64,000 nt of DNA from Candidatus Desulfofervidus auxilii (GTDB lineage Bacteria; Desulfobacterota; Desulfofervidia; Desulfofervidales; Desulfofervidaceae), in NCBI RefSeq assembly GCF_001577525.1, contig NZ_CP013015.1, positions 1,260,966 to 1,324,965 on the forward strand, in the 5' to 3' direction. Below are positions 1-64,000 of the stretch, in pieces (positions within the stretch are counted from its first letter, which is position 1; each line of letters begins with the position of its first letter). The notes under the pieces are model-generated. The model did not search any database and had not been told where the DNA came from. It saw only the letters and a program-made list of their open reading frames with translations. The position numbers were made by a program, and so were the translations under genes.

Positions 1-1
1 C

Positions 2-940
2 TGTTTTTGTGACATGTATCTTTTTGCTGATGAAGTGGCCAAGGCCGCAGATAGGGCAGGATTGAGAGCAGTGGTAGGGGAGGTGCTCTATGATTTTCCC
101 TCTCCTAATTATGGACCTATTGAAAATGGTTTTATTTATACAGAAACGCTTATCCAAAAATGGTCAAATCATCCCCTTATTAGTATTGCTGTAGAACCCC
201 ATGCTGTCTATACTTGTAGTCCTGAGTTACTTAAACAGGCCAAGAAAATAAGTGAAAAATACAATGTTCCTTATGTTATCCATCTGGCAGAGACTAAAAC
301 AGAAGTAGAAAAAACTAAAGAAAAATTTTATTGCACCCCTCCCCAACATTTAGCTAATCTTGGTATTTTAGATGAAACAGTAATTGCTGACCATTGTGTT
401 TGGCTCACTGACTTAGATATAGAACTGATTGAAAAACATCAAGTTAAAGTGGTTCACAATCCCGAGAGCAATCTAAAATTGGCCTCTGGCATTGCCCCTA
501 TTCCTACTCTTTTATCTCAGGACATTACTGTAAGTTTAGGCACTGACGGTCCTGCTAGTAACAATGACTTAGATATGTTCTTAGAGATGGATACTGCAGC
601 CAAGATGCACAAATTAAAACAGGAAAATCCTACCTTGATGCCTGCCTGGCAGGTATTGGCTATGGCCACAAAACAAGGGGCTAAGACCTTGGGAATGGGT
701 GAAAAGATTGGGACTATAACTCCTGGTAAAAAAGCAGATTTGATTGTGTTAGACTTTAATCAGCCTCATCTTATACCTGTGTATAATCCTGTTTCTCATC
801 TTGTGTATACTGCTAGCGGGAAGGATGTTTTGACCACTATTGTAAATGGAAAAGTGCTAATGGAAAACCGAAAAATACAGAATTTAGACTTAGAAGAAAT
901 TTATGGTCAGATAAAAGCCATTACTAGAGAATTTGGTTAA
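2..940 (+). CDS. mtaD: MTA/SAH deaminase-type amidohydrolase, 3' part
   Basis: This is the C-terminal part of an amidohydrolase of the 5-methylthioadenosine/S-adenosylhomocysteine deaminase family, which converts adenosine thioethers to inosine derivatives in nucleoside salvage. The frame is open through the left edge: the residues before the first ATG (position 14) read CFCD and continue the family pattern, so the true start lies outside. Visible metal and substrate motifs are HLAE (about residue 94 of the visible part), ADHC, HNPESN and GTDG (about 177-180). The N-terminal HxH metal site is outside the window. The C-terminal composite-sandwich segment ends normally (KADLIVLD, then the VNGKVLMENR strand). 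The exact substrate could be a related aminohydrolase; the family is secure. Confidence 0.85.
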   Translation, partial: CFCDMYLFADEVAKAADRAGLRAVVGEVLYDFPSPNYGPIENGFIYTETLIQKWSNHPLISIAVEPHAVYTCSPELLKQAKKISEKYNVPYVIHLAETKTEVEKTKEKFYCTPPQHLANLGILDETVIADHCVWLTDLDIELIEKHQVKVVHNPESNLKLASGIAPIPTLLSQDITVSLGTDGPASNNDLDMFLEMDTAAKMHKLKQENPTLMPAWQVLAMATKQGAKTLGMGEKIGTITPGKKADLIVLDFNQPHLIPVYNPVSHLVYTASGKDVLTTIVNGKVLMENRKIQNLDLEEIYGQIKAITREFG

Positions 941-1023
941 AAGGCAGAAGTGAAGTTGCCTCAAACTCCCACACTCAGGAACAGCTAAATAGTTGAAAAT
1001 TTGGGAAATAATTCAGCTTGACA

Positions 1024-1052
1024 GGTTAACAAAAATTAACTAAATGGTTAAC
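1024..1052. promoter_or_regulatory. candidate BirA operator over the birA promoter
   Basis: Two GGTTAAC boxes start at 1024 and 1046, exactly 22 bases apart, and end two bases before the birA ATG at 1054. A TTGACA hexamer lies at 1018-1023, so the boxes would overlap a promoter. GTTAAC cores spaced by about two helical turns are the known layout of BirA operators, and this BirA has a DNA-binding domain. Autoregulation is an inference; the outer bases of the left box do not match the known consensus well. Confidence 0.4.
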
Positions 1053-1053
1053 T

Positions 1054-1974
1054 ATGCGAAAAAGGATTTTAGGTTTACTTTATCAAGAAAAGGATTTTGT
1101 CTCTGGTGAGGCCTTGAGCAAAAGACTTGGTATCTCCAGGGTGGGGGTGTGGAAGCATATTCAGGTTCTACGTAAAGAGGGGTATGTGATAGAGGCTTCA
1201 AATAAGGGATATCGGTTAATATCTGCACCTGATTTGCTCTTGCCAGAGGAATTGGCTGAGCTGGACAAAAAAGTCTATTATTTTGAGGAAGTTTCTTCCA
1301 CTATGGATGTGGCCAGAAAGTTGGCTCAAAAGGGAGAAGAAGCCATAGTTATTGCTGAAACTCAAACAAAAGGGAAAGGGCGTCGGGGCAGGTACTGGCA
1401 TTCAGGCAGAGGTGGCATTTATTTTTCTTTGATTTTAAAGCCAACAATAAATCCATCTCAGGCCCATTTGGTCAATTTACTTGCTGGGGTGGCTGTGGCA
1501 ATTACCATAAGGAAGTTATTTAACATAAACGCTACGCTTAAATGGCCAAATGATGTGCTTATCAATGAAAAAAAAGTTTGTGGCATCCTAGCTGAAATGG
1601 AAGCTGAGGCAGATATAGTAAGGTTTATTATTTTAGGTATTGGTATAAATGTAAATAACAACATCTCTGATAGGATAAAAAGTGCTATTTCTTTGAGAGA
1701 AATCCTAGGAAAAGAAGTTTCTAAAAAGAAGCTATTTTTGCCCCTTATAAAGGAAATAGAAAAATTACAGTCCTTTTTAAACCAACCTAAGGTGCTTGTT
1801 AATAGATGGAAACGGCTTTCTTCTACACTTGGGCGTCATGTAAGGGTTATTATTCAAAATAAAATATTAGAAGGAGAGGCTATAGATATTGATAATGATG
1901 GTGCATTAATTTTAAAAACTAGTGATGAAGGTTTAAAAAGAGTGGTTGCTGGTGATTGCATACACTTACGTTAA
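1054..1974 (+). CDS. birA: bifunctional biotin-protein ligase / biotin operon repressor BirA
   Basis: BirA activates biotin to biotinyl-AMP and transfers it to the biotin carrier protein of carboxylases. Class II enzymes like this one also repress biotin genes. Residues 1-60 form the winged helix-turn-helix (SGEALSKRLGISRVGVWKHI). The catalytic domain carries SSTMD, the adenylate-binding GKGRRGR loop (about residues 108-114), KWPNDV and the KVCGIL lysine motif. The last 50 residues fit the small C-terminal beta domain. Length (306 residues) is normal for the repressor-type ligase. It overlaps the next gene by 29 bases, so the two are probably co-transcribed. GTTAAC boxes at its start suggest self-repression by biotin. 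Confidence 0.93.
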   Translation: MRKRILGLLYQEKDFVSGEALSKRLGISRVGVWKHIQVLRKEGYVIEASNKGYRLISAPDLLLPEELAELDKKVYYFEEVSSTMDVARKLAQKGEEAIVIAETQTKGKGRRGRYWHSGRGGIYFSLILKPTINPSQAHLVNLLAGVAVAITIRKLFNINATLKWPNDVLINEKKVCGILAEMEAEADIVRFIILGIGINVNNNISDRIKSAISLREILGKEVSKKKLFLPLIKEIEKLQSFLNQPKVLVNRWKRLSSTLGRHVRVIIQNKILEGEAIDIDNDGALILKTSDEGLKRVVAGDCIHLR

Positions 1975-3751
1975 AACATTTTTTATAATTTTATGGTTAA
2001 CCCCCTTTTTTTTCTGGTTAACAAATGTCTATGCCCAGATATCTCTTCCCCCAATAGTAGTCACTGCCAGTAGACTCCCTCAACCCTCTACTGAGATTGG
2101 ACGTGAAATAGAAATTATTGAGGCTGAGGAAATCAGACAGTTACCTGTCCATTCGGTGGATGAATTATTGGAATATTTTAGCAGTATAGATGTCCGCAAT
2201 CGGGGGATTTCTGGTATTCAATCTGATTTTAGCCTGCGGGGAAGTAGTTTTGAGCAAGTGTTATTTCTGATAAATGGTATGCCTATAAATGACCCTCAAA
2301 CTGGGCATCATCATGGTGATATTCCCATAACTCTGAGTGAGATTGACCGTATAGAAGTGGTCCTAGGTGGGGCAAGTGCCTTATACGGACATGGGGGATT
2401 TGGTGGAGTGATTAACATTATTACTAAAAAACAGACAAAACCTAAAATAAAGGTAAAATATGCTCATGGGGAGTATGACTATAATCTAGAGAAGATTGGA
2501 CTTACCACGCCTACCTGGCAAGATAATCAATTGAGCCTTAATTGGGAACGTCAATTGAGTAATGGTTATCACATAAACACCGACTTTGACACTAAATTAG
2601 GTAACCTTTCTTTTAACAGCAAAAATTGGCAAATTTTTATGGGATTTTCTGATAAAAGATTTGGGGCAAATAGTTTTTATACTCCTAAATATCCCTGGCA
2701 ATGGGAGCGCACCCAAACTCAATTATTTTTAACTAAAACCAAATTTCAAATAGGAAATATTCATTTCCAGCCCGCCTTTATTTATCGTAGACATGATGAC
2801 CATTTTTTCTTAGATAGAAACAATCCTGATTTTTATCAAAATCACCATCATACCCATGTTTATAACTTCAGACTGCCTTTTAATAAGCAAATAGCCAATA
2901 TAAAAATAGCAGGAGGAACAGAATTTTCCCGGGAAGATATAAAAAGTAATAGTTTAGGTAGTCATTTTCGCTGGCATGAGGGTATTTTTTTAAGTCTTAG
3001 CCCCGCTTTAGAAAAAATAAATACTAACTTGGACTTGCGCCTAGACCATTATTCTGAAGATTTAGGGACAGAATTTTCACATAACTTAAGCTTTGCTTAT
3101 AAATTAAGACCTGATTTAAAATTAAGATGGGCTACTGGGCGTTCCTTCCGCATACCAAGTTTTACTGAACTTTACTACCAATCTCCAGCCAATATAGGTA
3201 ATCCTGCTTTAAGAGCAGAACATGCTTGGCATTTAGAAAGTGGGATAGATATTTTTAAATCTAAATGGCAAGCAGGAGTGACCATATTTTACCGCTGGGG
3301 AAGAGATATAATTGATTGGGTGATGAAAGAAGGGTTCTGGCAGGCAGAAAACTTAACCAGAGTTAACACTTTTGGACTTAGCTTAAATTTCACTATTTGG
3401 TGGGATAAACATAGTTTAAGATTTGATTATACTTACTTAAACCAAAGTAGTAATCCTCAAGTTTATGCTAAATATTTGAACTATTTAAGGCATAAGACAG
3501 ATTTTATTTTTCTTTCACATTGGCCAGGAAAGGTGGATACGAGTCTTGTTCTTTCTTATCAGAAACGTCTAGACCAAACTGCTTATCCTCTTTTAGATAT
3601 AAAAATTAAAAAGATATTTAATTATAGTCATGGAAAGTGTTCTATTTTCATAGAGGGTAAAAATCTTTTAGATGCCGATTATGAAGATATAGGTGGGGTG
3701 CCCATGCCTGATGTATGGATTTGGGGAGGGATAGAAATCGAGATATTTTAA
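1946..3751 (+). CDS. TonB-dependent outer-membrane receptor
   Basis: This is a TonB-dependent outer-membrane transporter that would take up a small ligand such as a cofactor, vitamin or metal chelate. The start is TTG at 1946, or GTG at 1952; no ATG is available in frame. Either start gives a signal peptide with a lysine, a hydrophobic core and cleavage after YA. A TonB-box-like stretch (PPIVVTASR) follows, then the plug domain (SLRGSSFEQVLFLINGMPIND, about 95-115; ASALYGHGGFGGVINI) and a beta-barrel ending GIEIEIF with the usual terminal Phe. About 600 residues matches BtuB-like receptors. The ligand is not evident. Overlap with birA and internal GTTAAC boxes at 1995-2022 hint at biotin-linked regulation, which is speculative. 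Confidence 0.88.
   Translation: MLVIAYTYVKTFFIILWLTPFFFWLTNVYAQISLPPIVVTASRLPQPSTEIGREIEIIEAEEIRQLPVHSVDELLEYFSSIDVRNRGISGIQSDFSLRGSSFEQVLFLINGMPINDPQTGHHHGDIPITLSEIDRIEVVLGGASALYGHGGFGGVINIITKKQTKPKIKVKYAHGEYDYNLEKIGLTTPTWQDNQLSLNWERQLSNGYHINTDFDTKLGNLSFNSKNWQIFMGFSDKRFGANSFYTPKYPWQWERTQTQLFLTKTKFQIGNIHFQPAFIYRRHDDHFFLDRNNPDFYQNHHHTHVYNFRLPFNKQIANIKIAGGTEFSREDIKSNSLGSHFRWHEGIFLSLSPALEKINTNLDLRLDHYSEDLGTEFSHNLSFAYKLRPDLKLRWATGRSFRIPSFTELYYQSPANIGNPALRAEHAWHLESGIDIFKSKWQAGVTIFYRWGRDIIDWVMKEGFWQAENLTRVNTFGLSLNFTIWWDKHSLRFDYTYLNQSSNPQVYAKYLNYLRHKTDFIFLSHWPGKVDTSLVLSYQKRLDQTAYPLLDIKIKKIFNYSHGKCSIFIEGKNLLDADYEDIGGVPMPDVWIWGGIEIEIF
1995..2022. promoter_or_regulatory. second GGTTAAC box pair, inside the receptor gene
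   Basis: GGTTAAC occurs at 1995-2001 and 2016-2022, with flanks close to the BirA half-sites (TGGTTAACC and GGTTAACAA) and 13 bases between them. It lies within the signal-peptide codons, where a repeated Trp-Leu-Thr could create it by chance. It may be a second BirA site or a coincidence. Confidence 0.2.
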
Positions 3752-3826
3752 AATTACTTTATTATAGCCCACTTAAGAAGCTTTTTGCTGATTAAAAGCG
3801 GATTTTGGGAAAGTTTTTGAACATTC

Positions 3827-3900
3827 CCCGGAATTTTTAAAAGCTTTCCGAAAAAAAGACAAGGTAAGCTCCTCAAAACTGTAATAACTTTAAAAGAAAA
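3827..3900. repeat. dispersed intergenic repeat, copy A
   Basis: About 74 bases shared with copy B at 28850-28920. Identical blocks are AAGCTTTCCGAAAA, AAGGTAAGCT and ATAACTTTAAAAGAAAA, in the same order and nearly the same spacing. A third, partial copy lies near 51945-51965. The function is unknown; in copies A and B a GC-rich palindrome lies downstream. Confidence 0.6.
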
Positions 3901-3904
3901 CCCA

Positions 3905-4004
3905 CCTGCCTGTCCCCGCCTGCCTGCGGGCAGGCCCGCCTGCCGTCGGGCAGGCCCGCCTGCCGTCGGGCAGGGGCAGACAGGCCTGCCTGCCGGCAGG
4001 CAGG
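3905..4004. repeat. GC-rich REP-like palindrome block
   Basis: About 100 bases of very GC-rich sequence built from CCTGCC/GGCAGG palindromes in an AT-rich genome. It includes an exact 20-base tandem repeat (3931-3950 and 3951-3970). It would fold into strong hairpins and looks like a repetitive extragenic palindrome array. A shorter relative lies at 29024-29050. Confidence 0.65.
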
Positions 4005-4087
4005 AATGTTTTTAAAGATTAACGCCTAATTTTTGGGGAATGTTCACTATGCTTAATGTAGAAATTTTTGTAACTGGATGTTTTTTT

Positions 4088-4102
4088 AGGATAATATATC
4101 CT
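4088..4102. promoter_or_regulatory. short palindrome upstream of the rTCA cluster
   Basis: AGGATA-ATA-TATCCT is a perfect 6-bp inverted repeat about 170 bases upstream of the aconitase start. It could be an operator for the rTCA cluster, but nothing in the window identifies a regulator. The rest of the upstream region (4047-4272) holds no other clear feature. Confidence 0.2.
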
Positions 4103-4272
4103 ACATTGGCTGTGAACGGTCAGAGGGAAATTAGTTTGCCTTTGTTTCTTATTTCTAATCCGTTTATGTTTCTCTTTTAATACTCCACCGTGAGGAGAGG
4201 ACAACTTATCTGTTTTAATCTGATATTAAGAGAAAAGCTATGTTAAAATTTAAAAAAACAGGGGTGATAAAA

Positions 4273-6210
4273 ATGGGAAAGACATTGACCCAAAAGATTT
4301 TAGAAGCGCACTTAGTTTCAGGGAAGTATAAACCAGGTGAGGAAATAGCTATTGCTATAGATCAAACTCTAACCCAGGATGCTACTGGGACTATGTGTTA
4401 TTTACAGTTTGAGGCCATGGGTATTCCCCGCGTAAAGACCAAACTTTCAGTGAGTTATATTGACCACAACACTATCCAAGCAGGTTTTGAGAATCCTGAT
4501 GACCACAAATATCTTCAAACCATAGCGGCTAAATATGGCATCATCCTTTCTAGGGCAGGCAATGGTATCTGCCACCAAGTGCACCTAGAACGTTTTGCCA
4601 AACCAGGGGAAACCCTATTGGGCTCAGACAGTCACACCCCCACCGCAGGTGGAGTAGGAATGGTAGGTATTGGTGCTGGTGGATTGGATGTAGCCGTAGC
4701 CATGGCCGGAGGTCCTTTTTGTATGGTTTGTCCTAAAGTAATTAGGGTGAATCTTAGGGGAAAATTACCCCCCTGGGTAAGTGCCAAGGATGTAGTGTTA
4801 AAGGTGTTAGAAATATTTGGCACAAAAGGCAATGTGGGTTGCGTGTTTGAATATACCGGTGAAGGAGTCAAGTATCTAACCGTGCCTGAACGGGCCACTA
4901 TTACTAATATGGGTGCAGAATGTGGAGTAACGTTTTCTATTTTTCCCAGTGATGAGAACACCAGAAAATTTTTAAGGGCACAGGCCAGAGAGATCAACTG
5001 GACGTCCCTTTCACCTGATGAAGATGCTCATTATGATAAAGAGGTAGAAATTAATTTAAGTGAGCTGGTTCCGCTCATTGCCTGTCCACATAGTCCTGGT
5101 AATGTTAAAAAGGTAGAAGAAGTAGCAGGGATCTCAGTAGATCAAGTTTGTATTGGTAGTTGCACCAATTCTTCTTATCGAGATTTGATGATTGTGGCTC
5201 AAATCCTGGATGGTAAAAAGTGCCATCCTGATGTCAGTTTTGTAGTGGCACCAGGTTCCAGGCAGGTCTTACGCATGCTGGCTAAAAATGGTGCTTTGGA
5301 TAAGCTAGTTGCGGCTGGAGCCAGAATTGCGGAATGTGCCTGTGGCTTTTGTATTGGAAACAGTCAAGCCCCCAGGAGTAACGGAATTTCACTGCGCACT
5401 ATAAATCGTAATTTTTTAGGCCGGTGTGGCACAAAAACCGCTCAAGTCTATTTAGTAAGTCCTGAGACTGCGGCAGCAGCGGTAATTACCGGACAAATAA
5501 CCGACCCCCGCACATTGGATATAACTTATCCTGAGATTGAGATGCCAGAACAATTTTTAATTGATGATGCTATGTTTATCCATCCTGCTTCTGAGCCAGA
5601 AAAGATTGAGATTTACCGCGGTCCTAATATTGGGGAACCACCTAAAAATGAGCCTATGCCAGAAAAGATAGAGGGTGTTGTCACTATAAAAGTAGGAGAT
5701 GAAATTACTACTGACCACATTATTCCTGCGGGTAGCCGCATGAAGTATCGTTCAAATGTGCCCAAATATGCCGAGTTTGTATTTGAAGTAATTGACCCTG
5801 AATTTCATAAACGCGCCAAGACATATAAAGAACAGGGGAAACACAATGTCATTGTAAGTGGTTTGAGTTATGGGCAGGGTTCATCCAGAGAACATGCTGC
5901 CATTTGTCCTATGTATTTAGGTGTAAAGGCTGTTATTGGCAAGTCCTTTGAACGAATCCATGCCGCTAATTTAGTGAATTTTGGTATAGCTCCCTTATTG
6001 TTTAAAAATCCAGCGGATTATGACGCCATTGAGCAAGGTGATGAATTGGAGATCCCTAGTATTAGGGAAAAAATAAAGGCAGGAGAAGATTTAGTAGTAG
6101 AGAATAAGACCAAGGGCACAAAGTTTGAAGTTACCTATCAATTATCAGAAAGGGAAAAACAAATATTATTAGCAGGTGGGACTTTGGCCTACATGAAAGG
6201 TAAAGCTTAG
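4273..6210 (+). CDS. acn: aconitate hydratase
   Basis: Aconitase interconverts citrate and isocitrate; in the reductive TCA direction it feeds citrate to ATP-citrate lyase. I chose the ATG at 4273 because GGGGTGA at 4261-4267 is a good ribosome site and family similarity begins there; an upstream ATG at 4240 would add 11 residues. The [4Fe-4S] ligands are visible in CIGSCTNS (about residue 295) and ACGFCIGN (about 355), and DSHTPTAGG is the substrate-site motif. The C-terminal swivel domain (SGLSYGQGSSREHAA) is in the same chain. About 645 residues suits the compact aconitase type of anaerobes. It is the first gene of the rTCA cluster and sits 11 bases before the CBS gene. Confidence 0.95.
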   Translation: MGKTLTQKILEAHLVSGKYKPGEEIAIAIDQTLTQDATGTMCYLQFEAMGIPRVKTKLSVSYIDHNTIQAGFENPDDHKYLQTIAAKYGIILSRAGNGICHQVHLERFAKPGETLLGSDSHTPTAGGVGMVGIGAGGLDVAVAMAGGPFCMVCPKVIRVNLRGKLPPWVSAKDVVLKVLEIFGTKGNVGCVFEYTGEGVKYLTVPERATITNMGAECGVTFSIFPSDENTRKFLRAQAREINWTSLSPDEDAHYDKEVEINLSELVPLIACPHSPGNVKKVEEVAGISVDQVCIGSCTNSSYRDLMIVAQILDGKKCHPDVSFVVAPGSRQVLRMLAKNGALDKLVAAGARIAECACGFCIGNSQAPRSNGISLRTINRNFLGRCGTKTAQVYLVSPETAAAAVITGQITDPRTLDITYPEIEMPEQFLIDDAMFIHPASEPEKIEIYRGPNIGEPPKNEPMPEKIEGVVTIKVGDEITTDHIIPAGSRMKYRSNVPKYAEFVFEVIDPEFHKRAKTYKEQGKHNVIVSGLSYGQGSSREHAAICPMYLGVKAVIGKSFERIHAANLVNFGIAPLLFKNPADYDAIEQGDELEIPSIREKIKAGEDLVVENKTKGTKFEVTYQLSEREKQILLAGGTLAYMKGKA

Positions 6211-6221
6211 GAGGAATGATT

Positions 6222-6593
6222 ATGAAGATTACAGATATAATGACTAAAGATTTGGTGAGAGTTGAGGAAAACACTGCGATTGCCTGGGTAATTTCCAAAA
6301 TGAAACACTTTAAGATTCGTTCTTTAATTGTAGAAAGGGTGGATAAAAATGAACCTTATGGGATGATTACTGTCAGAGACGTCGTCTATAAGGTGATTGC
6401 CAAAGGTTTAGACCCTGAAACAGTGGAAGTAAAGGATATCATGAGTGAACCTGCTGTTTATGTTTCTTCTGATATGGACGTAAAGAAAGTAGCCCAGTTT
6501 ATGGCAGAAAAAGGAGTGTCCCGGGTATTGGTAAAAAAAGAAGATAAGTTAGTAGGCATTGCCAGTTTATTAGATATTCTTAAGGCATTTTGA
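6222..6593 (+). CDS. two-CBS-domain protein
   Basis: A small cytosolic protein made of two CBS domains (residues about 5-60 and 66-122), the pair that binds adenine nucleotides or AdoMet. ITDIMTKDLVRV and VKDIMSEPAVYV open the two repeats. The start at 6222 is preferred over 6216 because the AGGAGG at 6209-6214 is then well spaced. It lies 12 bases upstream of aclB, between aconitase and ATP-citrate lyase. An energy-charge sensor acting on this ATP-consuming step is a reasonable inference, but no partner is shown by the sequence. Confidence 0.88.
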   Translation: MKITDIMTKDLVRVEENTAIAWVISKMKHFKIRSLIVERVDKNEPYGMITVRDVVYKVIAKGLDPETVEVKDIMSEPAVYVSSDMDVKKVAQFMAEKGVSRVLVKKEDKLVGIASLLDILKAF

Positions 6594-6605
6594 GGAGGTA
6601 AGATT

Positions 6606-7877
6606 ATGGCACAAAAGGCTATTAGAGAATATGATGCCAAAAAGTTACTGGCTAAGTATTTCTCTGAAAAAGGTTTAGACTACCCCTTTAAGGCAGTGTT
6701 AATTACGCCAGATTCAAAATGGAAAGAAGTAGAGAAAGAGCACCCTTGGCTAAAAAAAGAAAAGTTAGTGGTTAAACCTGATCAACTCTTTGGTAAAAGG
6801 GGAAAACATGGCTTGGTATTGGTCAATGCTTCTTTAAAGGAAGTCAAGGATTGGATTAAGGAAAGAATGGAAAAAGAAGTAACCATTGGTAAAATTTCTG
6901 ATAAGTTAACTCACTTTTTGATAGAGCCATTTATTCCTCATGAAAGTGAGTATTATTTGGCCATAACCATGGAAAGAGAAGGAGATAGAATTTATATGTC
7001 TGATGAAGGAGGAGTAGAAATTGAAGAGATATGGGATAGGGTAAAACAAGTATCTGTGCCTGTTTTAGGAGACAAGAAAAATTTAAAAAAGCTTATTGGA
7101 AAAAACCTACCTAAAGGTATTGTGGAAAAAGAAAGCTTTGTTCAATTTGCAATAAACATTTATCAATTTTTTACTGATTATCACTTTACTTATTTGGAAT
7201 TTAACCCCCTCACTATCAAAGATAATATGCTCTATCCCCTGGATACAGTGGCGCGTCTGGATGACACAGCCCATTTTGAGTGTGCGGAAAAATGGGGGGA
7301 TATTGAATTTCCCACGCCTTTTGGACGAAAATACAGACCAGAAGAACGTTATATTCAAAAATTGGATGCTGCTAGTGGGTCTTCTTTAAAGCTTACCATC
7401 TTAAATCCCCACGGACGCATCTGGACCATGGTGGCTGGAGGTGGTGCAAGTGTAGTCTATACAGATACTGTATCTGATTTGGGTTTTGCCCATGAATTGG
7501 GAAATTATGGGGAATATAGTGGTAATCCTACTACCGATGAAACATATGAATATGCCAAGACCATTTTAGATTTGATGACTAGAGAACCCGATAAAGAAGG
7601 AAGACCAAAGGTGCTTATTATTGGAGGTGGAATTGCCAATTTTACTGATGTGGCCAAGACCTTTGATGGCATTATCAAGGCATTGGAAGATTATGCGGAT
7701 AGGTTAAAGGCAGTTAATGCCAAGATTTATGTGCGTCGAGGTGGCCCCAATTATGAAAAAGGACTGGTCAGGATAAGAGAGGCTTGTGAAAGACTAGGTT
7801 TGCCCATTGATGTCTATGGTCCAGAGGCCCATATGACTAGGGTAGTGAAGTTAGCTTTAGAAGAAAAAGCTGCTTAA
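6606..7877 (+). CDS. aclB: ATP-citrate lyase, small subunit (AclB)
   Basis: AclB is the succinyl-CoA-synthetase-beta-like, ATP-grasp subunit of the heteromeric ATP-citrate lyase, which cleaves citrate with ATP and CoA into acetyl-CoA and oxaloacetate. This is the diagnostic reaction of the reductive TCA cycle. The N-terminal AQKAIREYDAKKLLAKY and LFGKRGKHGL motifs (about 60-75) and the TIWTM-like AGGGASVVYTDT stretch are typical. The length of 423 residues is slightly above green-sulfur-bacterial AclB. GGAGG precedes the start. It is followed after 8 bases by aclA, and the two products form the complex. Confidence 0.95.
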   Translation: MAQKAIREYDAKKLLAKYFSEKGLDYPFKAVLITPDSKWKEVEKEHPWLKKEKLVVKPDQLFGKRGKHGLVLVNASLKEVKDWIKERMEKEVTIGKISDKLTHFLIEPFIPHESEYYLAITMEREGDRIYMSDEGGVEIEEIWDRVKQVSVPVLGDKKNLKKLIGKNLPKGIVEKESFVQFAINIYQFFTDYHFTYLEFNPLTIKDNMLYPLDTVARLDDTAHFECAEKWGDIEFPTPFGRKYRPEERYIQKLDAASGSSLKLTILNPHGRIWTMVAGGGASVVYTDTVSDLGFAHELGNYGEYSGNPTTDETYEYAKTILDLMTREPDKEGRPKVLIIGGGIANFTDVAKTFDGIIKALEDYADRLKAVNAKIYVRRGGPNYEKGLVRIREACERLGLPIDVYGPEAHMTRVVKLALEEKAA

Positions 7878-7885
7878 GGAGGTTA

Positions 7886-9751
7886 ATGATGCAGCCACAA
7901 AAACCAGATTATTTATTATTTGATAGAAATACCCAAGCTATTTTTTATGGGTATCAGGTAAGGGCCATTCAAAGGATGTTGGATTTTGACTATATCTGCC
8001 AAAGGGAAACACCCAGTGTAGCCGCCATTGTTGCCCCTACCAGAAATAATGGTCTTCATAAGTGTTTTTTTGGTAATAAAGAAATTTTAATCCCTATTTA
8101 TCGCCATTTTGAAGAAGCAGTAACCAAACATCCTCAAGCAGATGTAGTGATTAATTTTTCTTCTTATCGCTCTGCCTATCCCACTACCATGCAGGCCTTG
8201 GAAACAGATTCTATTCGCACCATTGCCATTATAGCTGAGGGTATACCAGAAAGATATGCCAGAGAAATGGCTGCCATTGCTAAAGAAAAGGGCAAATGGA
8301 TTATTGGTCCTGCCACCGTGGGAGCCATTGTGGCTGGGGCATTCAAGATTGGGAATGCCGCAGGCACCTTAGAAAACATTATTCGCTGCAAGCTTTATAG
8401 ACCAGGGACAGTGGGATTTGTTTCTGTCTCAGGTGGTCTTTTTAATGAGTTAAACAATATCATTTCTCAGGCCACAGATGGTGTGTATGAAGGTGTAGCC
8501 ATTGGTGGTGACCTCTATCCTGGTTCTACTTTTATTGACCATTGTCTCAGGTATGAAGCCAATCCTGATATAAAGATGATTGTGCTTTTAGGAGAATTGG
8601 GTGGGACAGATGAATATATGGTTGTGGAAGCTATAAAAAGAGGTGAGATATCTAAGCCAGTGGTTGCTTGGTGTATTGGCACTTGCACTAAACTATTCCC
8701 AGGAGAAGTGCAGTTTGGTCATGCTGGGGCCAGAGCCAGAACTGAACTGGAGACTGCAGACGCTAAAAACAAAGCATTAAAAGATGCAGGTGCCATTGTT
8801 CCCAAGTCCTTTGATGAGTTGAGAAGGGTAATTAGAGAAACCTTTAATGAATTAAAAAAGAAAGGGCTTATCCCTGAAATTTCAGAACCAGAGCCTCCGC
8901 CTGTGCCTGAAGACTTTACCAATGCTCTAGCTAAAGGCACAGTCAGAAGACCAACAAATTTCATCTGCACTGTTAGCGATGAACGTGGAGAAGATGTTTT
9001 GTATGGAGGTGTGCCTTTAACAGAAGTAATTGAGAAAAATTATAGTTTAGGTGAGGTAATAGGACTTCTATGGTTAAAATGCAAGTTGCCTAAGTGGGCC
9101 AGTAATTTTATAGAAATGTGTTTAAAAATCGTAGCTGACCACGGTCCTTGTGTTTCTGGTGCACATAATGCCATTGTTACGGCTAGAGCAGGAAAGGATT
9201 TGATTTCTTCTTTGGTTAGCGGACTTTTAACCATCGGTCCCCGTTTTGGAGGGGCCATTGATGGTGCTGCTTATTATTTCCGTAAATTCTATAATGAAAA
9301 TAAGACATCACGACAAATGGTAGATGAGATGAAGGCAGCAGGTATTCTCATTCCAGGTATTGGTCATAGGATAAAAAGTGTGCGGAATCCAGACAAAAGA
9401 GTGGAATTGTTAAAAAATTATGCTAAAACACAATTTCCACAAACAAGATACCTAAACTTTGCCTTAGAAGTAGAAAAGATTACTACTGCCAAACGGGGAA
9501 ATTTGATTCTGAATGTAGATGGTTGTATCGGGGTGCTATTCGTAGATATGCTTAATAGCTGTGGTTTTAGCTCAGAAGAAATAGATGAAATTATTGAAGC
9601 AGGCACCTTAAACGCCATCTTTGTTCTAGGTAGGAGCATGGGTATTATTGCCCATGTTTTGGACCAGAAACGTTTAAAATCAGGTCTTTATCGTCATCCA
9701 TGGGATGATGTGTTGTTTAGAGTTGAGCCACCCAAGGTAATTGGAGGTTAG
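7886..9751 (+). CDS. aclA: ATP-citrate lyase, large subunit (AclA)
   Basis: AclA carries the CoA-ligase-like domain and a C-terminal citrate-synthase-like domain, and with AclB makes acetyl-CoA and oxaloacetate from citrate. The phosphohistidine lies in FGHAGARA (His about 279). The citrate synthase portion begins near residue 340, with GPCVSGAHNA, a glycine-rich RFGGAIDGAA segment and GIGHRIKS (His about 494). An ATG at 7889 is an alternative start after AAGGAGG. Full length (621) and intact motifs indicate an active enzyme. Its stop codon is immediately followed by the ATG of the recombinase-like gene at 9752, with the Shine-Dalgarno inside aclA. Confidence 0.95.
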   Translation: MMQPQKPDYLLFDRNTQAIFYGYQVRAIQRMLDFDYICQRETPSVAAIVAPTRNNGLHKCFFGNKEILIPIYRHFEEAVTKHPQADVVINFSSYRSAYPTTMQALETDSIRTIAIIAEGIPERYAREMAAIAKEKGKWIIGPATVGAIVAGAFKIGNAAGTLENIIRCKLYRPGTVGFVSVSGGLFNELNNIISQATDGVYEGVAIGGDLYPGSTFIDHCLRYEANPDIKMIVLLGELGGTDEYMVVEAIKRGEISKPVVAWCIGTCTKLFPGEVQFGHAGARARTELETADAKNKALKDAGAIVPKSFDELRRVIRETFNELKKKGLIPEISEPEPPPVPEDFTNALAKGTVRRPTNFICTVSDERGEDVLYGGVPLTEVIEKNYSLGEVIGLLWLKCKLPKWASNFIEMCLKIVADHGPCVSGAHNAIVTARAGKDLISSLVSGLLTIGPRFGGAIDGAAYYFRKFYNENKTSRQMVDEMKAAGILIPGIGHRIKSVRNPDKRVELLKNYAKTQFPQTRYLNFALEVEKITTAKRGNLILNVDGCIGVLFVDMLNSCGFSSEEIDEIIEAGTLNAIFVLGRSMGIIAHVLDQKRLKSGLYRHPWDDVLFRVEPPKVIGG

Positions 9752-10183
9752 ATGGAAGAAAGGCCAAGAGTGGCAATCTATATGCGGATAGCGGCCAAAA
9801 AGCATTTGTCTTACTTAGAGAAACAAAAGGAAAAATTATGCAGATATTGCCAAAAGAAAGGATATGAAGTCGCCTTAGAAGTAGCTGAAATCGCAAGTGG
9901 CATTAATGAAAAAAGAAAGGGATTGCAAAGATTGATGAATGCAGCTAAACGAGGTGAGTTTGAAAAGATTGTGGTAGAGAGTAAAGACCGTTTAGCCCGA
10001 TTTGGTGTAAGCTATCTCTACGCCTATTTCATTAAGTGCGGTGTAAAGATTGAAATACCTAATAAAACAAAGGATTGGGAACAAACAGAGGAATTGATAG
10101 ATGATTTAGTAAGTATGGTTAGGTTTTTAACCAATAAAATTTATGAGTTAAAAAAGGAGGAAACTTATGATAGAAGCAATTGA
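9752..10183 (+). CDS. IS607-type serine recombinase domain, catalytic Ser absent
   Basis: The 143 residues match the resolvase domain of IS607-family transposases: the N-terminal strand Y-x-R, an SGINEKRKGL-type stretch, KDRLARFG and a C-terminal helix. The usual N-terminal MerR-like DNA-binding domain is missing. The canonical Y-x-R-[VI]-S motif reads Y10-M-R-I-A14 (codons ATA GCG), so the nucleophilic serine is alanine and strand cleavage should be impossible. The frame is intact, starts directly at the aclA stop with a Shine-Dalgarno (GGAGG), and overlaps icd by 17 bases. It is thus built into the operon's translation. It could be a domesticated binding or regulatory protein, or a passenger kept by coupling. 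No transposon ends or TnpB are present. Confidence 0.8.
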   Translation: MEERPRVAIYMRIAAKKHLSYLEKQKEKLCRYCQKKGYEVALEVAEIASGINEKRKGLQRLMNAAKRGEFEKIVVESKDRLARFGVSYLYAYFIKCGVKIEIPNKTKDWEQTEELIDDLVSMVRFLTNKIYELKKEETYDRSN

Positions 10184-11357
10184 AAGAGCAAAGCAACATT
10201 TTGGAAAATTATTGGAAGAACAGCTTGAAAGAATTGAACGGATGAAAAAAGGAGAAGATTGGATTGATTATTCTACGTTAAAACCTATTATAATAGGGTT
10301 TATTAGCGGTGATGGCATTGGGCCATATATTACTAAAGAAGCCAAACGTGTGTTAGAATTTCTTTTAAAAGATGAACTTGAAAATGGAACAGTTAAATTG
10401 AATGTGATAGAGGGTCTTACTATAGAGAACCGGGCAAAGGCCATGAAGGCCATACCCGATGATGTCTTGGATGAGATTAAAAAATGCCATGTTTTACTAA
10501 AAGGACCATTATACACGCCAAAGAAAGGAGATAAATGGCCTAATATTGAAAGTGCAAATGTGGCCATGCGACGGGAGCTTGACTTATTTGCCAATGTAAG
10601 ACCAGTGAAAGTGCCAAGTGAAGGGATAGATTGGATATTTTTCAGAGAGAATACAGAAGGAGAATATGTGCTAGGGAAAAGAGGGATAAATGTCACTGAA
10701 GACCTGGCTGTTGATTTTAAAGTCATCACTACCCAAGGTGCTGAAAGAATTATAAGAATGGCCTTTGATTATGCCAAGAAAAACAAAATTAATAAAGTAA
10801 CCGTAGTAACCAAGGCAAATGTGGTGAAGACTACCGATGGCAAGTTCCTTTCTGTGGCTGAACAAATAGCACAGGAATATCCTGAAGTAGAATGGGATGA
10901 CTGGTTTATTGACATTATGGCAGCTAAATTGGTAGACCCTAAAAGGAGGACCCAATTTAGAGTGGTGGTGTTGCCTAATCTTTATGGAGATATAATTACA
11001 GATGAAGCAGCAGAGTTTCAAGGAGGTGTGGGAACAGCGGCAGGGGCCAATATTGGTAAGAGATATGCCATGTTTGAAGCCATCCACGGCACAGCTCCCA
11101 GGATGGTGGAAGAAGGAAGGGCCCAATATGCTGACCCCTCCAGTTTATTGCGAGCTACTGCTATGCTTTTAAACCATATTGGTTTCTTAGATAAGGCCAA
11201 GAGGTTGGAAATGGCCTTGGATATTTGTGGTCAATATGAAAAGAAACTGGTAATTACAGGAAGGGCAGACGGGGCTACGGGAGCAGACTTTGCCGATTAT
11301 TTAATGGAAACCATTCAAGAACCTAATTTAGAGAGTAAATGGCAAAGTTATCAATAA
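10167..11357 (+). CDS. icd: isocitrate dehydrogenase
   Basis: Isocitrate dehydrogenase; in the reductive cycle it carboxylates 2-oxoglutarate to isocitrate with reduced pyridine nucleotide. Family motifs include GDGIGPYI (about 49-56), ANVAMRRELDLFANVRP (substrate arginines), RENTEGEY, the metal aspartates in LPNLYGDIITDEAAEFQGG, and EAIHGTAPRM. The loop after HGTAP that decides NAD versus NADP is unusual here (RMVEEGRAQ), so I do not assign the cofactor. The residue region of the E. coli phosphorylation serine reads NIESANV. The start has a strong AAGGAGG and overlaps the recombinase-like gene by 17 bases; mdh starts 14 bases after its stop. Confidence 0.93.
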   Translation: MIEAIERAKQHFGKLLEEQLERIERMKKGEDWIDYSTLKPIIIGFISGDGIGPYITKEAKRVLEFLLKDELENGTVKLNVIEGLTIENRAKAMKAIPDDVLDEIKKCHVLLKGPLYTPKKGDKWPNIESANVAMRRELDLFANVRPVKVPSEGIDWIFFRENTEGEYVLGKRGINVTEDLAVDFKVITTQGAERIIRMAFDYAKKNKINKVTVVTKANVVKTTDGKFLSVAEQIAQEYPEVEWDDWFIDIMAAKLVDPKRRTQFRVVVLPNLYGDIITDEAAEFQGGVGTAAGANIGKRYAMFEAIHGTAPRMVEEGRAQYADPSSLLRATAMLLNHIGFLDKAKRLEMALDICGQYEKKLVITGRADGATGADFADYLMETIQEPNLESKWQSYQ

Positions 11358-11371
11358 AAAAGGAGAGAAGT

Positions 11372-12304
11372 ATGAAAAGACATAAAGTAAGTATTATTGG
11401 GGCAGGGGCAGTAGGCGCTATAGTCGCCCAGAATTTAGCTCAAAGGGATGCTGCTGATATTGTGCTTTTAGATGTAGCTGAGGGAATACCACAAGGAAAG
11501 GCCCTTGATCTGTTACACGCATCACCAATATATAAATTCCATGGAGTAATTGAGGGAACTAATGATTATACTTCAACTGTGGATTCCAATATAGTAGTTA
11601 TTACTGCTGGGATGCCACGTAAACCAGGGATGTCTCGAAAGGATTTGCTTTCTACCAATGTAAACATTACGAGGAATGTGGTCCATGAGGCGATGAAATA
11701 TTCACCTGAGGCGGTTATTATGGTGGTAGCCAATCCTGTAGATGTCCTAACACATATAGCCTATAAAAAAAGCGGTTTGCCAAGAAACCGGGTAATAGGA
11801 TTGTCAGGTACTTTGGATTCTATTAGGCTTCAAAGTTTTATTGCTCAAGCAGTGGGGGTTTCAGCCGAGGATGTGATGGCTATGGTGATTGGAGCACATG
11901 GCAAAGATAATATGCTTCCTTTAATGCGGTTGGCCAATGTATGTGGAATTCCCGTAAAAGAATTGCTGGATGAAGAGACCCTAGAAAAGATAGAAAAAAG
12001 AACCAGAGAGGCAGGGGCAGAAGTAGTTTCTTTATTAAAAACACGCAGTGCCTTTTATGGTCCTGGGGCTATCGTAGCTGAGATGATTGAGGCTATCCTT
12101 AAAGATAGAAATAAAGTCTTCCCTGCTGCTGTGTTTCTTACCGGAGAATATGGTATCCAAGATTGCACCCTAGCGGTGCCTGTAATATTGGGTAAAAATG
12201 GGATAAAGAAGATTTTAGAAATAAACCTTACTGAAGAAGAAAAGGCAAGCTTACATGCAGCAGCCCAAGCAGTAAAGGAAATGCTAGCTAGTATAGAATT
12301 ATGA
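11372..12304 (+). CDS. mdh: malate dehydrogenase (LDH-like type)
   Basis: Malate dehydrogenase reduces oxaloacetate from citrate cleavage to malate. I use the ATG at 11372, preceded by AAAGGAGAG; an upstream frame start at 11339 would overlap icd and adds residues outside the family. The Rossmann motif GAGAVGA begins near residue 9. LLDVAEG has the Asp expected for NAD. The substrate arginines are in MPRKPGMSRKD and in GTLDSIRL, and the catalytic His is in IGAHGKD (about 175). The length of about 310 is typical of the tetrameric LDH-like group. Its stop overlaps the fumarase alpha start by four bases (ATGA). Confidence 0.95.
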   Translation: MKRHKVSIIGAGAVGAIVAQNLAQRDAADIVLLDVAEGIPQGKALDLLHASPIYKFHGVIEGTNDYTSTVDSNIVVITAGMPRKPGMSRKDLLSTNVNITRNVVHEAMKYSPEAVIMVVANPVDVLTHIAYKKSGLPRNRVIGLSGTLDSIRLQSFIAQAVGVSAEDVMAMVIGAHGKDNMLPLMRLANVCGIPVKELLDEETLEKIEKRTREAGAEVVSLLKTRSAFYGPGAIVAEMIEAILKDRNKVFPAAVFLTGEYGIQDCTLAVPVILGKNGIKKILEINLTEEEKASLHAAAQAVKEMLASIEL

Positions 12305-13140
12305 GAGAAATTGCAGTAACAGAGATAACTAAATTGATAAAAAGGCTTTGTATAGAAAGTTGTATTTCCCTTAATGAAGATATAATTAAGGTAATAAAAC
12401 GAGCTGAAGAAAAGGAGGAATCAGAAATAGGTAAAAAAGTGATAAAACAATTGTTAAATAATGAGGAAGTGGCCAAAAAGGAAAGAATTCCTCTTTGCCA
12501 AGATACAGGTGTAACCTTGGTTTATTTAGAAATAGGACAAGATGTTCACTTTATAGGAGGAGATTTAAAAAGAGCTATTCAAGAAGGAGTAAGGCAGGGT
12601 TATAAGGAAGGATATTTACGGAAATCGGTGTGTCATCCCTTGAGTAGGGAGAATACAGGTGATAATACACCTGCTATTGTCCATTTTGAAATAGTGGCTG
12701 GTGACAAAGTGAAGATTATGGTTATGCCCAAAGGAGCTGGTAGTGAAAATATGTGCACCGCCACGGTGTTGACACCAGCGGCCGGACTTAAAGGTATTGA
12801 ACAATTTGTCTGCCAAACCATAGAAAGAGCAGCAGTTAATACTTGTAGCCCGTTAATTGTAGGGGTAGGTATTGGAGGCACCATAGATAAAGCAGCCTTT
12901 TTAGCCAAAAAGGCATTATTACGTCCTATTGGCGAGAGGGCAAGAGATAAAACTTTGGCAAAATTAGAAGAGAAGTGGCTAGAAATGTTTAACAATTTGG
13001 GCTATGGTCCTTTGGGTTTAGGAGGAAGAGTTACTTGTTTGGATGTTCATATAGAAACTCATCCTTGCCATATTGCTAGCCTACCTGTAGGGGTAAATGT
13101 GCAGTGTCATGCCCATAGGTTGAAGACCATAGTAATTTAA
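12301..13140 (+). CDS. fumA: class I fumarate hydratase, alpha subunit
   Basis: Catalytic Fe-S subunit of the two-subunit class I fumarase, which dehydrates malate to fumarate in the reductive direction. Cysteines for the [4Fe-4S] cluster are in PLCQDTG (about 60-66), GSENMC (about 145) and the later THPCH or CQ region. GVGIGGTIDKA is the characteristic glycine loop. The length of 279 residues is normal. It is coupled to mdh by an ATGA overlap. The beta subunit follows after a 145-base gap with a small GC-rich hairpin. A tartrate dehydratase is the nearest alternative, but the rTCA context decides for fumarase. Confidence 0.92.
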   Translation: MREIAVTEITKLIKRLCIESCISLNEDIIKVIKRAEEKEESEIGKKVIKQLLNNEEVAKKERIPLCQDTGVTLVYLEIGQDVHFIGGDLKRAIQEGVRQGYKEGYLRKSVCHPLSRENTGDNTPAIVHFEIVAGDKVKIMVMPKGAGSENMCTATVLTPAAGLKGIEQFVCQTIERAAVNTCSPLIVGVGIGGTIDKAAFLAKKALLRPIGERARDKTLAKLEEKWLEMFNNLGYGPLGLGGRVTCLDVHIETHPCHIASLPVGVNVQCHAHRLKTIVI

Positions 13141-13214
13141 TAGTTTAAGGAAATTAAATGGGATTTACCTTAACATATAAAGGTTTTTATTTTTTAATCC
13201 GCTATATTTCTTGG

Positions 13215-13244
13215 TGGTGTGCGGTCACGCACAGGCAGGGGGGC
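13215..13244. repeat. short GC-rich hairpin between the fumarase genes
   Basis: GTGCG-GTCA-CGCAC (13219-13232) is a perfect inverted repeat followed by GGCAGGGGGGCG. It is GC-rich compared with its surroundings and recalls the REP-like blocks elsewhere. It might lower read-through or stabilise mRNA between fumA and fumB, but no T-tract follows, so it is not a standard terminator. Confidence 0.35.
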
Positions 13245-13285
13245 GAAACACTACCTCCTAACTAAAAATTTTTAAAGAGGATGAT

Positions 13286-13840
13286 ATGCAAATCAAGACG
13301 CCTTTAAGGGATGAATTATTGCTTAATTTAAAGGCTGGGGATGAAGTGTTTATTAGTGGGACTGTTTATACGGCGAGGGACGCTGCCCATAAAAGGTTAG
13401 TTGAATTGATTAAAAAAAATGAGCCATTACCCTTTTCTTTAAAGGGGCAAATTATCTATTATGTAGGGCCTACCCCAGCTCCACCAGGCCGTCCCATTGG
13501 ATCCGCTGGTCCTACTACTAGTTCTCGTTTGGATGTTTATACCCCTACTTTGTTAGCTGCTGGCCTAAAAGGCATGATTGGTAAAGGTAAAAGAAGTAAA
13601 GAAGTGATAGAAGCTATTAAGAAATATAAGGCCATTTACTTTGTAACTATAGGAGGGGCAGGGGCATTACTGTCTCAATGTATTTATGAGGCCAAAATCA
13701 TTGCCTATCCCGAACTAGGAGCAGAGGCTATTTATGAATTAAAGGTGAAAAGGTTGCCTTTGTTTGTGGCTAATGATATAGAGGGAAACGATTTATATGA
13801 AATGGGAAGGAGGTTGTATCAACTTGCGCCTTGTCCTTAA
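13286..13840 (+). CDS. fumB: class I fumarate hydratase, beta subunit
   Basis: Swivel-domain subunit of class I fumarase, partner of the alpha subunit at 12301. GPTPAPPGRPIGSAGPTTS (about 62-80), the LKGMIGKGKRS loop and the FVTIGGAGALLS motif are diagnostic. Its 184 residues are the usual size. AGAGG lies upstream of the ATG at 13286. The 3' end overlaps the hdrC-like reading frame, so fumarase and the Hdr genes are translated as one unit. Confidence 0.93.
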   Translation: MQIKTPLRDELLLNLKAGDEVFISGTVYTARDAAHKRLVELIKKNEPLPFSLKGQIIYYVGPTPAPPGRPIGSAGPTTSSRLDVYTPTLLAAGLKGMIGKGKRSKEVIEAIKKYKAIYFVTIGGAGALLSQCIYEAKIIAYPELGAEAIYELKVKRLPLFVANDIEGNDLYEMGRRLYQLAPCP

Positions 13841-14216
13841 AAAAAACAAACACATTTTACAAAAAATAGAAGAAATCAGTGGCGAAAATGTATTTGCTTG
13901 TTATCAATGTGGGATGTGCACTGCTGGTTGCCCTATGGTTTCAGAGATGGATGTATTACCAAATCAGGTAATTAGATTATTACAATTAGGGGCCATGGAA
14001 GAAGTAATCAATACTCGCACAGTTTGGTTATGCGCATCTTGTTATACCTGTGGAGCCAGGTGTCCAAAAGGAGTAAATTTGTCTAGGCTAATGGAGGCCA
14101 TAAGGTTGATGATCTTAAGAGAGCAAAACCAAGATTATGTAAAAATAGAGAAAATAGTAAAAGAGTCTTTACCACAAATTGCTTTAATCAGTGCCTTAAG
14201 AAAGTTTACGAGTTAA
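13797..14216 (+). CDS. hdrC: heterodisulfide reductase subunit C-like iron-sulfur protein
   Basis: HdrC-type ferredoxin subunit passing electrons between HdrA and HdrB. Two four-cysteine motifs are visible: CYQCGMCTAGCP (about residues 35-46) and CASCYTCGARCP (about 75-86), each for a [4Fe-4S] cluster. The reported start at 13797 lies inside fumB; a TTG at 13824 downstream of AAGGAGG (13804-13810) is an alternative that would remove nine residues. No membrane segment is present, so this is the soluble type. It is followed six bases later by hdrB and then hdrA, an unusual C-B-A order inside an rTCA cluster. Confidence 0.88.
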   Translation: MKWEGGCINLRLVLKKNKHILQKIEEISGENVFACYQCGMCTAGCPMVSEMDVLPNQVIRLLQLGAMEEVINTRTVWLCASCYTCGARCPKGVNLSRLMEAIRLMILREQNQDYVKIEKIVKESLPQIALISALRKFTS

Positions 14217-14222
14217 AGACAG

Positions 14223-15050
14223 ATGAGAGAAGATAGAAGTCAGAAAACAGAGAATTTAATCTATTTCCCTGGTTGCACTTTAAAGACTACGGCAAAACCT
14301 TTAGAAGACTCTGCCCTAAAGGTGGCTGAGGCCTTAGGGATGGAGATAAAGGAAATGCCCCAATGGTATTGCTGTGGAACAGTTTATTCTTTAGCTCAGG
14401 ACGATTTGATAAAACAATTGGCTTCTATAAGAAATCTTATTCTGGTCCAAACTTTGGGCCATAATGAAATAATGACCTTATGTTCTATGTGCTACAATAC
14501 TTTAGCCCAGAGCAACTTGTTGGTAAGAAAAGATGAAAAAAAATTAGAAAAAATCAATCAATTTATCTCTGAGCAACCAGATTATAAAAGAGAGATAGAA
14601 GTAAAACACTTTTTAACTTTATTAAAAAAAGTAGGGACTGAGAAAATTAAAGAAGTAGTGAAAAATGGACTTTCAGGGCTAAGAATTGCCTGTTATTATG
14701 GTTGCTTATTATTACGCCCCAAAGAAGTAGGGATAGATAATTATGAGCAACCAACTATTTTAGAAGAATTGATGGAAAGTTTGGGGGCAACCCCGGTTTA
14801 TTTCCCCTATCAAACTGAATGTTGTGGTTCATATCATACAGCCATTAAACCAGAAATAGTTGCCCGCAGGGTTTATCATATTTTAGAAAATGCCAGAGAA
14901 AATAGGGCAGAATTAGTAGTTACTAGTTGTCCCCTTTGTTATTTTAACTTAAAAGATAGGCAAAAAAATATAAAAAAGATTTATCCTGATTTTAAAAAAA
15001 TACCAGTGAGATATTTTACTGAAATAATGTCACAGGCGCTGGGAGTTTAG
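14223..15050 (+). CDS. hdrB: heterodisulfide reductase subunit B-like protein
   Basis: HdrB is the catalytic disulfide-reducing subunit with two CCG domains that hold noncubane [4Fe-4S] clusters. Both CCG motifs are complete here: PGC with CCG and CSMC in the first half (about 15-95), and CYYGC with ECCGS and CPLC in the second (about 160-245). Intact cysteines argue for a functional disulfide or thiol site rather than a simple electron carrier. The gene abuts hdrA (stop at 15050, start at 15051). The physiological disulfide in bacteria without CoM/CoB is unknown. In Methanobacterium thiol:fumarate reductase an HdrB-like domain is joined to a fumarate reductase, and frd genes lie downstream here. 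Confidence 0.9.
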   Translation: MREDRSQKTENLIYFPGCTLKTTAKPLEDSALKVAEALGMEIKEMPQWYCCGTVYSLAQDDLIKQLASIRNLILVQTLGHNEIMTLCSMCYNTLAQSNLLVRKDEKKLEKINQFISEQPDYKREIEVKHFLTLLKKVGTEKIKEVVKNGLSGLRIACYYGCLLLRPKEVGIDNYEQPTILEELMESLGATPVYFPYQTECCGSYHTAIKPEIVARRVYHILENARENRAELVVTSCPLCYFNLKDRQKNIKKIYPDFKKIPVRYFTEIMSQALGV

Positions 15051-17048
15051 ATGAGAATAGGTGTTTTTGTCTGCCATTGTGGGAGAAATATTGCCGGAAG
15101 TGTGGATGTGAAAAAAGTTGTAGATGAAATTAGTCATATAAAAGATGTAGTCCTTTGTATGGATTATATCTATCTTTGCAGTGAGCCTGGTCAACTTACC
15201 ATCCAAGAAAAGATTAAAGAATTAAATCTTACTCATATAGTTATTGCCGCTTGCACTCCTGCTTTGCATGGAGTGACTTTTGGCCGGGCGGTAGAAGCGG
15301 CTGGTCTCAATCGTTATCTCCTTGAAATTGCTAACATCCGAGAACAATGTTCTTGGGTGCACCAACATCATCCAGAAAAAGCCACAAAAAAGGCTATCTG
15401 TTTGATTAAAGGGGCATTAGCTAAGCTAAAAAATGCTCAACCGCTAAAACCCATAAAGGTCCCTTTAACCCGCAAAGTTTTAGTAATTGGTGGTGGCATA
15501 GCAGGGATTAGGGCAGCCTTGGATATCGCTCAAGGGGGGATTGAAGTTTATCTTGTGGAAAAAACTCCTTCTTTGGGTGGGCACATGGCCCAATTGAGTG
15601 AGACCTTTCCTACTTTGGATTGTTCCTCTTGTATTTTAACTCCACTGATGGTAGAAGCAGCTCATCATAAAAATATCCATGTTTTTACCTATACTGAGGT
15701 AAAAAGAGTAGAAGGGGTGATTGGTAATTTTAAAGTGACATTAGAAAAGAAGCCTCGCTATGTCATCCCAGAAAAATGCACCGGATGTAATGATTGTGTA
15801 GATGTCTGTCCGGTGATTGTGCCCAATGAATTTGACCAAGGTCTGGGAGCCAGAAAGGCCATTTATGTGCCCTTTCCTCAGGCCGTACCTCTAGTTTATA
15901 CCATTGATTTAGAGCATTGTCTAAATGATGAAAAGTTAATTGTTTGCGAGCAGTGTTTTAAGGCCTGTGGGCCCAAGGCCATCAACTTTCTTATGGAACC
16001 TGAGGAGGTAGAAATTGAAGTCGGTTCTATTGTAGTAGCTACAGGATATGAATTATTACCTTTGGAAAATTTAAAGGAATATGGTGGGGGCGAATATGAA
16101 GATGTAATCACTAGTCTTGATTTTGAACGTCTGGCTTCTGCTTCTGGCCCTACAGGAGGAGTGATAAAAAGACCTTCTGATGGCAAAGTGCCAAAGTCTG
16201 TAGTATTCATCCAATGTGCCGGCTCCAGAGACCAAGAACATGGTCGTCCCTATTGTTCTAAAATTTGTTGCATGTACACAGCAAAACATGCCTTGACATA
16301 TAAACATCTGGTGCCTGAGGGAGAAGCCTGTGTTTTCTACATTGATGTGCGGGCAGCAGGTAAGCGTTATGAAGAATTTGTGCAAAGGGTTATGGGTGAA
16401 GAAAGAGTGCTTTATTTGAGGGGCAAGGTTTCTAAGGTCTTTCGGCATAATGAGAAGATGATAGTTTCAGGGGTAGATACCTTAAGTGGAAAACCCGTAG
16501 AGATTGAAGCCGATTTGGTAGTAGTGGCTCCAGCTATTGTTCCTTCTAAAAAGGCACAAGAGTTAGCAAAGCTATTAAAGGCACCTGTAGATGAATTTGG
16601 TTTTATGAGTGAGATTCATCCCAAATTGAGACCGGTTGAATCTGTGAGTTTAGGTGTTTATCTAGCAGGGGCTGTCCAAGCCCCAAAGGATATTTCTGAG
16701 ACAGTTGCGCAGGCCAGTGCCGCTGCCAGTAAGGTGTTATCTCTGCTTTCTCAGCCCGAGGCTTCTTTAGAACCCATTGTGGCCCATGTAAATGAAGAAT
16801 TATGCAAGGCATGTAGACTTTGCCAGAAGGCCTGTCCGTTTAAGGCCATTACCATGGTGGGAAAGGGGAAAAAGAGACACGCTAAGGTAGAAGAGGCATT
16901 GTGTCAAGGATGTGGGGTTTGTATGGCAATTTGTGAAGAACATGCCATAAATGTGGCCGGATTTACCTATGAACAATTGTCAATGCAATTAAGGGCATTA
17001 TTAGAGGATAGAATAAATGAGAATGAGAAAGCCGTTAAATCTGGCTAA
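15051..17048 (+). CDS. hdrA: heterodisulfide reductase subunit A-like flavoprotein
   Basis: HdrA is the FAD-containing subunit that in several complexes performs flavin-based electron bifurcation. The N-terminal CHCGRNIAG region is followed by the FAD site VLVIGGGIAGIRAALD (about 145-160), an inserted ferredoxin motif (CTGCNDCVDVCP), CXXCCMYTAKHA-type cysteines (SKICCMYTAKHA) and a C-terminal pair of [4Fe-4S] motifs (CRLCQKACP and CQGCGVCMAIC, about 585-630). At 665 residues it is full length. It overlaps the kor ferredoxin by 32 bases. HdrABC may link ferredoxin to the fumarate reductase or 2-oxoglutarate synthase in this cluster; that role is inferred from context. Confidence 0.92.
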   Translation: MRIGVFVCHCGRNIAGSVDVKKVVDEISHIKDVVLCMDYIYLCSEPGQLTIQEKIKELNLTHIVIAACTPALHGVTFGRAVEAAGLNRYLLEIANIREQCSWVHQHHPEKATKKAICLIKGALAKLKNAQPLKPIKVPLTRKVLVIGGGIAGIRAALDIAQGGIEVYLVEKTPSLGGHMAQLSETFPTLDCSSCILTPLMVEAAHHKNIHVFTYTEVKRVEGVIGNFKVTLEKKPRYVIPEKCTGCNDCVDVCPVIVPNEFDQGLGARKAIYVPFPQAVPLVYTIDLEHCLNDEKLIVCEQCFKACGPKAINFLMEPEEVEIEVGSIVVATGYELLPLENLKEYGGGEYEDVITSLDFERLASASGPTGGVIKRPSDGKVPKSVVFIQCAGSRDQEHGRPYCSKICCMYTAKHALTYKHLVPEGEACVFYIDVRAAGKRYEEFVQRVMGEERVLYLRGKVSKVFRHNEKMIVSGVDTLSGKPVEIEADLVVVAPAIVPSKKAQELAKLLKAPVDEFGFMSEIHPKLRPVESVSLGVYLAGAVQAPKDISETVAQASAAASKVLSLLSQPEASLEPIVAHVNEELCKACRLCQKACPFKAITMVGKGKKRHAKVEEALCQGCGVCMAICEEHAINVAGFTYEQLSMQLRALLEDRINENEKAVKSG

Positions 17049-17277
17049 ATTTAAAGTTCCCAAAGGAAAGGTAGTTATCTTTGCCGAACGTTGTAAGGGA
17101 TGTAAGTTATGTATTGAATATTGTCCTAAAGAAATTTTAGAACTTTCTCATGATTATAATGAAAAGGGGTATCACTATCCAGTGGTAAAGCTAGGGATGG
17201 AAAACGAGTGTATCCTATGTTTATTTTGCCAAGAAGTATGCCCTGATTTTGCAATTTTTATAGAAAAACAGGAGTAA
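17017..17277 (+). CDS. korD: 2-oxoglutarate:ferredoxin oxidoreductase delta (ferredoxin) subunit
   Basis: An 86-residue dicluster ferredoxin that serves as the delta subunit of 2-oxoglutarate synthase. CKGCKLCIEYCP (about 26-37) and CILCLFCQEVCP (about 66-77) bind two [4Fe-4S] clusters. AGAGGA upstream of the ATG at 17017 supports the start, although it lies inside hdrA. Four bases separate it from korA. It would carry electrons from reduced ferredoxin to the thiamine-pyrophosphate subunit. Confidence 0.9.
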   Translation: MRMRKPLNLAKFKVPKGKVVIFAERCKGCKLCIEYCPKEILELSHDYNEKGYHYPVVKLGMENECILCLFCQEVCPDFAIFIEKQE

Positions 17278-17280
17278 AAT

Positions 17281-18429
17281 ATGGCTAAAGACGTATTAAC
17301 TGGAATTCACTTTTTAAGTGGTAATTATGCTTGTGTAGAAGGAGCAATAGCGGCTGGGTGCCGTTTTTATGCTGGTTACCCTATCACTCCTTCCAATGAA
17401 ATTGCCGAAAGGATGTCTGTTAGAATAGTTCAAGTGGGGGGCATCTATATCCAGATGGAAGATGAGTTGGGTTCTATGGCTGCCTTGGTAGGTGCAAGTT
17501 GGGGTGGAGCTAAACCCATGACTGCTACTTCTGGCCCTGGTTTTAGCCTAATGCAAGAAAATATTGGTTTGGCTGCCATGACAGAAACACCTTGTGTAGT
17601 AGTCAATGTGCAAAGAGGAGGTCCTTCTACTGGATTACCTACCATGGTTGGACAAGCCGATGTAATGCAAGCCAGATGGGGAAGTCATGGAGATTATGAA
17701 ATCATTGCCCTTGCTCCCTCCTCCTCACAAGAATGTTTTGATTTTACCATTAAAGCCTTTAATCTAGCAGAAAGATGGCGGGTTCCAGTGATTGTATTGA
17801 TGGACGAAGTAGTGGGTCATATGTGGGAGAAAGTGATTATTCCTAAAAAAGAAGAAATAAAATTGTTGTTTAGAAGAACACCTACGACCCCACCAGAGAA
17901 ATTTAAACCATTTAAGCCTAAAAAAGACTTAGTCCCTGAAATGGCCATTGCTGGTACAGGATATAGGGTCCATGTTACAGGACTTACCCATGATGAAAGG
18001 GGCTATCCAGCCACAATTCCCGAAGCACAGGCAAGGCTTGTAAAGAGATTGGTAGAAAAGATAAGAAAAAATGCTAAAAAAATTATTGAATATGAAGAAT
18101 ACAAAATGAAAGATGCAGAAGTTGTAATTGTAAGTTATGGTATTTCTGCCCGAATTGCCTATCAGGCAGTAGACTGGGCTAGGGACAAAGGAATAAAAGC
18201 AGGTCTTTTAAAGTTAATAACAGTTTGGCCATTTCCAGAAGAAAAAATTAAAAGGCTTTCTAAAAAGGTAAAGGCATTGATTACAGTGGAGATAAACTTT
18301 GGTCAGATATTTTTTGAGGTAGAAAGGTGTGCCAAAGGAAATTGTCTCTGTTTATTAGTGAGTCATGCTGGTGGTACTACCCATAAACCTGAAGATGTCC
18401 TTTCTGTAATAGAGGAGGCAATAAAATGA
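17281..18429 (+). CDS. korA: 2-oxoglutarate:ferredoxin oxidoreductase alpha subunit
   Basis: Alpha subunit of 2-oxoglutarate synthase, the ferredoxin-dependent reductive carboxylation of succinyl-CoA. It has the pyrimidine-domain motifs AGYPITPSNEIAE (about 31-43), EDELGSMAALVGASWGGA and TATSGPGFSLMQE, and a C-terminal transketolase-like domain II beginning near residue 275 (AEVVIVSYGISARIAYQ). The length of 382 fits the KorA type rather than the longer fused PorA/KorA forms. CAGGAG precedes the start. It overlaps korB by four bases. Confidence 0.93.
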   Translation: MAKDVLTGIHFLSGNYACVEGAIAAGCRFYAGYPITPSNEIAERMSVRIVQVGGIYIQMEDELGSMAALVGASWGGAKPMTATSGPGFSLMQENIGLAAMTETPCVVVNVQRGGPSTGLPTMVGQADVMQARWGSHGDYEIIALAPSSSQECFDFTIKAFNLAERWRVPVIVLMDEVVGHMWEKVIIPKKEEIKLLFRRTPTTPPEKFKPFKPKKDLVPEMAIAGTGYRVHVTGLTHDERGYPATIPEAQARLVKRLVEKIRKNAKKIIEYEEYKMKDAEVVIVSYGISARIAYQAVDWARDKGIKAGLLKLITVWPFPEEKIKRLSKKVKALITVEINFGQIFFEVERCAKGNCLCLLVSHAGGTTHKPEDVLSVIEEAIK

Positions 18430-19895
18430 AACCATTAGAGAAAAAACACCCTCTTGAGGTCCTTATTCGTACCGAAAGAATGCCTCATATCTTTTGTTCT
18501 GGTTGTGGAATTGGGACAGTACTTACTAGTTTTGTAGAGGCACTTCTTGAAAGTGAATTAAACTTAGATAAAGTAGCAGTATGTTCAGGTATTGGTTGTT
18601 CAAGTAGAGTGCCAGGATATCTTAAATTAGATGGTTTTCATACTACTCATGGTCGTTCTGTTGCCTTTGCTACGGGGTTAAAATTGAGTAATCCTGAGTT
18701 AACTGTATTTATCTTTGCTGGAGATGGAGATTTAGTGGCCATAGGAGGCAATCACTTAATCCATGCTGCTAGAAGAAACATTGATATGAAAGTAATTTGT
18801 ATAAATAATTTTAATTATGGAATGACCGGAGGGCAGAGTGGACCAACCACCCCTCTTACAGCAAGAACAACCACAAGTATGTATGGAACGTTTGAGGAAC
18901 CCTTTAATCTGGTTCATCTTATGTGGGCCTGTGGAGCAGTGTATGTTGCACGTTGGACAGCAGCTCATCCACATTATATAAAACGCTCCATATCAGAAGC
19001 ATTAGAAAGACCTGGATTTTGTTTCATAGAAGTGATCACACCTTGCCCTACCAATTGGGGAAGAAGAAATAAGATGCGTACTGGTATTGATATGACAAAG
19101 TTTTTCCTTGAAAGGACAGTGGTAAAGGTGAATCCCGAGCCAACAGAAGCTGGTATTGATATGAAAAATCCCATTGTATGTGGAGTATTTGTTGATAAAG
19201 AAAGGCCTGATTTTATTGAAGCATTAAAAGAACAGGTGGGAAAGAAGGTGAAAGTTTATGAATTCAGAGGAGATGGAAAGGCAGAACCCCCAGAAGTGCC
19301 TTTAAAAATTTCGCCAAAGCCTCTTTTTAAAAAGAAATTAAAAGACATTTATAGGGTAAAGATTGCTGGCCTTGGTGGTCAAGGTATGGGCCTTTTAGGT
19401 TTGATTATTGGGAGGGCAGCTACTGTTTTTGATGGAAATGAAGCCCTTTATTCACAGGAATACGGGCCAGAGGCTAGAGGTGGAGCATCAAGTGCAGCTA
19501 TCATTATTTCTGAAAAAAAGGTAGATGTCCCTTATTTTGCCAAACCTGATGTTTTAATCATAATGGCTCAGGCGGCTTTTAGAAAATATAAAAAATTCCT
19601 CCATCCTGGCTCTATTCTGATTGTAGATAGTGAGTTAGTAAAAGTAACGGATATACCTGAAGGGGTAAAGGTTTATAAGTTACCTGCTACCCGAATGGCA
19701 GAAAAACTTGGCAGAAGTATTGTGGCCAATATAGTAATATTGGGATTTTTTACGGCTATTACAGATATTATTAGTCTTAAAGCAGCCAAAGAGGCACTTA
19801 AGATATCTGTGCCCAAAGGGACTGAGGAATTCAATTTAAAGGCTTTTGAAAACGGTTATGATTATGGCAAAGGGATAAAAAAAGAAGGAGAGTGA
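18426..19895 (+). CDS. korB: 2-oxoglutarate:ferredoxin oxidoreductase, fused beta and gamma subunits
   Basis: One chain holds two normally separate subunits. Residues 1-270 are the thiamine-pyrophosphate-binding beta subunit: CSGCGIGTVL, HTTHGRSVAFATGLKL, and GDGDLVAIGGNHL followed by NFNYGMTGGQ. After a linker, residues about 310-489 are the gamma subunit: VKIAGLGGQGMGLLG, YSQEYGPEARGGASS and the DVLIIMAQAA strand. The junction is continuous in frame with no stop. AGGAGG precedes the ATG, which overlaps the korA stop. The fusion fixes beta:gamma stoichiometry and is a useful marker of this operon's lineage. Confidence 0.92.
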   Translation: MKPLEKKHPLEVLIRTERMPHIFCSGCGIGTVLTSFVEALLESELNLDKVAVCSGIGCSSRVPGYLKLDGFHTTHGRSVAFATGLKLSNPELTVFIFAGDGDLVAIGGNHLIHAARRNIDMKVICINNFNYGMTGGQSGPTTPLTARTTTSMYGTFEEPFNLVHLMWACGAVYVARWTAAHPHYIKRSISEALERPGFCFIEVITPCPTNWGRRNKMRTGIDMTKFFLERTVVKVNPEPTEAGIDMKNPIVCGVFVDKERPDFIEALKEQVGKKVKVYEFRGDGKAEPPEVPLKISPKPLFKKKLKDIYRVKIAGLGGQGMGLLGLIIGRAATVFDGNEALYSQEYGPEARGGASSAAIIISEKKVDVPYFAKPDVLIIMAQAAFRKYKKFLHPGSILIVDSELVKVTDIPEGVKVYKLPATRMAEKLGRSIVANIVILGFFTAITDIISLKAAKEALKISVPKGTEEFNLKAFENGYDYGKGIKKEGE

Positions 19896-19898
19896 ACA

Positions 19899-20678
19899 AT
19901 GCCTCAATTCCAATATACTCAGGGCGACCGTACCATTGTTCCACCAGGAACAAAACAGATACCTGTTTATATTATGGGCAAGCGCTATAAGGTCCCTGAA
20001 GGTCTAACTATTATGAAGGCCCTAGAGTATGTGGGCTATCGTTATATAAGGGGGTGTGGCTGTCGGGCAGGCGTTTGTGGTGCTTGCGTAACGGTCTTCC
20101 GTTTGGCAGGTGATTACCGTCTCCATTTTGGCCTGGCGTGCCAGACTACTGTCCAGCCTGAGATGTATTTAACTCAAATTCCCTTTGTGCCGGCCAACAA
20201 GGCGACTTATGATATTAATCGGCTGAAACCAGATGTCTACACCATTGAAAAGTTATATCCAGAGACATTTCGTTGCTTGTCCTGTAATACTTGCACCAAG
20301 GCTTGTCCTATGGAAATTCCAGTCATGGATTATATTCAGGCGTTGGTTAAAGGGGACATAAAAACTTGTGCTGAATTATCTCATAGTTGCATTATGTGTG
20401 GGATGTGCAGTTTACGCTGTCCGGCAGAAATTCAGCATTTTCATGTAGCCATGCTAGCCAGGCGATTGTATGCCAGACACCTTATGCCTAAGGCCAAGCA
20501 TTTAGAAAAGAGGGTGAAACAAATAAAGGAGAAAAAATTTGATTGGATGTTAGAAGAATTAATGAATTTATCTGAGGCGGAAATGAAAAAGCGCTATGCA
20601 GAAAGAGAATGGGAACCAGAACCCTATGACCCCAATTGGCAACCAAAAGAAACAAAATATTTGATTATTGAAGATTGA
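19899..20678 (+). CDS. frdB: fumarate reductase iron-sulfur subunit
   Basis: Electron-transfer subunit for the flavoprotein encoded downstream. The N-terminal ferredoxin fold has a [2Fe-2S] pattern (CGCRAGVCGAC with a later Cys, about 48-85), followed by two four-cysteine motifs, CLSCNTCTKACP (about 125-136) and CIMCGMCSLRCP (about 165-176). The second and third motifs both look like [4Fe-4S] rather than the usual 3Fe site. About 60 extra basic and acidic C-terminal residues follow. No membrane-anchor genes (frdC, frdD) are nearby, so a soluble enzyme, as in Aquificales or methanogen thiol:fumarate reductases, is likely. Placement 3 bases after korBC shows one operon. Confidence 0.85.
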   Translation: MPQFQYTQGDRTIVPPGTKQIPVYIMGKRYKVPEGLTIMKALEYVGYRYIRGCGCRAGVCGACVTVFRLAGDYRLHFGLACQTTVQPEMYLTQIPFVPANKATYDINRLKPDVYTIEKLYPETFRCLSCNTCTKACPMEIPVMDYIQALVKGDIKTCAELSHSCIMCGMCSLRCPAEIQHFHVAMLARRLYARHLMPKAKHLEKRVKQIKEKKFDWMLEELMNLSEAEMKKRYAEREWEPEPYDPNWQPKETKYLIIED

Positions 20679-20688
20679 GGAGAAGACT

Positions 20689-22350
20689 ATGTCAAAATCT
20701 GGTTATCCAGAAAGCTTACAGGAGAGTCTGGCTAAAGTGAGGGAGACCAGGAGTAAGCGAATCAAATTGGCCAAGAAACAGAGGTATTATGATAGGCTTT
20801 CCCCTAATGAATATCAAAAAGTTTTGCATAAATACCATCCTGATTATGCACCTGAAGGTAGAAAAGTGCTTAAAGTAGGGCCTAATAAAGGTGATTTATT
20901 ACAAAAAGAATTAAGTGATATTTTGCAGGGACAACCTTGGATTGTTCCTGATGCCTTTGATAAAAGACTAAAATCACCTGATTTAAACACCGATGTATTA
21001 ATCATTGGTGGAGGAGGGGCAGGGAGTGCGGCTGCCTTGTTGGCCTCAGAGCAAGGAGTAAATGTGACAGTGGCTACCAAATTAAGACATGGTGATGCCA
21101 ATACCATGATGGCTGAGGGCGGAATACAGGCAGCAGACTTACCTTATGATTCACCTTATTACCACTTTCTAGATGCCTTTGGGGGAGGACATTTTACCAA
21201 TGATAAAAATCTATTGCGAGCCTTAGTTTTAGATGCTCCCTTGGTTATTCAATGGCTAGAAACATTAGGAGTAATGTTTGATAAAGAGACTGATGGCACC
21301 ATGAAGGAATTGAAGGGAGGCGGTCTCTGTCGTCGGCGAATGCACTCTTCAAAGGATATGATAGGCATGGAGATCATGCGGGTATTAAGAGATGAAGTCC
21401 AAAATAAAGTGGATAAAATAAAAATCTTAGAATTTTGTCCGGCAGTAGAGCTTTTATTAGACGAAACTGGAACCATTGGAGGAGCAATTCTATATAACTT
21501 AGATAATCAAGAATTTATAGTAGTTAAGGCTAAGGCAGTCATTCTGGCTACTGGTGGCTATGGTCGTTTACACTTACACGGTTTTGCTACTACCAATCAC
21601 TATGGGGCTACCGGAGATGGTTTAGTATTGGGTTATCGCTTGGGTATTCCTTTACGCAATTTAAAATATGCCCAATTTCATCCTACAGGTGCTGTCTTTC
21701 CAGAACAAAGTGCAGGTATGCTAATTACCGAAAAAGTGAGGACTTTGGGAGCTGAACCGGTTAATTGTGATGGTGAAAGGTTTTGCCATCCGTTGGAACC
21801 TAGAGACGTGGAATCTGCCTTAATTATACGGGAGTGTGTAGAGAGGGGTAAAGGAGTAGTTACTCCTACAGGAAGAGTAGGAGTATGGCTTGATTCTCCC
21901 ATGATTGATATGATTTGGGGTGAAGGCACGGTAGAGAAGGTATTAGCGAGCAAATATCTACAATTTAAAAGATATGGCATTGATATTTCTCAAGAACCCA
22001 TGCTTATTTTTCCTACTTTACATTATCAAAATGGCGGTCTGTCCATTAATGAATGGGGAGAGACCATTATCCCTGGGCTATTTGCTGCTGGTGAAGTAAG
22101 TGGGGGAGTGCATGGGGATAATCGGTTGATGGGAAATTCCCTTTTAGATATAAATGTATTTGGTAGACGGGCAGGAGCAAAGGCAGCAGTATTTGCAAAA
22201 AAAAGGAAAAGAATGAAAGCTTTAACCTTAAGACATCTTGAGGAGTATTTAAAAGCATTAAAAATGGCCAAGATAAAACCTCAAATAAAATCTCCTATTA
22301 TATTACCTGATTATAGAAATCAAGAAGCAAAGGCAAAAATGCTAGGTTAG
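20689..22350 (+). CDS. frdA: fumarate reductase flavoprotein subunit, noncovalent-FAD type
   Basis: FAD subunit reducing fumarate to succinate. The ATG at 20689 follows GAGGAG; an upstream TTG adds seven residues. An unusual N-terminal 100 residues precede the dinucleotide site VLIIGGGGAGSAAALL. In E. coli FrdA the covalent FAD His lies five residues before EGG; here that position is Asn (about 138, in ANTMMAEGG), so FAD is probably noncovalent. Active-site features are present: HPTG, LITEKVRTLGA, and HYQNGGLSIN near the C-terminal HGDNRLMGNS loop. The C-terminal domain is short. L-aspartate oxidase is the nearest alternative, but cluster position and the partner FrdB favour fumarate reductase. 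Confidence 0.87.
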   Translation: MSKSGYPESLQESLAKVRETRSKRIKLAKKQRYYDRLSPNEYQKVLHKYHPDYAPEGRKVLKVGPNKGDLLQKELSDILQGQPWIVPDAFDKRLKSPDLNTDVLIIGGGGAGSAAALLASEQGVNVTVATKLRHGDANTMMAEGGIQAADLPYDSPYYHFLDAFGGGHFTNDKNLLRALVLDAPLVIQWLETLGVMFDKETDGTMKELKGGGLCRRRMHSSKDMIGMEIMRVLRDEVQNKVDKIKILEFCPAVELLLDETGTIGGAILYNLDNQEFIVVKAKAVILATGGYGRLHLHGFATTNHYGATGDGLVLGYRLGIPLRNLKYAQFHPTGAVFPEQSAGMLITEKVRTLGAEPVNCDGERFCHPLEPRDVESALIIRECVERGKGVVTPTGRVGVWLDSPMIDMIWGEGTVEKVLASKYLQFKRYGIDISQEPMLIFPTLHYQNGGLSINEWGETIIPGLFAAGEVSGGVHGDNRLMGNSLLDINVFGRRAGAKAAVFAKKRKRMKALTLRHLEEYLKALKMAKIKPQIKSPIILPDYRNQEAKAKMLG

Positions 22351-22365
22351 AAAGGAAAATTTAGC

Positions 22366-22598
22366 ATGCCAGAAAGAAGCGGTGATTGGTTGAAACAAGC
22401 AGAAAGAGCTTTAGAAGTGGCTAAAAAGGCAAATGAATTTGAGAGCGGTGCGCCTTTGGATTTCTATGGCAGAACAAGCTATAGCCATTGCAGAGGCAAT
22501 AATTGAATTCTGTAAAGATATTATCCAATAGAGAAGAGGTATTTGATTTTTTAAAGAGATATAAAGCATTTTTAAAACAAGCTAAAAGGTTTTTATGA
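22366..22598 (+). pseudogene. decayed HEPN / nucleotidyltransferase toxin-antitoxin pair
   Basis: Three short reading frames are remnants. The first (22366-22506) begins MPERSGDWLKQAERALEVAK, the typical start of HEPN-domain proteins, and then runs out of frame. The second (22466-22531, another frame) reads MAEQAIAIAEAIIEFCKDII, like the C-terminal helix of HEPN proteins. The third (to 22598) reads NREEVFDFLKRYKAFLKQ, like the start of a minimal nucleotidyltransferase, and stops before any GS catalytic motif. So an internal deletion and frameshifts have destroyed a HEPN-MNT module inserted between frdA and sucC. Identification rests on motif recall, so it is moderate for HEPN and weaker for MNT. 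Confidence 0.6.
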
Positions 22599-22608
22599 GA
22601 GGAGGAAT

Positions 22609-23766
22609 ATGAAAATCCATGAATATCAAGCAAAAGAGATCTTTAAAAAATTCTCTATTCCTATTCCTGAAGGCAGATTGGCCAATACAGTAGATGAAGT
22701 AAAACAGGCTGTCAATGAGTTGGGATTGCCAATTGTGATCAAGGCTCAAATTCAAGCAGGTGGAAGAGGGAAAGCAGGTGGAGTAAGGCTGGCTAAAACC
22801 TTAGAAGAGGCAGAAAATATTGCCCAAGGATTATTAGGTAAAACTCTAGTTACCCATCAAACAGGCCCTCAGGGGAAAATAGTCCGCAAGGTCTTGATAG
22901 AAAAGGCTAGTGATATTAAACAAGAATTTTATATAGGTTTGACCATTGATAGAACGAAAAATAGGCCTGTAATGATGGTCAGTCCTGCCGGGGGAATGGA
23001 GATAGAAGAATTGGCAAGAGAAAAGCCAGAATTAATTTTTAAAGAGGCCATTGACCCATTTTTAGGGCTGTTGCCTTATCAAGCCAGGGCATTGAGTTTT
23101 AAAGCCGGCCTACCAGATTTAAGGCAAGCAGTAAAATTACTCCTCTCTTTATATAAATTGTTTGTTAATTATGACTGCTCCTTGGCAGAGATCAATCCCT
23201 TGGCTCTGACTTCAGAGGGACAATTATTGGCCATAGATGCCAAGTTAAACTTTGATGATAGTGGGCTTTATCGCCACCCTGACATAAAAGAGATGCTTGA
23301 CCCATATGAACTTGACCCTCTGGAATACGAGGCCATGAAACACCATTTAAACTATGTCCGATTGGATGGTAATGTAGGCATCATGGTTAATGGTGCGGGT
23401 TTGGCCATGGCTACCATGGATGTTATCAAACTTTATGGGGCAAAACCAGCCAATTTTTTAGACGTAGGTGGGGGGGCAAATGTAGAGATGATTACCCAAG
23501 GATTAAAAATATTGCTCTCAGACCCCAATGTGAATCTAATTTTTATCAATATCTTTGGTGGTATCTTACGGTGTGATGTGTTGGCCCAAGGGGTTATTCA
23601 GGCGGCTAAGGAGGCCGAAATAAATATACCTATATTAGTAAGACTTGAAGGCACCAATGTAGAGATAGGGAGAAAGATGCTGGCGGAATCAGGCCTAAAC
23701 TTTGTGGTGGCAAAAGACATTAGTGATGCTGGTAAAAAGATTGGAGAGATTTTGGGAAGGAGTTAA
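22609..23766 (+). CDS. sucC: succinyl-CoA synthetase beta subunit
   Basis: ATP-grasp subunit of succinyl-CoA synthetase, which makes succinyl-CoA from succinate for the reductive cycle. [15 protein letters not shown], the [16 protein letters not shown] nucleotide-binding stretch (about 44-60), AEINPLAL and the C-terminal [17 protein letters not shown] and [10 protein letters not shown] segments are all canonical. The length of 385 is normal. GAGGAGG precedes the ATG. It lies 10 bases after the toxin-antitoxin remnant and 2 bases before sucD. Confidence 0.96.
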
Positions 23767-23768
23767 TT

Positions 23769-24647
23769 ATGGCCATTTTAGTGAGTGAAAATACACGGGT
23801 ACTAGTCCAGGGTATTACTGGTAAAGAGGGCGCCTTTCATACCAAGCAGATGCTTGCCTATGGCACAAAAATAGTAGCAGGAGTGACTCCAGGGAAAGGA
23901 GGACAGAAATTAGAAGATATACCGGTATTTAATACCGTGGAAGAAGCCGTAAAGAAAACCGAAGCCAATGCCTCAGTTATTTTTGTGCCTGCTGCCTTTG
24001 CCTGTGATGCTATCTATGAGGCGATTTCAGCAGGGATAAAGCTAATTGTTTGTATTACTGAAGGCATCCCCACTTTAGACATGTTAAAAGTAAAACGTTT
24101 TTTAGAAGAACACCCTGAAGTAGTAGTGATTGGACCAAATTGTCCTGGATTAATCTCACCCCCCTTTAAGTGTAAATTAGGTATCATGCCTGGGCAGGTT
24201 CACACTCCAGGTCCTATTGGAGTTATTTCTAGGAGTGGCACTCTTACTTATGAAATAGACTATCAATTGACTTTGGCCGGTTTAGGGCAAACTACCTGTA
24301 TTGGTATTGGTGGTGATGCTATTCCTGGTAGTAATTTTATTGATTTACTAAAGCAATTTAATGAAGATGAAGAGACAAAGGGTGTAGTTATAGTGGGTGA
24401 GATTGGGGGCACAGCCGAGGAGGAAGCAGCCATTTATATCAAAGAGGAATTTAAAAAACCAGTAATTGCCTTTATTGCTGGACGTACCGCTCCTCCTGGA
24501 AAACGCATGGGGCATGCGGGAGCCATTATTTCAGGAGGAGAAGGAACGGCTGAGAGCAAGATAGCTGCCTTAAAAGCAGCAGGAATTATGGTAGCTGAAG
24601 ATTTGGGTAGATTAGGAGAGACAGTGAAGGAAGTGATGAAATTATAA
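23769..24647 (+). CDS. sucD: succinyl-CoA synthetase alpha subunit
   Basis: CoA-binding and phosphohistidine subunit of succinyl-CoA synthetase. [18 protein letters not shown] (about 12-29), [12 protein letters not shown], and [14 protein letters not shown] with the phosphorylated His at about 249 are intact. At 292 residues it is full length. It ends the rTCA cluster and converges on the PAP2 gene of the minus strand, overlapping it by 6 bases, so no independent terminator fits between them. Confidence 0.96.
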
Positions 24648-25208
24648 GGGGTGTTTTTGATAAAACTTCTTACGCCACTTCCATACTATTACACTGAAAC
24701 CACCTCCGATCATAGCCCCTACCAGCACATCTAAAGGAAAATGAACCCCAAGATAAATGCGAGATATGCCAACCAAACAAGCAAGCATCAAAAAAATAAA
24801 TGCTGCTCTTCTAAAAATAAGGGATAAATAAGTGGCTACGGCAAAGGCAACTTGAGTATGTCCAGATGGGAAGGAATTTGCCTTTAAAGCACTTCCCAGC
24901 ACATTAATATATAATTGGCCATTCTGGATTAAAGGTGCAAACTCTGCCAGAGGCCGAGGACGTGCTATTAAGGATTTAATCAAGACTACAGTGAGGCCAC
25001 TTAACAGAGTAGCTAGCATCATCCAAGGCCAGTGGTATTTGAAGATACCCCGATCATAAAACCACAGTCCCAGTCCTGTAATAAAGGCAAGTATCCAGCC
25101 ATTACCTAGCCAAGTGATGAGCCAAAAAAAATGGTCAAGACAAGGGGAATTCAAACTATGATTGAGCCACAAAAATAGATTTTTGTCTAAAGTGATGATG
25201 CTATTCAT
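24642..25208 (-). CDS. PAP2-family membrane phosphatase
   Basis: A membrane phosphatase of the PAP2 (type 2 phosphatidic acid phosphatase) superfamily, likely acting on undecaprenyl pyrophosphate or a lipid phosphate. The three signature motifs are present: [17 protein letters not shown], and [13 protein letters not shown]. About five hydrophobic segments lie between and around them. The ATG at 25208 forms an ATGA overlap with the upstream gene's stop, which supports this start over a longer frame. Location in an operon with D-Ala-D-Ala ligase suggests a role in cell-wall lipid carrier recycling; the substrate is not determined. Confidence 0.87.
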
Positions 25209-25537
25209 GTGCGAATCTTTAAGTTTTTTAAAAGTTTGTCCGTAAAATCCAGGATGAAATTTAGTTGAGATGGATTGGCGTATTTTACACATTCACAACG
25301 CAGCCTTTGACGGCTGCGAATTAGCCATTCTACTCGGAAATAACTTCTACCTACTTCTATGGCAAAATAAAAAGGTTGGCAACTTTTGTGAGCGCTTTGG
25401 GTTTCATCCCAAAGTTCTTCAGGCAAACTTATCCAGTAAATTCCACTCAATGGAGCAGTTTCAGCATGGGTAGCCAAATAGTGCTTTATCTTTTTAATAT
25501 CCGAGGGGCTGATTTCATCAAATAGCAATTGCCGCAT
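25205..25537 (-). CDS. conserved-looking small protein, unknown function
   Basis: A 110-residue soluble protein, no recognised domain. It has an acidic N-terminus (RQLLFDEISPSDIKKIKHYL) and a central ISLPEELWDETQ with mixed strands, followed by a basic WLIRSRQRLRCEC stretch. No signal peptide or membrane segment. It starts 3 bases after the DnaG-like gene and overlaps the PAP2 gene (ATGA), so it is translated with them. Its function cannot be assigned. Confidence 0.65.
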   Translation of the reverse strand: MRQLLFDEISPSDIKKIKHYLATHAETAPLSGIYWISLPEELWDETQSAHKSCQPFYFAIEVGRSYFRVEWLIRSRQRLRCECVKYANPSQLNFILDFTDKLLKNLKIRT

Positions 25538-25540
25538 AAT

Positions 25541-26290
25541 TTATCCAATATTTTTTATCTCTAATCCTACCTCAATAAGGCGACGAAAGCGTTGGTTTGC
25601 CAAATAGGGTAAGGCAGCCTTTAAATTGGCCAGGACACTTCCCTTATCAGGTAAAACTATTGTCTCTAAATCTGTTTCCAATGGGGGTATTTCTTGAGCA
25701 ATAGCGATTATTTGTTTCACTTCCAAAAGTTCCAATTTCTCTAAAATTAAATTATTTATGCCCTTTAAACAAACAATAGAAGGGTTAATGCCTGTGGGGA
25801 AAATCAAGCTTTGAAACTCAAAAAAGTCTTTAATATCAGGCAATAAAAAGGCCAAACCACAATCACTAAAACTATAGGTTGCTTGTTTTAGACCAAAGAC
25901 CGCTAGCGGTTCTTCAGGGAGAAATATATTCCAACCCTTTTTAAGTTCATAGAGAGCAATATTGAATAAATTGCCTTGTTCATCAAAACAAGGAAAAAGA
26001 AAGGTATCAATTAAGGCATCCTTTATACCTTCTTGGGATTCAGAGAGTAAACCTAAAGAAAGGCATTCTTTTTTTAAAATTGGGTATTTTTCTAAGCTTT
26101 CCGCGTAATATTTAACAAATGGACTATTTGGTGAGCAATAACCAATCTTAAATTTTCTTATATCTAGTTGCTCGATTTTCCATTTAGCCAAAAATTCCCA
26201 TTGGGATAAATAATCTTGTTTATTTTTATAAAGTAAGTCATGATAAAGATTAACCGCCATGTTCAAAAGCTTAAGCCTCTTTTGCTCCAT
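25541..26290 (-). CDS. DnaG-primase-core-like protein, degenerate Toprim
   Basis: The first 115 residues resemble the N-terminal subdomain of the DnaG catalytic core: a YHDLLY-type helix, a helix with YLSQW, KFKIGYCSPNSPF, and FLFPCFDEQGNL with a following strand, as in the RIMFPI-D-GR pattern of primases. The Toprim-like second half lacks the EGY-D and DxD acidic residues that bind metal, so primase activity is doubtful. No zinc-binding or helicase-binding domain is present. ATG 26290 is preferred over the TTG at 26308. It overlaps ddl by 20 bases. The role in a cell-wall operon is unknown. Confidence 0.65.
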   Translation of the reverse strand: MEQKRLKLLNMAVNLYHDLLYKNKQDYLSQWEFLAKWKIEQLDIRKFKIGYCSPNSPFVKYYAESLEKYPILKKECLSLGLLSESQEGIKDALIDTFLFPCFDEQGNLFNIALYELKKGWNIFLPEEPLAVFGLKQATYSFSDCGLAFLLPDIKDFFEFQSLIFPTGINPSIVCLKGINNLILEKLELLEVKQIIAIAQEIPPLETDLETIVLPDKGSVLANLKAALPYLANQRFRRLIEVGLEIKNIG

Positions 26291-27221
26291 TTTTAGTTTC
26301 CAAAGCAAGATTGATTAATTCCTCCACTAAAGTAGAAAAAGACATTCCCATAGCCTTTGCGGCTAAAGGAAAAATACTTGTTTCAGTCATGCCTGGAATG
26401 GTATTGGTCTCAAGTATATAGATATCTTCCCCTTTTAAAATCATATCAGTGCGACTATAACCCTTACATCCCAAGACTTTATGTGCCAATAAGGCACATT
26501 GTTGGGCCTTTTCTGTAAGGTGAGAGGGTAAAGGTGCTGGGCAGATTTCCTTTGTGGCTCCAGGGGTATATTTAGCTTGATAATCAAAAAAATGGTGGTT
26601 CCCTTGGGGTAGTATTTCTACAATAGGTAAGGCTATCAATTCTTTATTTCCCAAAACCCCTCCAGTAATTTCTCTACCTGCAATATACTTTTCTACCAAC
26701 ACTTGATGGCTATGTTTAAAGGCCCGCTCAATAGCAGGTTGCAGTTCATTTTTTGTTTTTACCAAATTTAGGGCTATACTTGAACCCCCATCAGCAGGTT
26801 TAACTACCAAAGGTAATCCTAATTTAGCGATAATTTGCTCAGAACTATATTCTTTACCCTGTTCTAGCACTATATCTTCTCCTACCTTCAATCCTGCCAG
26901 ACGAAAAATCTTTTTGGCCATAATCTTGTTCATTGCCAAAGCGCTGGCCAGCACTCCTGAACATTGATAAGGAATTCCTAATAAATCTAACAGACCCTGA
27001 ATAGTTCCATCTTCTCCATATCTTCCGTGAAGCATGACCAGAGCCACATCAATGTTAGGGGCATCATTGACTAATTTAGCTAAATCAAAGGCCGGGTCAT
27101 AGATACTTACTTCATATTTTTCTTTGTCCAAAGCGGTTTTCACATAAGCACCACTTTTCAGCGAAACTTCTCTTTCGCTAGATTTTCCACCACATAACAA
27201 AGCTATCCGTAAGCGTTTCAT
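26271..27221 (-). CDS. ddl: D-alanine--D-alanine ligase
   Basis: Cytosolic ATP-grasp enzyme that joins two D-alanines for peptidoglycan precursors. GGKSSEREVSLKSG (about 11-24) is the N-terminal signature; HGRYGEDGTIQGLL, VVKPADGGSSI (about 139-149), and YSRTDMIL with ILETNTIPGMT are ATP-grasp and metal motifs. The length of 316 is normal. It overlaps the HD gene by four bases and the DnaG-like gene by 20, so the three are one transcript. Confidence 0.95.
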   Translation of the reverse strand: MKRLRIALLCGGKSSEREVSLKSGAYVKTALDKEKYEVSIYDPAFDLAKLVNDAPNIDVALVMLHGRYGEDGTIQGLLDLLGIPYQCSGVLASALAMNKIMAKKIFRLAGLKVGEDIVLEQGKEYSSEQIIAKLGLPLVVKPADGGSSIALNLVKTKNELQPAIERAFKHSHQVLVEKYIAGREITGGVLGNKELIALPIVEILPQGNHHFFDYQAKYTPGATKEICPAPLPSHLTEKAQQCALLAHKVLGCKGYSRTDMILKGEDIYILETNTIPGMTETSIFPLAAKAMGMSFSTLVEELINLALETKNGAKEA

Positions 27222-27796
27222 AGATTATTAATAAACTCCGGCCCAAAGGATAAATAAGAAAAAATTAAGGATTCTAACCTTTTACTGCGTTTATAAAGTT
27301 GTTTGAGGTATCTATATTTTTCCTCTGTTTGACCATAGCGTTTAAATAAGTCTTCAAATCTTTCTTCCACTGAAACAATAATATCATGTTTAACTCGTTT
27401 ATCAGCATAATTGACAATAGTCTTCTCATCTATGCTTAATTCTTCAGGCAAATCTACATGGGAACGAACAATATCTGCCACCTCATAATAACCCAACCTT
27501 TCTAACCACTCAGCCCCTTTTATTGTATGCTGCACACCAGGGTGTTCAATACTGTAAGTTTTAGCTATATCATGGAGTAAGGCCCCAGCCTCTACTAAAT
27601 CCAAATTTAAGGCCATTTTTTGTTTTTTTAACTCTTTGGCTAAAAACATAGCTATTCGCGCTACTTGTTTAGAATGAATAATAATATGGGGATAAACTTC
27701 ATATTTTTTCAGTAAATATAGACATTCTTTTGGTGAAGGAATAGTTATTTGTTTTGTTTCAATACCTGTTTCAGCCCTTCCAATATTCCTTTCCAC
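27218..27796 (-). CDS. HD-domain hydrolase
   Basis: A 192-residue soluble HD-superfamily protein. The metal site is visible as H (in HSKQVARIA, about 42), HDIAK (LLHDIAK, about 74-80) and D (NYADKRVKHD, about 138). Such proteins hydrolyse nucleotide or phosphate esters; the exact substrate is not recognisable. The gene starts the operon that runs through ddl to the PAP2 phosphatase, and no upstream promoter is obvious. Confidence 0.82.
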   Translation of the reverse strand: MERNIGRAETGIETKQITIPSPKECLYLLKKYEVYPHIIIHSKQVARIAMFLAKELKKQKMALNLDLVEAGALLHDIAKTYSIEHPGVQHTIKGAEWLERLGYYEVADIVRSHVDLPEELSIDEKTIVNYADKRVKHDIIVSVEERFEDLFKRYGQTEEKYRYLKQLYKRSKRLESLIFSYLSFGPEFINNL

Positions 27797-27916
27797 TATT
27801 TTTCTTTACCAGCTTATTTAAAGGAATGCAAGGTGGTATTTAACTCTGAACAGGGCTACGTCAAAGTCAGGCCATAAGTAATTTAACAAAAAGAACAAAC
27901 GTTTAAATATGGTCTA

Positions 27917-27969
27917 AAAAATCCAAATTTCAAAATCCAAATGCCAAATGAAATCCAAATGCCAAAAAT
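27917..27969. repeat. low-complexity AATCCAAAT repeat
   Basis: Four close variants of AAATCCAAAT(G/T)CC occur head to tail in an otherwise gene-free gap of 230 bases (27797-28027). It is simple-sequence intergenic DNA; I see no gene in this gap. Confidence 0.55.
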
Positions 27970-28027
27970 AGTTTTAAGTATTAATAAGTTTTAAGCAAAA
28001 TGGGCTGCATATTTGTTATTAACTTAT

Positions 28028-28468
28028 TTATTCTGGGCATGGAATAAAGGTTAATGTGCCTGAATTATAGTCCAGATCTATTTCCCCACTAGCTCTGTCA
28101 TAGTATATAGACAAACCTTCGTGGTTGCCATTCAGTGTTGCTAGTTCAAGAATGCAAAGACCCATCCATGAGCATATTCCATATTCGCCACTACTGACGT
28201 TAGTAATTGTTATATAAACCTTATCTCCAACTATTTCTGCATTCCCATGCACAACCCCTATTTCTCCTTCATCCCCAGTCCATATACCATTTAAAAGAAA
28301 ATGCCCATTCCCCATATCAGTGACCGCAAGTTTAGTGATACCTCCCTCTTCGTCCTGCCAGCAAAACTCTCCAAGATAATTACCTGCATAAGCGTCTGAA
28401 ATGGCAATCCCAAGCATTAAGAAAAAAATCATAACTAAACTTACTGCTGCGAACTTAAAAAACCTCAT
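28028..28468 (-). CDS. secreted protein of unknown function
   Basis: A 146-residue protein with a clear signal peptide: MRFFKF, a long hydrophobic run and cleavage after AYA (about 27-29). The mature part is rich in Gly, Tyr and alternating strands, suggesting a small beta-barrel or sandwich. It has four or five cysteines (C38 region, ICSWMGLC, C-terminal CPE) that could form disulfides. AAAGGAGG precedes the ATG. No family recognised. The 710-base gap upstream contains repeats (see below). Confidence 0.72.
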   Translation of the reverse strand: MRFFKFAAVSLVMIFFLMLGIAISDAYAGNYLGEFCWQDEEGGITKLAVTDMGNGHFLLNGIWTGDEGEIGVVHGNAEIVGDKVYITITNVSSGEYGICSWMGLCILELATLNGNHEGLSIYYDRASGEIDLDYNSGTLTFIPCPE

Positions 28469-28569
28469 TTTACCTCCTTTTTAAATATATTTTGCAACCC
28501 ACTTTGCCTAGTTTTTTATTTTTCCTTTGTTATTTGTCATTTTAATGATTATGTCATGTCAGTAAGGAG

Positions 28570-28593
28570 TGAAATTTGGGGTGAAATTTGGGG
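28570..28593. repeat. 12-base tandem duplication
   Basis: TGAAATTTGGGG is repeated exactly at 28570-28581 and 28582-28593 in intergenic DNA upstream of the secreted-protein gene. Confidence 0.6.
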
Positions 28594-28849
28594 TCAAACC
28601 TACAAAATACATTTAATTGCCCTCTAACTTAGCTAGAATAGACTCTTACAAAATTATTATGAAAGTGTCAATTTTTTTCAAAAACTACCAACCATTAACA
28701 ACTAACCAAAACAACTACCCACTAATTTATGCTGATTATGTAGTGCTGGATCTAAAGAGGCAGTGGTTTGTAAATGAATGGGTTGCAATAGGTGGAAGGA
28801 TGGTCAGTGCCATGACCCCGTCTTTTCCCAAGAATTTCTAACAGGACTT

Positions 28850-28920
28850 TCCCAGAATTTTTAAAAGCTTTCCGAAAAGAAAGGTAAGCTACCCCAAACA
28901 GGGATAACTTTAAAAGAAAA
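28850..28920. repeat. dispersed intergenic repeat, copy B
   Basis: Matches copy A (3827-3900) in three identical blocks: AAGCTTTCCGAAAA, AAGGTAAGCT and ATAACTTTAAAAGAAAA. Copy A has four additional bases between the first two. Both copies are followed by a GC-rich palindrome, here about 100 bases further on. Confidence 0.6.
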
Positions 28921-29023
28921 CTCATAAATGGAGTAAAATAAAGCAATTTTTAAAGGTTGCGGTCAAAAAACTGACCACAACCATACAAATATTTTATTTA
29001 GGGCTGGGGCTGTCAAGGAGTGC

Positions 29024-29050
29024 TCGCCCGCCTGCCTGCGGTCGGGCAGG
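29024..29050. repeat. GC-rich REP-like palindrome
   Basis: CGCCCGCCTGCCTGCGGTCG followed by GGCAGG, a shorter relative of the block at 3905-4004. It lies between repeat copy B and the first integron cassette. Confidence 0.55.
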
Positions 29051-29099
29051 ACATTATACTGCCTAAGAAAGAAAAAGATAGATTGATTAAGGGGTTTCA

Positions 29100-29128
29100 T
29101 TGACAGAGATTATTAGGGATGGTAATGT
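29100..29128 (+). promoter_or_regulatory. candidate promoter of the first cassette
   Basis: TTGACA at 29100-29105, a 17-base spacer, and an extended -10 (TGG-TAATGT, 29120-29128). It would start transcription about 40 bases upstream of the phosphoribosyltransferase gene and could drive the whole cassette array. Confidence 0.45.
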
Positions 29129-29176
29129 GGCTTTTAGGGAGTAGAAGAATTATATAGTTATGCGGAATAAATTAGT

Positions 29177-29752
29177 ATGAGCGGTATAAATTTGAATGGA
29201 AATTGGAAAGCTGATTGGGCAATTGAATTACATACAATTAGTAGTATTCCTCTTGGCGGTGGTGTGTTTGATACGACCTATACAGAAACTGGAGAATCTT
29301 TAAATAAACTAAAATATCATAATGATTTTTCCCAAATTTCAATATTAGCACAAAAGGCTGTGGAATTCTTGAAAACAAGACTTGTAACACCTTATTTAAA
29401 TGTGATCTTACCCGTGCCTCCTTCAAATATTGACAGAGCTAGACAACCAGTTTATGAGATAGCTATAGAAATAGGTAAGTCATTAAATATTTTTGTAGAT
29501 TTTGATTATTTGTATAAAAAGAAAAAAACAGAACAATTAAAGGATATTACTGATCCAATTGAGCGAGAGGAGATTTTAAAAAATTCATTTGGGGTAAAAG
29601 ATTTACGCTATAAAGATAGCAAAGTACTTCTTTTCGATGACTTATACAGGTCTGGAGCAACATTAAGAGAAATAACGAAAGTATTATATGAAAATGGTAG
29701 AGTTCAAAACGTATATGTGTTAACTTTGACAAAAACGAGAACAAGAAGATGA
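29177..29752 (+). CDS. ComF-like phosphoribosyltransferase
   Basis: A 191-residue type I phosphoribosyltransferase resembling ComFC: LNKLKYHND in the N-terminal half, the PVPPSN strand-loop (about 78-84) and the PRPP-binding VLLFDDLYRSGATLRE (about 150-165), in which DDLYRSGAT is the signature loop. There is no zinc finger. Overlap of 4 bases with the SLOG gene shows joint translation. Both are in a segment bounded on the right by an integron attC site, so they are best read as one two-gene cassette. Its substrate is unknown; pairing with a SLOG protein suggests a nucleotide-based signal or defence role. Confidence 0.78.
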   Translation: MSGINLNGNWKADWAIELHTISSIPLGGGVFDTTYTETGESLNKLKYHNDFSQISILAQKAVEFLKTRLVTPYLNVILPVPPSNIDRARQPVYEIAIEIGKSLNIFVDFDYLYKKKKTEQLKDITDPIEREEILKNSFGVKDLRYKDSKVLLFDDLYRSGATLREITKVLYENGRVQNVYVLTLTKTRTRR

Positions 29753-30525
29753 ATGAAAAGGTTTTTATCTCGGGATCAATTTCAATAAAAAGACTCCCAA
29801 AAGAAGTTTTAAAATCTATAGATAAAATTATTGCAAAAAATTTTAAAATACTGATAGGTGATGCTAACGGCGTTGACAAACTTGTTCAGAATTACTGTTT
29901 AAAAAAACAATATTTTAACGTTACAGTTTACTCTATTTTTGAAAAACCAAGAAATAGAGCAAGTGAGAAATATGGTTTTAAAAAGATTTCTGTTGATGCT
30001 GCTTTGAAAAAAGAGATTGATAAGCAGAAACAAAAAGATAAGGCTATGACACAAGATTGTACCTATTGTTTAATAATTTGGGATGGAAAAAGTAAAGGAA
30101 GTTATAGCAATATTTTAAGAGCAATAGAATTAAATAAAAAAGCTAAAGTTTATCTCACACAGAAGAATAAATTTTTAGAACCTTATAAAATTAACAAGAA
30201 TGAAATTGAATATATATTTAGAAAAAATAATGGTTATATAGCTTCAGAAGTAATCAAATATCTAAATAAGAATGTATCTGATTATTTTAAAAATAGTCGT
30301 GATTTGTATAAATATTTGCTCAAAAAATCATTAATAAAAAAGGAAAATAATACTTATATACCAGCAGATGCTAATTCAAAAATGTTTATTGTAGAAAAAT
30401 ATAAAGGTAAACCTAAAGGTGTAAAATTCAGTAATGAATTTATCGATTGGATTGAGAATGAACTAAAATTGATTTCGAGAAAAGAAAGCAATTTTCAACT
30501 AACTTTTTTTGAAAAGAACGCATAA
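29749..30525 (+). CDS. SLOG-like nucleotide-binding protein
   Basis: A 258-residue protein whose first 150 residues look like a SLOG (Rossmann-like, YspA/DprA-related) domain: VFISGSISIKRLP opening strand, GDANGVDKLVQ (about 41-51), and CLIIWDGKSKGSYSNILRA (about 102-120), the G-S/K-x-G-S phosphate-binding pattern. The C-terminal 110 residues are Lys/Asn-rich, low in GC and unrecognised. Its stop codon lies inside the left core site of attC1, as expected for a cassette gene. SLOG proteins bind or process nucleotide derivatives; DprA and ComFC form a known pair in competence, and this pair could be analogous. Confidence 0.68.
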   Translation: MNEKVFISGSISIKRLPKEVLKSIDKIIAKNFKILIGDANGVDKLVQNYCLKKQYFNVTVYSIFEKPRNRASEKYGFKKISVDAALKKEIDKQKQKDKAMTQDCTYCLIIWDGKSKGSYSNILRAIELNKKAKVYLTQKNKFLEPYKINKNEIEYIFRKNNGYIASEVIKYLNKNVSDYFKNSRDLYKYLLKKSLIKKENNTYIPADANSKMFIVEKYKGKPKGVKFSNEFIDWIENELKLISRKESNFQLTFFEKNA

Positions 30526-30592
30526 CAAAGCGCTTCACCTGACCGCTATTCCTCTGGCGCTCCATAGCGGCAGGTGAGCTTTGTCGTTAGGC
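30520..30592 (+). mobile_element. integron attC recombination site 1
   Basis: The site runs from GCATAAC (R'' core) to GTTAGGC (R' core, 30586-30592). In between, AAAGC pairs with GCTTT, and TCACCTGACCGCTAT pairs with ATAGCGGCAGGTGA, leaving one unpaired A, the extrahelical base typical of attC. The central loop is about 14 bases. Orientation (GTTAGGC on the right) matches cassettes read on the + strand. Confidence 0.85.
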
Positions 30593-30624
30593 TATATATT
30601 ACACTTTAGGTAGCTTAAACGGAA

Positions 30625-31233
30625 ATGAACTACAAGCAAAAGTTCATCTTGGAGTATTTTAAAGCCCTGCGAGAGGATATTATCGTCAGGATTCAGAAGA
30701 ATACAACCTTATGGTCTCTCAAGATTACGGCAGCAGCGTTTATATTCGCTTACTTGGGTAAAGCTGGCATAGAAGATAAGGGGATTTCAGTCCTTCTTAT
30801 GTCCATGGTTCCGTGGATAGCAATTATTTTTGATTTTTTGATTGTGGATAATTTATTGGGAATTCATAATATTGCGAATTTCATCAAACATCGTATTGAG
30901 TTAACGCCACAGAATTCTCGCGTAGAAGGTATTATGAATGAAGAATTCTGGGAATATTCGTGTGGACAGAAAGAAGGAAGCCGAACTCTTGACCGACGGC
31001 ATAGAGTAGCAATAGTACTCTTTGCTTTAGTTTGTTCATTAATACCAGCAGTAATATATTTGCATTTAACCATGAAGGGGACTAAATTTCCTTTCTTGCT
31101 GAGTTATTTCCTAATTGTAAATCCTGCCTTGGTCCTGGTTGTGGAGTGGCTTTTATGTCGATGGTTTAAAAATAGAATATCTTGTGTCGAAAAAGAGATA
31201 TTGGAAACATTACAGAAGCATCAAATATCATAG
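30625..31233 (+). CDS. cassette-borne four-helix membrane protein, unknown function
   Basis: A 202-residue integral membrane protein with hydrophobic segments near residues 30-45, 55-75, 130-150 and 155-175 and charged loops (EFWEYSCGQKEGSRTLDRRHR) between. No enzymatic motif is seen. It is the single gene between attC1 and attC2 and so makes one complete cassette (about 30587-31359). The N-terminus (MNYKQKFILEYFKALRED) starts 33 bases after the attC1 core. Function unknown; membrane proteins are common in cassette arrays. Confidence 0.75.
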   Translation: MNYKQKFILEYFKALREDIIVRIQKNTTLWSLKITAAAFIFAYLGKAGIEDKGISVLLMSMVPWIAIIFDFLIVDNLLGIHNIANFIKHRIELTPQNSRVEGIMNEEFWEYSCGQKEGSRTLDRRHRVAIVLFALVCSLIPAVIYLHLTMKGTKFPFLLSYFLIVNPALVLVVEWLLCRWFKNRISCVEKEILETLQKHQIS

Positions 31234-31306
31234 AGAATATCATACAGTCATAGAGGAGTCACACATGTCAGGTCTACACATTTCACAAAAACAATAAAAA
31301 ACAATT

Positions 31307-31365
31307 TCCTAACAAAGCAAATGCAGCCGACAGCTTACCGCTGCGGCTGATTTGCGGCGTTATGT
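31307..31365 (+). mobile_element. integron attC recombination site 2
   Basis: TCCTAAC (R'') and GTTATGT (R', 31359-31365) flank an imperfect palindrome: GCAAATGCAGCCGACAGC pairs with GCTGCGGCTGATTTGC, leaving two unpaired bases (G and A) on one arm, the usual attC asymmetry. The R' core differs from the consensus at one base. It closes the cassette of the membrane protein. Confidence 0.8.
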
Positions 31366-31392
31366 GATAAAATAAAAAATAGTGAGGTGATT

Positions 31393-31581
31393 ATGAAAAC
31401 AGCCAAAGAAGCAGTTAAAACATTACTGGAGAGATTACCAGATAAGTGTACAATTGAGGATATTCAATATCATTTATATGTTATTGAGAAAGTTCAAAGA
31501 GGCATCGAGCGTGCAGAAAAAGAAGGAGCGATAGAGCAGGAAGAAGTTGAAAAGAGATTGAGCAAATGGGTTTTAAAGTAA
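31393..31581 (+). CDS. type II antitoxin-like protein
   Basis: A 62-residue acidic protein resembling the small antitoxins that precede RelE/ParE toxins: LLERLPDKCTIEDIQYHLYVIEKV followed by a long helix and a VEKRLSKWV ending. ATG 31393 is preferred, with GAGGTG upstream; GTG 31387 is an alternative. It overlaps the truncated toxin frame by 16 bases in the usual antitoxin-toxin order. It sits right after attC2, so it belongs to a cassette. Confidence 0.72.
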   Translation: MKTAKEAVKTLLERLPDKCTIEDIQYHLYVIEKVQRGIERAEKEGAIEQEEVEKRLSKWVLK

Positions 31582-31679
31582 TATGGTCACCTGAGGCTGT
31601 AGAAGACCTTGATGCGCATCGTTGGCAGCAGGTTAGCTTAGGCGTTAGGCGTATAAAAATAAATAAAAAACGAGGTTGA
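31566..31679 (+). pseudogene. ParE/RelE-type toxin truncated at an attC half-site
   Basis: The frame begins MGFKVIWSPEAVEDL, which is the standard ParE/RelE opening, then changes abruptly to unrelated residues (DAHRWQQVSLGVRR) encoded by the right half of an attC site and stops after 37 residues. The catalytic body of the toxin is missing. A deletion between this gene and a later attC is the simplest explanation, leaving an antitoxin without an active toxin. Confidence 0.7.
31612..31650 (+). mobile_element. attC right half (truncated site 3)
   Basis: GGCGTTAGGC at 31641-31650 contains a consensus R' core (GTTAGGC, 31644-31650) with GC-rich bases to its left, but no matching left arm or R'' core is present upstream. 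It is fused to the toxin gene. Confidence 0.55.
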
Positions 31680-31681
31680 AA

Positions 31682-31756
31682 ATGAGCACATTAGATTTGA
31701 AGGCCTTAGAGAAACTCGATAAAGCCGACGACCAGGAAAAAATCACGGAGGAATAG
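31682..31756 (+). CDS. short open frame after the attC half-site
   Basis: A 24-residue frame, MSTLDLKALEKLDKADDQEK plus four residues, starts 32 bases after the attC half, with GAGG upstream. It may be the 5' end of another cassette gene broken by later rearrangement. No family recognised. Confidence 0.3.
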   Translation: MSTLDLKALEKLDKADDQEKITEE

Positions 31757-31780
31757 GGGTCGCGTGTTTGCATTTGATAT

Positions 31781-31996
31781 TCAGCTAATTCCTTCTTCTA
31801 TTTTCTTTGTTATTTTCTTGGGCATTTCTGATATCTCTTTGTCATCATTTGCCTTTTTCTCAAATCTCTTTGCCTCTACAGATATGCTTGTATAATCCAT
31901 ATTAAACAGTTCTCCTATCTCTTTTAAAGTTATTACGGATTTTTGGTGAAGAAACTGCTTGATAGCATATATAGTGTGTGTTAAATATAAATTCTT
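31781..31996 (-). pseudogene. C-terminal remnant of REP-associated (IS200-like) transposase
   Basis: About 72 codons on the minus strand, with no start and an upstream stop, read VITLKEIGELFNMDYTSIS, then VEAKRFEKKANDD. This helix-turn-helix resembles DnaA domain IV and is the typical tail of REP-associated tyrosine transposases. The Y1 catalytic domain is missing. Its presence fits the GC-rich REP-like palindromes at 3905 and 29024. Confidence 0.6.
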
Positions 31997-32035
31997 TTAT
32001 TAAAGAACACAATAAAAAGGCAGGGTTTAAGAAAA

Positions 32036-33760
32036 ATGACAGATTTCATGTTTTACAAATTGAGATTAATGCGAAGCACCGTTTTTGACCTTCTTTCTGC
32101 TGTCCCCACTAAGGAAATGGCTATTGAAGATATTATTGCCTATCTTCATTCTCATCCTAACGATAAGTTTATGCATAAGTATTTAATAATTCGGTTGGGA
32201 GAATTTGGTAAAGATGGGCTTGACCAATTAATAGAGAAAGCCAAAAAAAGAGAAGATTTTTTATTATTAGCATCCCTTTACCAGACATGTATTTCCTACC
32301 CTAAATTTTATAATTTGAGAAAGAAATTTGACGATATAGATTTACAGACATTAGCTGATTATACACCCCTGATTTATATAAGATGGTCTTTAGATGGGAA
32401 TTTAGAAGCTCGCTGTTTCTGGATGGATGTGTTTGCTAAGAATAAATACTTACACAGGAAATTGCCATTGTTAGAGGATATTGAATTCCCTATTCCATTT
32501 AATTTGGAAAACCTTATGAAAAATGAAAAAGTGGTTCATATAGAAGATATATATTCAGGTTCAGAAGATAAATCCTTTAATACAGGCACAGCCATGAGGA
32601 GGGTAGAACCAAGAGAGACTATAGATAGGCTTTTGAAAAATCCTACCATCCAGGACTTATTGCTTCCTGACGAAGTGAAGCTTACCTGTTCTATTAGCCC
32701 TTATGCCTTTATAAGAGGTTGGAAAATGGAGATAGGTGTATCTGTGGGTAGAAATAATTGGAATGCCCATGGTGTAGTCTCAGAATATGGAAAGGGTCTA
32801 ACAGAGGAACAGGCAAGGGCCTCTACTTTAATGGAGATTGTAGAAAGATATTCGGCCATAGGAAACTTTTTTGATGGCCAATCTATAGGATACAAGGAAG
32901 AATTTAGTTTAATTAAAGCCAGCTATAGTGAAATGAGTGATAGGGGATACAATGTGTTAGACCCAAACAAAATGAATCTTGAAGTTCCTTATCAAGACCA
33001 AGAATTATATTGGGTGATGGCTGAGGAAGTAAATAAAAAAGGTAGTCATCAAATTTATATACCAGCTCAATTTGTTTTTCTTATCTCTTCTGGAAATTTT
33101 GATGAAATTGACCTTTACAGTCAAGGCACCTCAACAAATGGTCTGGCTTCAGGGAATACTATAGAAGAAGCTAAACTTACTGCCTTATTAGAATACATAG
33201 AAAGAGATTCAGAAAAGATAACACTTTTTTCCCCAGATAGGTGTTTCTTGCTCCAAGCAGAAGGCACGGTTACAGGCGAAATCCTGAATACCTGGGAGAA
33301 AAAAGGTGTTCATATATATTTTTTAGACTTAACATCTGAATTTGGAGTCCCCTGTTACAAGGCATTTTTTATTCACAAAAGAGGAGGCATTTCTAGGGGT
33401 TGGGGTGCACATCTGGATGGCAGAATTGCCATAAACAGGGCATTATGTGAGCTAACATCCAGCCAGTTTTGTTATGGCAATTATTCTACCATATCTTTGG
33501 CTGAAGAGATTCAAAGGACAATAAGATATGAAGAACTTCCCAATTATTCCTCAGGAAATGTAGATAAAGATTTATGGATGTTGGAAAAATTGTTAATAAC
33601 CAATGGTTTCAATCCCATATATGTCAATTTAACAAGAAAAGATTTAGACATACCTGTAATAAGAGTGGTAATACCTGGACTGGAAATGTTACCTGATTTA
33701 GATAGATACTCTAATTTTAATGAAAGATTATTTAGGAACTATTTAGAAATTATTAAATAG
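32036..33760 (+). CDS. YcaO-domain protein
   Basis: A 574-residue protein with a C-terminal YcaO ATP-binding domain, the fold that phosphorylates peptide backbone amides during azoline, thioamide or amidine formation or related reactions. ATP/Mg motifs are visible in STLMEIVERYSA (about 263-274) and ALLEYIERDSEK (about 384-395), plus the INRALCELTSSQ helix. The first 200 residues are helical and unrecognised. The C-terminus lacks the Pro-rich PxPxP tail of azoline-forming YcaOs. No precursor peptide, E1-like or TfuA partner is adjacent, so this is a stand-alone YcaO of unknown substrate. Ribosome site weak. Confidence 0.8.
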   Translation: MTDFMFYKLRLMRSTVFDLLSAVPTKEMAIEDIIAYLHSHPNDKFMHKYLIIRLGEFGKDGLDQLIEKAKKREDFLLLASLYQTCISYPKFYNLRKKFDDIDLQTLADYTPLIYIRWSLDGNLEARCFWMDVFAKNKYLHRKLPLLEDIEFPIPFNLENLMKNEKVVHIEDIYSGSEDKSFNTGTAMRRVEPRETIDRLLKNPTIQDLLLPDEVKLTCSISPYAFIRGWKMEIGVSVGRNNWNAHGVVSEYGKGLTEEQARASTLMEIVERYSAIGNFFDGQSIGYKEEFSLIKASYSEMSDRGYNVLDPNKMNLEVPYQDQELYWVMAEEVNKKGSHQIYIPAQFVFLISSGNFDEIDLYSQGTSTNGLASGNTIEEAKLTALLEYIERDSEKITLFSPDRCFLLQAEGTVTGEILNTWEKKGVHIYFLDLTSEFGVPCYKAFFIHKRGGISRGWGAHLDGRIAINRALCELTSSQFCYGNYSTISLAEEIQRTIRYEELPNYSSGNVDKDLWMLEKLLITNGFNPIYVNLTRKDLDIPVIRVVIPGLEMLPDLDRYSNFNERLFRNYLEIIK

Positions 33761-33763
33761 AAA

Positions 33764-34453
33764 TTAGAACCGATATAATGATAAAGGTAAAGAATAAAAT
33801 TTTAATACCTCTCCAGCTAAATCAATAACCTCCATACAGGTGTCAATGAGTTCACTATCACTAGTGGCAATTAAACCATAAAATTTTAAAAAATTTTCTG
33901 GCACAGGCACAGCCTGAGCCTGACCCTTGATACCATAAGATTCTGACATTCTCTGGGTCTCATTTGCCAATTTGCCACTATGCGAAAGCGGTGCATCAAA
34001 ATACCAATCTACTTGCAAAGGATTATAAAGGATTAATATCTCAAATATTAAATTCAAAGCCTGTTTGGTAGCCGATGTAGGACGATAGTTAGCTGAAACA
34101 CCAGAAATATCTCTTATAAAACCATCATCTGTAAAAACCAATGGTTTACCTTTTAAGGCGCTTTCTATAGTAATTAATACATTATGCCCATCTATTCCTA
34201 ACAAGGCTTGCCTTAATCGCCAAAGTCCCTGTCTTTTTTTTCGCCTATTTTTTGCTTTTTTATAGCTACATACCCCTCGTTTAAGCAGATGCATTTGTTG
34301 AGTAGAGAGCTGAAATCGTTTACCGATTAAATCCAATGCCTGCATAGGTGCATATCCTCTTTCCAATAAAAAACGGAAGTCCTCAATTACCTGGAGGGGA
34401 ATAGTAAAAATTTTATTTCTCTTTTTTAAATACAAGTCACATATTGACTTCAT
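33764..34453 (-). CDS. DUF434-type protein
   Basis: A 229-residue protein resembling the DUF434/DUF5616 family: an N-terminal helical part (FRFLLERGYAPMQALDLIGKRF) followed by a Lys/Arg-rich stretch and an alpha/beta half with GIDGHNVLITIESAL and FTDDGFIRDISGVS. These acidic residues recall PIN-like or nuclease folds, but catalysis is not established. It converges on the YcaO gene, with 3 bases between the stops. The first residues overlap the stop of an IstB remnant, so the start at 34453 could have been altered by an insertion event. Confidence 0.65.
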   Translation of the reverse strand: MKSICDLYLKKRNKIFTIPLQVIEDFRFLLERGYAPMQALDLIGKRFQLSTQQMHLLKRGVCSYKKAKNRRKKRQGLWRLRQALLGIDGHNVLITIESALKGKPLVFTDDGFIRDISGVSANYRPTSATKQALNLIFEILILYNPLQVDWYFDAPLSHSGKLANETQRMSESYGIKGQAQAVPVPENFLKFYGLIATSDSELIDTCMEVIDLAGEVLKFYSLPLSLYRF

Positions 34454-34530
34454 TGTTTTGTTCTATAACTAAGGCCATAGATAGCAATAATATGGCTGTG
34501 ATGCAAAAGTCTGTCAAGTATGGCAAAGGC
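34452..34530 (-). pseudogene. IstB (IS21-family ATPase) C-terminal remnant
   Basis: About 25 codons on the minus strand read YAFAILDRLLHHSHIIAIYG, then LSYRTKQ and a stop. This is the conserved C-terminus of IstB, the transposition ATPase of IS21 elements. A stop lies just upstream in frame and no further istB or istA sequence is present. GGGGAATGT at 34558-34566 may be a terminal-repeat relic. Confidence 0.65.
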
Positions 34531-34627
34531 ATATCTTAAGATTATTTTTTAATGATTGGGGAATGTCCAGATATTTCCCATCCTTGACAAACCTTCCAAT
34601 AAGTTTTAAAAATATAAAGAATGATGG

Positions 34628-34704
<77 letters not shown>

Positions 34705-34830
34705 AAAATAAAGAATTAAAAGCAAGATATAGAAAATAATCCTTTCTTTTCAGAAAACTTCTGAAAATTCTGGGAAAAATCCTGAAGAATAAATATTGCG
34801 AAAAATTTTATTTGGGAGTATAAAAAAAGC

Positions 34831-34944
34831 ATGGGCTGGTGGAAGCAGGTTTGGCTAAAGTTGAAGTCTAAATTCACCAAGAAAAAAAATAAAAAGTCTC
34901 TATTAGTATCTCCTCCAGCCAAACAATGTAACTCTCACTGCTGA
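34831..34944 (+). CDS. possible small basic protein
   Basis: A 37-residue frame starting MGWWKQVWLKLKSKFTKKK and ending CNSHC. GGGAG lies 11 bases upstream. It is strongly basic with Trp-rich start and two C-terminal cysteines, so it could bind membrane or nucleic acid, but it may be chance. The rest of the 34705-34958 gap shows only a TTTTCAGAA/TTCTGAAAA hairpin (34747-34767) after the tRNA. Confidence 0.3.
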   Translation: MGWWKQVWLKLKSKFTKKKNKKSLLVSPPAKQCNSHC

Positions 34945-34958
34945 GGGGTGAAGTTTGG

Positions 34959-35693
34959 TTAGACCTGGTTAGGTCTAAGGGCAAGGGAAATTTCTTCAAG
35001 AATCCGTTCTATGACCTGTTCGGGTTTAGGTGCCAAACGTATGATTCTACCTACCACGAGGTAATCACTCCCATTTTTAATCGCTTCATAAGGGGTAGTA
35101 ATTCGTTTTTGGTCATATGCCTGGTTACCTTTAAGGCGGATGCCAGGAGTAATAGCAATAAATTCTTGTCCTAGTAAATTTTTAACCTGTTTTACCTCTT
35201 GTCCTGAACAAACAATGCCCTTACAACCTGCCTCCTTTGCCAATTGAGCACGCCGAAGCACAAGTTTAATTGGATTATAGGCAAATTCTTCCTTAATTCC
35301 CAAAGCAAGCAGACTAGGAGTGTCTAAGTAAGTTAAAACCGTCACCCCAATAATTTTAGTAGGGCCTGTTTGAAATTCACTAAATAAATGGGGATAACAG
35401 GGAGGAAATACACTGAGAAAATCCACCTGGTACTTTTGGAGTTGATGGCAAGCAGCTAAGACTGTGCTAGGAATATCATGAAGCTTCAGGTCTAAAAATA
35501 CTTTGTTTCCTGTAGTTTCTTTCACAATTTTTATAACTTGAGTCCCTGCTTCAAGAAAAAGCTGTAAACCAATTTTAAAACACCCTACTTTAGTGCTTAA
35601 GAGACGTAGCCATTTTTTAGCAGTGTTTAAATCAGGCACATCAAGGGCAAAAATAAGTTTGTTTTTTGCCACATCATAGATGTTTTCTTTCAT
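34959..35693 (-). CDS. pyrF: orotidine 5'-phosphate decarboxylase
   Basis: PyrF decarboxylates OMP to UMP, the last step of pyrimidine synthesis. FALDVPD (about 14-20), the catalytic KVFLDLKLHDIPSTV (about 63-77, D-x-K-x-x-D) and TPGIRL (about 188) are present, as is the phosphate-binding VVGRIIR. Length 244 is normal. It overlaps the upstream cysteine-cluster gene by 20 bases. Confidence 0.95.
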   Translation of the reverse strand: MKENIYDVAKNKLIFALDVPDLNTAKKWLRLLSTKVGCFKIGLQLFLEAGTQVIKIVKETTGNKVFLDLKLHDIPSTVLAACHQLQKYQVDFLSVFPPCYPHLFSEFQTGPTKIIGVTVLTYLDTPSLLALGIKEEFAYNPIKLVLRRAQLAKEAGCKGIVCSGQEVKQVKNLLGQEFIAITPGIRLKGNQAYDQKRITTPYEAIKNGSDYLVVGRIIRLAPKPEQVIERILEEISLALRPNQV

Positions 35694-36102
35694 CTACCTG
35701 GTTGCCTAAAATCCTCTGACGATAAATCTCTCCTTCTTTTACAAATTGAGCAAAGCTTACTTTAGGATTGATGCCAGGACAGACATTCATGGCAATCCGC
35801 CAATCAATTTCACTTTTTAAAATAGCCTTCCAAAAAGGCCATAAACGACATGGTAAGGGCTTGCAAGGGTGGATAGCACAATCACCATTTTTTTTAAGAA
35901 ATATACATACTGCCTGGCCTTCTATCTCCTTTTCTTTAATATAATAGTGCCCATTTTTTGCTTCACAATAACGTTTTATGAACACCTCTGGGGTGATGTT
36001 TAAATAACAAGAAATAGTCTCAATTTCTTTTTTGGTAGTCCAAATACCACCTCTTCCTTTACAACAATCCCCACATTGTTTACAAGAAAATGCCCTTTCC
36101 AT
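35674..36102 (-). CDS. YkgJ-type cysteine-cluster protein
   Basis: A 142-residue protein of the YkgJ / UPF0153 family. The CKQCGDCC cluster (about 8-15), a CEAKNG cysteine, CIFLKKNGDCAIHPCKPLPCRLWP (about 66-90) and CPGI could bind zinc or an Fe-S cluster. Biochemical role is not known. Co-transcribed with pyrF by overlap. It ends with the first codons of pyrF in another frame. Confidence 0.82.
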   Translation of the reverse strand: MERAFSCKQCGDCCKGRGGIWTTKKEIETISCYLNITPEVFIKRYCEAKNGHYYIKEKEIEGQAVCIFLKKNGDCAIHPCKPLPCRLWPFWKAILKSEIDWRIAMNVCPGINPKVSFAQFVKEGEIYRQRILGNQVDERKHL

Positions 36103-36227
36103 AGAATTGTTTTAAAATAACCCATCCCAATACTAATTCAAGATTTACTAAAATTTCTCCTTTAGAAAAAACCATTTCCCTCATCCAGCATATTAATCGT
36201 TATTTTTACTTCTAAGAAATATATATG

Positions 36228-36734
36228 CTATTCACAACCACTACATGAAGAACATCCCTCATTAGGCATACATCTAGAAGATGCCTTAGCCAATTCTTCG
36301 GAAGTGGCAGGACGAACATTAGTTATTAATACCTTAAAGTGAAGCGTTTTACCAGCTAAGGGGTGATTAAAATCTAATAAGGCTTCCTGTTCGTCTTTCT
36401 CTTTTACTGAAAAATACATGGGATTTCCTCTGCTATCTACTGTCCGATACATGTGGCCAATCTCTATTTCTAAGCCAGGAGGAAATTCAGACAAAGGCAC
36501 TTTTTTCATCAACTCTGATTTTATTTCACCAAAGGCCTCCACAGGGGCAAGAGTTACTTCTGTGGTATCTCCTGGTTCCAAATCTTTTAATTTTCTTTCC
36601 AACGCAGGAAAAATCTGTCCTGTTTCAAAAATGAAGGAATACCGAGCAGCTTGTTCCCCTCCTTCCACTACTTCTCCTGAGTCCAGTGTAACTGTGTACT
36701 CAATTTCCACCATAGTGTTGGCACCAACTTTCAT
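36228..36734 (-). CDS. slyD: SlyD-like FKBP-type peptidyl-prolyl isomerase
   Basis: A 168-residue cytosolic peptidyl-prolyl cis-trans isomerase and chaperone. The FKBP half (VEIEYTVTLDSGEVVEG) is interrupted by the insert-in-flap domain (about 70-125), and FNHPLAGKTLHFKV is the second FKBP half. The C-terminal tail holds five cysteines (CMPNEGCSSCSGCE), likely a metal site like the His/Cys tail of SlyD used in nickel delivery. A strong AGGAGG precedes the ATG. Confidence 0.9.
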   Translation of the reverse strand: MKVGANTMVEIEYTVTLDSGEVVEGGEQAARYSFIFETGQIFPALERKLKDLEPGDTTEVTLAPVEAFGEIKSELMKKVPLSEFPPGLEIEIGHMYRTVDSRGNPMYFSVKEKDEQEALLDFNHPLAGKTLHFKVLITNVRPATSEELAKASSRCMPNEGCSSCSGCE

Positions 36735-36817
36735 TTTTACCTCCTAAAAATTTATTATCCCACTATAAATTGTTTTGTCTTATATGTCAAATAAATAGGC
36801 AGTAATTTCCCTTATTG

Positions 36818-36846
36818 TTGACATTGGTAGATTTTACAGTTATTAA
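36818..36846 (+). promoter_or_regulatory. sigma70-type promoter
   Basis: TTGACA (36818-36823), 17-base spacer and TATTAA (36841-36846), about 70 bases upstream of the M16 peptidase start. The consensus match is strong. Confidence 0.6.
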
Positions 36847-36915
36847 GAGGTCAAAATTAATGAAGCTTGCCCACTTTTGTTTTTCACGGGATAATCCATA
36901 TAGAGGGTTGGTGGA

Positions 36916-39528
36916 ATGTCAAAATATGTATTTTTTATCTTTTTAATGCTGGGGGTAATCATGGTAAGAGATGCAAAGGCACAATTGCCCTTGGATACAG
37001 TGGAAACTTTCAAATTACCAAGTGGCTTGGAAGTAATTTTTCAAGAAAATAATAGTGCTCCAGTGGTAGCCATGCAATTTTGGGTAAAGACAGGAAGCAC
37101 TCATGAAACCCGCTCAGAAGCAGGCATAAGCCACTTGATTGAACACATGGTCTTTAAAGGAACAAAACATTATAAACCTGGGGAAATAGCTTGTTTAATT
37201 GAGGCCAATGGAGGGAGTATCAATGCTTATACTAGTTTTGATTATACAGTTTATCACATAGTGATGCCCAGTGCCCAGTGGGAAATAGGATTAAAGGTAT
37301 TAGCTGAGATGGTGAAAAATGCCTTGTTTGACCCCCAAGAATTGGCTAGTGAAAAAAAGGTGGTTTTGGAAGAAATTAGAAAAAATGAAGATATTCCTTT
37401 TTCTGTCTTGTCTGATGCACTTTTGGCTACCGCTTATCAGCGTCATCCTTACCGCTATCCTATAATCGGTCATACAGAAACAGTAACGGGTTTAAAACGG
37501 GAAGACATATTAGAGTATTACCAAAAATGGTATCGGCCTAGTAATATGGTAGCAGTAGTTGTAGGAGATATAAAAGAAGAACAGGTAAAAAAAGCACTAA
37601 ACTCTGTTTTTTCTGGTCATTTTGTTCCTTCTCCTTCTATTACATTCCCTTCTGAACCTCCTCAAAAAGAGCTACGTTTACTTACTATGAAAAAACCATT
37701 TAAAGAAACTTATTTGGGATTGGGCTTCCCTATTCCAGGAATGGGAGAAGTGGATGCCTATGCCCTGGACGTGCTCTCTGAGATTTTAGGTATGGGTGAT
37801 AGTTCTCGTCTCAATATAGCCCTAAAGTTAAAAAAACCCATAGTGCACTCTATTGCCACTCATGCCTTTACTCCTAAAGGACCAGGATTATTTATTATCC
37901 AGTCAGTATTAGAAACCAATAACCTAAAGACTGCCTTGAAAGAAATCTTTGCTCAAATTGAGGAAATTAAACAAAATGGTATCTCTTCTGAGGAACTAGC
38001 CAAGGCAAAATTAAATTTGGAATCAGAGTTTGTTTATAAACAGGAGACTATGGAAGGCTGGGCTAACACCTTAGGTTTCTTTCAGGTGGTAGAAGGAGAT
38101 GCCAAAAAGTGTGCTGATTATTTGACCAACATTCAAGCAGTGACCAAAGCAAAGGTAAAGGAAGTAGCTCAAAAATATTTAATTCCCCAGCATCTTTCTT
38201 TAGTGGCTATAATACCTGAAACAGCCAAGATTAAACTCACGAAAAAAGAGATTTATACCCTTTGGCCACAAAAAAAAGAACAGGTAAAAAATAAAAAAAG
38301 TATTCAAAAAATTGTCTTAGATAATGGTTTAACATTGGTAGTGAAAGAAAATCATCGTTTGCCTACTTTTTCTCTAGCAGCTGCGTTTATGGGAGGATTG
38401 AGGGCAGAAACACCAGAGAATAATGGTATATGTAATTTTGTGGCCAAAATGTTGATGAGAGGCACAAAAAGACATTCAGCCGTGGAGCTAGCTACCCTTA
38501 TTGAAGATATGGCAGGAGAAGTGGATACCTTTTCTGGTTGGAATACCTTTGGTCTAACAGCACATTTTCTCAGTCGCTTTTTTGATGATGCAATAAGTCT
38601 TATTGCAGAAATTCTGCTGGAACCTGCCTTCGATACTGAGGAAATAGATAAATTACGTCCTTTAATTTTAGCGGCCATTAGGCAAAAAGAAGATAAACCG
38701 TCGGCCTTGGCCTTTTCTCAGTTTTATCAGAGGGTTTTTTCACACCATCCTTACGGCATGGATGTGTTAGGGAGGGTAGAGACTATTAGCCGTATAAAAA
38801 ATACAGATTTGACCCAATTTTATCAAAAATACGCTGTCCCCAATAATTTAGTATTGGTAGTGGTGGGAGATGTAGAAATTAAAGAGGTAGTAAAAAAAAT
38901 AAAGAAGCTTTTTGGAAATTGGCCTAAGAAAAGGGTAAAATTCCCTCAATTGTCTCTTCCATCCCTTCCTTCATCATTTATTACCGTTAAAAAACATCTT
39001 CCCAAAGAGCAAGTCCACTTTGTCCTAGGTAATTTAGGGACTACTCTTTATAATGAAGATAGGTATCCTATGGCCGTTTTAGATGCTATTCTTTCGGGCC
39101 AAGGGGGTAGGTTATTCATTAATCTCAGAGATAAAAAGGGACTGGCCTATGCCCTAACTTTTGTCCATAGAGAAGGGATAGAACCAGGGATTTGGGCGGT
39201 TTACATGGCTACTAGTCCTGATAAGTTAGATGAAGCCTTAAAGGGAGTAAAGGAAGAAATTAGAAGACTGAGGGAAAAGGGAGTAGAGGATGAGGAAATA
39301 GAGCGGGCCAAGCAATATATCATAGGGAACTTTGTTATTGGACTTCAAACTAATACCCAACAAGCTTTATCTATGGCCCTTAATGAACGGTATGGCCTTG
39401 GATATAATTATGATGAAATTTATCAAAAAAGGATTAAAAAAGTCAAAAAATCAGAGATAATAAAAGTAATTCAGTCTTATCTCCATGAAGAAAACTGTGT
39501 TTTAAGCTTGGTAGGTCCTGTAAAATAA
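36916..39528 (+). CDS. two-domain M16 family zinc peptidase
   Basis: An 870-residue exported protein with a signal peptide (MSKYVFFIFLML, cleavage near AKA, residue 22). The inverted zinc motif HLIEH is at 73-77, with the third Glu ligand near LEEIRKNED. The second M16 half starts about residue 460 and carries NNGICNFVAKM where HxxEH would be, so only the first half is catalytic. This active/inactive pairing, on one chain as in pitrilysin-like peptidases, allows a closed chamber. The likely role is peptide degradation in the periplasm; PqqL-type enzymes are close relatives. A good promoter lies upstream. Confidence 0.9.
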   Translation: MSKYVFFIFLMLGVIMVRDAKAQLPLDTVETFKLPSGLEVIFQENNSAPVVAMQFWVKTGSTHETRSEAGISHLIEHMVFKGTKHYKPGEIACLIEANGGSINAYTSFDYTVYHIVMPSAQWEIGLKVLAEMVKNALFDPQELASEKKVVLEEIRKNEDIPFSVLSDALLATAYQRHPYRYPIIGHTETVTGLKREDILEYYQKWYRPSNMVAVVVGDIKEEQVKKALNSVFSGHFVPSPSITFPSEPPQKELRLLTMKKPFKETYLGLGFPIPGMGEVDAYALDVLSEILGMGDSSRLNIALKLKKPIVHSIATHAFTPKGPGLFIIQSVLETNNLKTALKEIFAQIEEIKQNGISSEELAKAKLNLESEFVYKQETMEGWANTLGFFQVVEGDAKKCADYLTNIQAVTKAKVKEVAQKYLIPQHLSLVAIIPETAKIKLTKKEIYTLWPQKKEQVKNKKSIQKIVLDNGLTLVVKENHRLPTFSLAAAFMGGLRAETPENNGICNFVAKMLMRGTKRHSAVELATLIEDMAGEVDTFSGWNTFGLTAHFLSRFFDDAISLIAEILLEPAFDTEEIDKLRPLILAAIRQKEDKPSALAFSQFYQRVFSHHPYGMDVLGRVETISRIKNTDLTQFYQKYAVPNNLVLVVVGDVEIKEVVKKIKKLFGNWPKKRVKFPQLSLPSLPSSFITVKKHLPKEQVHFVLGNLGTTLYNEDRYPMAVLDAILSGQGGRLFINLRDKKGLAYALTFVHREGIEPGIWAVYMATSPDKLDEALKGVKEEIRRLREKGVEDEEIERAKQYIIGNFVIGLQTNTQQALSMALNERYGLGYNYDEIYQKRIKKVKKSEIIKVIQSYLHEENCVLSLVGPVK

Positions 39529-39563
39529 TTGATAAATTAAATAGTGCCAATAAAAATTTATAG

Positions 39564-39592
39564 TTGACTTTTTTTTGATTGATGTCAATAAT
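39564..39592 (+). promoter_or_regulatory. sigma70-type promoter
   Basis: TTGACT (39564-39569), 17-base spacer and AATAAT (39587-39592), upstream of the PocR-domain gene at 39626. Confidence 0.5.
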
Positions 39593-39625
39593 GCAGTTAA
39601 TAATTTAAAGTTTAAGGAGAAAAAC

Positions 39626-40114
39626 ATGAAGCTTACAGACATCTTATCCACAGAAGATTGGAAAAGGTTGACAGAAGAAATTTATGAAAAGTTTGGAGCA
39701 AGGGGTCTGGTTAATGATAAAGATGGCACTTTGGTAGTAGGCAGCAATCAATGGGGCAACGAAATCTGTCCTCAAATTGCGAAAAAGGAACTTAGAATTT
39801 GTGCCACTGCTTATTATTATCTATCGAAGCTAGCTCAGGAAAAGAAAGAACCAGCAGTAGGAGAGTGTGATATTGGTTTTACTAAAATCTTGGTGCCTAT
39901 CTTTTATAAAGGGGAATTTTTGGGTTCTGCTGGGGCATGTGGACTTTTAACAGAAGATGCTGAAGTAGATACTTTTTATATAGCCGAAGCACTTGGCTTA
40001 GATGAGGAAGAAGTAGAAAAGCGGATGGTTGGAATAAAACGGGTTTCTCAGAAAGAAGTAGAAGCAGTTTTAGCATATGTAAAAAAACGTTTGGACGAAA
40101 TCTTGCAAAGTTAA
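39626..40114 (+). CDS. PocR-type sensory domain protein
   Basis: A 162-residue cytosolic protein resembling the PocR ligand-binding domain, which senses small hydrocarbon derivatives in several bacterial regulators. ATG 39626 follows AAGGAG; a longer frame upstream is less likely. Typical features are the LVNDKDGTLV opening, ICPQIAKKELRIC with two cysteines (about 49-61), GECDIGFTKILVPIFYKGEFLG and GACGLL. No DNA-binding or kinase domain is attached, so it must act through partners. The downstream 120-base gap before ptsH shows no gene. Confidence 0.75.
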   Translation: MKLTDILSTEDWKRLTEEIYEKFGARGLVNDKDGTLVVGSNQWGNEICPQIAKKELRICATAYYYLSKLAQEKKEPAVGECDIGFTKILVPIFYKGEFLGSAGACGLLTEDAEVDTFYIAEALGLDEEEVEKRMVGIKRVSQKEVEAVLAYVKKRLDEILQS

Positions 40115-40232
40115 GAATTGCTCATGATGTAAGATTTTTCTAGTCTCGTTGATACCTTTCAACAACAGGGGTTGTCGTATTTGGGAAAGACTCTCATTGA
40201 CCCTGTTTTAGCTTTATGTTAAAAATTTTTTA

Positions 40233-40514
40233 ATGGTTGGTTATTTTCGGGTTCAAAACAAACTGGGGTTACATGCACGTCCTGCAGCTAAACTAGCTAA
40301 TCTGGCTAGGAGTTTAAATGCAGAAATAAGCATAATTAAAAATAATAAAAAGGCAGATGCTAAAAGTATCATTGATTTATTAGCTTTATCTTGTCAATTT
40401 AATGATGAATTAAAAGTAGAAATAACCGGAAAAGAAGCCCACAAGGCCTTCTGGCTTTTATCTCAATTGTTTGAAACCGAAATAGGAGAAATGATTGATG
40501 GAAAAAAGATTTAA
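40233..40514 (+). CDS. ptsH: phosphocarrier protein HPr
   Basis: HPr accepts phosphate from enzyme I. The active-site histidine is H14 in GLHARPA, and the regulatory-serine region reads ADAKSIIDLLAL (Ser about 46). Length 93 is normal. No clear ribosome site precedes the ATG at 40233. It overlaps ptsI by 20 bases. No sugar-specific EII genes are in the window, which suggests a regulatory PTS, though they may lie elsewhere. Confidence 0.93.
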   Translation: MVGYFRVQNKLGLHARPAAKLANLARSLNAEISIIKNNKKADAKSIIDLLALSCQFNDELKVEITGKEAHKAFWLLSQLFETEIGEMIDGKKI

Positions 40515-42288
40515 GGGCATAGGGGTATCTCCTGGTGTGGCTATTGGTCAGGCACTGATTTTAGAAAGTAAAAAACCCTGTTTCATTTATCAGTTTTTGT
40601 TGAATACCTCAGAGGTAAAAAAAGAAATAGAGCATTTTAAAAAGGCAGTAGAAAGTGTCAAAAGGGAATTCAAACAGTTAGCAAAAAGTTTAAAGAAAGA
40701 GACCACATTTAAAGAAGCAAGGCAGATTCTAGAGATATATATCAGTATTCTTTCTGACCCTATGTTATATAAGGCCACAATAAAACGGATAAAAGAAGAA
40801 AAGATCAATGCAGAGTGGGCCTTGTTGAAATCTTTAGAAGAGATTGAGAATGTCTTTGGGATGATAAAAGAAGATTATCTTAAACAAAGAATTCAAGATG
40901 TCCATTATGTAGTGAATAGAATCTTAGCTATTTTACAGCCTAGGTTCCCTTCAGCTAAACAATCCTTTCCAGAAAGCGTGATTATTGGTCATGATTTGTC
41001 CCCAGTGGAGGCCATAAAATTATCTTCTAAAACAGCTATAGCCTTTGTCACAGAGACAGGTAGTTTGACTTCTCATATAGCTATCGTCACCCAAGCCTTA
41101 AAGCTACCTGCTGTAGTAGGGGTGAAAGAAATAACCAATTTTATAAAACCAGCAGAGATGGTAATTGTAGATGGTTTCCAAGGAGAAGTGATTATAAATC
41201 CTCTTGCTGAAACTCTACAATATTACCAAGAAAGACGGAAAGAATACAAGCAATATTGTGATAAAATTGAACATTATGCCTTACTTCCTGCTAGGACCCT
41301 AGAAGGTCACACCTTAAAAGTAATGGCCAATGTAGAATTATTTGAAGAAATTCCCTCTGTATTAAAAATGGGTGCTGATGGAATTGGCCTTTTTAGGACG
41401 GAATTTTTCTATCTTCAACAAAAACGTCTACCTGAAGAAGAATTACTTTATGAATATTTTTCAAAGGTAGTCAAGGCAATAAAGCCTTATCCTGTAACCT
41501 TTCGCACTTTAGACATGGGAGGAGATAAACTTAGCTCAGCTCTGAAGTTTGAGAAGGAATTAAACCCTGCCCTAGGATTAAGAGCTATTCGTTTTTGCTT
41601 GAAACAAAAAAATATTTTCCGAACACAATTACGGGCTATTTTAAGGGCTAGTGCTCATGGAGATATTCGCATTTTGTTTCCTTTAATTTCTAGTTTAGAA
41701 GAAATAAAGGAAGCAAAAGAACTTTTAGAACAGGTAAAAGCTGAATTAGAAGAAGAAAGAGTTCCATATAAAACATCTATTCCCGTAGGCATTATGGTAG
41801 AAGTACCTTCAGCGGTAACTCTTATTAATTTTTTGATTAGAGAAATAGATTTTCTAAGTATTGGCACCAATGACCTTATTCAATATACATTAGCTATAGA
41901 CAGAAGTAACGAGCAAGTAGCGTATCTTTATGAACCTCTTCATCCTGCTGTGTTAAAAATGATTAAAGAAATTGTAGATGTTGCTCATCAGGCCAAGGTC
42001 CCAGTAAATGTGTGTGGAGAGATGGCAGGAAATCCCATTTATATCCCAGTATTGGTAGGACTTGGGGTGGATGAGATTAGCCTGAATGCTCAAAATATCC
42101 CCTTGATTAAAAAAGTTCTCTGCTCTATTTCTTTTAAAGAAGCTCAAAACTTAGCAAAAAAATTAGTTACCTTTGGTAGTATCTCAGAAGTAAGAGAATG
42201 TTACTTTAATACCATTGGCAAATGGATAGAGAGGATAGAAGAATTTACAACAGAAAAGGCTAGCCTTACAAATGGAACCCGACTATAA
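40495..42288 (+). CDS. ptsI: phosphoenolpyruvate-protein phosphotransferase (enzyme I)
   Basis: Enzyme I transfers phosphate from PEP to HPr. The N-terminal helical HPr-binding part is followed by the swivelling-domain histidine in GSLTSHIAIVTQ (His about 194) and by the PEP/pyruvate TIM barrel: GIGLFRTEFFY, FRTLDMGGDK, LRAIRFCL, SIGTNDLIQYT, and VNVCGEMAGNP with the proton-donor Cys. Length 597 is typical. It overlaps ptsH at the start and smpB by 17 bases at the end. Confidence 0.95.
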   Translation: MMEKRFKGIGVSPGVAIGQALILESKKPCFIYQFLLNTSEVKKEIEHFKKAVESVKREFKQLAKSLKKETTFKEARQILEIYISILSDPMLYKATIKRIKEEKINAEWALLKSLEEIENVFGMIKEDYLKQRIQDVHYVVNRILAILQPRFPSAKQSFPESVIIGHDLSPVEAIKLSSKTAIAFVTETGSLTSHIAIVTQALKLPAVVGVKEITNFIKPAEMVIVDGFQGEVIINPLAETLQYYQERRKEYKQYCDKIEHYALLPARTLEGHTLKVMANVELFEEIPSVLKMGADGIGLFRTEFFYLQQKRLPEEELLYEYFSKVVKAIKPYPVTFRTLDMGGDKLSSALKFEKELNPALGLRAIRFCLKQKNIFRTQLRAILRASAHGDIRILFPLISSLEEIKEAKELLEQVKAELEEERVPYKTSIPVGIMVEVPSAVTLINFLIREIDFLSIGTNDLIQYTLAIDRSNEQVAYLYEPLHPAVLKMIKEIVDVAHQAKVPVNVCGEMAGNPIYIPVLVGLGVDEISLNAQNIPLIKKVLCSISFKEAQNLAKKLVTFGSISEVRECYFNTIGKWIERIEEFTTEKASLTNGTRL

Positions 42289-42730
42289 AAAGGTTATTTG
42301 CACTAATAAAAAAGCTTATTATAACTATAACATTGAACAAACTTATGAAGCAGGTTTAGTATTAAAAGGCACAGAAGTTAAATCTTTACGACTAGGGAAG
42401 GTAAGTCTGAGTGATAGCTACGCAGAAATAAAAGATAACCAGCTTTATTTAATTAACTGCCATATATCTCATTATCCTTTTGCCACCCATGACCAACATG
42501 AGCCTCTTCGACCCAAAAAGCTGTTATTACATAAAAGAGAAATCAAACGCTTAATTGGAAAATTGAAACAGAGGGGGCTGACTCTTATTCCTTTGCGGAT
42601 TTATTTTTATAAAGGAAAAGCAAAAGTAGAATTGGGGCTGGCTAAAGGTAAAAGGAAGATCGATAAAAGAGAAGAGATAAAAAAACGAGATGAAGAAAGA
42701 CTCATGGAAAAAAGATATAAAATCAAATGA
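42272..42730 (+). CDS. smpB: SsrA-binding protein SmpB
   Basis: SmpB brings tmRNA to stalled ribosomes. YNIEQTYEAGLVLKGTEVKSLR, SYAEIKDNQLYLINCHIS and the C-terminal GLAKGKRKIDKREEIKKRD tail (about 122-152) are diagnostic. Length 152 is normal. It overlaps ptsI by 17 bases; no tmRNA gene was recognised in the window. Confidence 0.95.
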   Translation: MEPDYKKVICTNKKAYYNYNIEQTYEAGLVLKGTEVKSLRLGKVSLSDSYAEIKDNQLYLINCHISHYPFATHDQHEPLRPKKLLLHKREIKRLIGKLKQRGLTLIPLRIYFYKGKAKVELGLAKGKRKIDKREEIKKRDEERLMEKRYKIK

Positions 42731-42907
42731 AAGGAAAAAGGGTTGACGGTAGGAACGAGCAGAGGTGCTAAAATAAAGTTGGGGAATGAGAAGCTTAATT
42801 TATTTAGCTTTGAGTTTTTCATTTTGGGAGGAATAAGCCTAAAGTCAAAATAAGTGGTTTTTCAGGTAGTATTGACCATAAAGTGATTATTTGGTATAAA
42901 CATTAAT

Positions 42908-43207
42908 ATGATTGATGCAGATAAAAGGCGTTTCTTCAGAAAGGAAACTTCAAATGTAGTATTTTATAAGGGAAGTGGGATAAAAGGTATAGGTAGAATT
43001 CGTAATTTGAGCTCTAAAGGAGCCTTGATAGAAACAGACAAAAGGCCTCCATCTCCATCTTCTCATCTAGAATTAGCCATCGGAGTGGAAACGTTTTATG
43101 GGTTAACTGCAAAAGTGGTTTGGGTAAAAAAAGCAACTATAGACAAATGGTATTTTGGGGTTGAGTTTGACAATATTCAGGAATTTCCTGCTTTAAATAT
43201 CAGGTAA
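42908..43207 (+). CDS. PilZ-domain protein
   Basis: A 99-residue single PilZ domain, likely a cyclic-di-GMP effector. The RRFFRKE motif (about 7-13) corresponds to RxxxR, and NLSSKGALIE (about 34-43) to [DN]xSxxG. The C-terminal VVWVKK-FGVEF strand completes the barrel. Possible -35/-10 elements (TTGACG at 42743, TAAAAT at 42769) lie upstream with long spacing. The downstream 166-base gap contains nothing I recognise. Confidence 0.82.
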   Translation: MIDADKRRFFRKETSNVVFYKGSGIKGIGRIRNLSSKGALIETDKRPPSPSSHLELAIGVETFYGLTAKVVWVKKATIDKWYFGVEFDNIQEFPALNIR

Positions 43208-43373
43208 ACTTTTTTACAAGTGAAGCAATTGAAAAATTTCCTCTCAACAGAGATACGAAGCATCTGAAATATTTCTTCCTAGGACAATCCTCAACTAGCT
43301 AAATATAACACAAAAAATAAGTCAGGCGAATAAGAAATATTGGAGGTAAATGGCTATTACAGATATGAACATT

Positions 43374-43757
43374 TTAGAAAAATTTTTCTAATATTACTAC
43401 CGCTACCGCGTAATCCCTATCATGCGTTAGGGAGACAAAGCAGTTTTTTATCCCTATTTCATTACATATTTCTTGGGCTCGACCATAAAGGTTAAGCACC
43501 GGTTGTCCTGTATTTAAATTGACTACTTCCACATCTTTCCATTTCAATCCCTGCCGCCAGCCCAATCCTAGTGCCTTAGCAAAGGCCTCCTTGGCTCCGA
43601 TACGGGCTGCCAGTTCATATTGAAATAATTTTTTAGAAAAACTATATTTTATTTCTCTCTCCGTAAAAATGCGTTGTCTAAAACGTTCTCCCCAGCGCTC
43701 CAAAAGCTTCATCACCCTAGGAATATAAACCAAATCCACTCCTATACCGTAAATCAT
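43374..43757 (-). CDS. acpS: holo-[acyl-carrier-protein] synthase
   Basis: Transfers 4'-phosphopantetheine from CoA to acyl carrier protein. GIGVDLVYIPRV (about 4-15), RIFTEREIKYS, RIGAKEAFAKALG (about 52-64) and VSLTHDRDYAVAVV (about 108-121) are all family signatures with the metal Asp and Glu. Length 127 is normal. It begins 1 base after the channel gene's stop, giving a two-gene transcript. Confidence 0.94.
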   Translation of the reverse strand: MIYGIGVDLVYIPRVMKLLERWGERFRQRIFTEREIKYSFSKKLFQYELAARIGAKEAFAKALGLGWRQGLKWKDVEVVNLNTGQPVLNLYGRAQEICNEIGIKNCFVSLTHDRDYAVAVVILEKFF

Positions 43758-43758
43758 T

Positions 43759-45492
43759 TCAAATCCTTTTTAATAACTCTTTTTCATGAAAGGAAATAAT
43801 ATCTTTTAAAGAAATCATTCCTAGCACTTTTTTAGGATTCTTTTCATCTACTACAGGCAATTGGGAAATACCCAATGACCCCAATTTGTGTCGGGCAGTC
43901 AATAAATTATCATTGGCAGTAACTGAAACCACCTTTTTGGTAGCAATATCCTTAGCCTTTATCTCTCCTCTTTCCTTTCTCTTTAAGAAAACTTCTCTCA
44001 CATCATGGAAAGAAAGAATGCCAGTTAGTTCTCCATGAGCATTTGTCACTATAAGATAAGAATGGTGGCTTTTGCCTAAAGTCTCAATAATTTCATCGAT
44101 GGTAGCTGTCTCTGAAACGGTATCAAAGTCGGTTTTCATAATATCCTTCACCTGAAAAGACTCCAATATGGTTTGTTCCCAACCTCTCTTTAGAGATAAC
44201 CCTTTGCGTCTGAGCTTAAGGGTATAAATAGAGCCATCTTTTAAAAAGGTAGTAATAAAAGTGCTAATGATACAAGAAACCATAAGGGGTAAAATAATTA
44301 GATAATTGCCAGTTAATTCAAAGATAATCAAAATGGCAGTAATAGGGCCGTGGGTGGCAGCCCCTACCAGGGCTCCCATTCCTACCAAGGCATAAGCACC
44401 AGAACCAGCAGTAGTTTGAGGGAAAAGAGTATGCACCAAATAACCAAAGGTTCCACCTGTCATGGCTCCAATAAAAAGAGAAGGAGCAAAAACACCCCCT
44501 GATTCTCCTGAACCTAAGGTAATAGAAGTGGCAATGATTTTAATAAAGATGAGAAGAAAAAGCAGTTTCAAAGCCAAATCCCCTTCAAGGGCTAGATTGA
44601 CCGTGCCATATCCAACTCCAAAGACATGAGGGAAAAAGATAAGAATTAATCCCATAAAAAGTCCGCCAAACAGGGGTTTTATATATCCAGGCAAAGGTAA
44701 GTTATCAAAAAAATCTTCACTTTTATATAAAACCTCAATAAATAAGAGGGCAACCAAACCACATAAGATACCTAAAATGGCATAAAAAATAAATTCACTA
44801 GCATGTAAAAGCTGGTAAGAAGGCACTTCTAAGGCAGGGAAATTGCCATAATAATGACGAGAAATAGTAGTAGCTGTGACCGAAGCCAAAATAATGGGGC
44901 TGAACTTTTCCAAACGAAAGTCATTCAGTAATATTTCTACTGCAAATAGGACACCACCGATAGGCGCATTAAAAGTAGCAGCAATACCAGCCGCAGCACC
45001 ACATCCCACCAAAGTGCGTAATCTTTCTTGGGGGGCCTTGAGTAATTGCCCAATGGTAGAACCAGCAGCAGAACCAATCATGACGATGGGACCTTCCCTC
45101 CCAACCGAACCACCTGAGCCAATACAAATGGCCGAGATAAGCATTTGCATGAAGGTCAAGCGGGGTCTTATTCGCCCACTTCTTAAAAGCAATGCCTCCA
45201 TAATCTCTGGCACACCATGGCCCTTTGTTTCTTTGGCTGCAAAGTAAACAAGTGGGCCAGCTATTAGTCCTCCAAGGGCAGGAATAAGGATTTTCAAATA
45301 TAAAGGAACAGTGTGACAAAAAGTAATAAAATCATTGGTATTTTGATAAAAGAGATTTTGAAAAAATTTTATAAAAAACCGAAATAAAATGGCGCCTAAT
45401 CCCCCAATTATTCCAATAAAGATGGCCAAAAGGGAGTCAATTAGACGTCCACTCCATCTTTTTTCAAGAAACCATTTTTTCATAAGGTTCAT
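43759..45492 (-). CDS. ClC-type chloride channel/transporter with CBS pair
   Basis: A 577-residue ClC family protein: about ten to twelve membrane helices followed by two cytosolic CBS domains. Ion-path motifs are GHGVPEIMEAL (about 93-103), GSGGSVGREGPIVM (about 125-138, with the gating Glu) and GSGESGGVFAPSLF. The CBS repeats start near VKDIMKTDFDTVS (about 450) and AKDIATKKVVSV (about 510). The gating Glu suggests a Cl-/H+ exchanger rather than a passive channel; CBS domains suggest nucleotide regulation. Confidence 0.93.
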   Translation of the reverse strand: MNLMKKWFLEKRWSGRLIDSLLAIFIGIIGGLGAILFRFFIKFFQNLFYQNTNDFITFCHTVPLYLKILIPALGGLIAGPLVYFAAKETKGHGVPEIMEALLLRSGRIRPRLTFMQMLISAICIGSGGSVGREGPIVMIGSAAGSTIGQLLKAPQERLRTLVGCGAAAGIAATFNAPIGGVLFAVEILLNDFRLEKFSPIILASVTATTISRHYYGNFPALEVPSYQLLHASEFIFYAILGILCGLVALLFIEVLYKSEDFFDNLPLPGYIKPLFGGLFMGLILIFFPHVFGVGYGTVNLALEGDLALKLLFLLIFIKIIATSITLGSGESGGVFAPSLFIGAMTGGTFGYLVHTLFPQTTAGSGAYALVGMGALVGAATHGPITAILIIFELTGNYLIILPLMVSCIISTFITTFLKDGSIYTLKLRRKGLSLKRGWEQTILESFQVKDIMKTDFDTVSETATIDEIIETLGKSHHSYLIVTNAHGELTGILSFHDVREVFLKRKERGEIKAKDIATKKVVSVTANDNLLTARHKLGSLGISQLPVVDEKNPKKVLGMISLKDIISFHEKELLKRI

Positions 45493-45535
45493 CTGAACTA
45501 AACCAGGTGAAGTTTTTGTTAACTCAAATATGTGT

Positions 45536-47272
45536 TTAAAATTTTTTACTTTCTGATGATAAAGGTAAGCGGAGCGTCACTATCGTCCCTTTGCCTACTT
45601 CACTCTCTATACAGATCTCACCTTGATTCACATTAATAAGTTTATAACAGATAGAAAGACCCAAACCGGTGCCTCCTTTTTTGGTGCTAAAGAAGGGTTC
45701 AAAGATTTTATCTAAAGAATCCTTAGGAATGCCACACCCAGTATCTTTAATGTTAACCACCACTTGTTTGTTTTTGCAGGTCTCAATAGTAAGCTGTCCT
45801 CCTTCAGGCATACTCTCTATGGCGTTTTTCACCACATTGAGCAAGACTTGCTCTATTTGGTCCTTATCTGCATAAACAGACAAAGGAATAGTAGCTAACT
45901 GAGTTTTTAAATTAATCTTTCGGCCCACTAATTCAGATTCCACCATGGTTATTATCTTTTCAACTATCTCATTTATATTAAATACTTCCTTTTGGGGCAT
46001 TGCCTCTTTAGCAAATTGACCAATGTCTTTTAAAAAGGCATCTAGGCGTTTGACCTCATTTACAATAATCTCCAGTTTTTTTCTTGCATCTTGCTCTTTG
46101 AGTGAACGAAGCAATTGAGTAGAGAAACCACCAATGGCTATTAGAGGATTTTTGATTTCATGAGTTATATAAGCCACCGCTCTACCCATAGCTGCCAAGC
46201 GCTCTGAGCGGAGTAATGCCTGGTGTGCTCTTTTAATTTCTTGAGTCTTTTGGGCTACTTCTTTTTCTAATTGGCGAGTATACTGTCCTCTTTGGTAAAA
46301 AGCATATAGCATAGTGACTAAAATGACTAAAAAGGTCGTTAAACTCAACCCCCATTGATATACCAAGGCATCATGAACAACACTTTTGACCTCATCTATA
46401 GGAGCCACTACCGCTACTCCCCAGAATTTATCTTTATCTTTTCTGCCTCCATAATATGCTGGTGTATAGGCAACCAATTTCTTAATTACACCCTTTCTCT
46501 TTCTATGCCAGCCAGAAATATACCAGCTTGTTCCTTCCTTACCAGTCAAAAGGAGTTGTTTTTGGATCTTATTAATCCTAGTGAAAGAAATAACCGGATT
46601 TTGCTTAGCTCGAACTGCAAAGGCATCTTTTCCAACAAAGTTTTTTTCATAATGAGCCAGAAAATAACCATCTTTATTTATAATCCAGGCATAACCCGTT
46701 TTCCCTGAACGAATATCATAAGTAGCATCTCTACAAATTTTTAATACATCAATAGTCCATACAACCACAGTTTGACCATTACTATATACTACATCTACTA
46801 CCCAGGCAGGCGGAATGGAATTAGGGTCTAAAAGATAGGTTTTACTGATATACTTTTTTTGTCCTTTTTTAACCAAAGAGAGATAAATACCTTCTCGTTC
46901 ACTAATTCCAACCTCTGTATATACTCCTGAAGAAGTAATAATCTTTTTTGGGCCAGAGGGTCCAATTATGGTAACCTTTATCACTGGTAAATCCCGAATT
47001 TCTGGATGACTAGATAGAGGACTAAGGAATAGGGCTTCTTTCTTGAACTGAGTTATTAACGCCAAATACCTTTGGAGAAAGGTAAAATTATTTTCAATCT
47101 GCCTGGCAATGCTCCTGGCAATAGCTAATTGCTGTTGATTAAATTCATAAATGGCAATGTCTTCATATTCAAATTTGCCTTTTATACTGAAAAAGACTGA
47201 GAGAAAAACAAGAAACAGGGCAATTATTACCCACCATATATATTTAAGATTCAAAGGGAATTTAATTTTCAT
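45536..47272 (-). CDS. membrane sensor histidine kinase with Cache-type sensor
   Basis: A 578-residue kinase: membrane segment at about 11-28, an extracytoplasmic Cache-like sensor (about 40-310; [35 protein letters not shown]), a second membrane segment near 310-330, a coiled coil, then HisKA with phosphohistidine H in ITHEIKNP (about 370) and HATPase motifs N (VKNAIESMP), DTGCGIPK and GTGLGLSI. No receiver or response regulator is adjacent, so its partner lies elsewhere. It overlaps pdxJ by 11 bases, linking it to that operon. Confidence 0.9.
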
Positions 47273-47984
47273 CTCCCTTTAAAATTTCAACCATCTCTCT
47301 CACTGCCCGTTCAAAACCTACTAATACTGCCCTAGCCACAATACTATGCCCAATACTAAATTCATAAATTTCCTTTACCTTGACTAGGGGCTTTATATTT
47401 ACATAATTAAGTCCATGACCTGCTTTTACCACTAGATCCATGTCATGGGCATATTTTATTCCATATAACAAACGCTTTAATTCTTCTTTTTGTGCATCTC
47501 CCCTTGCATCACAATATCGCCCCGTGTGAAGCTCTATCATATCTGCTCCAACTCTGTTAGATGCCTCTATTTGGGCAGGTTCAGGGTCAATAAAAAGACT
47601 GACTTTAATACCCTCTGTCTGGAGTTGTTTCACAACCTGGGCAATTTTTTCTTTTTGAGTAACTACATCCAATCCACCTTCTGTTGTCAACTCTTCCCTT
47701 TTTTCAGGTACTAAAGTGGCCATATCAGGCTTAATATCTATAGCAATTTTGACCATTTCTTCGGTCGCAGCCATTTCTAAGTTTAAACTTGTTTTTACAG
47801 TTTGGCGCAGGATGTAAACATCCCTCTCTTTGATATGTCTTCTATCCTCCCGTAGGTGCACAACAATCCCCTCTGCCCCAGCTAGTTCTGCCAAAGCAGC
47901 TGCAGTTACTGGGTCAGGTTCGTTTATTTTTCTTGCCTCCCTAATGGTAGCTACATGGTCAACATTAACTGCCAACTTTGCCAT
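47262..47984 (-). CDS. pdxJ: pyridoxine 5'-phosphate synthase
   Basis: PdxJ condenses 1-deoxyxylulose 5-phosphate with aminoacetone phosphate to pyridoxine 5'-phosphate. [15 protein letters not shown] (about 3-18), [13 protein letters not shown] and LEMAATEEM are diagnostic, with [12 protein letters not shown] and AGHGLNY (about 190) in the barrel. Length 240 is normal. It overlaps ybeY by 20 bases and the histidine kinase by 11. Confidence 0.95.
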
Positions 47985-48426
47985 TTTGCTCCTCCTCCCA
48001 GTAGGGTTGGTGTTTTAATACACGCCATAACTGGCGCATTTTTCTTTCATGTTCAGGATTATCAGAATAGCACCCTAAAAGATTCAATAAACCATGAATA
48101 AGATAAAAATCTATCATTTCTTCTAAACTAAAACCACATTCTACTGCTTCCCTTTGAGCTGTTTCTAAGGAGATAACAATATCTCCCAATAAATCAGGAT
48201 TAATCCCTTGAAGATTTCCTTCATGCATACCAAAAGAAAGCACATTAGTGGGGACATTTTTATGACGATATTGTTGATTAAGGCGCTTCATCTCTTCATC
48301 ATTTACCAAAACAATACTTAATTCAGTGTTTACCAGACCTAATGTGGTGAGAAGTAACTTCGCCTTTTGAGCTATGTTCTTTGTAAGTATGGGATGTGAC
48401 AAAGAACATTTTATTCTTACTTTCAT
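47965..48426 (-). CDS. ybeY: YbeY-family protein with altered metal site
   Basis: YbeY is an endoribonuclease involved in rRNA processing. ATG 48426, after AAGGGGAACGG, gives about 153 residues; the longer open frame overlaps the upstream gene. The fold is recognisable: [26 protein letters not shown] (about 40-65) and GDIVIS. In the canonical HGxLHLxGYDH motif three His bind zinc. Here the text is H111-GLL-N115-LLG-CYS121, so the second and third His are replaced by Asn and Ser, and the TDVLSF Asp is Asn. The protein may have lost catalysis or use other ligands (nearby C119, D122, H126). The operon position beside pgpH and phoH is standard. Confidence 0.85.
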
Positions 48427-50728
48427 GTCCGTTCCCCTTTTTTGCAGGAGATTCTGGATACTCAATTCTAGGATGGAAGATACTAATAAGAACTTTACTA
48501 AATCTTTCAGCAATTTTATGCATGTCTTTGAGAGTAAGCTCACATCCGTCTAATTGCCCATCTAAAAACACATCTGAAATGACCTTTTGCACTGTGCTCT
48601 TAATCCGAGAAGGAACAGGATTAGTAAGAGAACGGCAGGCAGCCTCCACCCCATCTGCCAACATAACTAACCCTGCTTCTTTTGTTTGGGGTTTGGGGCC
48701 AGGATAGCGGAAATCCTCTTCCTTTACATCCCGATTTTGTTCTTTGGCCCTTTGATAAAAGTAAGTAATCAACCTAGTACCATGATGCTGCTTAATAATA
48801 TCAATAATTTCTGGCCCTAAATGATACTGTTTCGCTAATTCTACTCCTTCTTTGACATGAGAGATAATAATGAGGGCACTCATAGAAGGTGTCAATTTAT
48901 CGTGTTTATTTTCTATCCCAATTTGATTCTCTACAAAATAAAGAGGTTTTTTCATCTTACCAATATCATGATAATAAGCAGCTACCTTTGCCAACAGAGA
49001 ATTTGCCCCAATTTCTTCAGCTGCTGCTTCTGCCATCTGACTGGCAATTACACTATGAAGATAAGTCCCTGGAGCTTTAACCATAAGTTCTTTCAAAAGG
49101 GGCTGGTCAAGACTGGCCAATTCCAAAAGCCGAATTTCACTAGTATAGCCAAAAATAATTTCTATTATAGGTGTTAATCCTAAAACAATAATGCCTGTAG
49201 TTACACCCCCCAGACCAGCAAAAACAAAACTCGCTCCTATCTGCCACACGTTTAAGGGGTTTTCTAGAGCCAAGATACCAAAGGTCAATGCCATCTGAAT
49301 TAGACCTAATTCTACACCCACTTTTATAAGTTTACTCCGATGCCGACAAGGTCTTAATCTAAAAGCTACCCACCAGCTGCCTACTAAAAAATATAAGAAA
49401 AATACAGGAGAATTCAACATAAGACCCATCAAGGCAGCCATTAAACTGCCAAGGACAATTCCTATTTTGGGTTCAGTAAATAAAACTATCAATAAAGTCG
49501 CCCCCACTGGAGGTAAGGCATAAATGAAGAATTGAGAGGAAAGAGAAGAAATCCTTTGGGAAAGTAGGTTTCCTATTTCCAAGGCAATACGGCTTAAAAT
49601 AAGAAATAACAAAATATTACTTAACCAGAAAAATAAATCGGATTTTTTTTCTAGAAAATCCTTTTTAATGTTTTTCAATACTATTTTATTGGTCCAAAGA
49701 AGGACAAAAATAAGGGCAGTTATACCCACAAATAAAAGCCGTGATTGTTTTTGAGAAATGGTCTTTTGTTGTGCTTGAATCTTGAGAAGTTGCTTCTGAT
49801 CAATTTTTTCCCCTTCCCGAACAATCATCTCTCCCTTTTTTACTTGATAAAATACAGGTTTTACTGCCTTAGCTGCATTTTGTTTCCTGATTTCAGTTTC
49901 TGCGGCGCTATAATAAATATTAGGTTGAATAAGATTGAGGGCAACTTTAACAATAGTATTTGTTGTTTCTTTTCCAACTTCGCGGTAGAAATCATAACTT
50001 CTCAAATTTATTTCATGTTTTGCTTCCCTTAATCCAAGAAGTTTTTCTGGATTATAAATCTTTTCTTCTCTTTTAGAGGAGGTAAAAACAAGCGCAATTC
50101 CATACTTGGTATTTGGCAATGCCATTTTGTTTTTAACAATACCCCGTAAATATAAAGGTTCTAATAATTCTAAAAGTATTTCTTCCAGAACAGGAGAAAA
50201 ATTTTTTTGTTTTAGGGTTTTAAACTCCTTTAAAGTCAAATTTATACCTAAAATGGACTCAAATCTTTTCTTCATTTCTCCATCTGTTATGATTTTAAAA
50301 GAGCTCCTCTTTTTCTCTACTGTTTGAACAGCATTTTTAGCCAATTTTTTTATCCTGTTTTCTTCCATAATTTCACGCATATTTTTAAAGGCCATGTGAA
50401 TTTTTGTTTTTAATCCAGGCCATAGTTTTTCATCAAATTTATATACAGGGGCGATTTTCTCTCGTGCTTGTTGGCGATATTTCTCGGTGGTAAGGCTGTC
50501 TTCTACTAAAAAATCATGCTTGGCTCTAATATCAGTTTGGGCTATATCTCCCAAATGATAAGATTTTAGAGGAAGTATTAAATGAGGATAAAGGATAAAG
50601 GCAATACATAAACTGGAGAGGAAAAAACATCCCAAAGAAAAAAGCAACTTAGGAGGTTTCAACCAAGAGAATAAGTCTTTTTTATAAAAAGAAAAAAGCT
50701 TTTTGAATCGGCCGTCCTTTTTTTTCAT
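48323..50728 (-). CDS. 7TM-HD-type phosphohydrolase (PgpH/YqfF-like)
   Basis: An 801-residue membrane protein of the 7TMR-HD class, whose characterised member PgpH hydrolyses c-di-AMP. A first membrane helix (about 30-50) is followed by an extracytoplasmic 7TMR-HDED domain (about 60-330, including VREGEKIDQKQLLKIQAQQK), seven hydrophobic segments (about 330-530) and a cytosolic HD domain: YLHSVIASQMAEAAA, YYHDIGKMKKP (HD about 585), HVKEGVELAKQY, QHHGTRL and MLADGVEAACRS. It overlaps ybeY by about 104 bases, with its last 35 residues read from the ybeY start region. The signal nucleotide is inferred. Confidence 0.92.
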   Translation of the reverse strand: MKKKDGRFKKLFSFYKKDLFSWLKPPKLLFSLGCFFLSSLCIAFILYPHLILPLKSYHLGDIAQTDIRAKHDFLVEDSLTTEKYRQQAREKIAPVYKFDEKLWPGLKTKIHMAFKNMREIMEENRIKKLAKNAVQTVEKKRSSFKIITDGEMKKRFESILGINLTLKEFKTLKQKNFSPVLEEILLELLEPLYLRGIVKNKMALPNTKYGIALVFTSSKREEKIYNPEKLLGLREAKHEINLRSYDFYREVGKETTNTIVKVALNLIQPNIYYSAAETEIRKQNAAKAVKPVFYQVKKGEMIVREGEKIDQKQLLKIQAQQKTISQKQSRLLFVGITALIFVLLWTNKIVLKNIKKDFLEKKSDLFFWLSNILLFLILSRIALEIGNLLSQRISSLSSQFFIYALPPVGATLLIVLFTEPKIGIVLGSLMAALMGLMLNSPVFFLYFLVGSWWVAFRLRPCRHRSKLIKVGVELGLIQMALTFGILALENPLNVWQIGASFVFAGLGGVTTGIIVLGLTPIIEIIFGYTSEIRLLELASLDQPLLKELMVKAPGTYLHSVIASQMAEAAAEEIGANSLLAKVAAYYHDIGKMKKPLYFVENQIGIENKHDKLTPSMSALIIISHVKEGVELAKQYHLGPEIIDIIKQHHGTRLITYFYQRAKEQNRDVKEEDFRYPGPKPQTKEAGLVMLADGVEAACRSLTNPVPSRIKSTVQKVISDVFLDGQLDGCELTLKDMHKIAERFSKVLISIFHPRIEYPESPAKKGNGHESKNKMFFVTSHTYKEHSSKGEVTSHHIRSGKH

Positions 50729-50735
50729 TTATTTT

Positions 50736-51692
50736 CTAGATACTTTTTAATTTCTCTTTTTCTACCTTTTCATAGGCACGAATAATCTCTTTTACCAACC
50801 TATGCCTGATAACATCTGTTTCATTAAAATAAACAAATTTAATTCCTCTAATATGTTTTAAAATCTCCCTTGTTTCTATTAGTCCCGAGGTAACACCCGC
50901 AGGTAAATCTACTTGAGTAATATCACCTGTAACCACTGCCTTGGAATTATATCCCAACCTAGTAAGAAACATCTTCATCTGTTCTGAAGTAGTATTTTGG
51001 GCCTCATCTAAAATGACAAAGGCATCATTTAAAGTTCTTCCACGCATAAACGCTAAAGGAGCAACCTCAATCACACCTTTTTGCAGAAATTTCGCGGCGC
51101 GATCAAAATCAAGCATGTCGTGTAAAGCATCATAAAGGGGTCTGAGATAAGGATTAACCTTTTCATACATATCCCCTGGGAGGAAACCTAACTTTTCTCC
51201 TGCCTCAACTGCTGGCCGGACTAGAATAATACGGATGACATCTCCCCGCATAAGGCTAGAAAGTGCCATGGCCATAGCAAGATAGGTTTTACCTGTCCCC
51301 GCAGGACCAATACCAAATACAATGTCATAATGCCTGATGGCCTCAATATACTCCTTTTGTGTTTTAGTCTTAGGAGTAATAACTCTTTTTTTAGAAACAA
51401 TATAGATGGTATCTAAAAAAATGTCTTTCAAATTAATATGGGCATCACTCTGGAGTAACCTGATACCATATTCTATATCGCTAGGATAAACAGGGTATCC
51501 CTGACGTATCAAATCATAAAATTGACTCAAAAGATTATCTACCAAATCTACATCTAATCTATCTCCTTCTATTATCAGTTGATTACCACGTAAATTGAGT
51601 TTAACCTGTATATTTTGTTCAATAGCTGAAATATGGGCATTACTTAGTAATCTGCGCATAATATTAATGTCTTCAAATACCCGCTTAACCAT
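50736..51692 (-). CDS. phoH: PhoH-like ATPase
   Basis: PhoH/YbeZ-type ATPase, often acting with YbeY in RNA metabolism. The ATG at 51692 gives an N-terminus matching the family; a TTG at 51725 would add 11 residues. A KH-like N-terminal part precedes [18 protein letters not shown] (Walker A, about 130), [18 protein letters not shown], and [12 protein letters not shown] (Walker B). Length about 318 is normal. It is 8 bases upstream of the HD gene; gene order phoH-HD-ybeY is widely conserved. Confidence 0.93.
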
Positions 51693-51944
51693 ATACTTTT
51701 CTTCTGCCTTTACTGCTAATCCCAATTTTTGAACCTCTTTAATAAAATTAAAGGGTTTTTATAAAGCCTTGATATTCTATACCATATAAAGCAAAGGAGT
51801 GCAATTGTCCCAAATCGGGCAGTGTAAAATAAAAAGTGTGTGATAACATAAGGAAATAGGGTATATCCTCCAGGGAAAAATTATTGAAGGAAGAAAGATT
51901 GAGACCTATTGGAGTATTTAGCAATCAGCCTAGTTGTGAAAGGA

Positions 51945-51970
51945 GTAACTTTAAAAGAAAATCCACAAAC
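51945..51970. repeat. dispersed repeat, partial copy C
   Basis: TAACTTTAAAAGAAAA, followed by TCCAC, matches the 3' end of copies A and B, including CCAC as in copy A; a GC-rich stretch (CCCCCGCCGCTCGCTCCG) follows. The rest of the 51726-52080 gap contains an AAAATCA/TGATTTT hairpin (52021-52039) and no gene. Confidence 0.45.
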
Positions 51971-52080
51971 CTATCAGCCCCCGCCGCTCGCTCCGTTTTT
52001 TTCTTTCAATACTCAACCTCAAAAATCAATCGCTGATTTTGGCAAAACTCCTATTTAAATCTTTCTCAATTTGATAGGGT

Positions 52081-52638
52081 TTAAAAAGGAAAGCAAAAAG
52101 TGCACATTATTTCCGCTTCTTGCCACATTCCTAGCAAGTTTTCTTTAGGCTGTGTTTGCAATTCTAATGGATAATTCAATGGTTTAATACTCAGACCAAG
52201 CTTACTCGCTTCGCGGTAGAAAAAAAGCTGGACTGTGGTTGAAATGCCAGTAGGAGCAACATCTTGGGGAAGTCCAAACCAAGCCCTGGGCCACATGGAA
52301 TAATTTTTTTTATATTTAACAATAATATCAGGTTCTTTATCTCTTTTAAATGCAATTCCATTTCTTAAGCAGGGTGCATAGTTTTTAAATGATTGGTTGG
52401 AATAATAAGCAAGCTGATATTTCCCCTCAGGTTTGAAACCCAGATCCATGAGGATATAATTAAATCTAATTTCTGATAATTTATAATTAATTCTGTTATA
52501 TGCTACACCTTCAAAATCTTTATAAAAGGCAATGTTTCTCCTTTCTGTAAGCATTTTTCTATCTTTGGCTTCCACTTTCCAAACTAATATAAAAGTTGAA
52601 ATTAAAAAAATTAAAAAAGGTATAATATTCCTTTTCAT
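52081..52638 (-). CDS. exported protein of unknown function
   Basis: Starting at ATG 52638, it has a signal peptide MKRNIIPFLIFLISTFILVW with possible cleavage after EA (about 26). The mature part of about 160 residues is rich in Tyr, Lys and Asn, with a YNRINYKLSEIRFNYILMDLGFKP region typical of lipoprotein-like DUF4136-type proteins (a tentative match), but there is no lipobox Cys. The C-terminus CTFCFPF is hydrophobic. No family was assigned with confidence. The 150-base gap upstream shows no clear gene. Confidence 0.6.
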   Translation of the reverse strand: MKRNIIPFLIFLISTFILVWKVEAKDRKMLTERRNIAFYKDFEGVAYNRINYKLSEIRFNYILMDLGFKPEGKYQLAYYSNQSFKNYAPCLRNGIAFKRDKEPDIIVKYKKNYSMWPRAWFGLPQDVAPTGISTTVQLFFYREASKLGLSIKPLNYPLELQTQPKENLLGMWQEAEIMCTFCFPF

Positions 52639-52813
52639 TTTATAAATTATGGCATGCAACTTTTGTGCCTAAACCAAAGAGAAAAATTTAACTTAAGCTT
52701 AATAAATATCCCTCATAGTATTTTATAAACTTACCTGCCACTAAACAAGAAGCACCAAGCTCTATCTCCATTCCTCTCATTGTAGTTAAAATTACACAAT
52801 GCTGAGGCAAAAA

Positions 52814-54517
52814 TCACACCTTTTTGAAACTACTTTTTTGAATCTTTGCCCATCTATCCCGGAGTGTTACTGTACGGTTAAAAATCAGTCTGTTTTCAGA
52901 AGAATCTTTATCCACACAAAAATAGCCTATGCGCTCAAACTGATATCGTTCACCTGGTTTAGCTTTGGCAAGAGAAGGTTCTATCTTGCAAGAATATAAT
53001 ACTTTTAAAGAATTGGGGTTTAAATTTGATTTAAAATCCTCTCCTTCTTCCACATCCAGGGGGTCAGGCTTTATAAATAGGTTATCATAAAGACGAACTT
53101 CCGCATTTATAGCATGTCTCACAGACACCCAGTGCAGTGTAGATTTTACTTTTCTACCATCTGGGGCATTTCCCCCTCTAGTAGCAGGGTCATAAGTGCA
53201 ATGCAATTCCTTAATTTCACCTGTTTTCTCATCTTTCACCACATCAACACATTTTATGAAATAAGCATACCTTAATCTTACTTCTCTGCCAGGCGCAAGG
53301 CGGAAAAATTTTTTGGGTGGATTTTCCATAAAGTCTTCTTTTTCAATATAAATTTCTTTGGTAAAGGGCACTTTACGTGTACCCATGGTAAGGTCCTCTG
53401 GATTATTAATGGCCTCCAACTCTTCACATTGCTCTTCAGGATAATTATCAATAATCACCTTAAGTGGATTTAGCACTGCCATTACTCGCGGGCACTGTTT
53501 GTTAAGAACCTCTCTTACACAATGTTCAAGCAAAGCGAAATCCACTATACTCTCGCTTTTTGATATACCAATTCTAGTGCAAAAATTGCGTATGGCTTCA
53601 GGCGGATAACCCCTTCTCCTCATGCCTCGTATAGTAGGCATTCTCGGGTCATCCCATCCTGATACATATTTACCTTGCACAAGTTCTATCAATTTACGTT
53701 TACTTAAAACAGTATAAGTCAAATTTAAACGCGCAAATTCATACTGCCTGGGACGATGGACATTATCCAACTGCTCAAGAAACCAATCATATAAAGGCCG
53801 GTGGTCTTCAAATTCCAGAGAACATAATGAATGGGTAATACCCTCAATGGAATCTTCTAGACAATGTGCCCAATCATAGGTAGGATATATATTCCACTTG
53901 TTTCCCTGACGATAATGGGGTTTTTTAATAATTCTATACATTACTGGATCTCGCATATTCAAGTTGGGTGAAGACATATCAATCTTGGCACGCAAGACCC
54001 GTGAGCCCTCTTCAAATTCTCCTGCCTTCATGCGTTTAAAGAGATCAAGGTTTTCCTCTACTGAACGGTTACGATATGGGCTTTCTTTTCCAGGCTCTGT
54101 AAGTGTGCCTCTATATTCACGGATTTGTTCTGGTGTCAAATCACATACATAAGCCTTGCCTTTTTTAATAAGTTGAATAGCAAATTCATACATTTTTTCA
54201 AAATAATCAGAGGCATAGTATAGATGCTTACCCCAATCAAAACCTAGCCATTTTACATCTTCTTTTATGGCTTCAACATATTCTTCTTCCTCTTTATATG
54301 GGTTGGTATCATCAAATCTCAGATGACATCTACCACCAAACTCTTGGGCCAATCCAAAATTTATACAGATGGCTTTGGCATGGCCTATATGCAAATACCC
54401 GTTAGGTTCAGGTGGGAATCTGGTTATAACAGTGTTACATTTTCCGCTTTTAAGATCATTTTCAATAATGGTTTTTATAAAACTGGGTGGTAGGATAATT
54501 CCTTTTTTATCTTCCAT
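52814..54517 (-). CDS. glnS: glutaminyl-tRNA synthetase
   Basis: Charges tRNA-Gln with glutamine. [16 protein letters not shown] (class I HIGH motif, about 32-47), [14 protein letters not shown], the [20 protein letters not shown] glutamine and tRNA region, and VLSKRKL (KMSKS-like, about 272) are present. A beta-barrel anticodon-binding domain follows (about 340-567). Length 567 matches bacterial GlnRS. ATG after AAGGA. Neighbour relation to the cobalamin operon is fortuitous. Confidence 0.95.
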
Positions 54518-54580
54518 TTTTGTCCTTATTGCCTGTTTTTTGATTCTCTAGCATTCATTTTATACATTTTTATATTTGAT

Positions 54581-55375
54581 TCAAGTCAGGTCTTCCATAT
54601 GAAAATCCCAAAAAATATAAGGCCTTGAAGAAATAAATTTCTCTTTAACTATAACTTTTGTTTGGTAAACATGTTCAATGATTTCAGCAGTTAAAATCTC
54701 CTGCGGAGTCCCCATTTTATACAAATAGCCATTGTTTAATAAAATTAACTCATTACAATATTGACTGGCCAAATTAAGGTCATGTAATACAATAATGACT
54801 GTTAGTTTAAATGAATTATTTAGATTTTTTATAAGGTCTAAAATCTTTATTTGATGAGCGATATCTAAGTGAGCAGTAGGTTCATCTAAAAGGAGCAATT
54901 TTGGTTCTTGAGCAAGCGCCCTAGCTAAATAAACAAGTTGTCTTTCACCCCCGCTTAATTCAGGAATAAATCTGGCCTTAATGTTCAAGGTATGGGTTAA
55001 GGCCATAGCCTTTTTAGCTACGGCCTTATCATATTTTGTATCTAAAAATTGAAATACCTTGTGATAGGGAATTCTTCCTAAAAGCACAAATTCTTCCACA
55101 GTCATATCAACTTCATAAGATAATGGAGCCTGTGGGACGAATGCCATTTTTTGGGCCAGTTCCCTAAACCCCATCTGCCAGATATCTCTCCCCTCAAATA
55201 GAATTTTGCCTTTTTGAGGCTTAATTATCTTGGTAATAGCCCTAAGCAAAGTAGTCTTTCCTGACCCATTAGGGCCTATTATCCCCAGGAGTGCATGTTT
55301 TTTTAGCTTAAAATTGATATTTTTTAAGATAAATCTTTTGTTATATCCACAAGTTAATCCTTTTACCTCAAGCAT
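54581..55375 (-). CDS. btuD: cobalamin/iron-chelate ABC transporter ATPase
   Basis: ATP-binding subunit of a FecCD/BtuCD-type importer. Walker A GPNGSGKTTL (about 34-43), Q-loop VPQAPLS, signature LSGGERQ (about 139) and Walker B LLLLDEPTAHLD are all intact. The C-terminal extension (about 30 residues) is usual. It overlaps btuC by 8 bases. Cobalamin genes in the same operon favour corrinoid over iron chelate as substrate. Confidence 0.92.
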   Translation of the reverse strand: MLEVKGLTCGYNKRFILKNINFKLKKHALLGIIGPNGSGKTTLLRAITKIIKPQKGKILFEGRDIWQMGFRELAQKMAFVPQAPLSYEVDMTVEEFVLLGRIPYHKVFQFLDTKYDKAVAKKAMALTHTLNIKARFIPELSGGERQLVYLARALAQEPKLLLLDEPTAHLDIAHQIKILDLIKNLNNSFKLTVIIVLHDLNLASQYCNELILLNNGYLYKMGTPQEILTAEIIEHVYQTKVIVKEKFISSRPYIFWDFHMEDLT

Positions 55376-56372
55376 ATTTCTTTTTGGTTAGGGCATAAAT
55401 AAAGAGCCCTCCTCCCACTATTCCTGTAATTACTCCTACTGGTAACTCCAGAGGAGAAATAATTATCCTGGCCAATGTGTCACAGAGGATTAAAAAACTT
55501 GCACCACAAAGAAAGGCACTGATAAGTAAGATACGATGGTCAATTCCCACCATCATCCGGACGAAATGAGGGACAAATAGACCCACGAAACCAATAATCC
55601 CTGCAATTGAGACACTAAAGCCCGTAAGCATTGATGCTACGACAAAAAGAAACTTTTTGGTCCTTTCTACATTTATACCTAAATGGAGGGCTTCTTCTTC
55701 TCCTAAAGAAAGGGCATTTAGGTCAAAACAAAAAAGATAAGAGATACCCAATCCCAAAAAAGATACTAGAAGCATTAATTTTAAAAGTAATGAATTAGAT
55801 TCTTCTAAAGACCCCATAATCCAGAATACAATCCTATGAAGGCCTTCTGTATGAGATACAGCCATAATGAGCATAATAAGTGAAGATGAGATGAAGCTTA
55901 TCATCACACCTGTAAGTAATAACCCCTGTATTTTTAACACTCCCTTTTTGACACTTAAGACATAGAGTATTAAAATAACCGCAATTGAACCTAAAATTCC
56001 TGAAGTTGGTAGAGACAAAAGGCCAAATCTTTGATTTAGCTTAAGGGCGATGTTTAAAGATACAAATAAGGCAGCCCCTCCAGATATACCCAATGTATAA
56101 GGCTCAACCAATGGATTCCGAAACATAGCTTGTAAGATAACACCGGCAATACTCAATGCCCCTCCAATAGCAAAAGCTAGTAGTATGCGGGGTAGACGAA
56201 TATCAAAAAGGATAGTATGTGTTATTGTTTGCTTTCCATTTAAAATGGTAGAAATGATCTTCCTGAAAGTAATATGACTGGTGCCTACAGAAAAAGAAAC
56301 TACACTTACTACTAAAAGCATTATACTAAAGAGTAAAATAAAAAGAAACCAAGGGATGCGTTTTTTATCCAT
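55368..56372 (-). CDS. btuC: corrinoid ABC transporter permease
   Basis: A 334-residue permease of the FecCD/BtuC family with about ten membrane helices. Family signatures are IRLPRILLAFAIGGALSIAG (about 58-77), FRNPLVEPYTLGISGGA and IGFVGLFVPHFVRMMVG (about 262-278), the latter at the coupling helix. It would carry corrinoid across the inner membrane in a dimer with BtuD. It overlaps btuD and btuF by 8 bases each. Confidence 0.93.
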   Translation of the reverse strand: MDKKRIPWFLFILLFSIMLLVVSVVSFSVGTSHITFRKIISTILNGKQTITHTILFDIRLPRILLAFAIGGALSIAGVILQAMFRNPLVEPYTLGISGGAALFVSLNIALKLNQRFGLLSLPTSGILGSIAVILILYVLSVKKGVLKIQGLLLTGVMISFISSSLIMLIMAVSHTEGLHRIVFWIMGSLEESNSLLLKLMLLVSFLGLGISYLFCFDLNALSLGEEEALHLGINVERTKKFLFVVASMLTGFSVSIAGIIGFVGLFVPHFVRMMVGIDHRILLISAFLCGASFLILCDTLARIIISPLELPVGVITGIVGGGLFIYALTKKKYA

Positions 56373-57186
56373 CTTTTATTTCAGGGTGAATAAGTTTTAC
56401 TATCTCCTTTAATGCCTCTATAAAGCTTAAAGGAGTGGCATTACAAACCTTCTCAGAATCAATAAAATAAATCCTTTTTCTTTTCACTGCCTCAACTACC
56501 TTATAACTTTCCCACTGCCTTTTCTCTCTTTCTCCAGCAATTCCCATAGTTACAATAATAATTACATCAGGATTGTCTTCAATTACCCTCTCTCGACTAT
56601 AGAGGCCGGTCTTAGAAGAGGCGATGTTTATCCCACCTGCCAGTTCAATTAAGTCATTAATAAATAAGTCTTTTGTAGCAGTAAAAAGGGGTCTTGCCCC
56701 TATCTGGATAAAGACCCTCGGCCTTGGCAAATCTTTTATTCTTTTCTTTATGACTTCAATTTCCGTATTTGCCTGCTTTATTATTTCTTTTGCCTTTTGT
56801 TCTTTTCTTACTATCCTTGCCAATCTCAAAAATTGCTCACAGATTTCAGAAAAATTCCTTGGCGTTTTAAAGGTGATTACATTTACTCCCAAAGACCTCA
56901 ATTTCTCTATATCTCTTTGATTGGTGAGGGAGGTAGCCAGAACCAAATCTGGTTTAAGGCTCAAGATCTTTTCTACATTTACCTCTATTACATTCCCTAC
57001 CTTTTCCTTAGGGCATTTACAATATGTAGTACAGCCTATAATTTTTCCCTCAGCCCCTAAAAGATAGAGTTCTTCTGTTAGGGATGGCCCTAATGAAATT
57101 ATCCTGTTAGGGGCATCTTGAGAGAAAACTGTAGTATTAAAGCATAAAACTAAAAGTATTAAGAAAAATAATTTTGACTTTCTCAT
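56365..57186 (-). CDS. btuF: corrinoid-binding periplasmic protein
   Basis: A 273-residue substrate-binding protein. The signal peptide is MRKSKLFFLILLVLCFNTTV, cleavage near FS-QD (about 22). The class III binding fold is shown by RIISLGPSLTEELYLLGAEGKIIGCTTYC (about 28-56), LKPDLVLATS and the hinge helix (about 130-150), and AGGINIAS. The cysteine at position 15 lies inside the hydrophobic core and is not a clear lipobox, so it is probably soluble or periplasmic. It overlaps btuC. Confidence 0.9.
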   Translation of the reverse strand: MRKSKLFFLILLVLCFNTTVFSQDAPNRIISLGPSLTEELYLLGAEGKIIGCTTYCKCPKEKVGNVIEVNVEKILSLKPDLVLATSLTNQRDIEKLRSLGVNVITFKTPRNFSEICEQFLRLARIVRKEQKAKEIIKQANTEIEVIKKRIKDLPRPRVFIQIGARPLFTATKDLFINDLIELAGGINIASSKTGLYSRERVIEDNPDVIIIVTMGIAGEREKRQWESYKVVEAVKRKRIYFIDSEKVCNATPLSFIEALKEIVKLIHPEIKDG

Positions 57187-57196
57187 CTCTTTTCCC

Positions 57197-57856
57197 TCAT
57201 TTTACTTCAATAAAATAGCTCAAGATATCTAAAAACAGGTTTTTACCTTGATTAACTATCTTTGTCTCTAGTATTTTTATCCTCTTTTTAAAGATAGGGC
57301 CATCTGTAACAAATGTATGGTATTCACCATTTTCTCCACAAAGGTCAATTTCTTCTAAAGTCTTAAGCTCCTGCAAAAATTTCTTATCTATTTTCCTTCC
57401 CAGCCAGTTTTTATCAAAAGAGGTAGCCACTACAATGGCCTCAAAGCCCAGATTGATAAATTCTTTAAGGATATCCTCCCTTTCTCTACCCCATAAGGGT
57501 AAGATGGCCTTAATACCCATCTCTTTGCATACCCTTTCTACCCAAGCCCTATGCTGTTCCAAGTCAATATCTCCAAATATACCTGCCTCAATACCTTTCT
57601 CCTTTAACTCTAAAACGGCCCTTTTAAATCTCTTTTCATAGTCTTCCCAAGAAGACCTTATCTGCAATATAGGAATTCCCATGGCCTCTGACTGCACCCT
57701 TAAAAGCTCTACAGAAATTCCATGGGAGCGAGAGCGCCTGCCATCCTCTGAAATCATATTTAATAAATAGGAAACCTCTATATCTTTACTTTGCATTGCC
57801 TCATAACAGGAGAGGCAACTTTCTTTCCCTCCACTCCAAGAGATAAATGCCTTCAT
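57197..57856 (-). CDS. DUF71 / MJ0570-related PP-loop ATP pyrophosphatase
   Basis: A 219-residue PP-loop enzyme related to diphthine-ammonia ligase (Dph6). ISWSGGKES (PP-loop, about 5-13) binds ATP. MISEDGRRSRSHGISVELL (about 34-52), FGDIDLEQHRAWVERVC and the ENGEYHTFV motif (about 184-192) define the family, and its ligase reaction would be amidation with ammonia. Diphthamide is absent in bacteria, and this gene sits in the cobalamin operon between btuF and the AsnB-like gene, overlapping the latter by 4 bases. A role in corrinoid or nucleotide-loop amidation is an inference. Confidence 0.85.
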   Translation of the reverse strand: MKAFISWSGGKESCLSCYEAMQSKDIEVSYLLNMISEDGRRSRSHGISVELLRVQSEAMGIPILQIRSSWEDYEKRFKRAVLELKEKGIEAGIFGDIDLEQHRAWVERVCKEMGIKAILPLWGREREDILKEFINLGFEAIVVATSFDKNWLGRKIDKKFLQELKTLEEIDLCGENGEYHTFVTDGPIFKKRIKILETKIVNQGKNLFLDILSYFIEVK

Positions 57857-58788
57857 ATTAGATTAAGAGATATGGCACTCCACCCACAAACCCAACAGTG
57901 CCTTGCCTCAGGTCTAATTCCTGCTCCACAGGCTGGGCAGGCCTTTTGGCCAAGTTTTGGTTTAGGAATTTTACCTATTATATTCCTATAAACTTCGTAG
58001 TAATAAAGGTGCTCTTTATTAATAAATTTTATTGGATAATTTCTCTTCTTATTCTCAAATTCCTCATCAGAGATCCTTGAGCTAATGCACTCTCTTAACT
58101 TAGTCATGCCCGAACCGTATTCTAATGGCCTTTTATCTTGCCAGATAATCTCTCTTGGTAAAGCATCTTCAAATGCCTTACGTAAAATCCATTTACCCCA
58201 TATCTTCCCCTTCTCCCTTTTTATCTTTAGCCTTGGAGATATGCCTAAAGAAAATTCTATAAATTTCTTATCAAGATAAGGCTGAATTATCTCTATTCCA
58301 AAAAATCTACCTATTTCATTAGAACTAAACTGCATAGAATGGGAGATGTATTCAATATAATGGCTTAGATTGTTTATATCTTTCATAAAGCTATAGCCAG
58401 CAAAAAGTTCATCACTCCCATCTCCTGTGCCCATCTTTTTAATACCCATTTCTTTGGCGAATTTTAGACCAAAATAAACAACTATATCATTGGGTATAGC
58501 AGGATCAAAACTTTTAAGGATTTTTATTACTTCAGCAATGGCATCTATGGCCTCATTGGTAGTTATTCTTTTATGATAATGCTTAAGATTAAATTTCTTT
58601 GCACATAAGTTTGCATACTTTATATCCTCTCCGTATGACTCAAGGCTTATAGTAATTGCCTTTGCTTGAGAAGAAATAGCAGCCAGGATAGCAGAATCCA
58701 AACCTCCAGAAAAAAGCAACCCTTCAGCAGGATTTCTCTTTACTGCCTCAATCAGCCTCCTCTTTAGTTCAAAAATTATGCCCTTCAT
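57853..58788 (-). CDS. asparagine-synthase-like PP-loop protein with zinc ribbon
   Basis: A 311-residue protein with only the AsnB C-terminal synthetase fold. The PP-loop FSGGLDSA (about 26-33) and the GTGDGSDELFAGYSF motif (about 123-137) show adenylate and ATP binding. The N-terminal glutaminase is absent. The C-terminus carries a four-cysteine zinc ribbon (CPACGAG and CWVCGW, about 286-304), unusual for this family. It could use free ammonia, or a partner, to make an amide. It overlaps cobD and the DUF71 gene by 4 bases each, so it is a fixed part of the cobalamin operon. The substrate is unknown. Confidence 0.82.
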   Translation of the reverse strand: MKGIIFELKRRLIEAVKRNPAEGLLFSGGLDSAILAAISSQAKAITISLESYGEDIKYANLCAKKFNLKHYHKRITTNEAIDAIAEVIKILKSFDPAIPNDIVVYFGLKFAKEMGIKKMGTGDGSDELFAGYSFMKDINNLSHYIEYISHSMQFSSNEIGRFFGIEIIQPYLDKKFIEFSLGISPRLKIKREKGKIWGKWILRKAFEDALPREIIWQDKRPLEYGSGMTKLRECISSRISDEEFENKKRNYPIKFINKEHLYYYEVYRNIIGKIPKPKLGQKACPACGAGIRPEARHCWVCGWSAISLNLI

Positions 58789-59834
58789 AAAATCTCTTTT
58801 AGAGTTTTTAAAAGATACAAATTTTCCTTATGAGAGCGCACAGCTATACGGATAAATTTATTGCCTAAAGTGCGGAAATTACTACAGTTCCTTAAAAGAA
58901 TTCCCTTTTTAATAACTTCCTTCATTAAGATATTTGAGTTTATATTGCCCTTTTCTATCTTTATTAAAAGGAAATTTGTTACCGAAGGATAAGGTCTTAG
59001 TCCTTCAATTCTCTTTAATTCCTCAAACAAAAACTTCCTTTCCCTGCTTATAATTTTGTGCGTTTCTTTAATATATTCCCTATCATCCAAGACGGCCTCT
59101 GCGGTCAATTGGGCAAGGATATTTATCTCCCATGGGGGTTGAACCCTTTTTAGCCTTTTAACTGTCTTTGGATGGGAAATGAGATAGCCTATCCTTAGGC
59201 CGGGCAACGCAAAGAACTTTGTAAAGCTTCTAAGCACTATAATATTCTCATTCTTTGAGGCATGCCATACAAGTGTATAATCCATCTCATTGGGCAAGAA
59301 ATCCATAAACGCCTCATCTATGACAACCAATTTTGCAGGCATTTTCTCTATGCTAGACTTTTCAACAACTATGTTTCCTGTAGGATTGTTAGGATTGCAA
59401 ATAAAAATCATATCTGCTTTGGGAATAGAGGAATATCTGAGCCTAAATTCCTCATCTTCTTTAAGACTTAAAAATTTGACCTCGCTTCCTGAATTTTTGC
59501 TAGCCCTTTCATATTCTGAAAATGTAGGTTCAGGAATAAGGGCAGTTTTTGGCCTATAGGCAAATGTAATGAGATAGATAAGGTTAACAGAACCATTGCC
59601 TAAAAGGATGCTTTCCTCACTTATCCCCCAATATTGGGCAATTTTTCTAATCAGTGTCTCTGCCTTTGGGTCAGGATAATAGGAAATCTTATCGAGATTC
59701 TTTAAAATGACTTCCTTTGCCTTTTTGCTTAATCCTAATGGATTGATATTTGCGCTAAAATCTATTATTTCCCCTTTGTATTTCCTCCTTACCTCATAGA
59801 TATTGCCACCATGCAAAAAGCCTAAATTATCCAT
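58785..59834 (-). CDS. cobD: L-threonine-O-3-phosphate decarboxylase-like aminotransferase
   Basis: A fold-type I PLP enzyme of the CobD/HisC group. HGGNIYEVRRKY (about 9-20), DFSANINPLG (about 25-34), ICNPNNPTGN, VIDEAFMDF and the PLP lysine in RSFTKFFALPGLRIGY (about 207-222) are all present. In the cobalamin context the expected reaction is decarboxylation of threonine phosphate to (R)-1-amino-2-propanol phosphate for the corrin linker. Histidinol-phosphate aminotransferase is the alternative by sequence. It overlaps cbiB by 13 bases. Confidence 0.9.
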   Translation of the reverse strand: MDNLGFLHGGNIYEVRRKYKGEIIDFSANINPLGLSKKAKEVILKNLDKISYYPDPKAETLIRKIAQYWGISEESILLGNGSVNLIYLITFAYRPKTALIPEPTFSEYERASKNSGSEVKFLSLKEDEEFRLRYSSIPKADMIFICNPNNPTGNIVVEKSSIEKMPAKLVVIDEAFMDFLPNEMDYTLVWHASKNENIIVLRSFTKFFALPGLRIGYLISHPKTVKRLKRVQPPWEINILAQLTAEAVLDDREYIKETHKIISRERKFLFEELKRIEGLRPYPSVTNFLLIKIEKGNINSNILMKEVIKKGILLRNCSNFRTLGNKFIRIAVRSHKENLYLLKTLKEIL

Positions 59835-60760
59835 ATAAAAAATGCCCCCATACAGAGCATCAAGATAGAAGCGATAAAGCTTATGTTTAGCGCCTCATTG
59901 ATAAGAAAGGGGTGTATTTCTCTTATCTTTTCTCCAATATAAGGTTTAAAGACCTCCTTACCTTCATAAAAGGAAGGTCCACCCATCTTTATGCCTAAGG
60001 CACCAGCCATAGCTGCCTCTGAAACACCACTATTTGGTGAAGGGTGTCTTCTGCCATCTCTAAGCAAAATCTTGAAAGAATTTTTGAAATCCTTACCAGC
60101 AATAAAAGAGGCCAATGAAATTAAGATACCTGATATGCGAGCAGGGATAAAATTAAAAAAATCATCCAATTTTGCAGAAAACCAGCCAAAATGGATATAT
60201 TTTTCATTTTTATAGCCCACCATAGAGTCAAGCGTATTTACTGCCTTATAGACCATGGCCCAAACTGGCCCTCCCAATGTCAAATAAAAAAGTGGCGCTA
60301 TAATGCCGTCATTGGTATTTTCAGCTATACTTTCTAAACTGGCTATTATTATCTCCTCTCTACTCAAATCCTTGGTGTCTCTTCCCACAATATGGGAGAG
60401 TCTTTTACGTGCCTTAGAAATATTATTCATTTCTATCTCCCTTAAAATTACCTTTGCCTTGACTCTCAAGTCCTTTGTGGAGATAGTGGTATAGCCTAAA
60501 TAAATTGAGACAAAAACACCCAGCAGAGGATTAAGCCTCCTTGATAATTCTATAAGTAAATAGGCAATAATAAAGGTTGCCCCAGTTACCGAAAGGGATA
60601 ATATCACCCCTTTTATTCGCTCTTTCCGCTTTCCACTCCCTCCCCTTAATCGATTATCCAATAGGCCTATTAGCCTCCCTATGCCCCTTACAGGGTGGGG
60701 GAACCCCTCAGGGTCTCCGAAGATTAAGTCAGCTAGGTAAGAAAAAATTAATATGTACAT
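59822..60760 (-). CDS. cbiB: adenosylcobinamide-phosphate synthase CbiB
   Basis: Inner-membrane enzyme that attaches aminopropanol (phosphate) to adenosylcobyric acid. LADLIFGDPEGFPHPVRGIGRLI (about 9-31) is the signature start. ESIAENTNDGIIAPLFYLTLGGP (about 148-170) and NSGVSEAAMAGALGI (about 246) are conserved. About five hydrophobic stretches. Length 312 is normal. It overlaps cobS by 32 bases and cobD by 13. Confidence 0.94.
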   Translation of the reverse strand: MYILIFSYLADLIFGDPEGFPHPVRGIGRLIGLLDNRLRGGSGKRKERIKGVILSLSVTGATFIIAYLLIELSRRLNPLLGVFVSIYLGYTTISTKDLRVKAKVILREIEMNNISKARKRLSHIVGRDTKDLSREEIIIASLESIAENTNDGIIAPLFYLTLGGPVWAMVYKAVNTLDSMVGYKNEKYIHFGWFSAKLDDFFNFIPARISGILISLASFIAGKDFKNSFKILLRDGRRHPSPNSGVSEAAMAGALGIKMGGPSFYEGKEVFKPYIGEKIREIHPFLINEALNISFIASILMLCMGAFFIWII

Positions 60761-61487
60761 ACCTTAAAGAGATTATAAAAAATAAAATGCTCACTTCTGC
60801 TATTTCACTTGTTGCCCCAATGGTATCCCCTGTCACCCCATCTATCTTCTTCTTTACATAGGTTATGAATACCCATATAGGCAATAAAGAAATAAAAAAT
60901 AAGACAATTCCCTCTATCTTCAACAGGAATAAAAATGCAGCCAAAGTAAATAGGCTACTTATTAAAAATTCTTTTCTACTAGCATATTCTACAAAATACT
61001 TTGCCTTTCCTTCTTTCCTTGCATATTTAGATATATAACACACCAAGACCTGAACCCACCTGGAAAATAGGCACATTAAGATTAGCGACCTCCATAAAAT
61101 TTCTTTGGGAATACTCAAAAATAAAGAAAGTTTTAAAAGCAAAATGCATACAAGCCCAATTGCCCCTATAGCCCCTATGTGGCTATCCCGCATAATATCT
61201 AATATCTCTTCTTTGCATCTTCCCCCATAAAGACCATCGCAGGTATCAGAAAATCCCTCTAGGTGTATCCCACCTGATATAACTATTGAAATTATTAGAA
61301 TTAAGCTGCATTTTATTAAATTTGGCAAGAAATCAAGGACAAATAGGGCTAAGGCCAATACTATACCTATTAATGCCCCTACTATAGGAAAATAGAGAAG
61401 TGATTTACCAAATTCCTCTTCTTTTATAGATTTGATTTTCACAGGAAAAATAGTTAAAAATTGTAAAGCAATGAGGATTTTTTTCAC
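60729..61487 (-). CDS. cobS: adenosylcobinamide-GDP ribazoletransferase
   Basis: CobS joins adenosylcobinamide-GDP to alpha-ribazole (or its phosphate), the last step of the nucleotide loop. QFLTIFPVK near the N-terminus (about 9-17), GGIHLEGFSDTCDGLYGG (about 71-88, with the metal Asp residues) and the MRDSHIGAIGAIGLV stretch are typical. Six or seven membrane segments. Length 252 is normal. Overlaps cobT by 4 bases. Confidence 0.94.
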   Translation of the reverse strand: MKKILIALQFLTIFPVKIKSIKEEEFGKSLLYFPIVGALIGIVLALALFVLDFLPNLIKCSLILIISIVISGGIHLEGFSDTCDGLYGGRCKEEILDIMRDSHIGAIGAIGLVCILLLKLSLFLSIPKEILWRSLILMCLFSRWVQVLVCYISKYARKEGKAKYFVEYASRKEFLISSLFTLAAFLFLLKIEGIVLFFISLLPIWVFITYVKKKIDGVTGDTIGATSEIAEVSILFFIISLRYVHINFFLPS

Positions 61488-62548
61488 CCCCTAATCCTTT
61501 CTGAAACAGAGGCATCCTTAAATGTAGCCATTTGAGTCAATATCTTTATACTTGCCTCCACTATGCCCATTGCCAAGGCAGCACCTGTGCCCTCTCCAAG
61601 ACGCAAACCCAAATCCAAAATGGGCCTAAGTCCTATATATTTCAAAACAGCCTTGTGACCTGGTTCTGCTGAGCAGTGGGAGGCAATCATATAATCTTTT
61701 ACCTTTGGTTCTAGACTATATGCCATTAGTGCGGCTGCACCACAGATAAACCCATCAATTATTACTGGGACACTTTTAGAAGCTGAGGCCAACACTATGC
61801 CACAAAGCCCACCTATTTCAAATCCGCCCACCTTAGAAAGGACATCTATAGGGTCATTAGAAACGGGCCTGTTTATATTAAGCGCCCTTTTAATTACCCC
61901 AATCTTATGAGAGAGGGTTTTATCATCTATGCCAGTTCCCCTTCCTGCAACCTCCTCTACTGGCCTACCTGTTATTGAAGCTACAATGGCGCTTGATGAA
62001 GTAGTATTACCAATGCCCATATCTCCTATCCCTACTATATCAATGCCCTTTTTAAACTCTTCCTCAAATACCTCTATACCGGCCCCTATAGACCTAATTG
62101 CCTCCTCTTTACTCATGGCAGGCCCTTTTGCCATATTTTTTGTTCCAAGCCCTATCTTCTTTACTTTTAACCTTTCACTTTTTACTTTTAACCTTTCTTT
62201 TACCCCCATATCTACAACAATCACCTTTGCACCAACATGCCTTGCCAAGACATTTATGGCTGCTCCTCCCTTTAGAAAATTATAGACCATCTGGGCAGTC
62301 ACCTCTTGAGGAAAGGCACTGATTTTTTCTTCTACAACACCATGGTCTGCAGCCATAGTGAATATGACTTTATTCTTGAATTGAGGATTCTCATTTCTGG
62401 TAATGGCTACTATTTGTTTAGCAAGTTCTTCTAGTCTACCTAGACTTCCTTGTGGCTTTGTAAGGTTATCAAGTCTCCTTTGAGTCTTTTTAGCTAAACT
62501 ATAATCTATCTCCTCAATGGCATTTATAACTCCCTTTATCTTCTCCAT
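61484..62548 (-). CDS. cobT: nicotinate-nucleotide-dimethylbenzimidazole phosphoribosyltransferase
   Basis: CobT makes alpha-ribazole phosphate from a benzimidazole base and nicotinate mononucleotide. LTKPQGSLGRLE (about 29-40), FTMAADHGVVEEKIS (about 63-77), the GIGDMGIGNTTSSSAI motif (about 173-188) and GFICGAAAL are diagnostic, with the catalytic Glu near the C-terminal GLRLGEGTGA. A duplicated heptad (ERLKVKS, ERLKVKK; about 118-131) is inserted in the loop after VVDMG. The insertion is in frame and may leave activity intact. Length 354. Confidence 0.94.
   Translation of the reverse strand: MEKIKGVINAIEEIDYSLAKKTQRRLDNLTKPQGSLGRLEELAKQIVAITRNENPQFKNKVIFTMAADHGVVEEKISAFPQEVTAQMVYNFLKGGAAINVLARHVGAKVIVVDMGVKERLKVKSERLKVKKIGLGTKNMAKGPAMSKEEAIRSIGAGIEVFEEEFKKGIDIVGIGDMGIGNTTSSSAIVASITGRPVEEVAGRGTGIDDKTLSHKIGVIKRALNINRPVSNDPIDVLSKVGGFEIGGLCGIVLASASKSVPVIIDGFICGAAALMAYSLEPKVKDYMIASHCSAEPGHKAVLKYIGLRPILDLGLRLGEGTGAALAMGIVEASIKILTQMATFKDASVSERIRG
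62162..62197. repeat. 21-base in-frame tandem repeat inside cobT
   Basis: TACTTTTAACCTTTC occurs at 62162-62176 and again at 62183-62197, 21 bases apart, encoding a repeated heptad of CobT. This type of short CTTTTAACCTTTCACTTT repeat commonly occurs in intergenic DNA and here has entered a gene without breaking its frame. Confidence 0.65.
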
Positions 62549-62549
62549 C

Positions 62550-63110
62550 TTATTTAATTTTCATCGGTATGCCTGCATGCATAAAAATGACCTCATCTGC
62601 CTTTTCTGCCATTATTTGATTGGCAAATCCTACTATATCTCGAAACTGTCTTGCCAACTGATTTTTAGGTATAATACCTTCTCCAACCTCATTAGAGACC
62701 AAAATTATGTGGCAATCTTCCTTCATGGCTAAAATAAAGGACAAAAGTGTCCTTATTCTCTCTTCTATCTCCTCGTCTTTTAATCTATCTATTAGAAGAT
62801 TTGAGATATAAACCGTTAAGCAATCAATTAAGACCACTTCATATCCCTTTTTCAGTTTATTTAACAAGGAAGGGATATCTTTTCCCTCCTCAAATACCCT
62901 CCAATAAGAAGGCCTCAATTTTTTGTGTTTTTCTATCCTCTTTTCTGTCTCCTTATCTATCCAAATAGATGTAGCAATATAGGCTACCTGTTTACCCTCA
63001 CACCTAGAATTTGGGTGGGGGGGTTTACTAAAACCTTTAGCTAATTCCACTGCATAACCACTTTTACCACTCCTTGCCCCTCCAAGGATAAATATAAATT
63101 TTCTTTCCAT
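62550..63110 (-). CDS. cobU: adenosylcobinamide kinase / cobinamide-phosphate guanylyltransferase
   Basis: CobU phosphorylates adenosylcobinamide and transfers GMP to it. The P-loop GGARSGKS is at about 10-17, followed by VAYIATS, the RPSYWRVFE region, VLIDCLTVYISNLL and VSNEVGEGIIPKNQLARQFRD. Between the P-loop helix and VAYIATS are about 13 extra residues (KPPHPNSRCEGKQ, about 29-41) encoded by a C/G-rich segment near 62995-63025, so a short DNA element seems to have inserted in frame. Other motifs intact. It lies 1 base before cobT and 6 bases after btuB. Confidence 0.92.
   Translation of the reverse strand: MERKFIFILGGARSGKSGYAVELAKGFSKPPHPNSRCEGKQVAYIATSIWIDKETEKRIEKHKKLRPSYWRVFEEGKDIPSLLNKLKKGYEVVLIDCLTVYISNLLIDRLKDEEIEERIRTLLSFILAMKEDCHIILVSNEVGEGIIPKNQLARQFRDIVGFANQIMAEKADEVIFMHAGIPMKIK
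62995..63026. repeat. small GC-rich element inserted within cobU
   Basis: CCCTCACACC and GGGTGGGGGG flank TAGAATTT, giving an imperfect inverted repeat inside the cobU frame. It encodes the extra loop residues HPNSRCEG. It lies at a position where other CobU proteins are shorter. Confidence 0.5.
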
Positions 63111-63116
63111 CTTTCT

Positions 63117-64000
63117 TTACCACTTAAGCTCTGCCCCCAAAAAGGCCATAAAGGGGAGCCCATTATAACCTTTTACCTCTTCATATTCCCTATCAAATAA
63201 GTTTTGGAAGCGGAGATTCAATGTCAAATAGGAGGTTGGATAGTATCTTGCTGAAAGATTTACAGTAAAGTAGCCACCTAGAGAATCTTTGTTATTTTGA
63301 GAGTTAAATCTCTTTCCAAAATAAGTACCTGTTAGGCCAAAATCAGCTTTGTCTTTGAAGAGAAAGACTATGGTACCACTCCCTTTATGCATTGGCCTCC
63401 TAGGGAGCCAGGTATTGTTAGTAGTATCAATGGCATTGAGCCAGGTATAATTTGCTGACAATCTAAGCCAAGAAACAGGTCTGGTATTTAAGGTAAATTC
63501 AATACCCTCTGTATGGGCAGTAGCCACATTTTGGTATTTCCACTCTTCCAAATCATAAATAATCAAATTATCAAACCAATTGGAAAAATAAGTTATATCT
63601 GCCTCTATCTTTCCATCAAAAAAACCCTGTGTAACTCCCACATCGTATCCCTCGCTTTTCTCTGGTTTTAAATCAGGATTCCCAATTTTCATACCATAAA
63701 ATTCAGCATGAATTTGATAGAGACTTGGTGCCCTAAAGCCTGTTCCATAACTGGCATGAATCTTGGTCTTTGTAGGAAAGATATAGGCAGAGGCTATGCG
63801 ACAAGTAACCTTATCCCCTGCGGTCTCGTGATGATAGTATCTAATGCCAGAGGAAAAATAGAGTCCTTTCCATCTGAGAATACCCTCACCAAACCAGGAT
63901 ATATGGTCAAAGTTTTTCCCCTCTATACCTGAACCCTCGGCTGCTGTCTCCCTTTGATAGTCAACGCCTGTTATAAAGGTAAAAGGCTCAAATTCAAGAT
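63117..64000 (-). CDS. btuB: TonB-dependent corrinoid receptor, C-terminal part
   Basis: The minus-strand frame is open from the right edge of the window to the stop at 63117 and encodes about 294 residues of the barrel of a BtuB-like outer-membrane receptor. The methionine at 63692 is internal, since conserved barrel sequence (YGTGFRAPSLYQI, a receptor signature) lies before it. NPDLKPEKSEGYDVG, NLFDREYEEVKGYNGLP and the final ELKW are typical of the C-terminal barrel. The first gene of the visible cobalamin operon, so its ligand is most likely cobalamin or cobinamide. N-terminus and any riboswitch are outside the window. Confidence 0.9.
   Translation of the reverse strand, partial: LEFEPFTFITGVDYQRETAAEGSGIEGKNFDHISWFGEGILRWKGLYFSSGIRYYHHETAGDKVTCRIASAYIFPTKTKIHASYGTGFRAPSLYQIHAEFYGMKIGNPDLKPEKSEGYDVGVTQGFFDGKIEADITYFSNWFDNLIIYDLEEWKYQNVATAHTEGIEFTLNTRPVSWLRLSANYTWLNAIDTTNNTWLPRRPMHKGSGTIVFLFKDKADFGLTGTYFGKRFNSQNNKDSLGGYFTVNLSARYYPTSYLTLNLRFQNLFDREYEEVKGYNGLPFMAFLGAELKW

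Follow-up and report, generated by a model that had tools for sequence, protein, structure and literature searches.

A compact phosphoribosyltransferase–SLOG gene pair in an integron cassette of Candidatus Desulfofervidus auxilii and its likely kinship with ShosTA- and PsyrTA-type toxin–antitoxin modules

Pairs of a phosphoribosyltransferase (PRTase) and a DprA/SLOG-like protein form a known kind of toxin–antitoxin or anti-phage system, which includes ShosTA, PsyrTA and RqlHI (PMC9122126; PMC4670107; PMC12593503; PDB 8zva-8zvd). A PRTase plus DprA pair protects against T7 and lambda, and its relatives act as toxin–antitoxin systems (PMC9122126). In RqlHI, RqlH requires its PRTase domain both to be toxic and to bind the antitoxin RqlI (PMC4670107). 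A review reports that ShosT has PRTase/pyrophosphatase activity and upsets purine metabolism, that the antitoxin ShosA binds DNA, and that T7 Gp0.7 triggers the system (PMC12593503). Integron cassettes with defence or toxin–antitoxin genes have also been reported (Darracq 2025, Kieffer 2025 and Getz 2025, as cited in PMC12444791), and the locus described here resembles them in being an attC-bearing cassette with a pair that looks like a toxin–antitoxin or defence system.

The locus of Candidatus Desulfofervidus auxilii belongs to this broad kind, as a PRTase with an intact PRPP-binding loop stands in one operon with a protein of SLOG/DprA fold. Compared to PsyrTA and RqlHI, it shares a PRTase homologous to the C-terminal domain of PsyrT, a DprA/SLOG partner and a gene order in which the toxin comes first. 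However, a RecQ helicase is fused to the PRTase in those systems and is absent here, and the predicted antitoxin of 258 aa belongs to a different SLOG subfamily, bears a different tail and does not match the PsyrA model. Compared to ShosTA, the predicted folds correspond to ShosA (8zva) and ShosT (8zvb-8zvd) and the two genes likewise overlap, but the antitoxin gene comes first in ShosTA, and the 427-aa ShosT of an Escherichia coli locus (L153) has an extra N-terminal part, apparently HAD-like, that the PRTase studied here does not possess. The ShosA model is also unmatched by the SLOG sequence, although the fold matches 8zva, and the profile similarity of the PRTase to ShosT is weak (17% probability), which counts against a reading of the pair as a toxin–antitoxin module. 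Since its architecture is unlike that of both ShosTA and PsyrTA, the pair is classed with them as a kindred but compact form: its PRTase is bare, with neither RecQ nor a HAD domain, the gene of the predicted toxin precedes that of the antitoxin, and the SLOG protein belongs to a subfamily of its own in which the tails are exchanged. The ComFC–DprA pair shares the ComF-like PRTase and the DprA-like Rossmann fold, but its members are housekeeping genes, whereas the present pair is a mobile two-gene operon in a genome that has its own DprA elsewhere. Some PRTases of the same family also weakly match the PADLOC model PRTase_III-A of type III-A retrons.

A first-pass annotation of this DNA had pointed to ComFC and DprA as relatives, which proved to be the right structural ones in Foldseek searches. 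It had also suggested that the pair may be an undescribed module; this is not supported, because ShosTA, PsyrTA and RqlHI are already known, and the PRTase matches the PADLOC models of PsyrT and ShosT.

The cassette and its genomic setting

The genome is a single contig (C1) of 2,540,211 bases, and the window analysed here is a stretch of 64,000 nucleotides, C1:1260966-1324965. The features of the locus are collected in Table 1. Both open reading frames and their four-base overlap, noted in the first-pass annotation, are present, and the overlap of the PRTase stop with the SLOG start is exactly ATGA (29749-29752). The annotation had further placed the pair in a cassette segment ending at attC1; this site is real, at its left end it runs over the SLOG stop codon, and a second attC site follows.

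Table 1. Coordinates of the features at the PRTase–SLOG locus (positions in the window)
Feature	Position	Strand	Remarks
GTTATGC, likely left cassette junction	29157..29163	+	recombination G/TT between 29157 and 29158
ComF-like PRTase, predicted toxin/effector	29177..29752	+	191 aa, ATG start
PRPP-binding loop VLLFDDLYRSGATL, PRTase residues 150-163	29624..29665	+	alignment of 33 PRTases
SLOG/DprA-like protein, predicted antitoxin	29749..30525	+	258 aa, ATG start
SLOG Rossmann-type domain, residues 1-145	29749..30183	+	36-sequence alignment and model
SLOG C-terminal winged-helix-like domain, residues ~150-248	30196..30492	+	model, alignment; no Pfam match
QLTFF, sliding-clamp-binding-like motif, SLOG residues 250-254	30496..30510	+	low-confidence tail
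attC1, R'' GCATAAC ... R' GTTAGGC	30520..30592	+	72.4 bits; in model's own training set
ORF of next cassette, 202 aa	30625..31233	+	outside module; no family match
attC2	31307..31365	+	63.5 bits; in model's own training set

The attC covariance model was built from eight sites, attC1 and attC2 among them, and gave 36 matches genome-wide, which mostly fall into two blocks close to an integron integrase gene (intI, C1:2238312; TIGR02249, 498 bits). About 0.95 Mb from this integrase, the pair makes up the first cassette of a segment with two attC sites, and its genes are followed by attC1, as in an integron gene cassette. The blocks near the integrase and small distant clusters of attC sites are at C1:2226739-2255382, 554051-557091, 296729-297397 and 1538172-1538851. 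Hydrophobic stretches in the open reading frame of the next cassette suggest a membrane protein.

The left boundary of the cassette is inferred, because no attC or attI site was recognised upstream of the pair. To judge from the sequence, it is probably the GTTATGC heptamer of Table 1; a related contig (L025) is 82% identical to the window in DNA exactly from 29158 to 30525, and the homology is absent upstream. Around other pairs, attC matches were found on both sides (L048) or at the SLOG end (L067, L092), and L025, L086 and L036 had matches that were weaker or lay farther off; these matches have E values of 3e-5 to 0.016. PRTase–SLOG pairs also occur on many plasmids and in viral contigs. 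The first-pass description of a mobile two-gene system is thus borne out by the attC-bearing cassette here and by relatives on plasmids, prophages and integrons.

The two proteins

Against the PADLOC models, the PRTase matched PsyrT (E 2e-16; PsyrT positions 538-686 only) and ShosT (E 6e-6). It also matched the NCBIfam model TIGR00201 comF (E 4.8e-11, below the curated cut-off), and its AlphaFold2 model (pLDDT 94.2) had Helicobacter pylori ComF (7p0h) as top Foldseek match, followed by ShosT (8zvb/8zvd/8zvc), all with a probability of 1.00; the earlier designation as ComF-like is sustained by the comF and 7p0h matches. In profile comparison, the PRTase family matched the PRTase part of a PsyrT from another locus (L027) with 96.9% probability (E 1.3e-10). 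The PRPP-binding loop is intact: D154 and D155 do not vary among the 33 PRTases and G160 hardly does, and the degraded catalytic residues that the first-pass annotation had named as a possible objection were not found. Pfam matches to DapH_N (E 0.041) and HlyE (E 0.024) fell below cut-off and were rejected as chance. By these comparisons, the PRTase is a relative of PsyrT and ShosT, the toxins of known toxin–antitoxin and anti-phage systems with DprA/SLOG-like antitoxins.

The SLOG protein gave no usable match in family searches with the single sequence, Pfam included, apart from a very weak one to the dprA HMM (E 0.11). No PADLOC model, neither ShosA nor PsyrA, matched it at E<=1, and a PDB sequence search yielded nothing reliable. 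The structure is clear: the AlphaFold2 model has a pLDDT of 95.5, and DprA (4ljk) and ShosA (8zva) are among its best Foldseek matches with a probability of 1.00, so the SLOG-like assignment stands on structure and the absence of such a fold, which the first-pass annotation had named as a possible objection, is not borne out by the confident model. The match takes in the Rossmann part alone, which keeps the TM-scores modest (0.36-0.40 of the query). TRPM and DXR structures, also listed, had low coverage and high rmsd and were put down to a general likeness of Rossmann-type folds.

In the Rossmann-type domain, GDAxGxD..VQ (residues 37-47) and W111xxxS115 are invariant in the 36-sequence alignment. 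The C-terminal domain, with a predicted secondary structure of H-H-H-E-E-H-E-E-H, appears winged-helix-like and is common to the SLOG proteins of the window and of L025, L026, L027, L105 and L159. The first-pass annotation had seen a Lys-rich tail here: most of it is this folded domain, and a tail in the proper sense is confined to the last ~10 residues, the only part of low model confidence (last block pLDDT 64). Across relatives the tails are modular, being absent or consisting of HTH_37, the dnstrm_HI1420 antidote HTH or the domain seen here. HTH tails are carried by SLOG proteins of plasmid pairs, among them the Pfam dnstrm_HI1420 domain, an "addiction module antidote".

A second, truncated SLOG copy lies at C1:883209-883637 (L024:7210-7632), with ~62-64% identity, a stop near residue 140 and no PRTase. 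Near it, L024:13188-13241 encodes an 18-aa fragment that is 94% identical to the SLOG start.

Conserved pairing and clamp-like motifs in the tails of the predicted antitoxins

A single-sequence contig search with the SLOG protein found no relatives, and these were then retrieved with an alignment of plasmid SLOG relatives, which recovered at least 80 genome loci and 45 viral loci. Four loci too close to an end to judge were left out. Among the matches listed, a PRTase gene was directly upstream on the same strand in 81 of the 121 evaluable SLOG loci; because it recurs in this way, the pairing is not due to chance, and the conserved co-occurrence that the first-pass annotation had suggested checking exists. 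With plasmid examples and the window added, the matches listed comprise 91 pairs, in which the gap between the genes is -4 in 33, +2 in 19 and -1 in 9; the commonest gap is the 4-bp overlap of the window itself. The hosts, as labelled, include Pseudomonadota, Acidobacteriota, Bacillota, Planctomycetes, Nitrospirae and others. These results establish the pair as real, conserved, intact and mobile.

The closest full-length SLOG relatives among the matches listed (L025, L105, L159, L026) also stand beside PRTases, the neighbour in L026 being read from its sequence as a divergent one. The closest pair among them is that of L025 (71-81% protein identity), whose contig bears an attC-like site; its Archaeoglobaceae label was not accepted as indicating an archaeal host, and the contig is possibly misbinned and derived from a bacterium related to the present genome. 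About a third of the SLOG relatives among the matches listed have no recognised PRTase neighbour, which counts against a toxin–antitoxin module; in some unpaired loci the PRTase is too divergent for the profile (L026) or lies on the other side (L027). In the latter, L027:4980-8840 encodes a SLOG protein of the window type, immediately followed by a RecQ-PRTase PsyrT (PADLOC E 2.3e-295) and then a DprA-like PsyrA (E 3.3e-78), so that one toxin stands with two different SLOG/DprA proteins. In L033:1165-2488, a SLOG protein is followed by an apparent Fic/Doc-type protein in place of the PRTase, which suggests toxin exchange. Lone SLOG domains occur in viral contigs (L106, L111, L131-L144), in some cases as part of phage proteins in which a HYGVKGQKWGVRRYQN-like stretch is repeated, and may be phage-borne antitoxin mimics or serve structural uses.

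The immediate neighbours of 48 non-redundant genomic pairs were compared with a control set. Single matches of the KwaB, MTase, LmuA, PD-T4-6 and mad6 types were found among 85 neighbours, against ~4-5 of 56 in controls (both counts are approximate, as they come from the 25 top families listed). Known defence genes thus showed no clear excess among immediate neighbours, which weighs against the preferred explanation; the association with defence islands that the first-pass annotation had suggested looking for was not clearly apparent at this range, and no argument from defence islands is made. A search of phage records gave weak PRTase matches only, and no relative of PsyrA was among them.

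The ends of the SLOG proteins are otherwise variable, but many finish in Q-x-x-[LM]-F, which resembles the sliding-clamp-binding motifs defined in PMC11139829 (canonical form Q-aliphatic-x-[LM]-[FL] or a hexapeptide). The QLTFF of the window is off-consensus at position 4, with F for the canonical L/M. The last 15 residues were searched in non-redundant paired SLOG proteins of <=205 aa (n=50 among the matches listed) and in 631 neighbouring proteins. A loose pentapeptide/hexapeptide motif was present in 32 of the 50 against 14 of the neighbours (Fisher 3.5e-31), strict Q..[LM]F in 15 against 2, and the canonical motif in 11 against 4 (p 1.2e-10); these p-values overstate the enrichment, since the regular expressions were picked after the tails had been inspected and the sequences share ancestry. 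At 50% redundancy, again among the matches listed, the loose motif remained in 13/22 and the canonical one in 6/22. The motif occurs in 39 of 68 tails among the matches listed, where shuffled tails give 9.6 +/- 2.7, and in none of 21 canonical housekeeping DprA proteins at the C terminus. HTH-tailed SLOG forms have a similar motif at about residue 180.

Comparable sequences are found in the known antitoxins. ShosA of E. coli (L153) ends in QQLSLLGDE, with a clamp-motif-like QLSLL, and the sequences in PsyrA are QLSLF (L027), QLSLL at the very end (Nostoc) and QPELF (E. coli plasmid); in Acinetobacter PsyrA the motif is not clearly present. A C-terminal Q-x-x-[LM]-[FL] recurs across antitoxin subfamilies, in SLOG proteins (L005, L045, L069, L110), ShosA (L153) and PsyrA (P0003). 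The enrichment suggests that these predicted antitoxins may dock at the replisome, and the clamp-like motif is the new part of these findings; a search of mostly open-access literature found nothing that ties these antitoxins to the sliding clamp.

Possible mode of action and alternatives

Collectively, these results make it likely that the cassette is a compact PRTase–SLOG toxin–antitoxin module, broadly of the type to which ShosTA and PsyrTA/RqlHI belong. By analogy with these relatives, the PRTase would be a toxic effector that the SLOG protein neutralises, and a role in defence or genetic conflict is plausible. The SLOG protein, with its translation coupled through the ATGA overlap, would bind the PRTase as RqlI binds the PRTase domain of RqlH, and would probably also bind DNA by its DprA-like Rossmann and winged-helix-like parts, and through its disordered end it may also dock on the sliding clamp. 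The PRTase would be set free if a phage took over the cell or the module were lost; with its loop intact it would then consume PRPP and interfere with DNA or nucleotide metabolism, to the harm of replication. Docking and trigger are purely inferred. As a tentative proposal drawn from the motifs, SLOG/DprA antitoxins of the compact subfamily, ShosA and some PsyrA may sit on the replisome by a clamp motif and guard the clamp, and a phage that upsets host replication, be it by clamp inhibitors or by fork collapse, may set the PRTase free. Apart from the points above, three observations count against a toxin–antitoxin module: the RqlH PRTase domain is not toxic in isolation (PMC4670107), the profile comparison of the SLOG family with PsyrA/ShosA reaches only 59% probability (E 9e-5), and no experiment on any member of the compact subfamily was found in the literature.

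Nested within the toxin–antitoxin reading is the possibility, which we regard as rather doubtful, that the pair is a purely selfish addiction cassette that stabilises its segment or plasmid and has no anti-phage role. The many pairs on plasmids and in attC contexts, the antidote-type HTH domains and the lack of clear enrichment of defence genes next door would agree with it, but protection against phage is known from relatives that have this type of enzyme (PMC9122126), and several pairs lie in phage-derived contigs or beside restriction genes. The first-pass annotation had suggested nucleotide signalling, in which a nucleotide signal made or consumed by the PRTase would be sensed by the SLOG protein and trigger an effect. 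SLOG domains of Thoeris ThsA do bind nucleotide-derived ligands (PMC11204291), and structures of ThsA and of TRPM2 with bound ADP-ribose stand further down the SLOG Foldseek list. However, the best structural matches are DprA/ShosA rather than ThsA, Pfam shows two proteins that lack a separate effector domain, and the PRTase–DprA pairs studied by experiment act as toxin and antitoxin; no specific evidence for signalling was found, and we consider it improbable. Least probable is an accessory role in DNA uptake like that of ComFC/DprA: the folds resemble ComF and DprA, but the genome has its own full-length DprA (C1:64381), the pairs occur on plasmids, prophages and cassettes, and the matching defence models are PsyrT/ShosT.

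A toxin–antitoxin module as the preferred reading links pairs annotated as "ComF family protein" and "hypothetical/antidote protein", which are common on plasmids, prophages and integrons but for the most part lack annotation, to the ShosTA/PsyrTA kind. The compact pair is a minimal form and hence convenient for biochemistry. The site at which these antitoxins act and the way in which infection sets off the toxin are long-open questions, and clamp docking, if true, would offer a concrete and cheap hypothesis for both, with the antitoxin tethered to DnaN.
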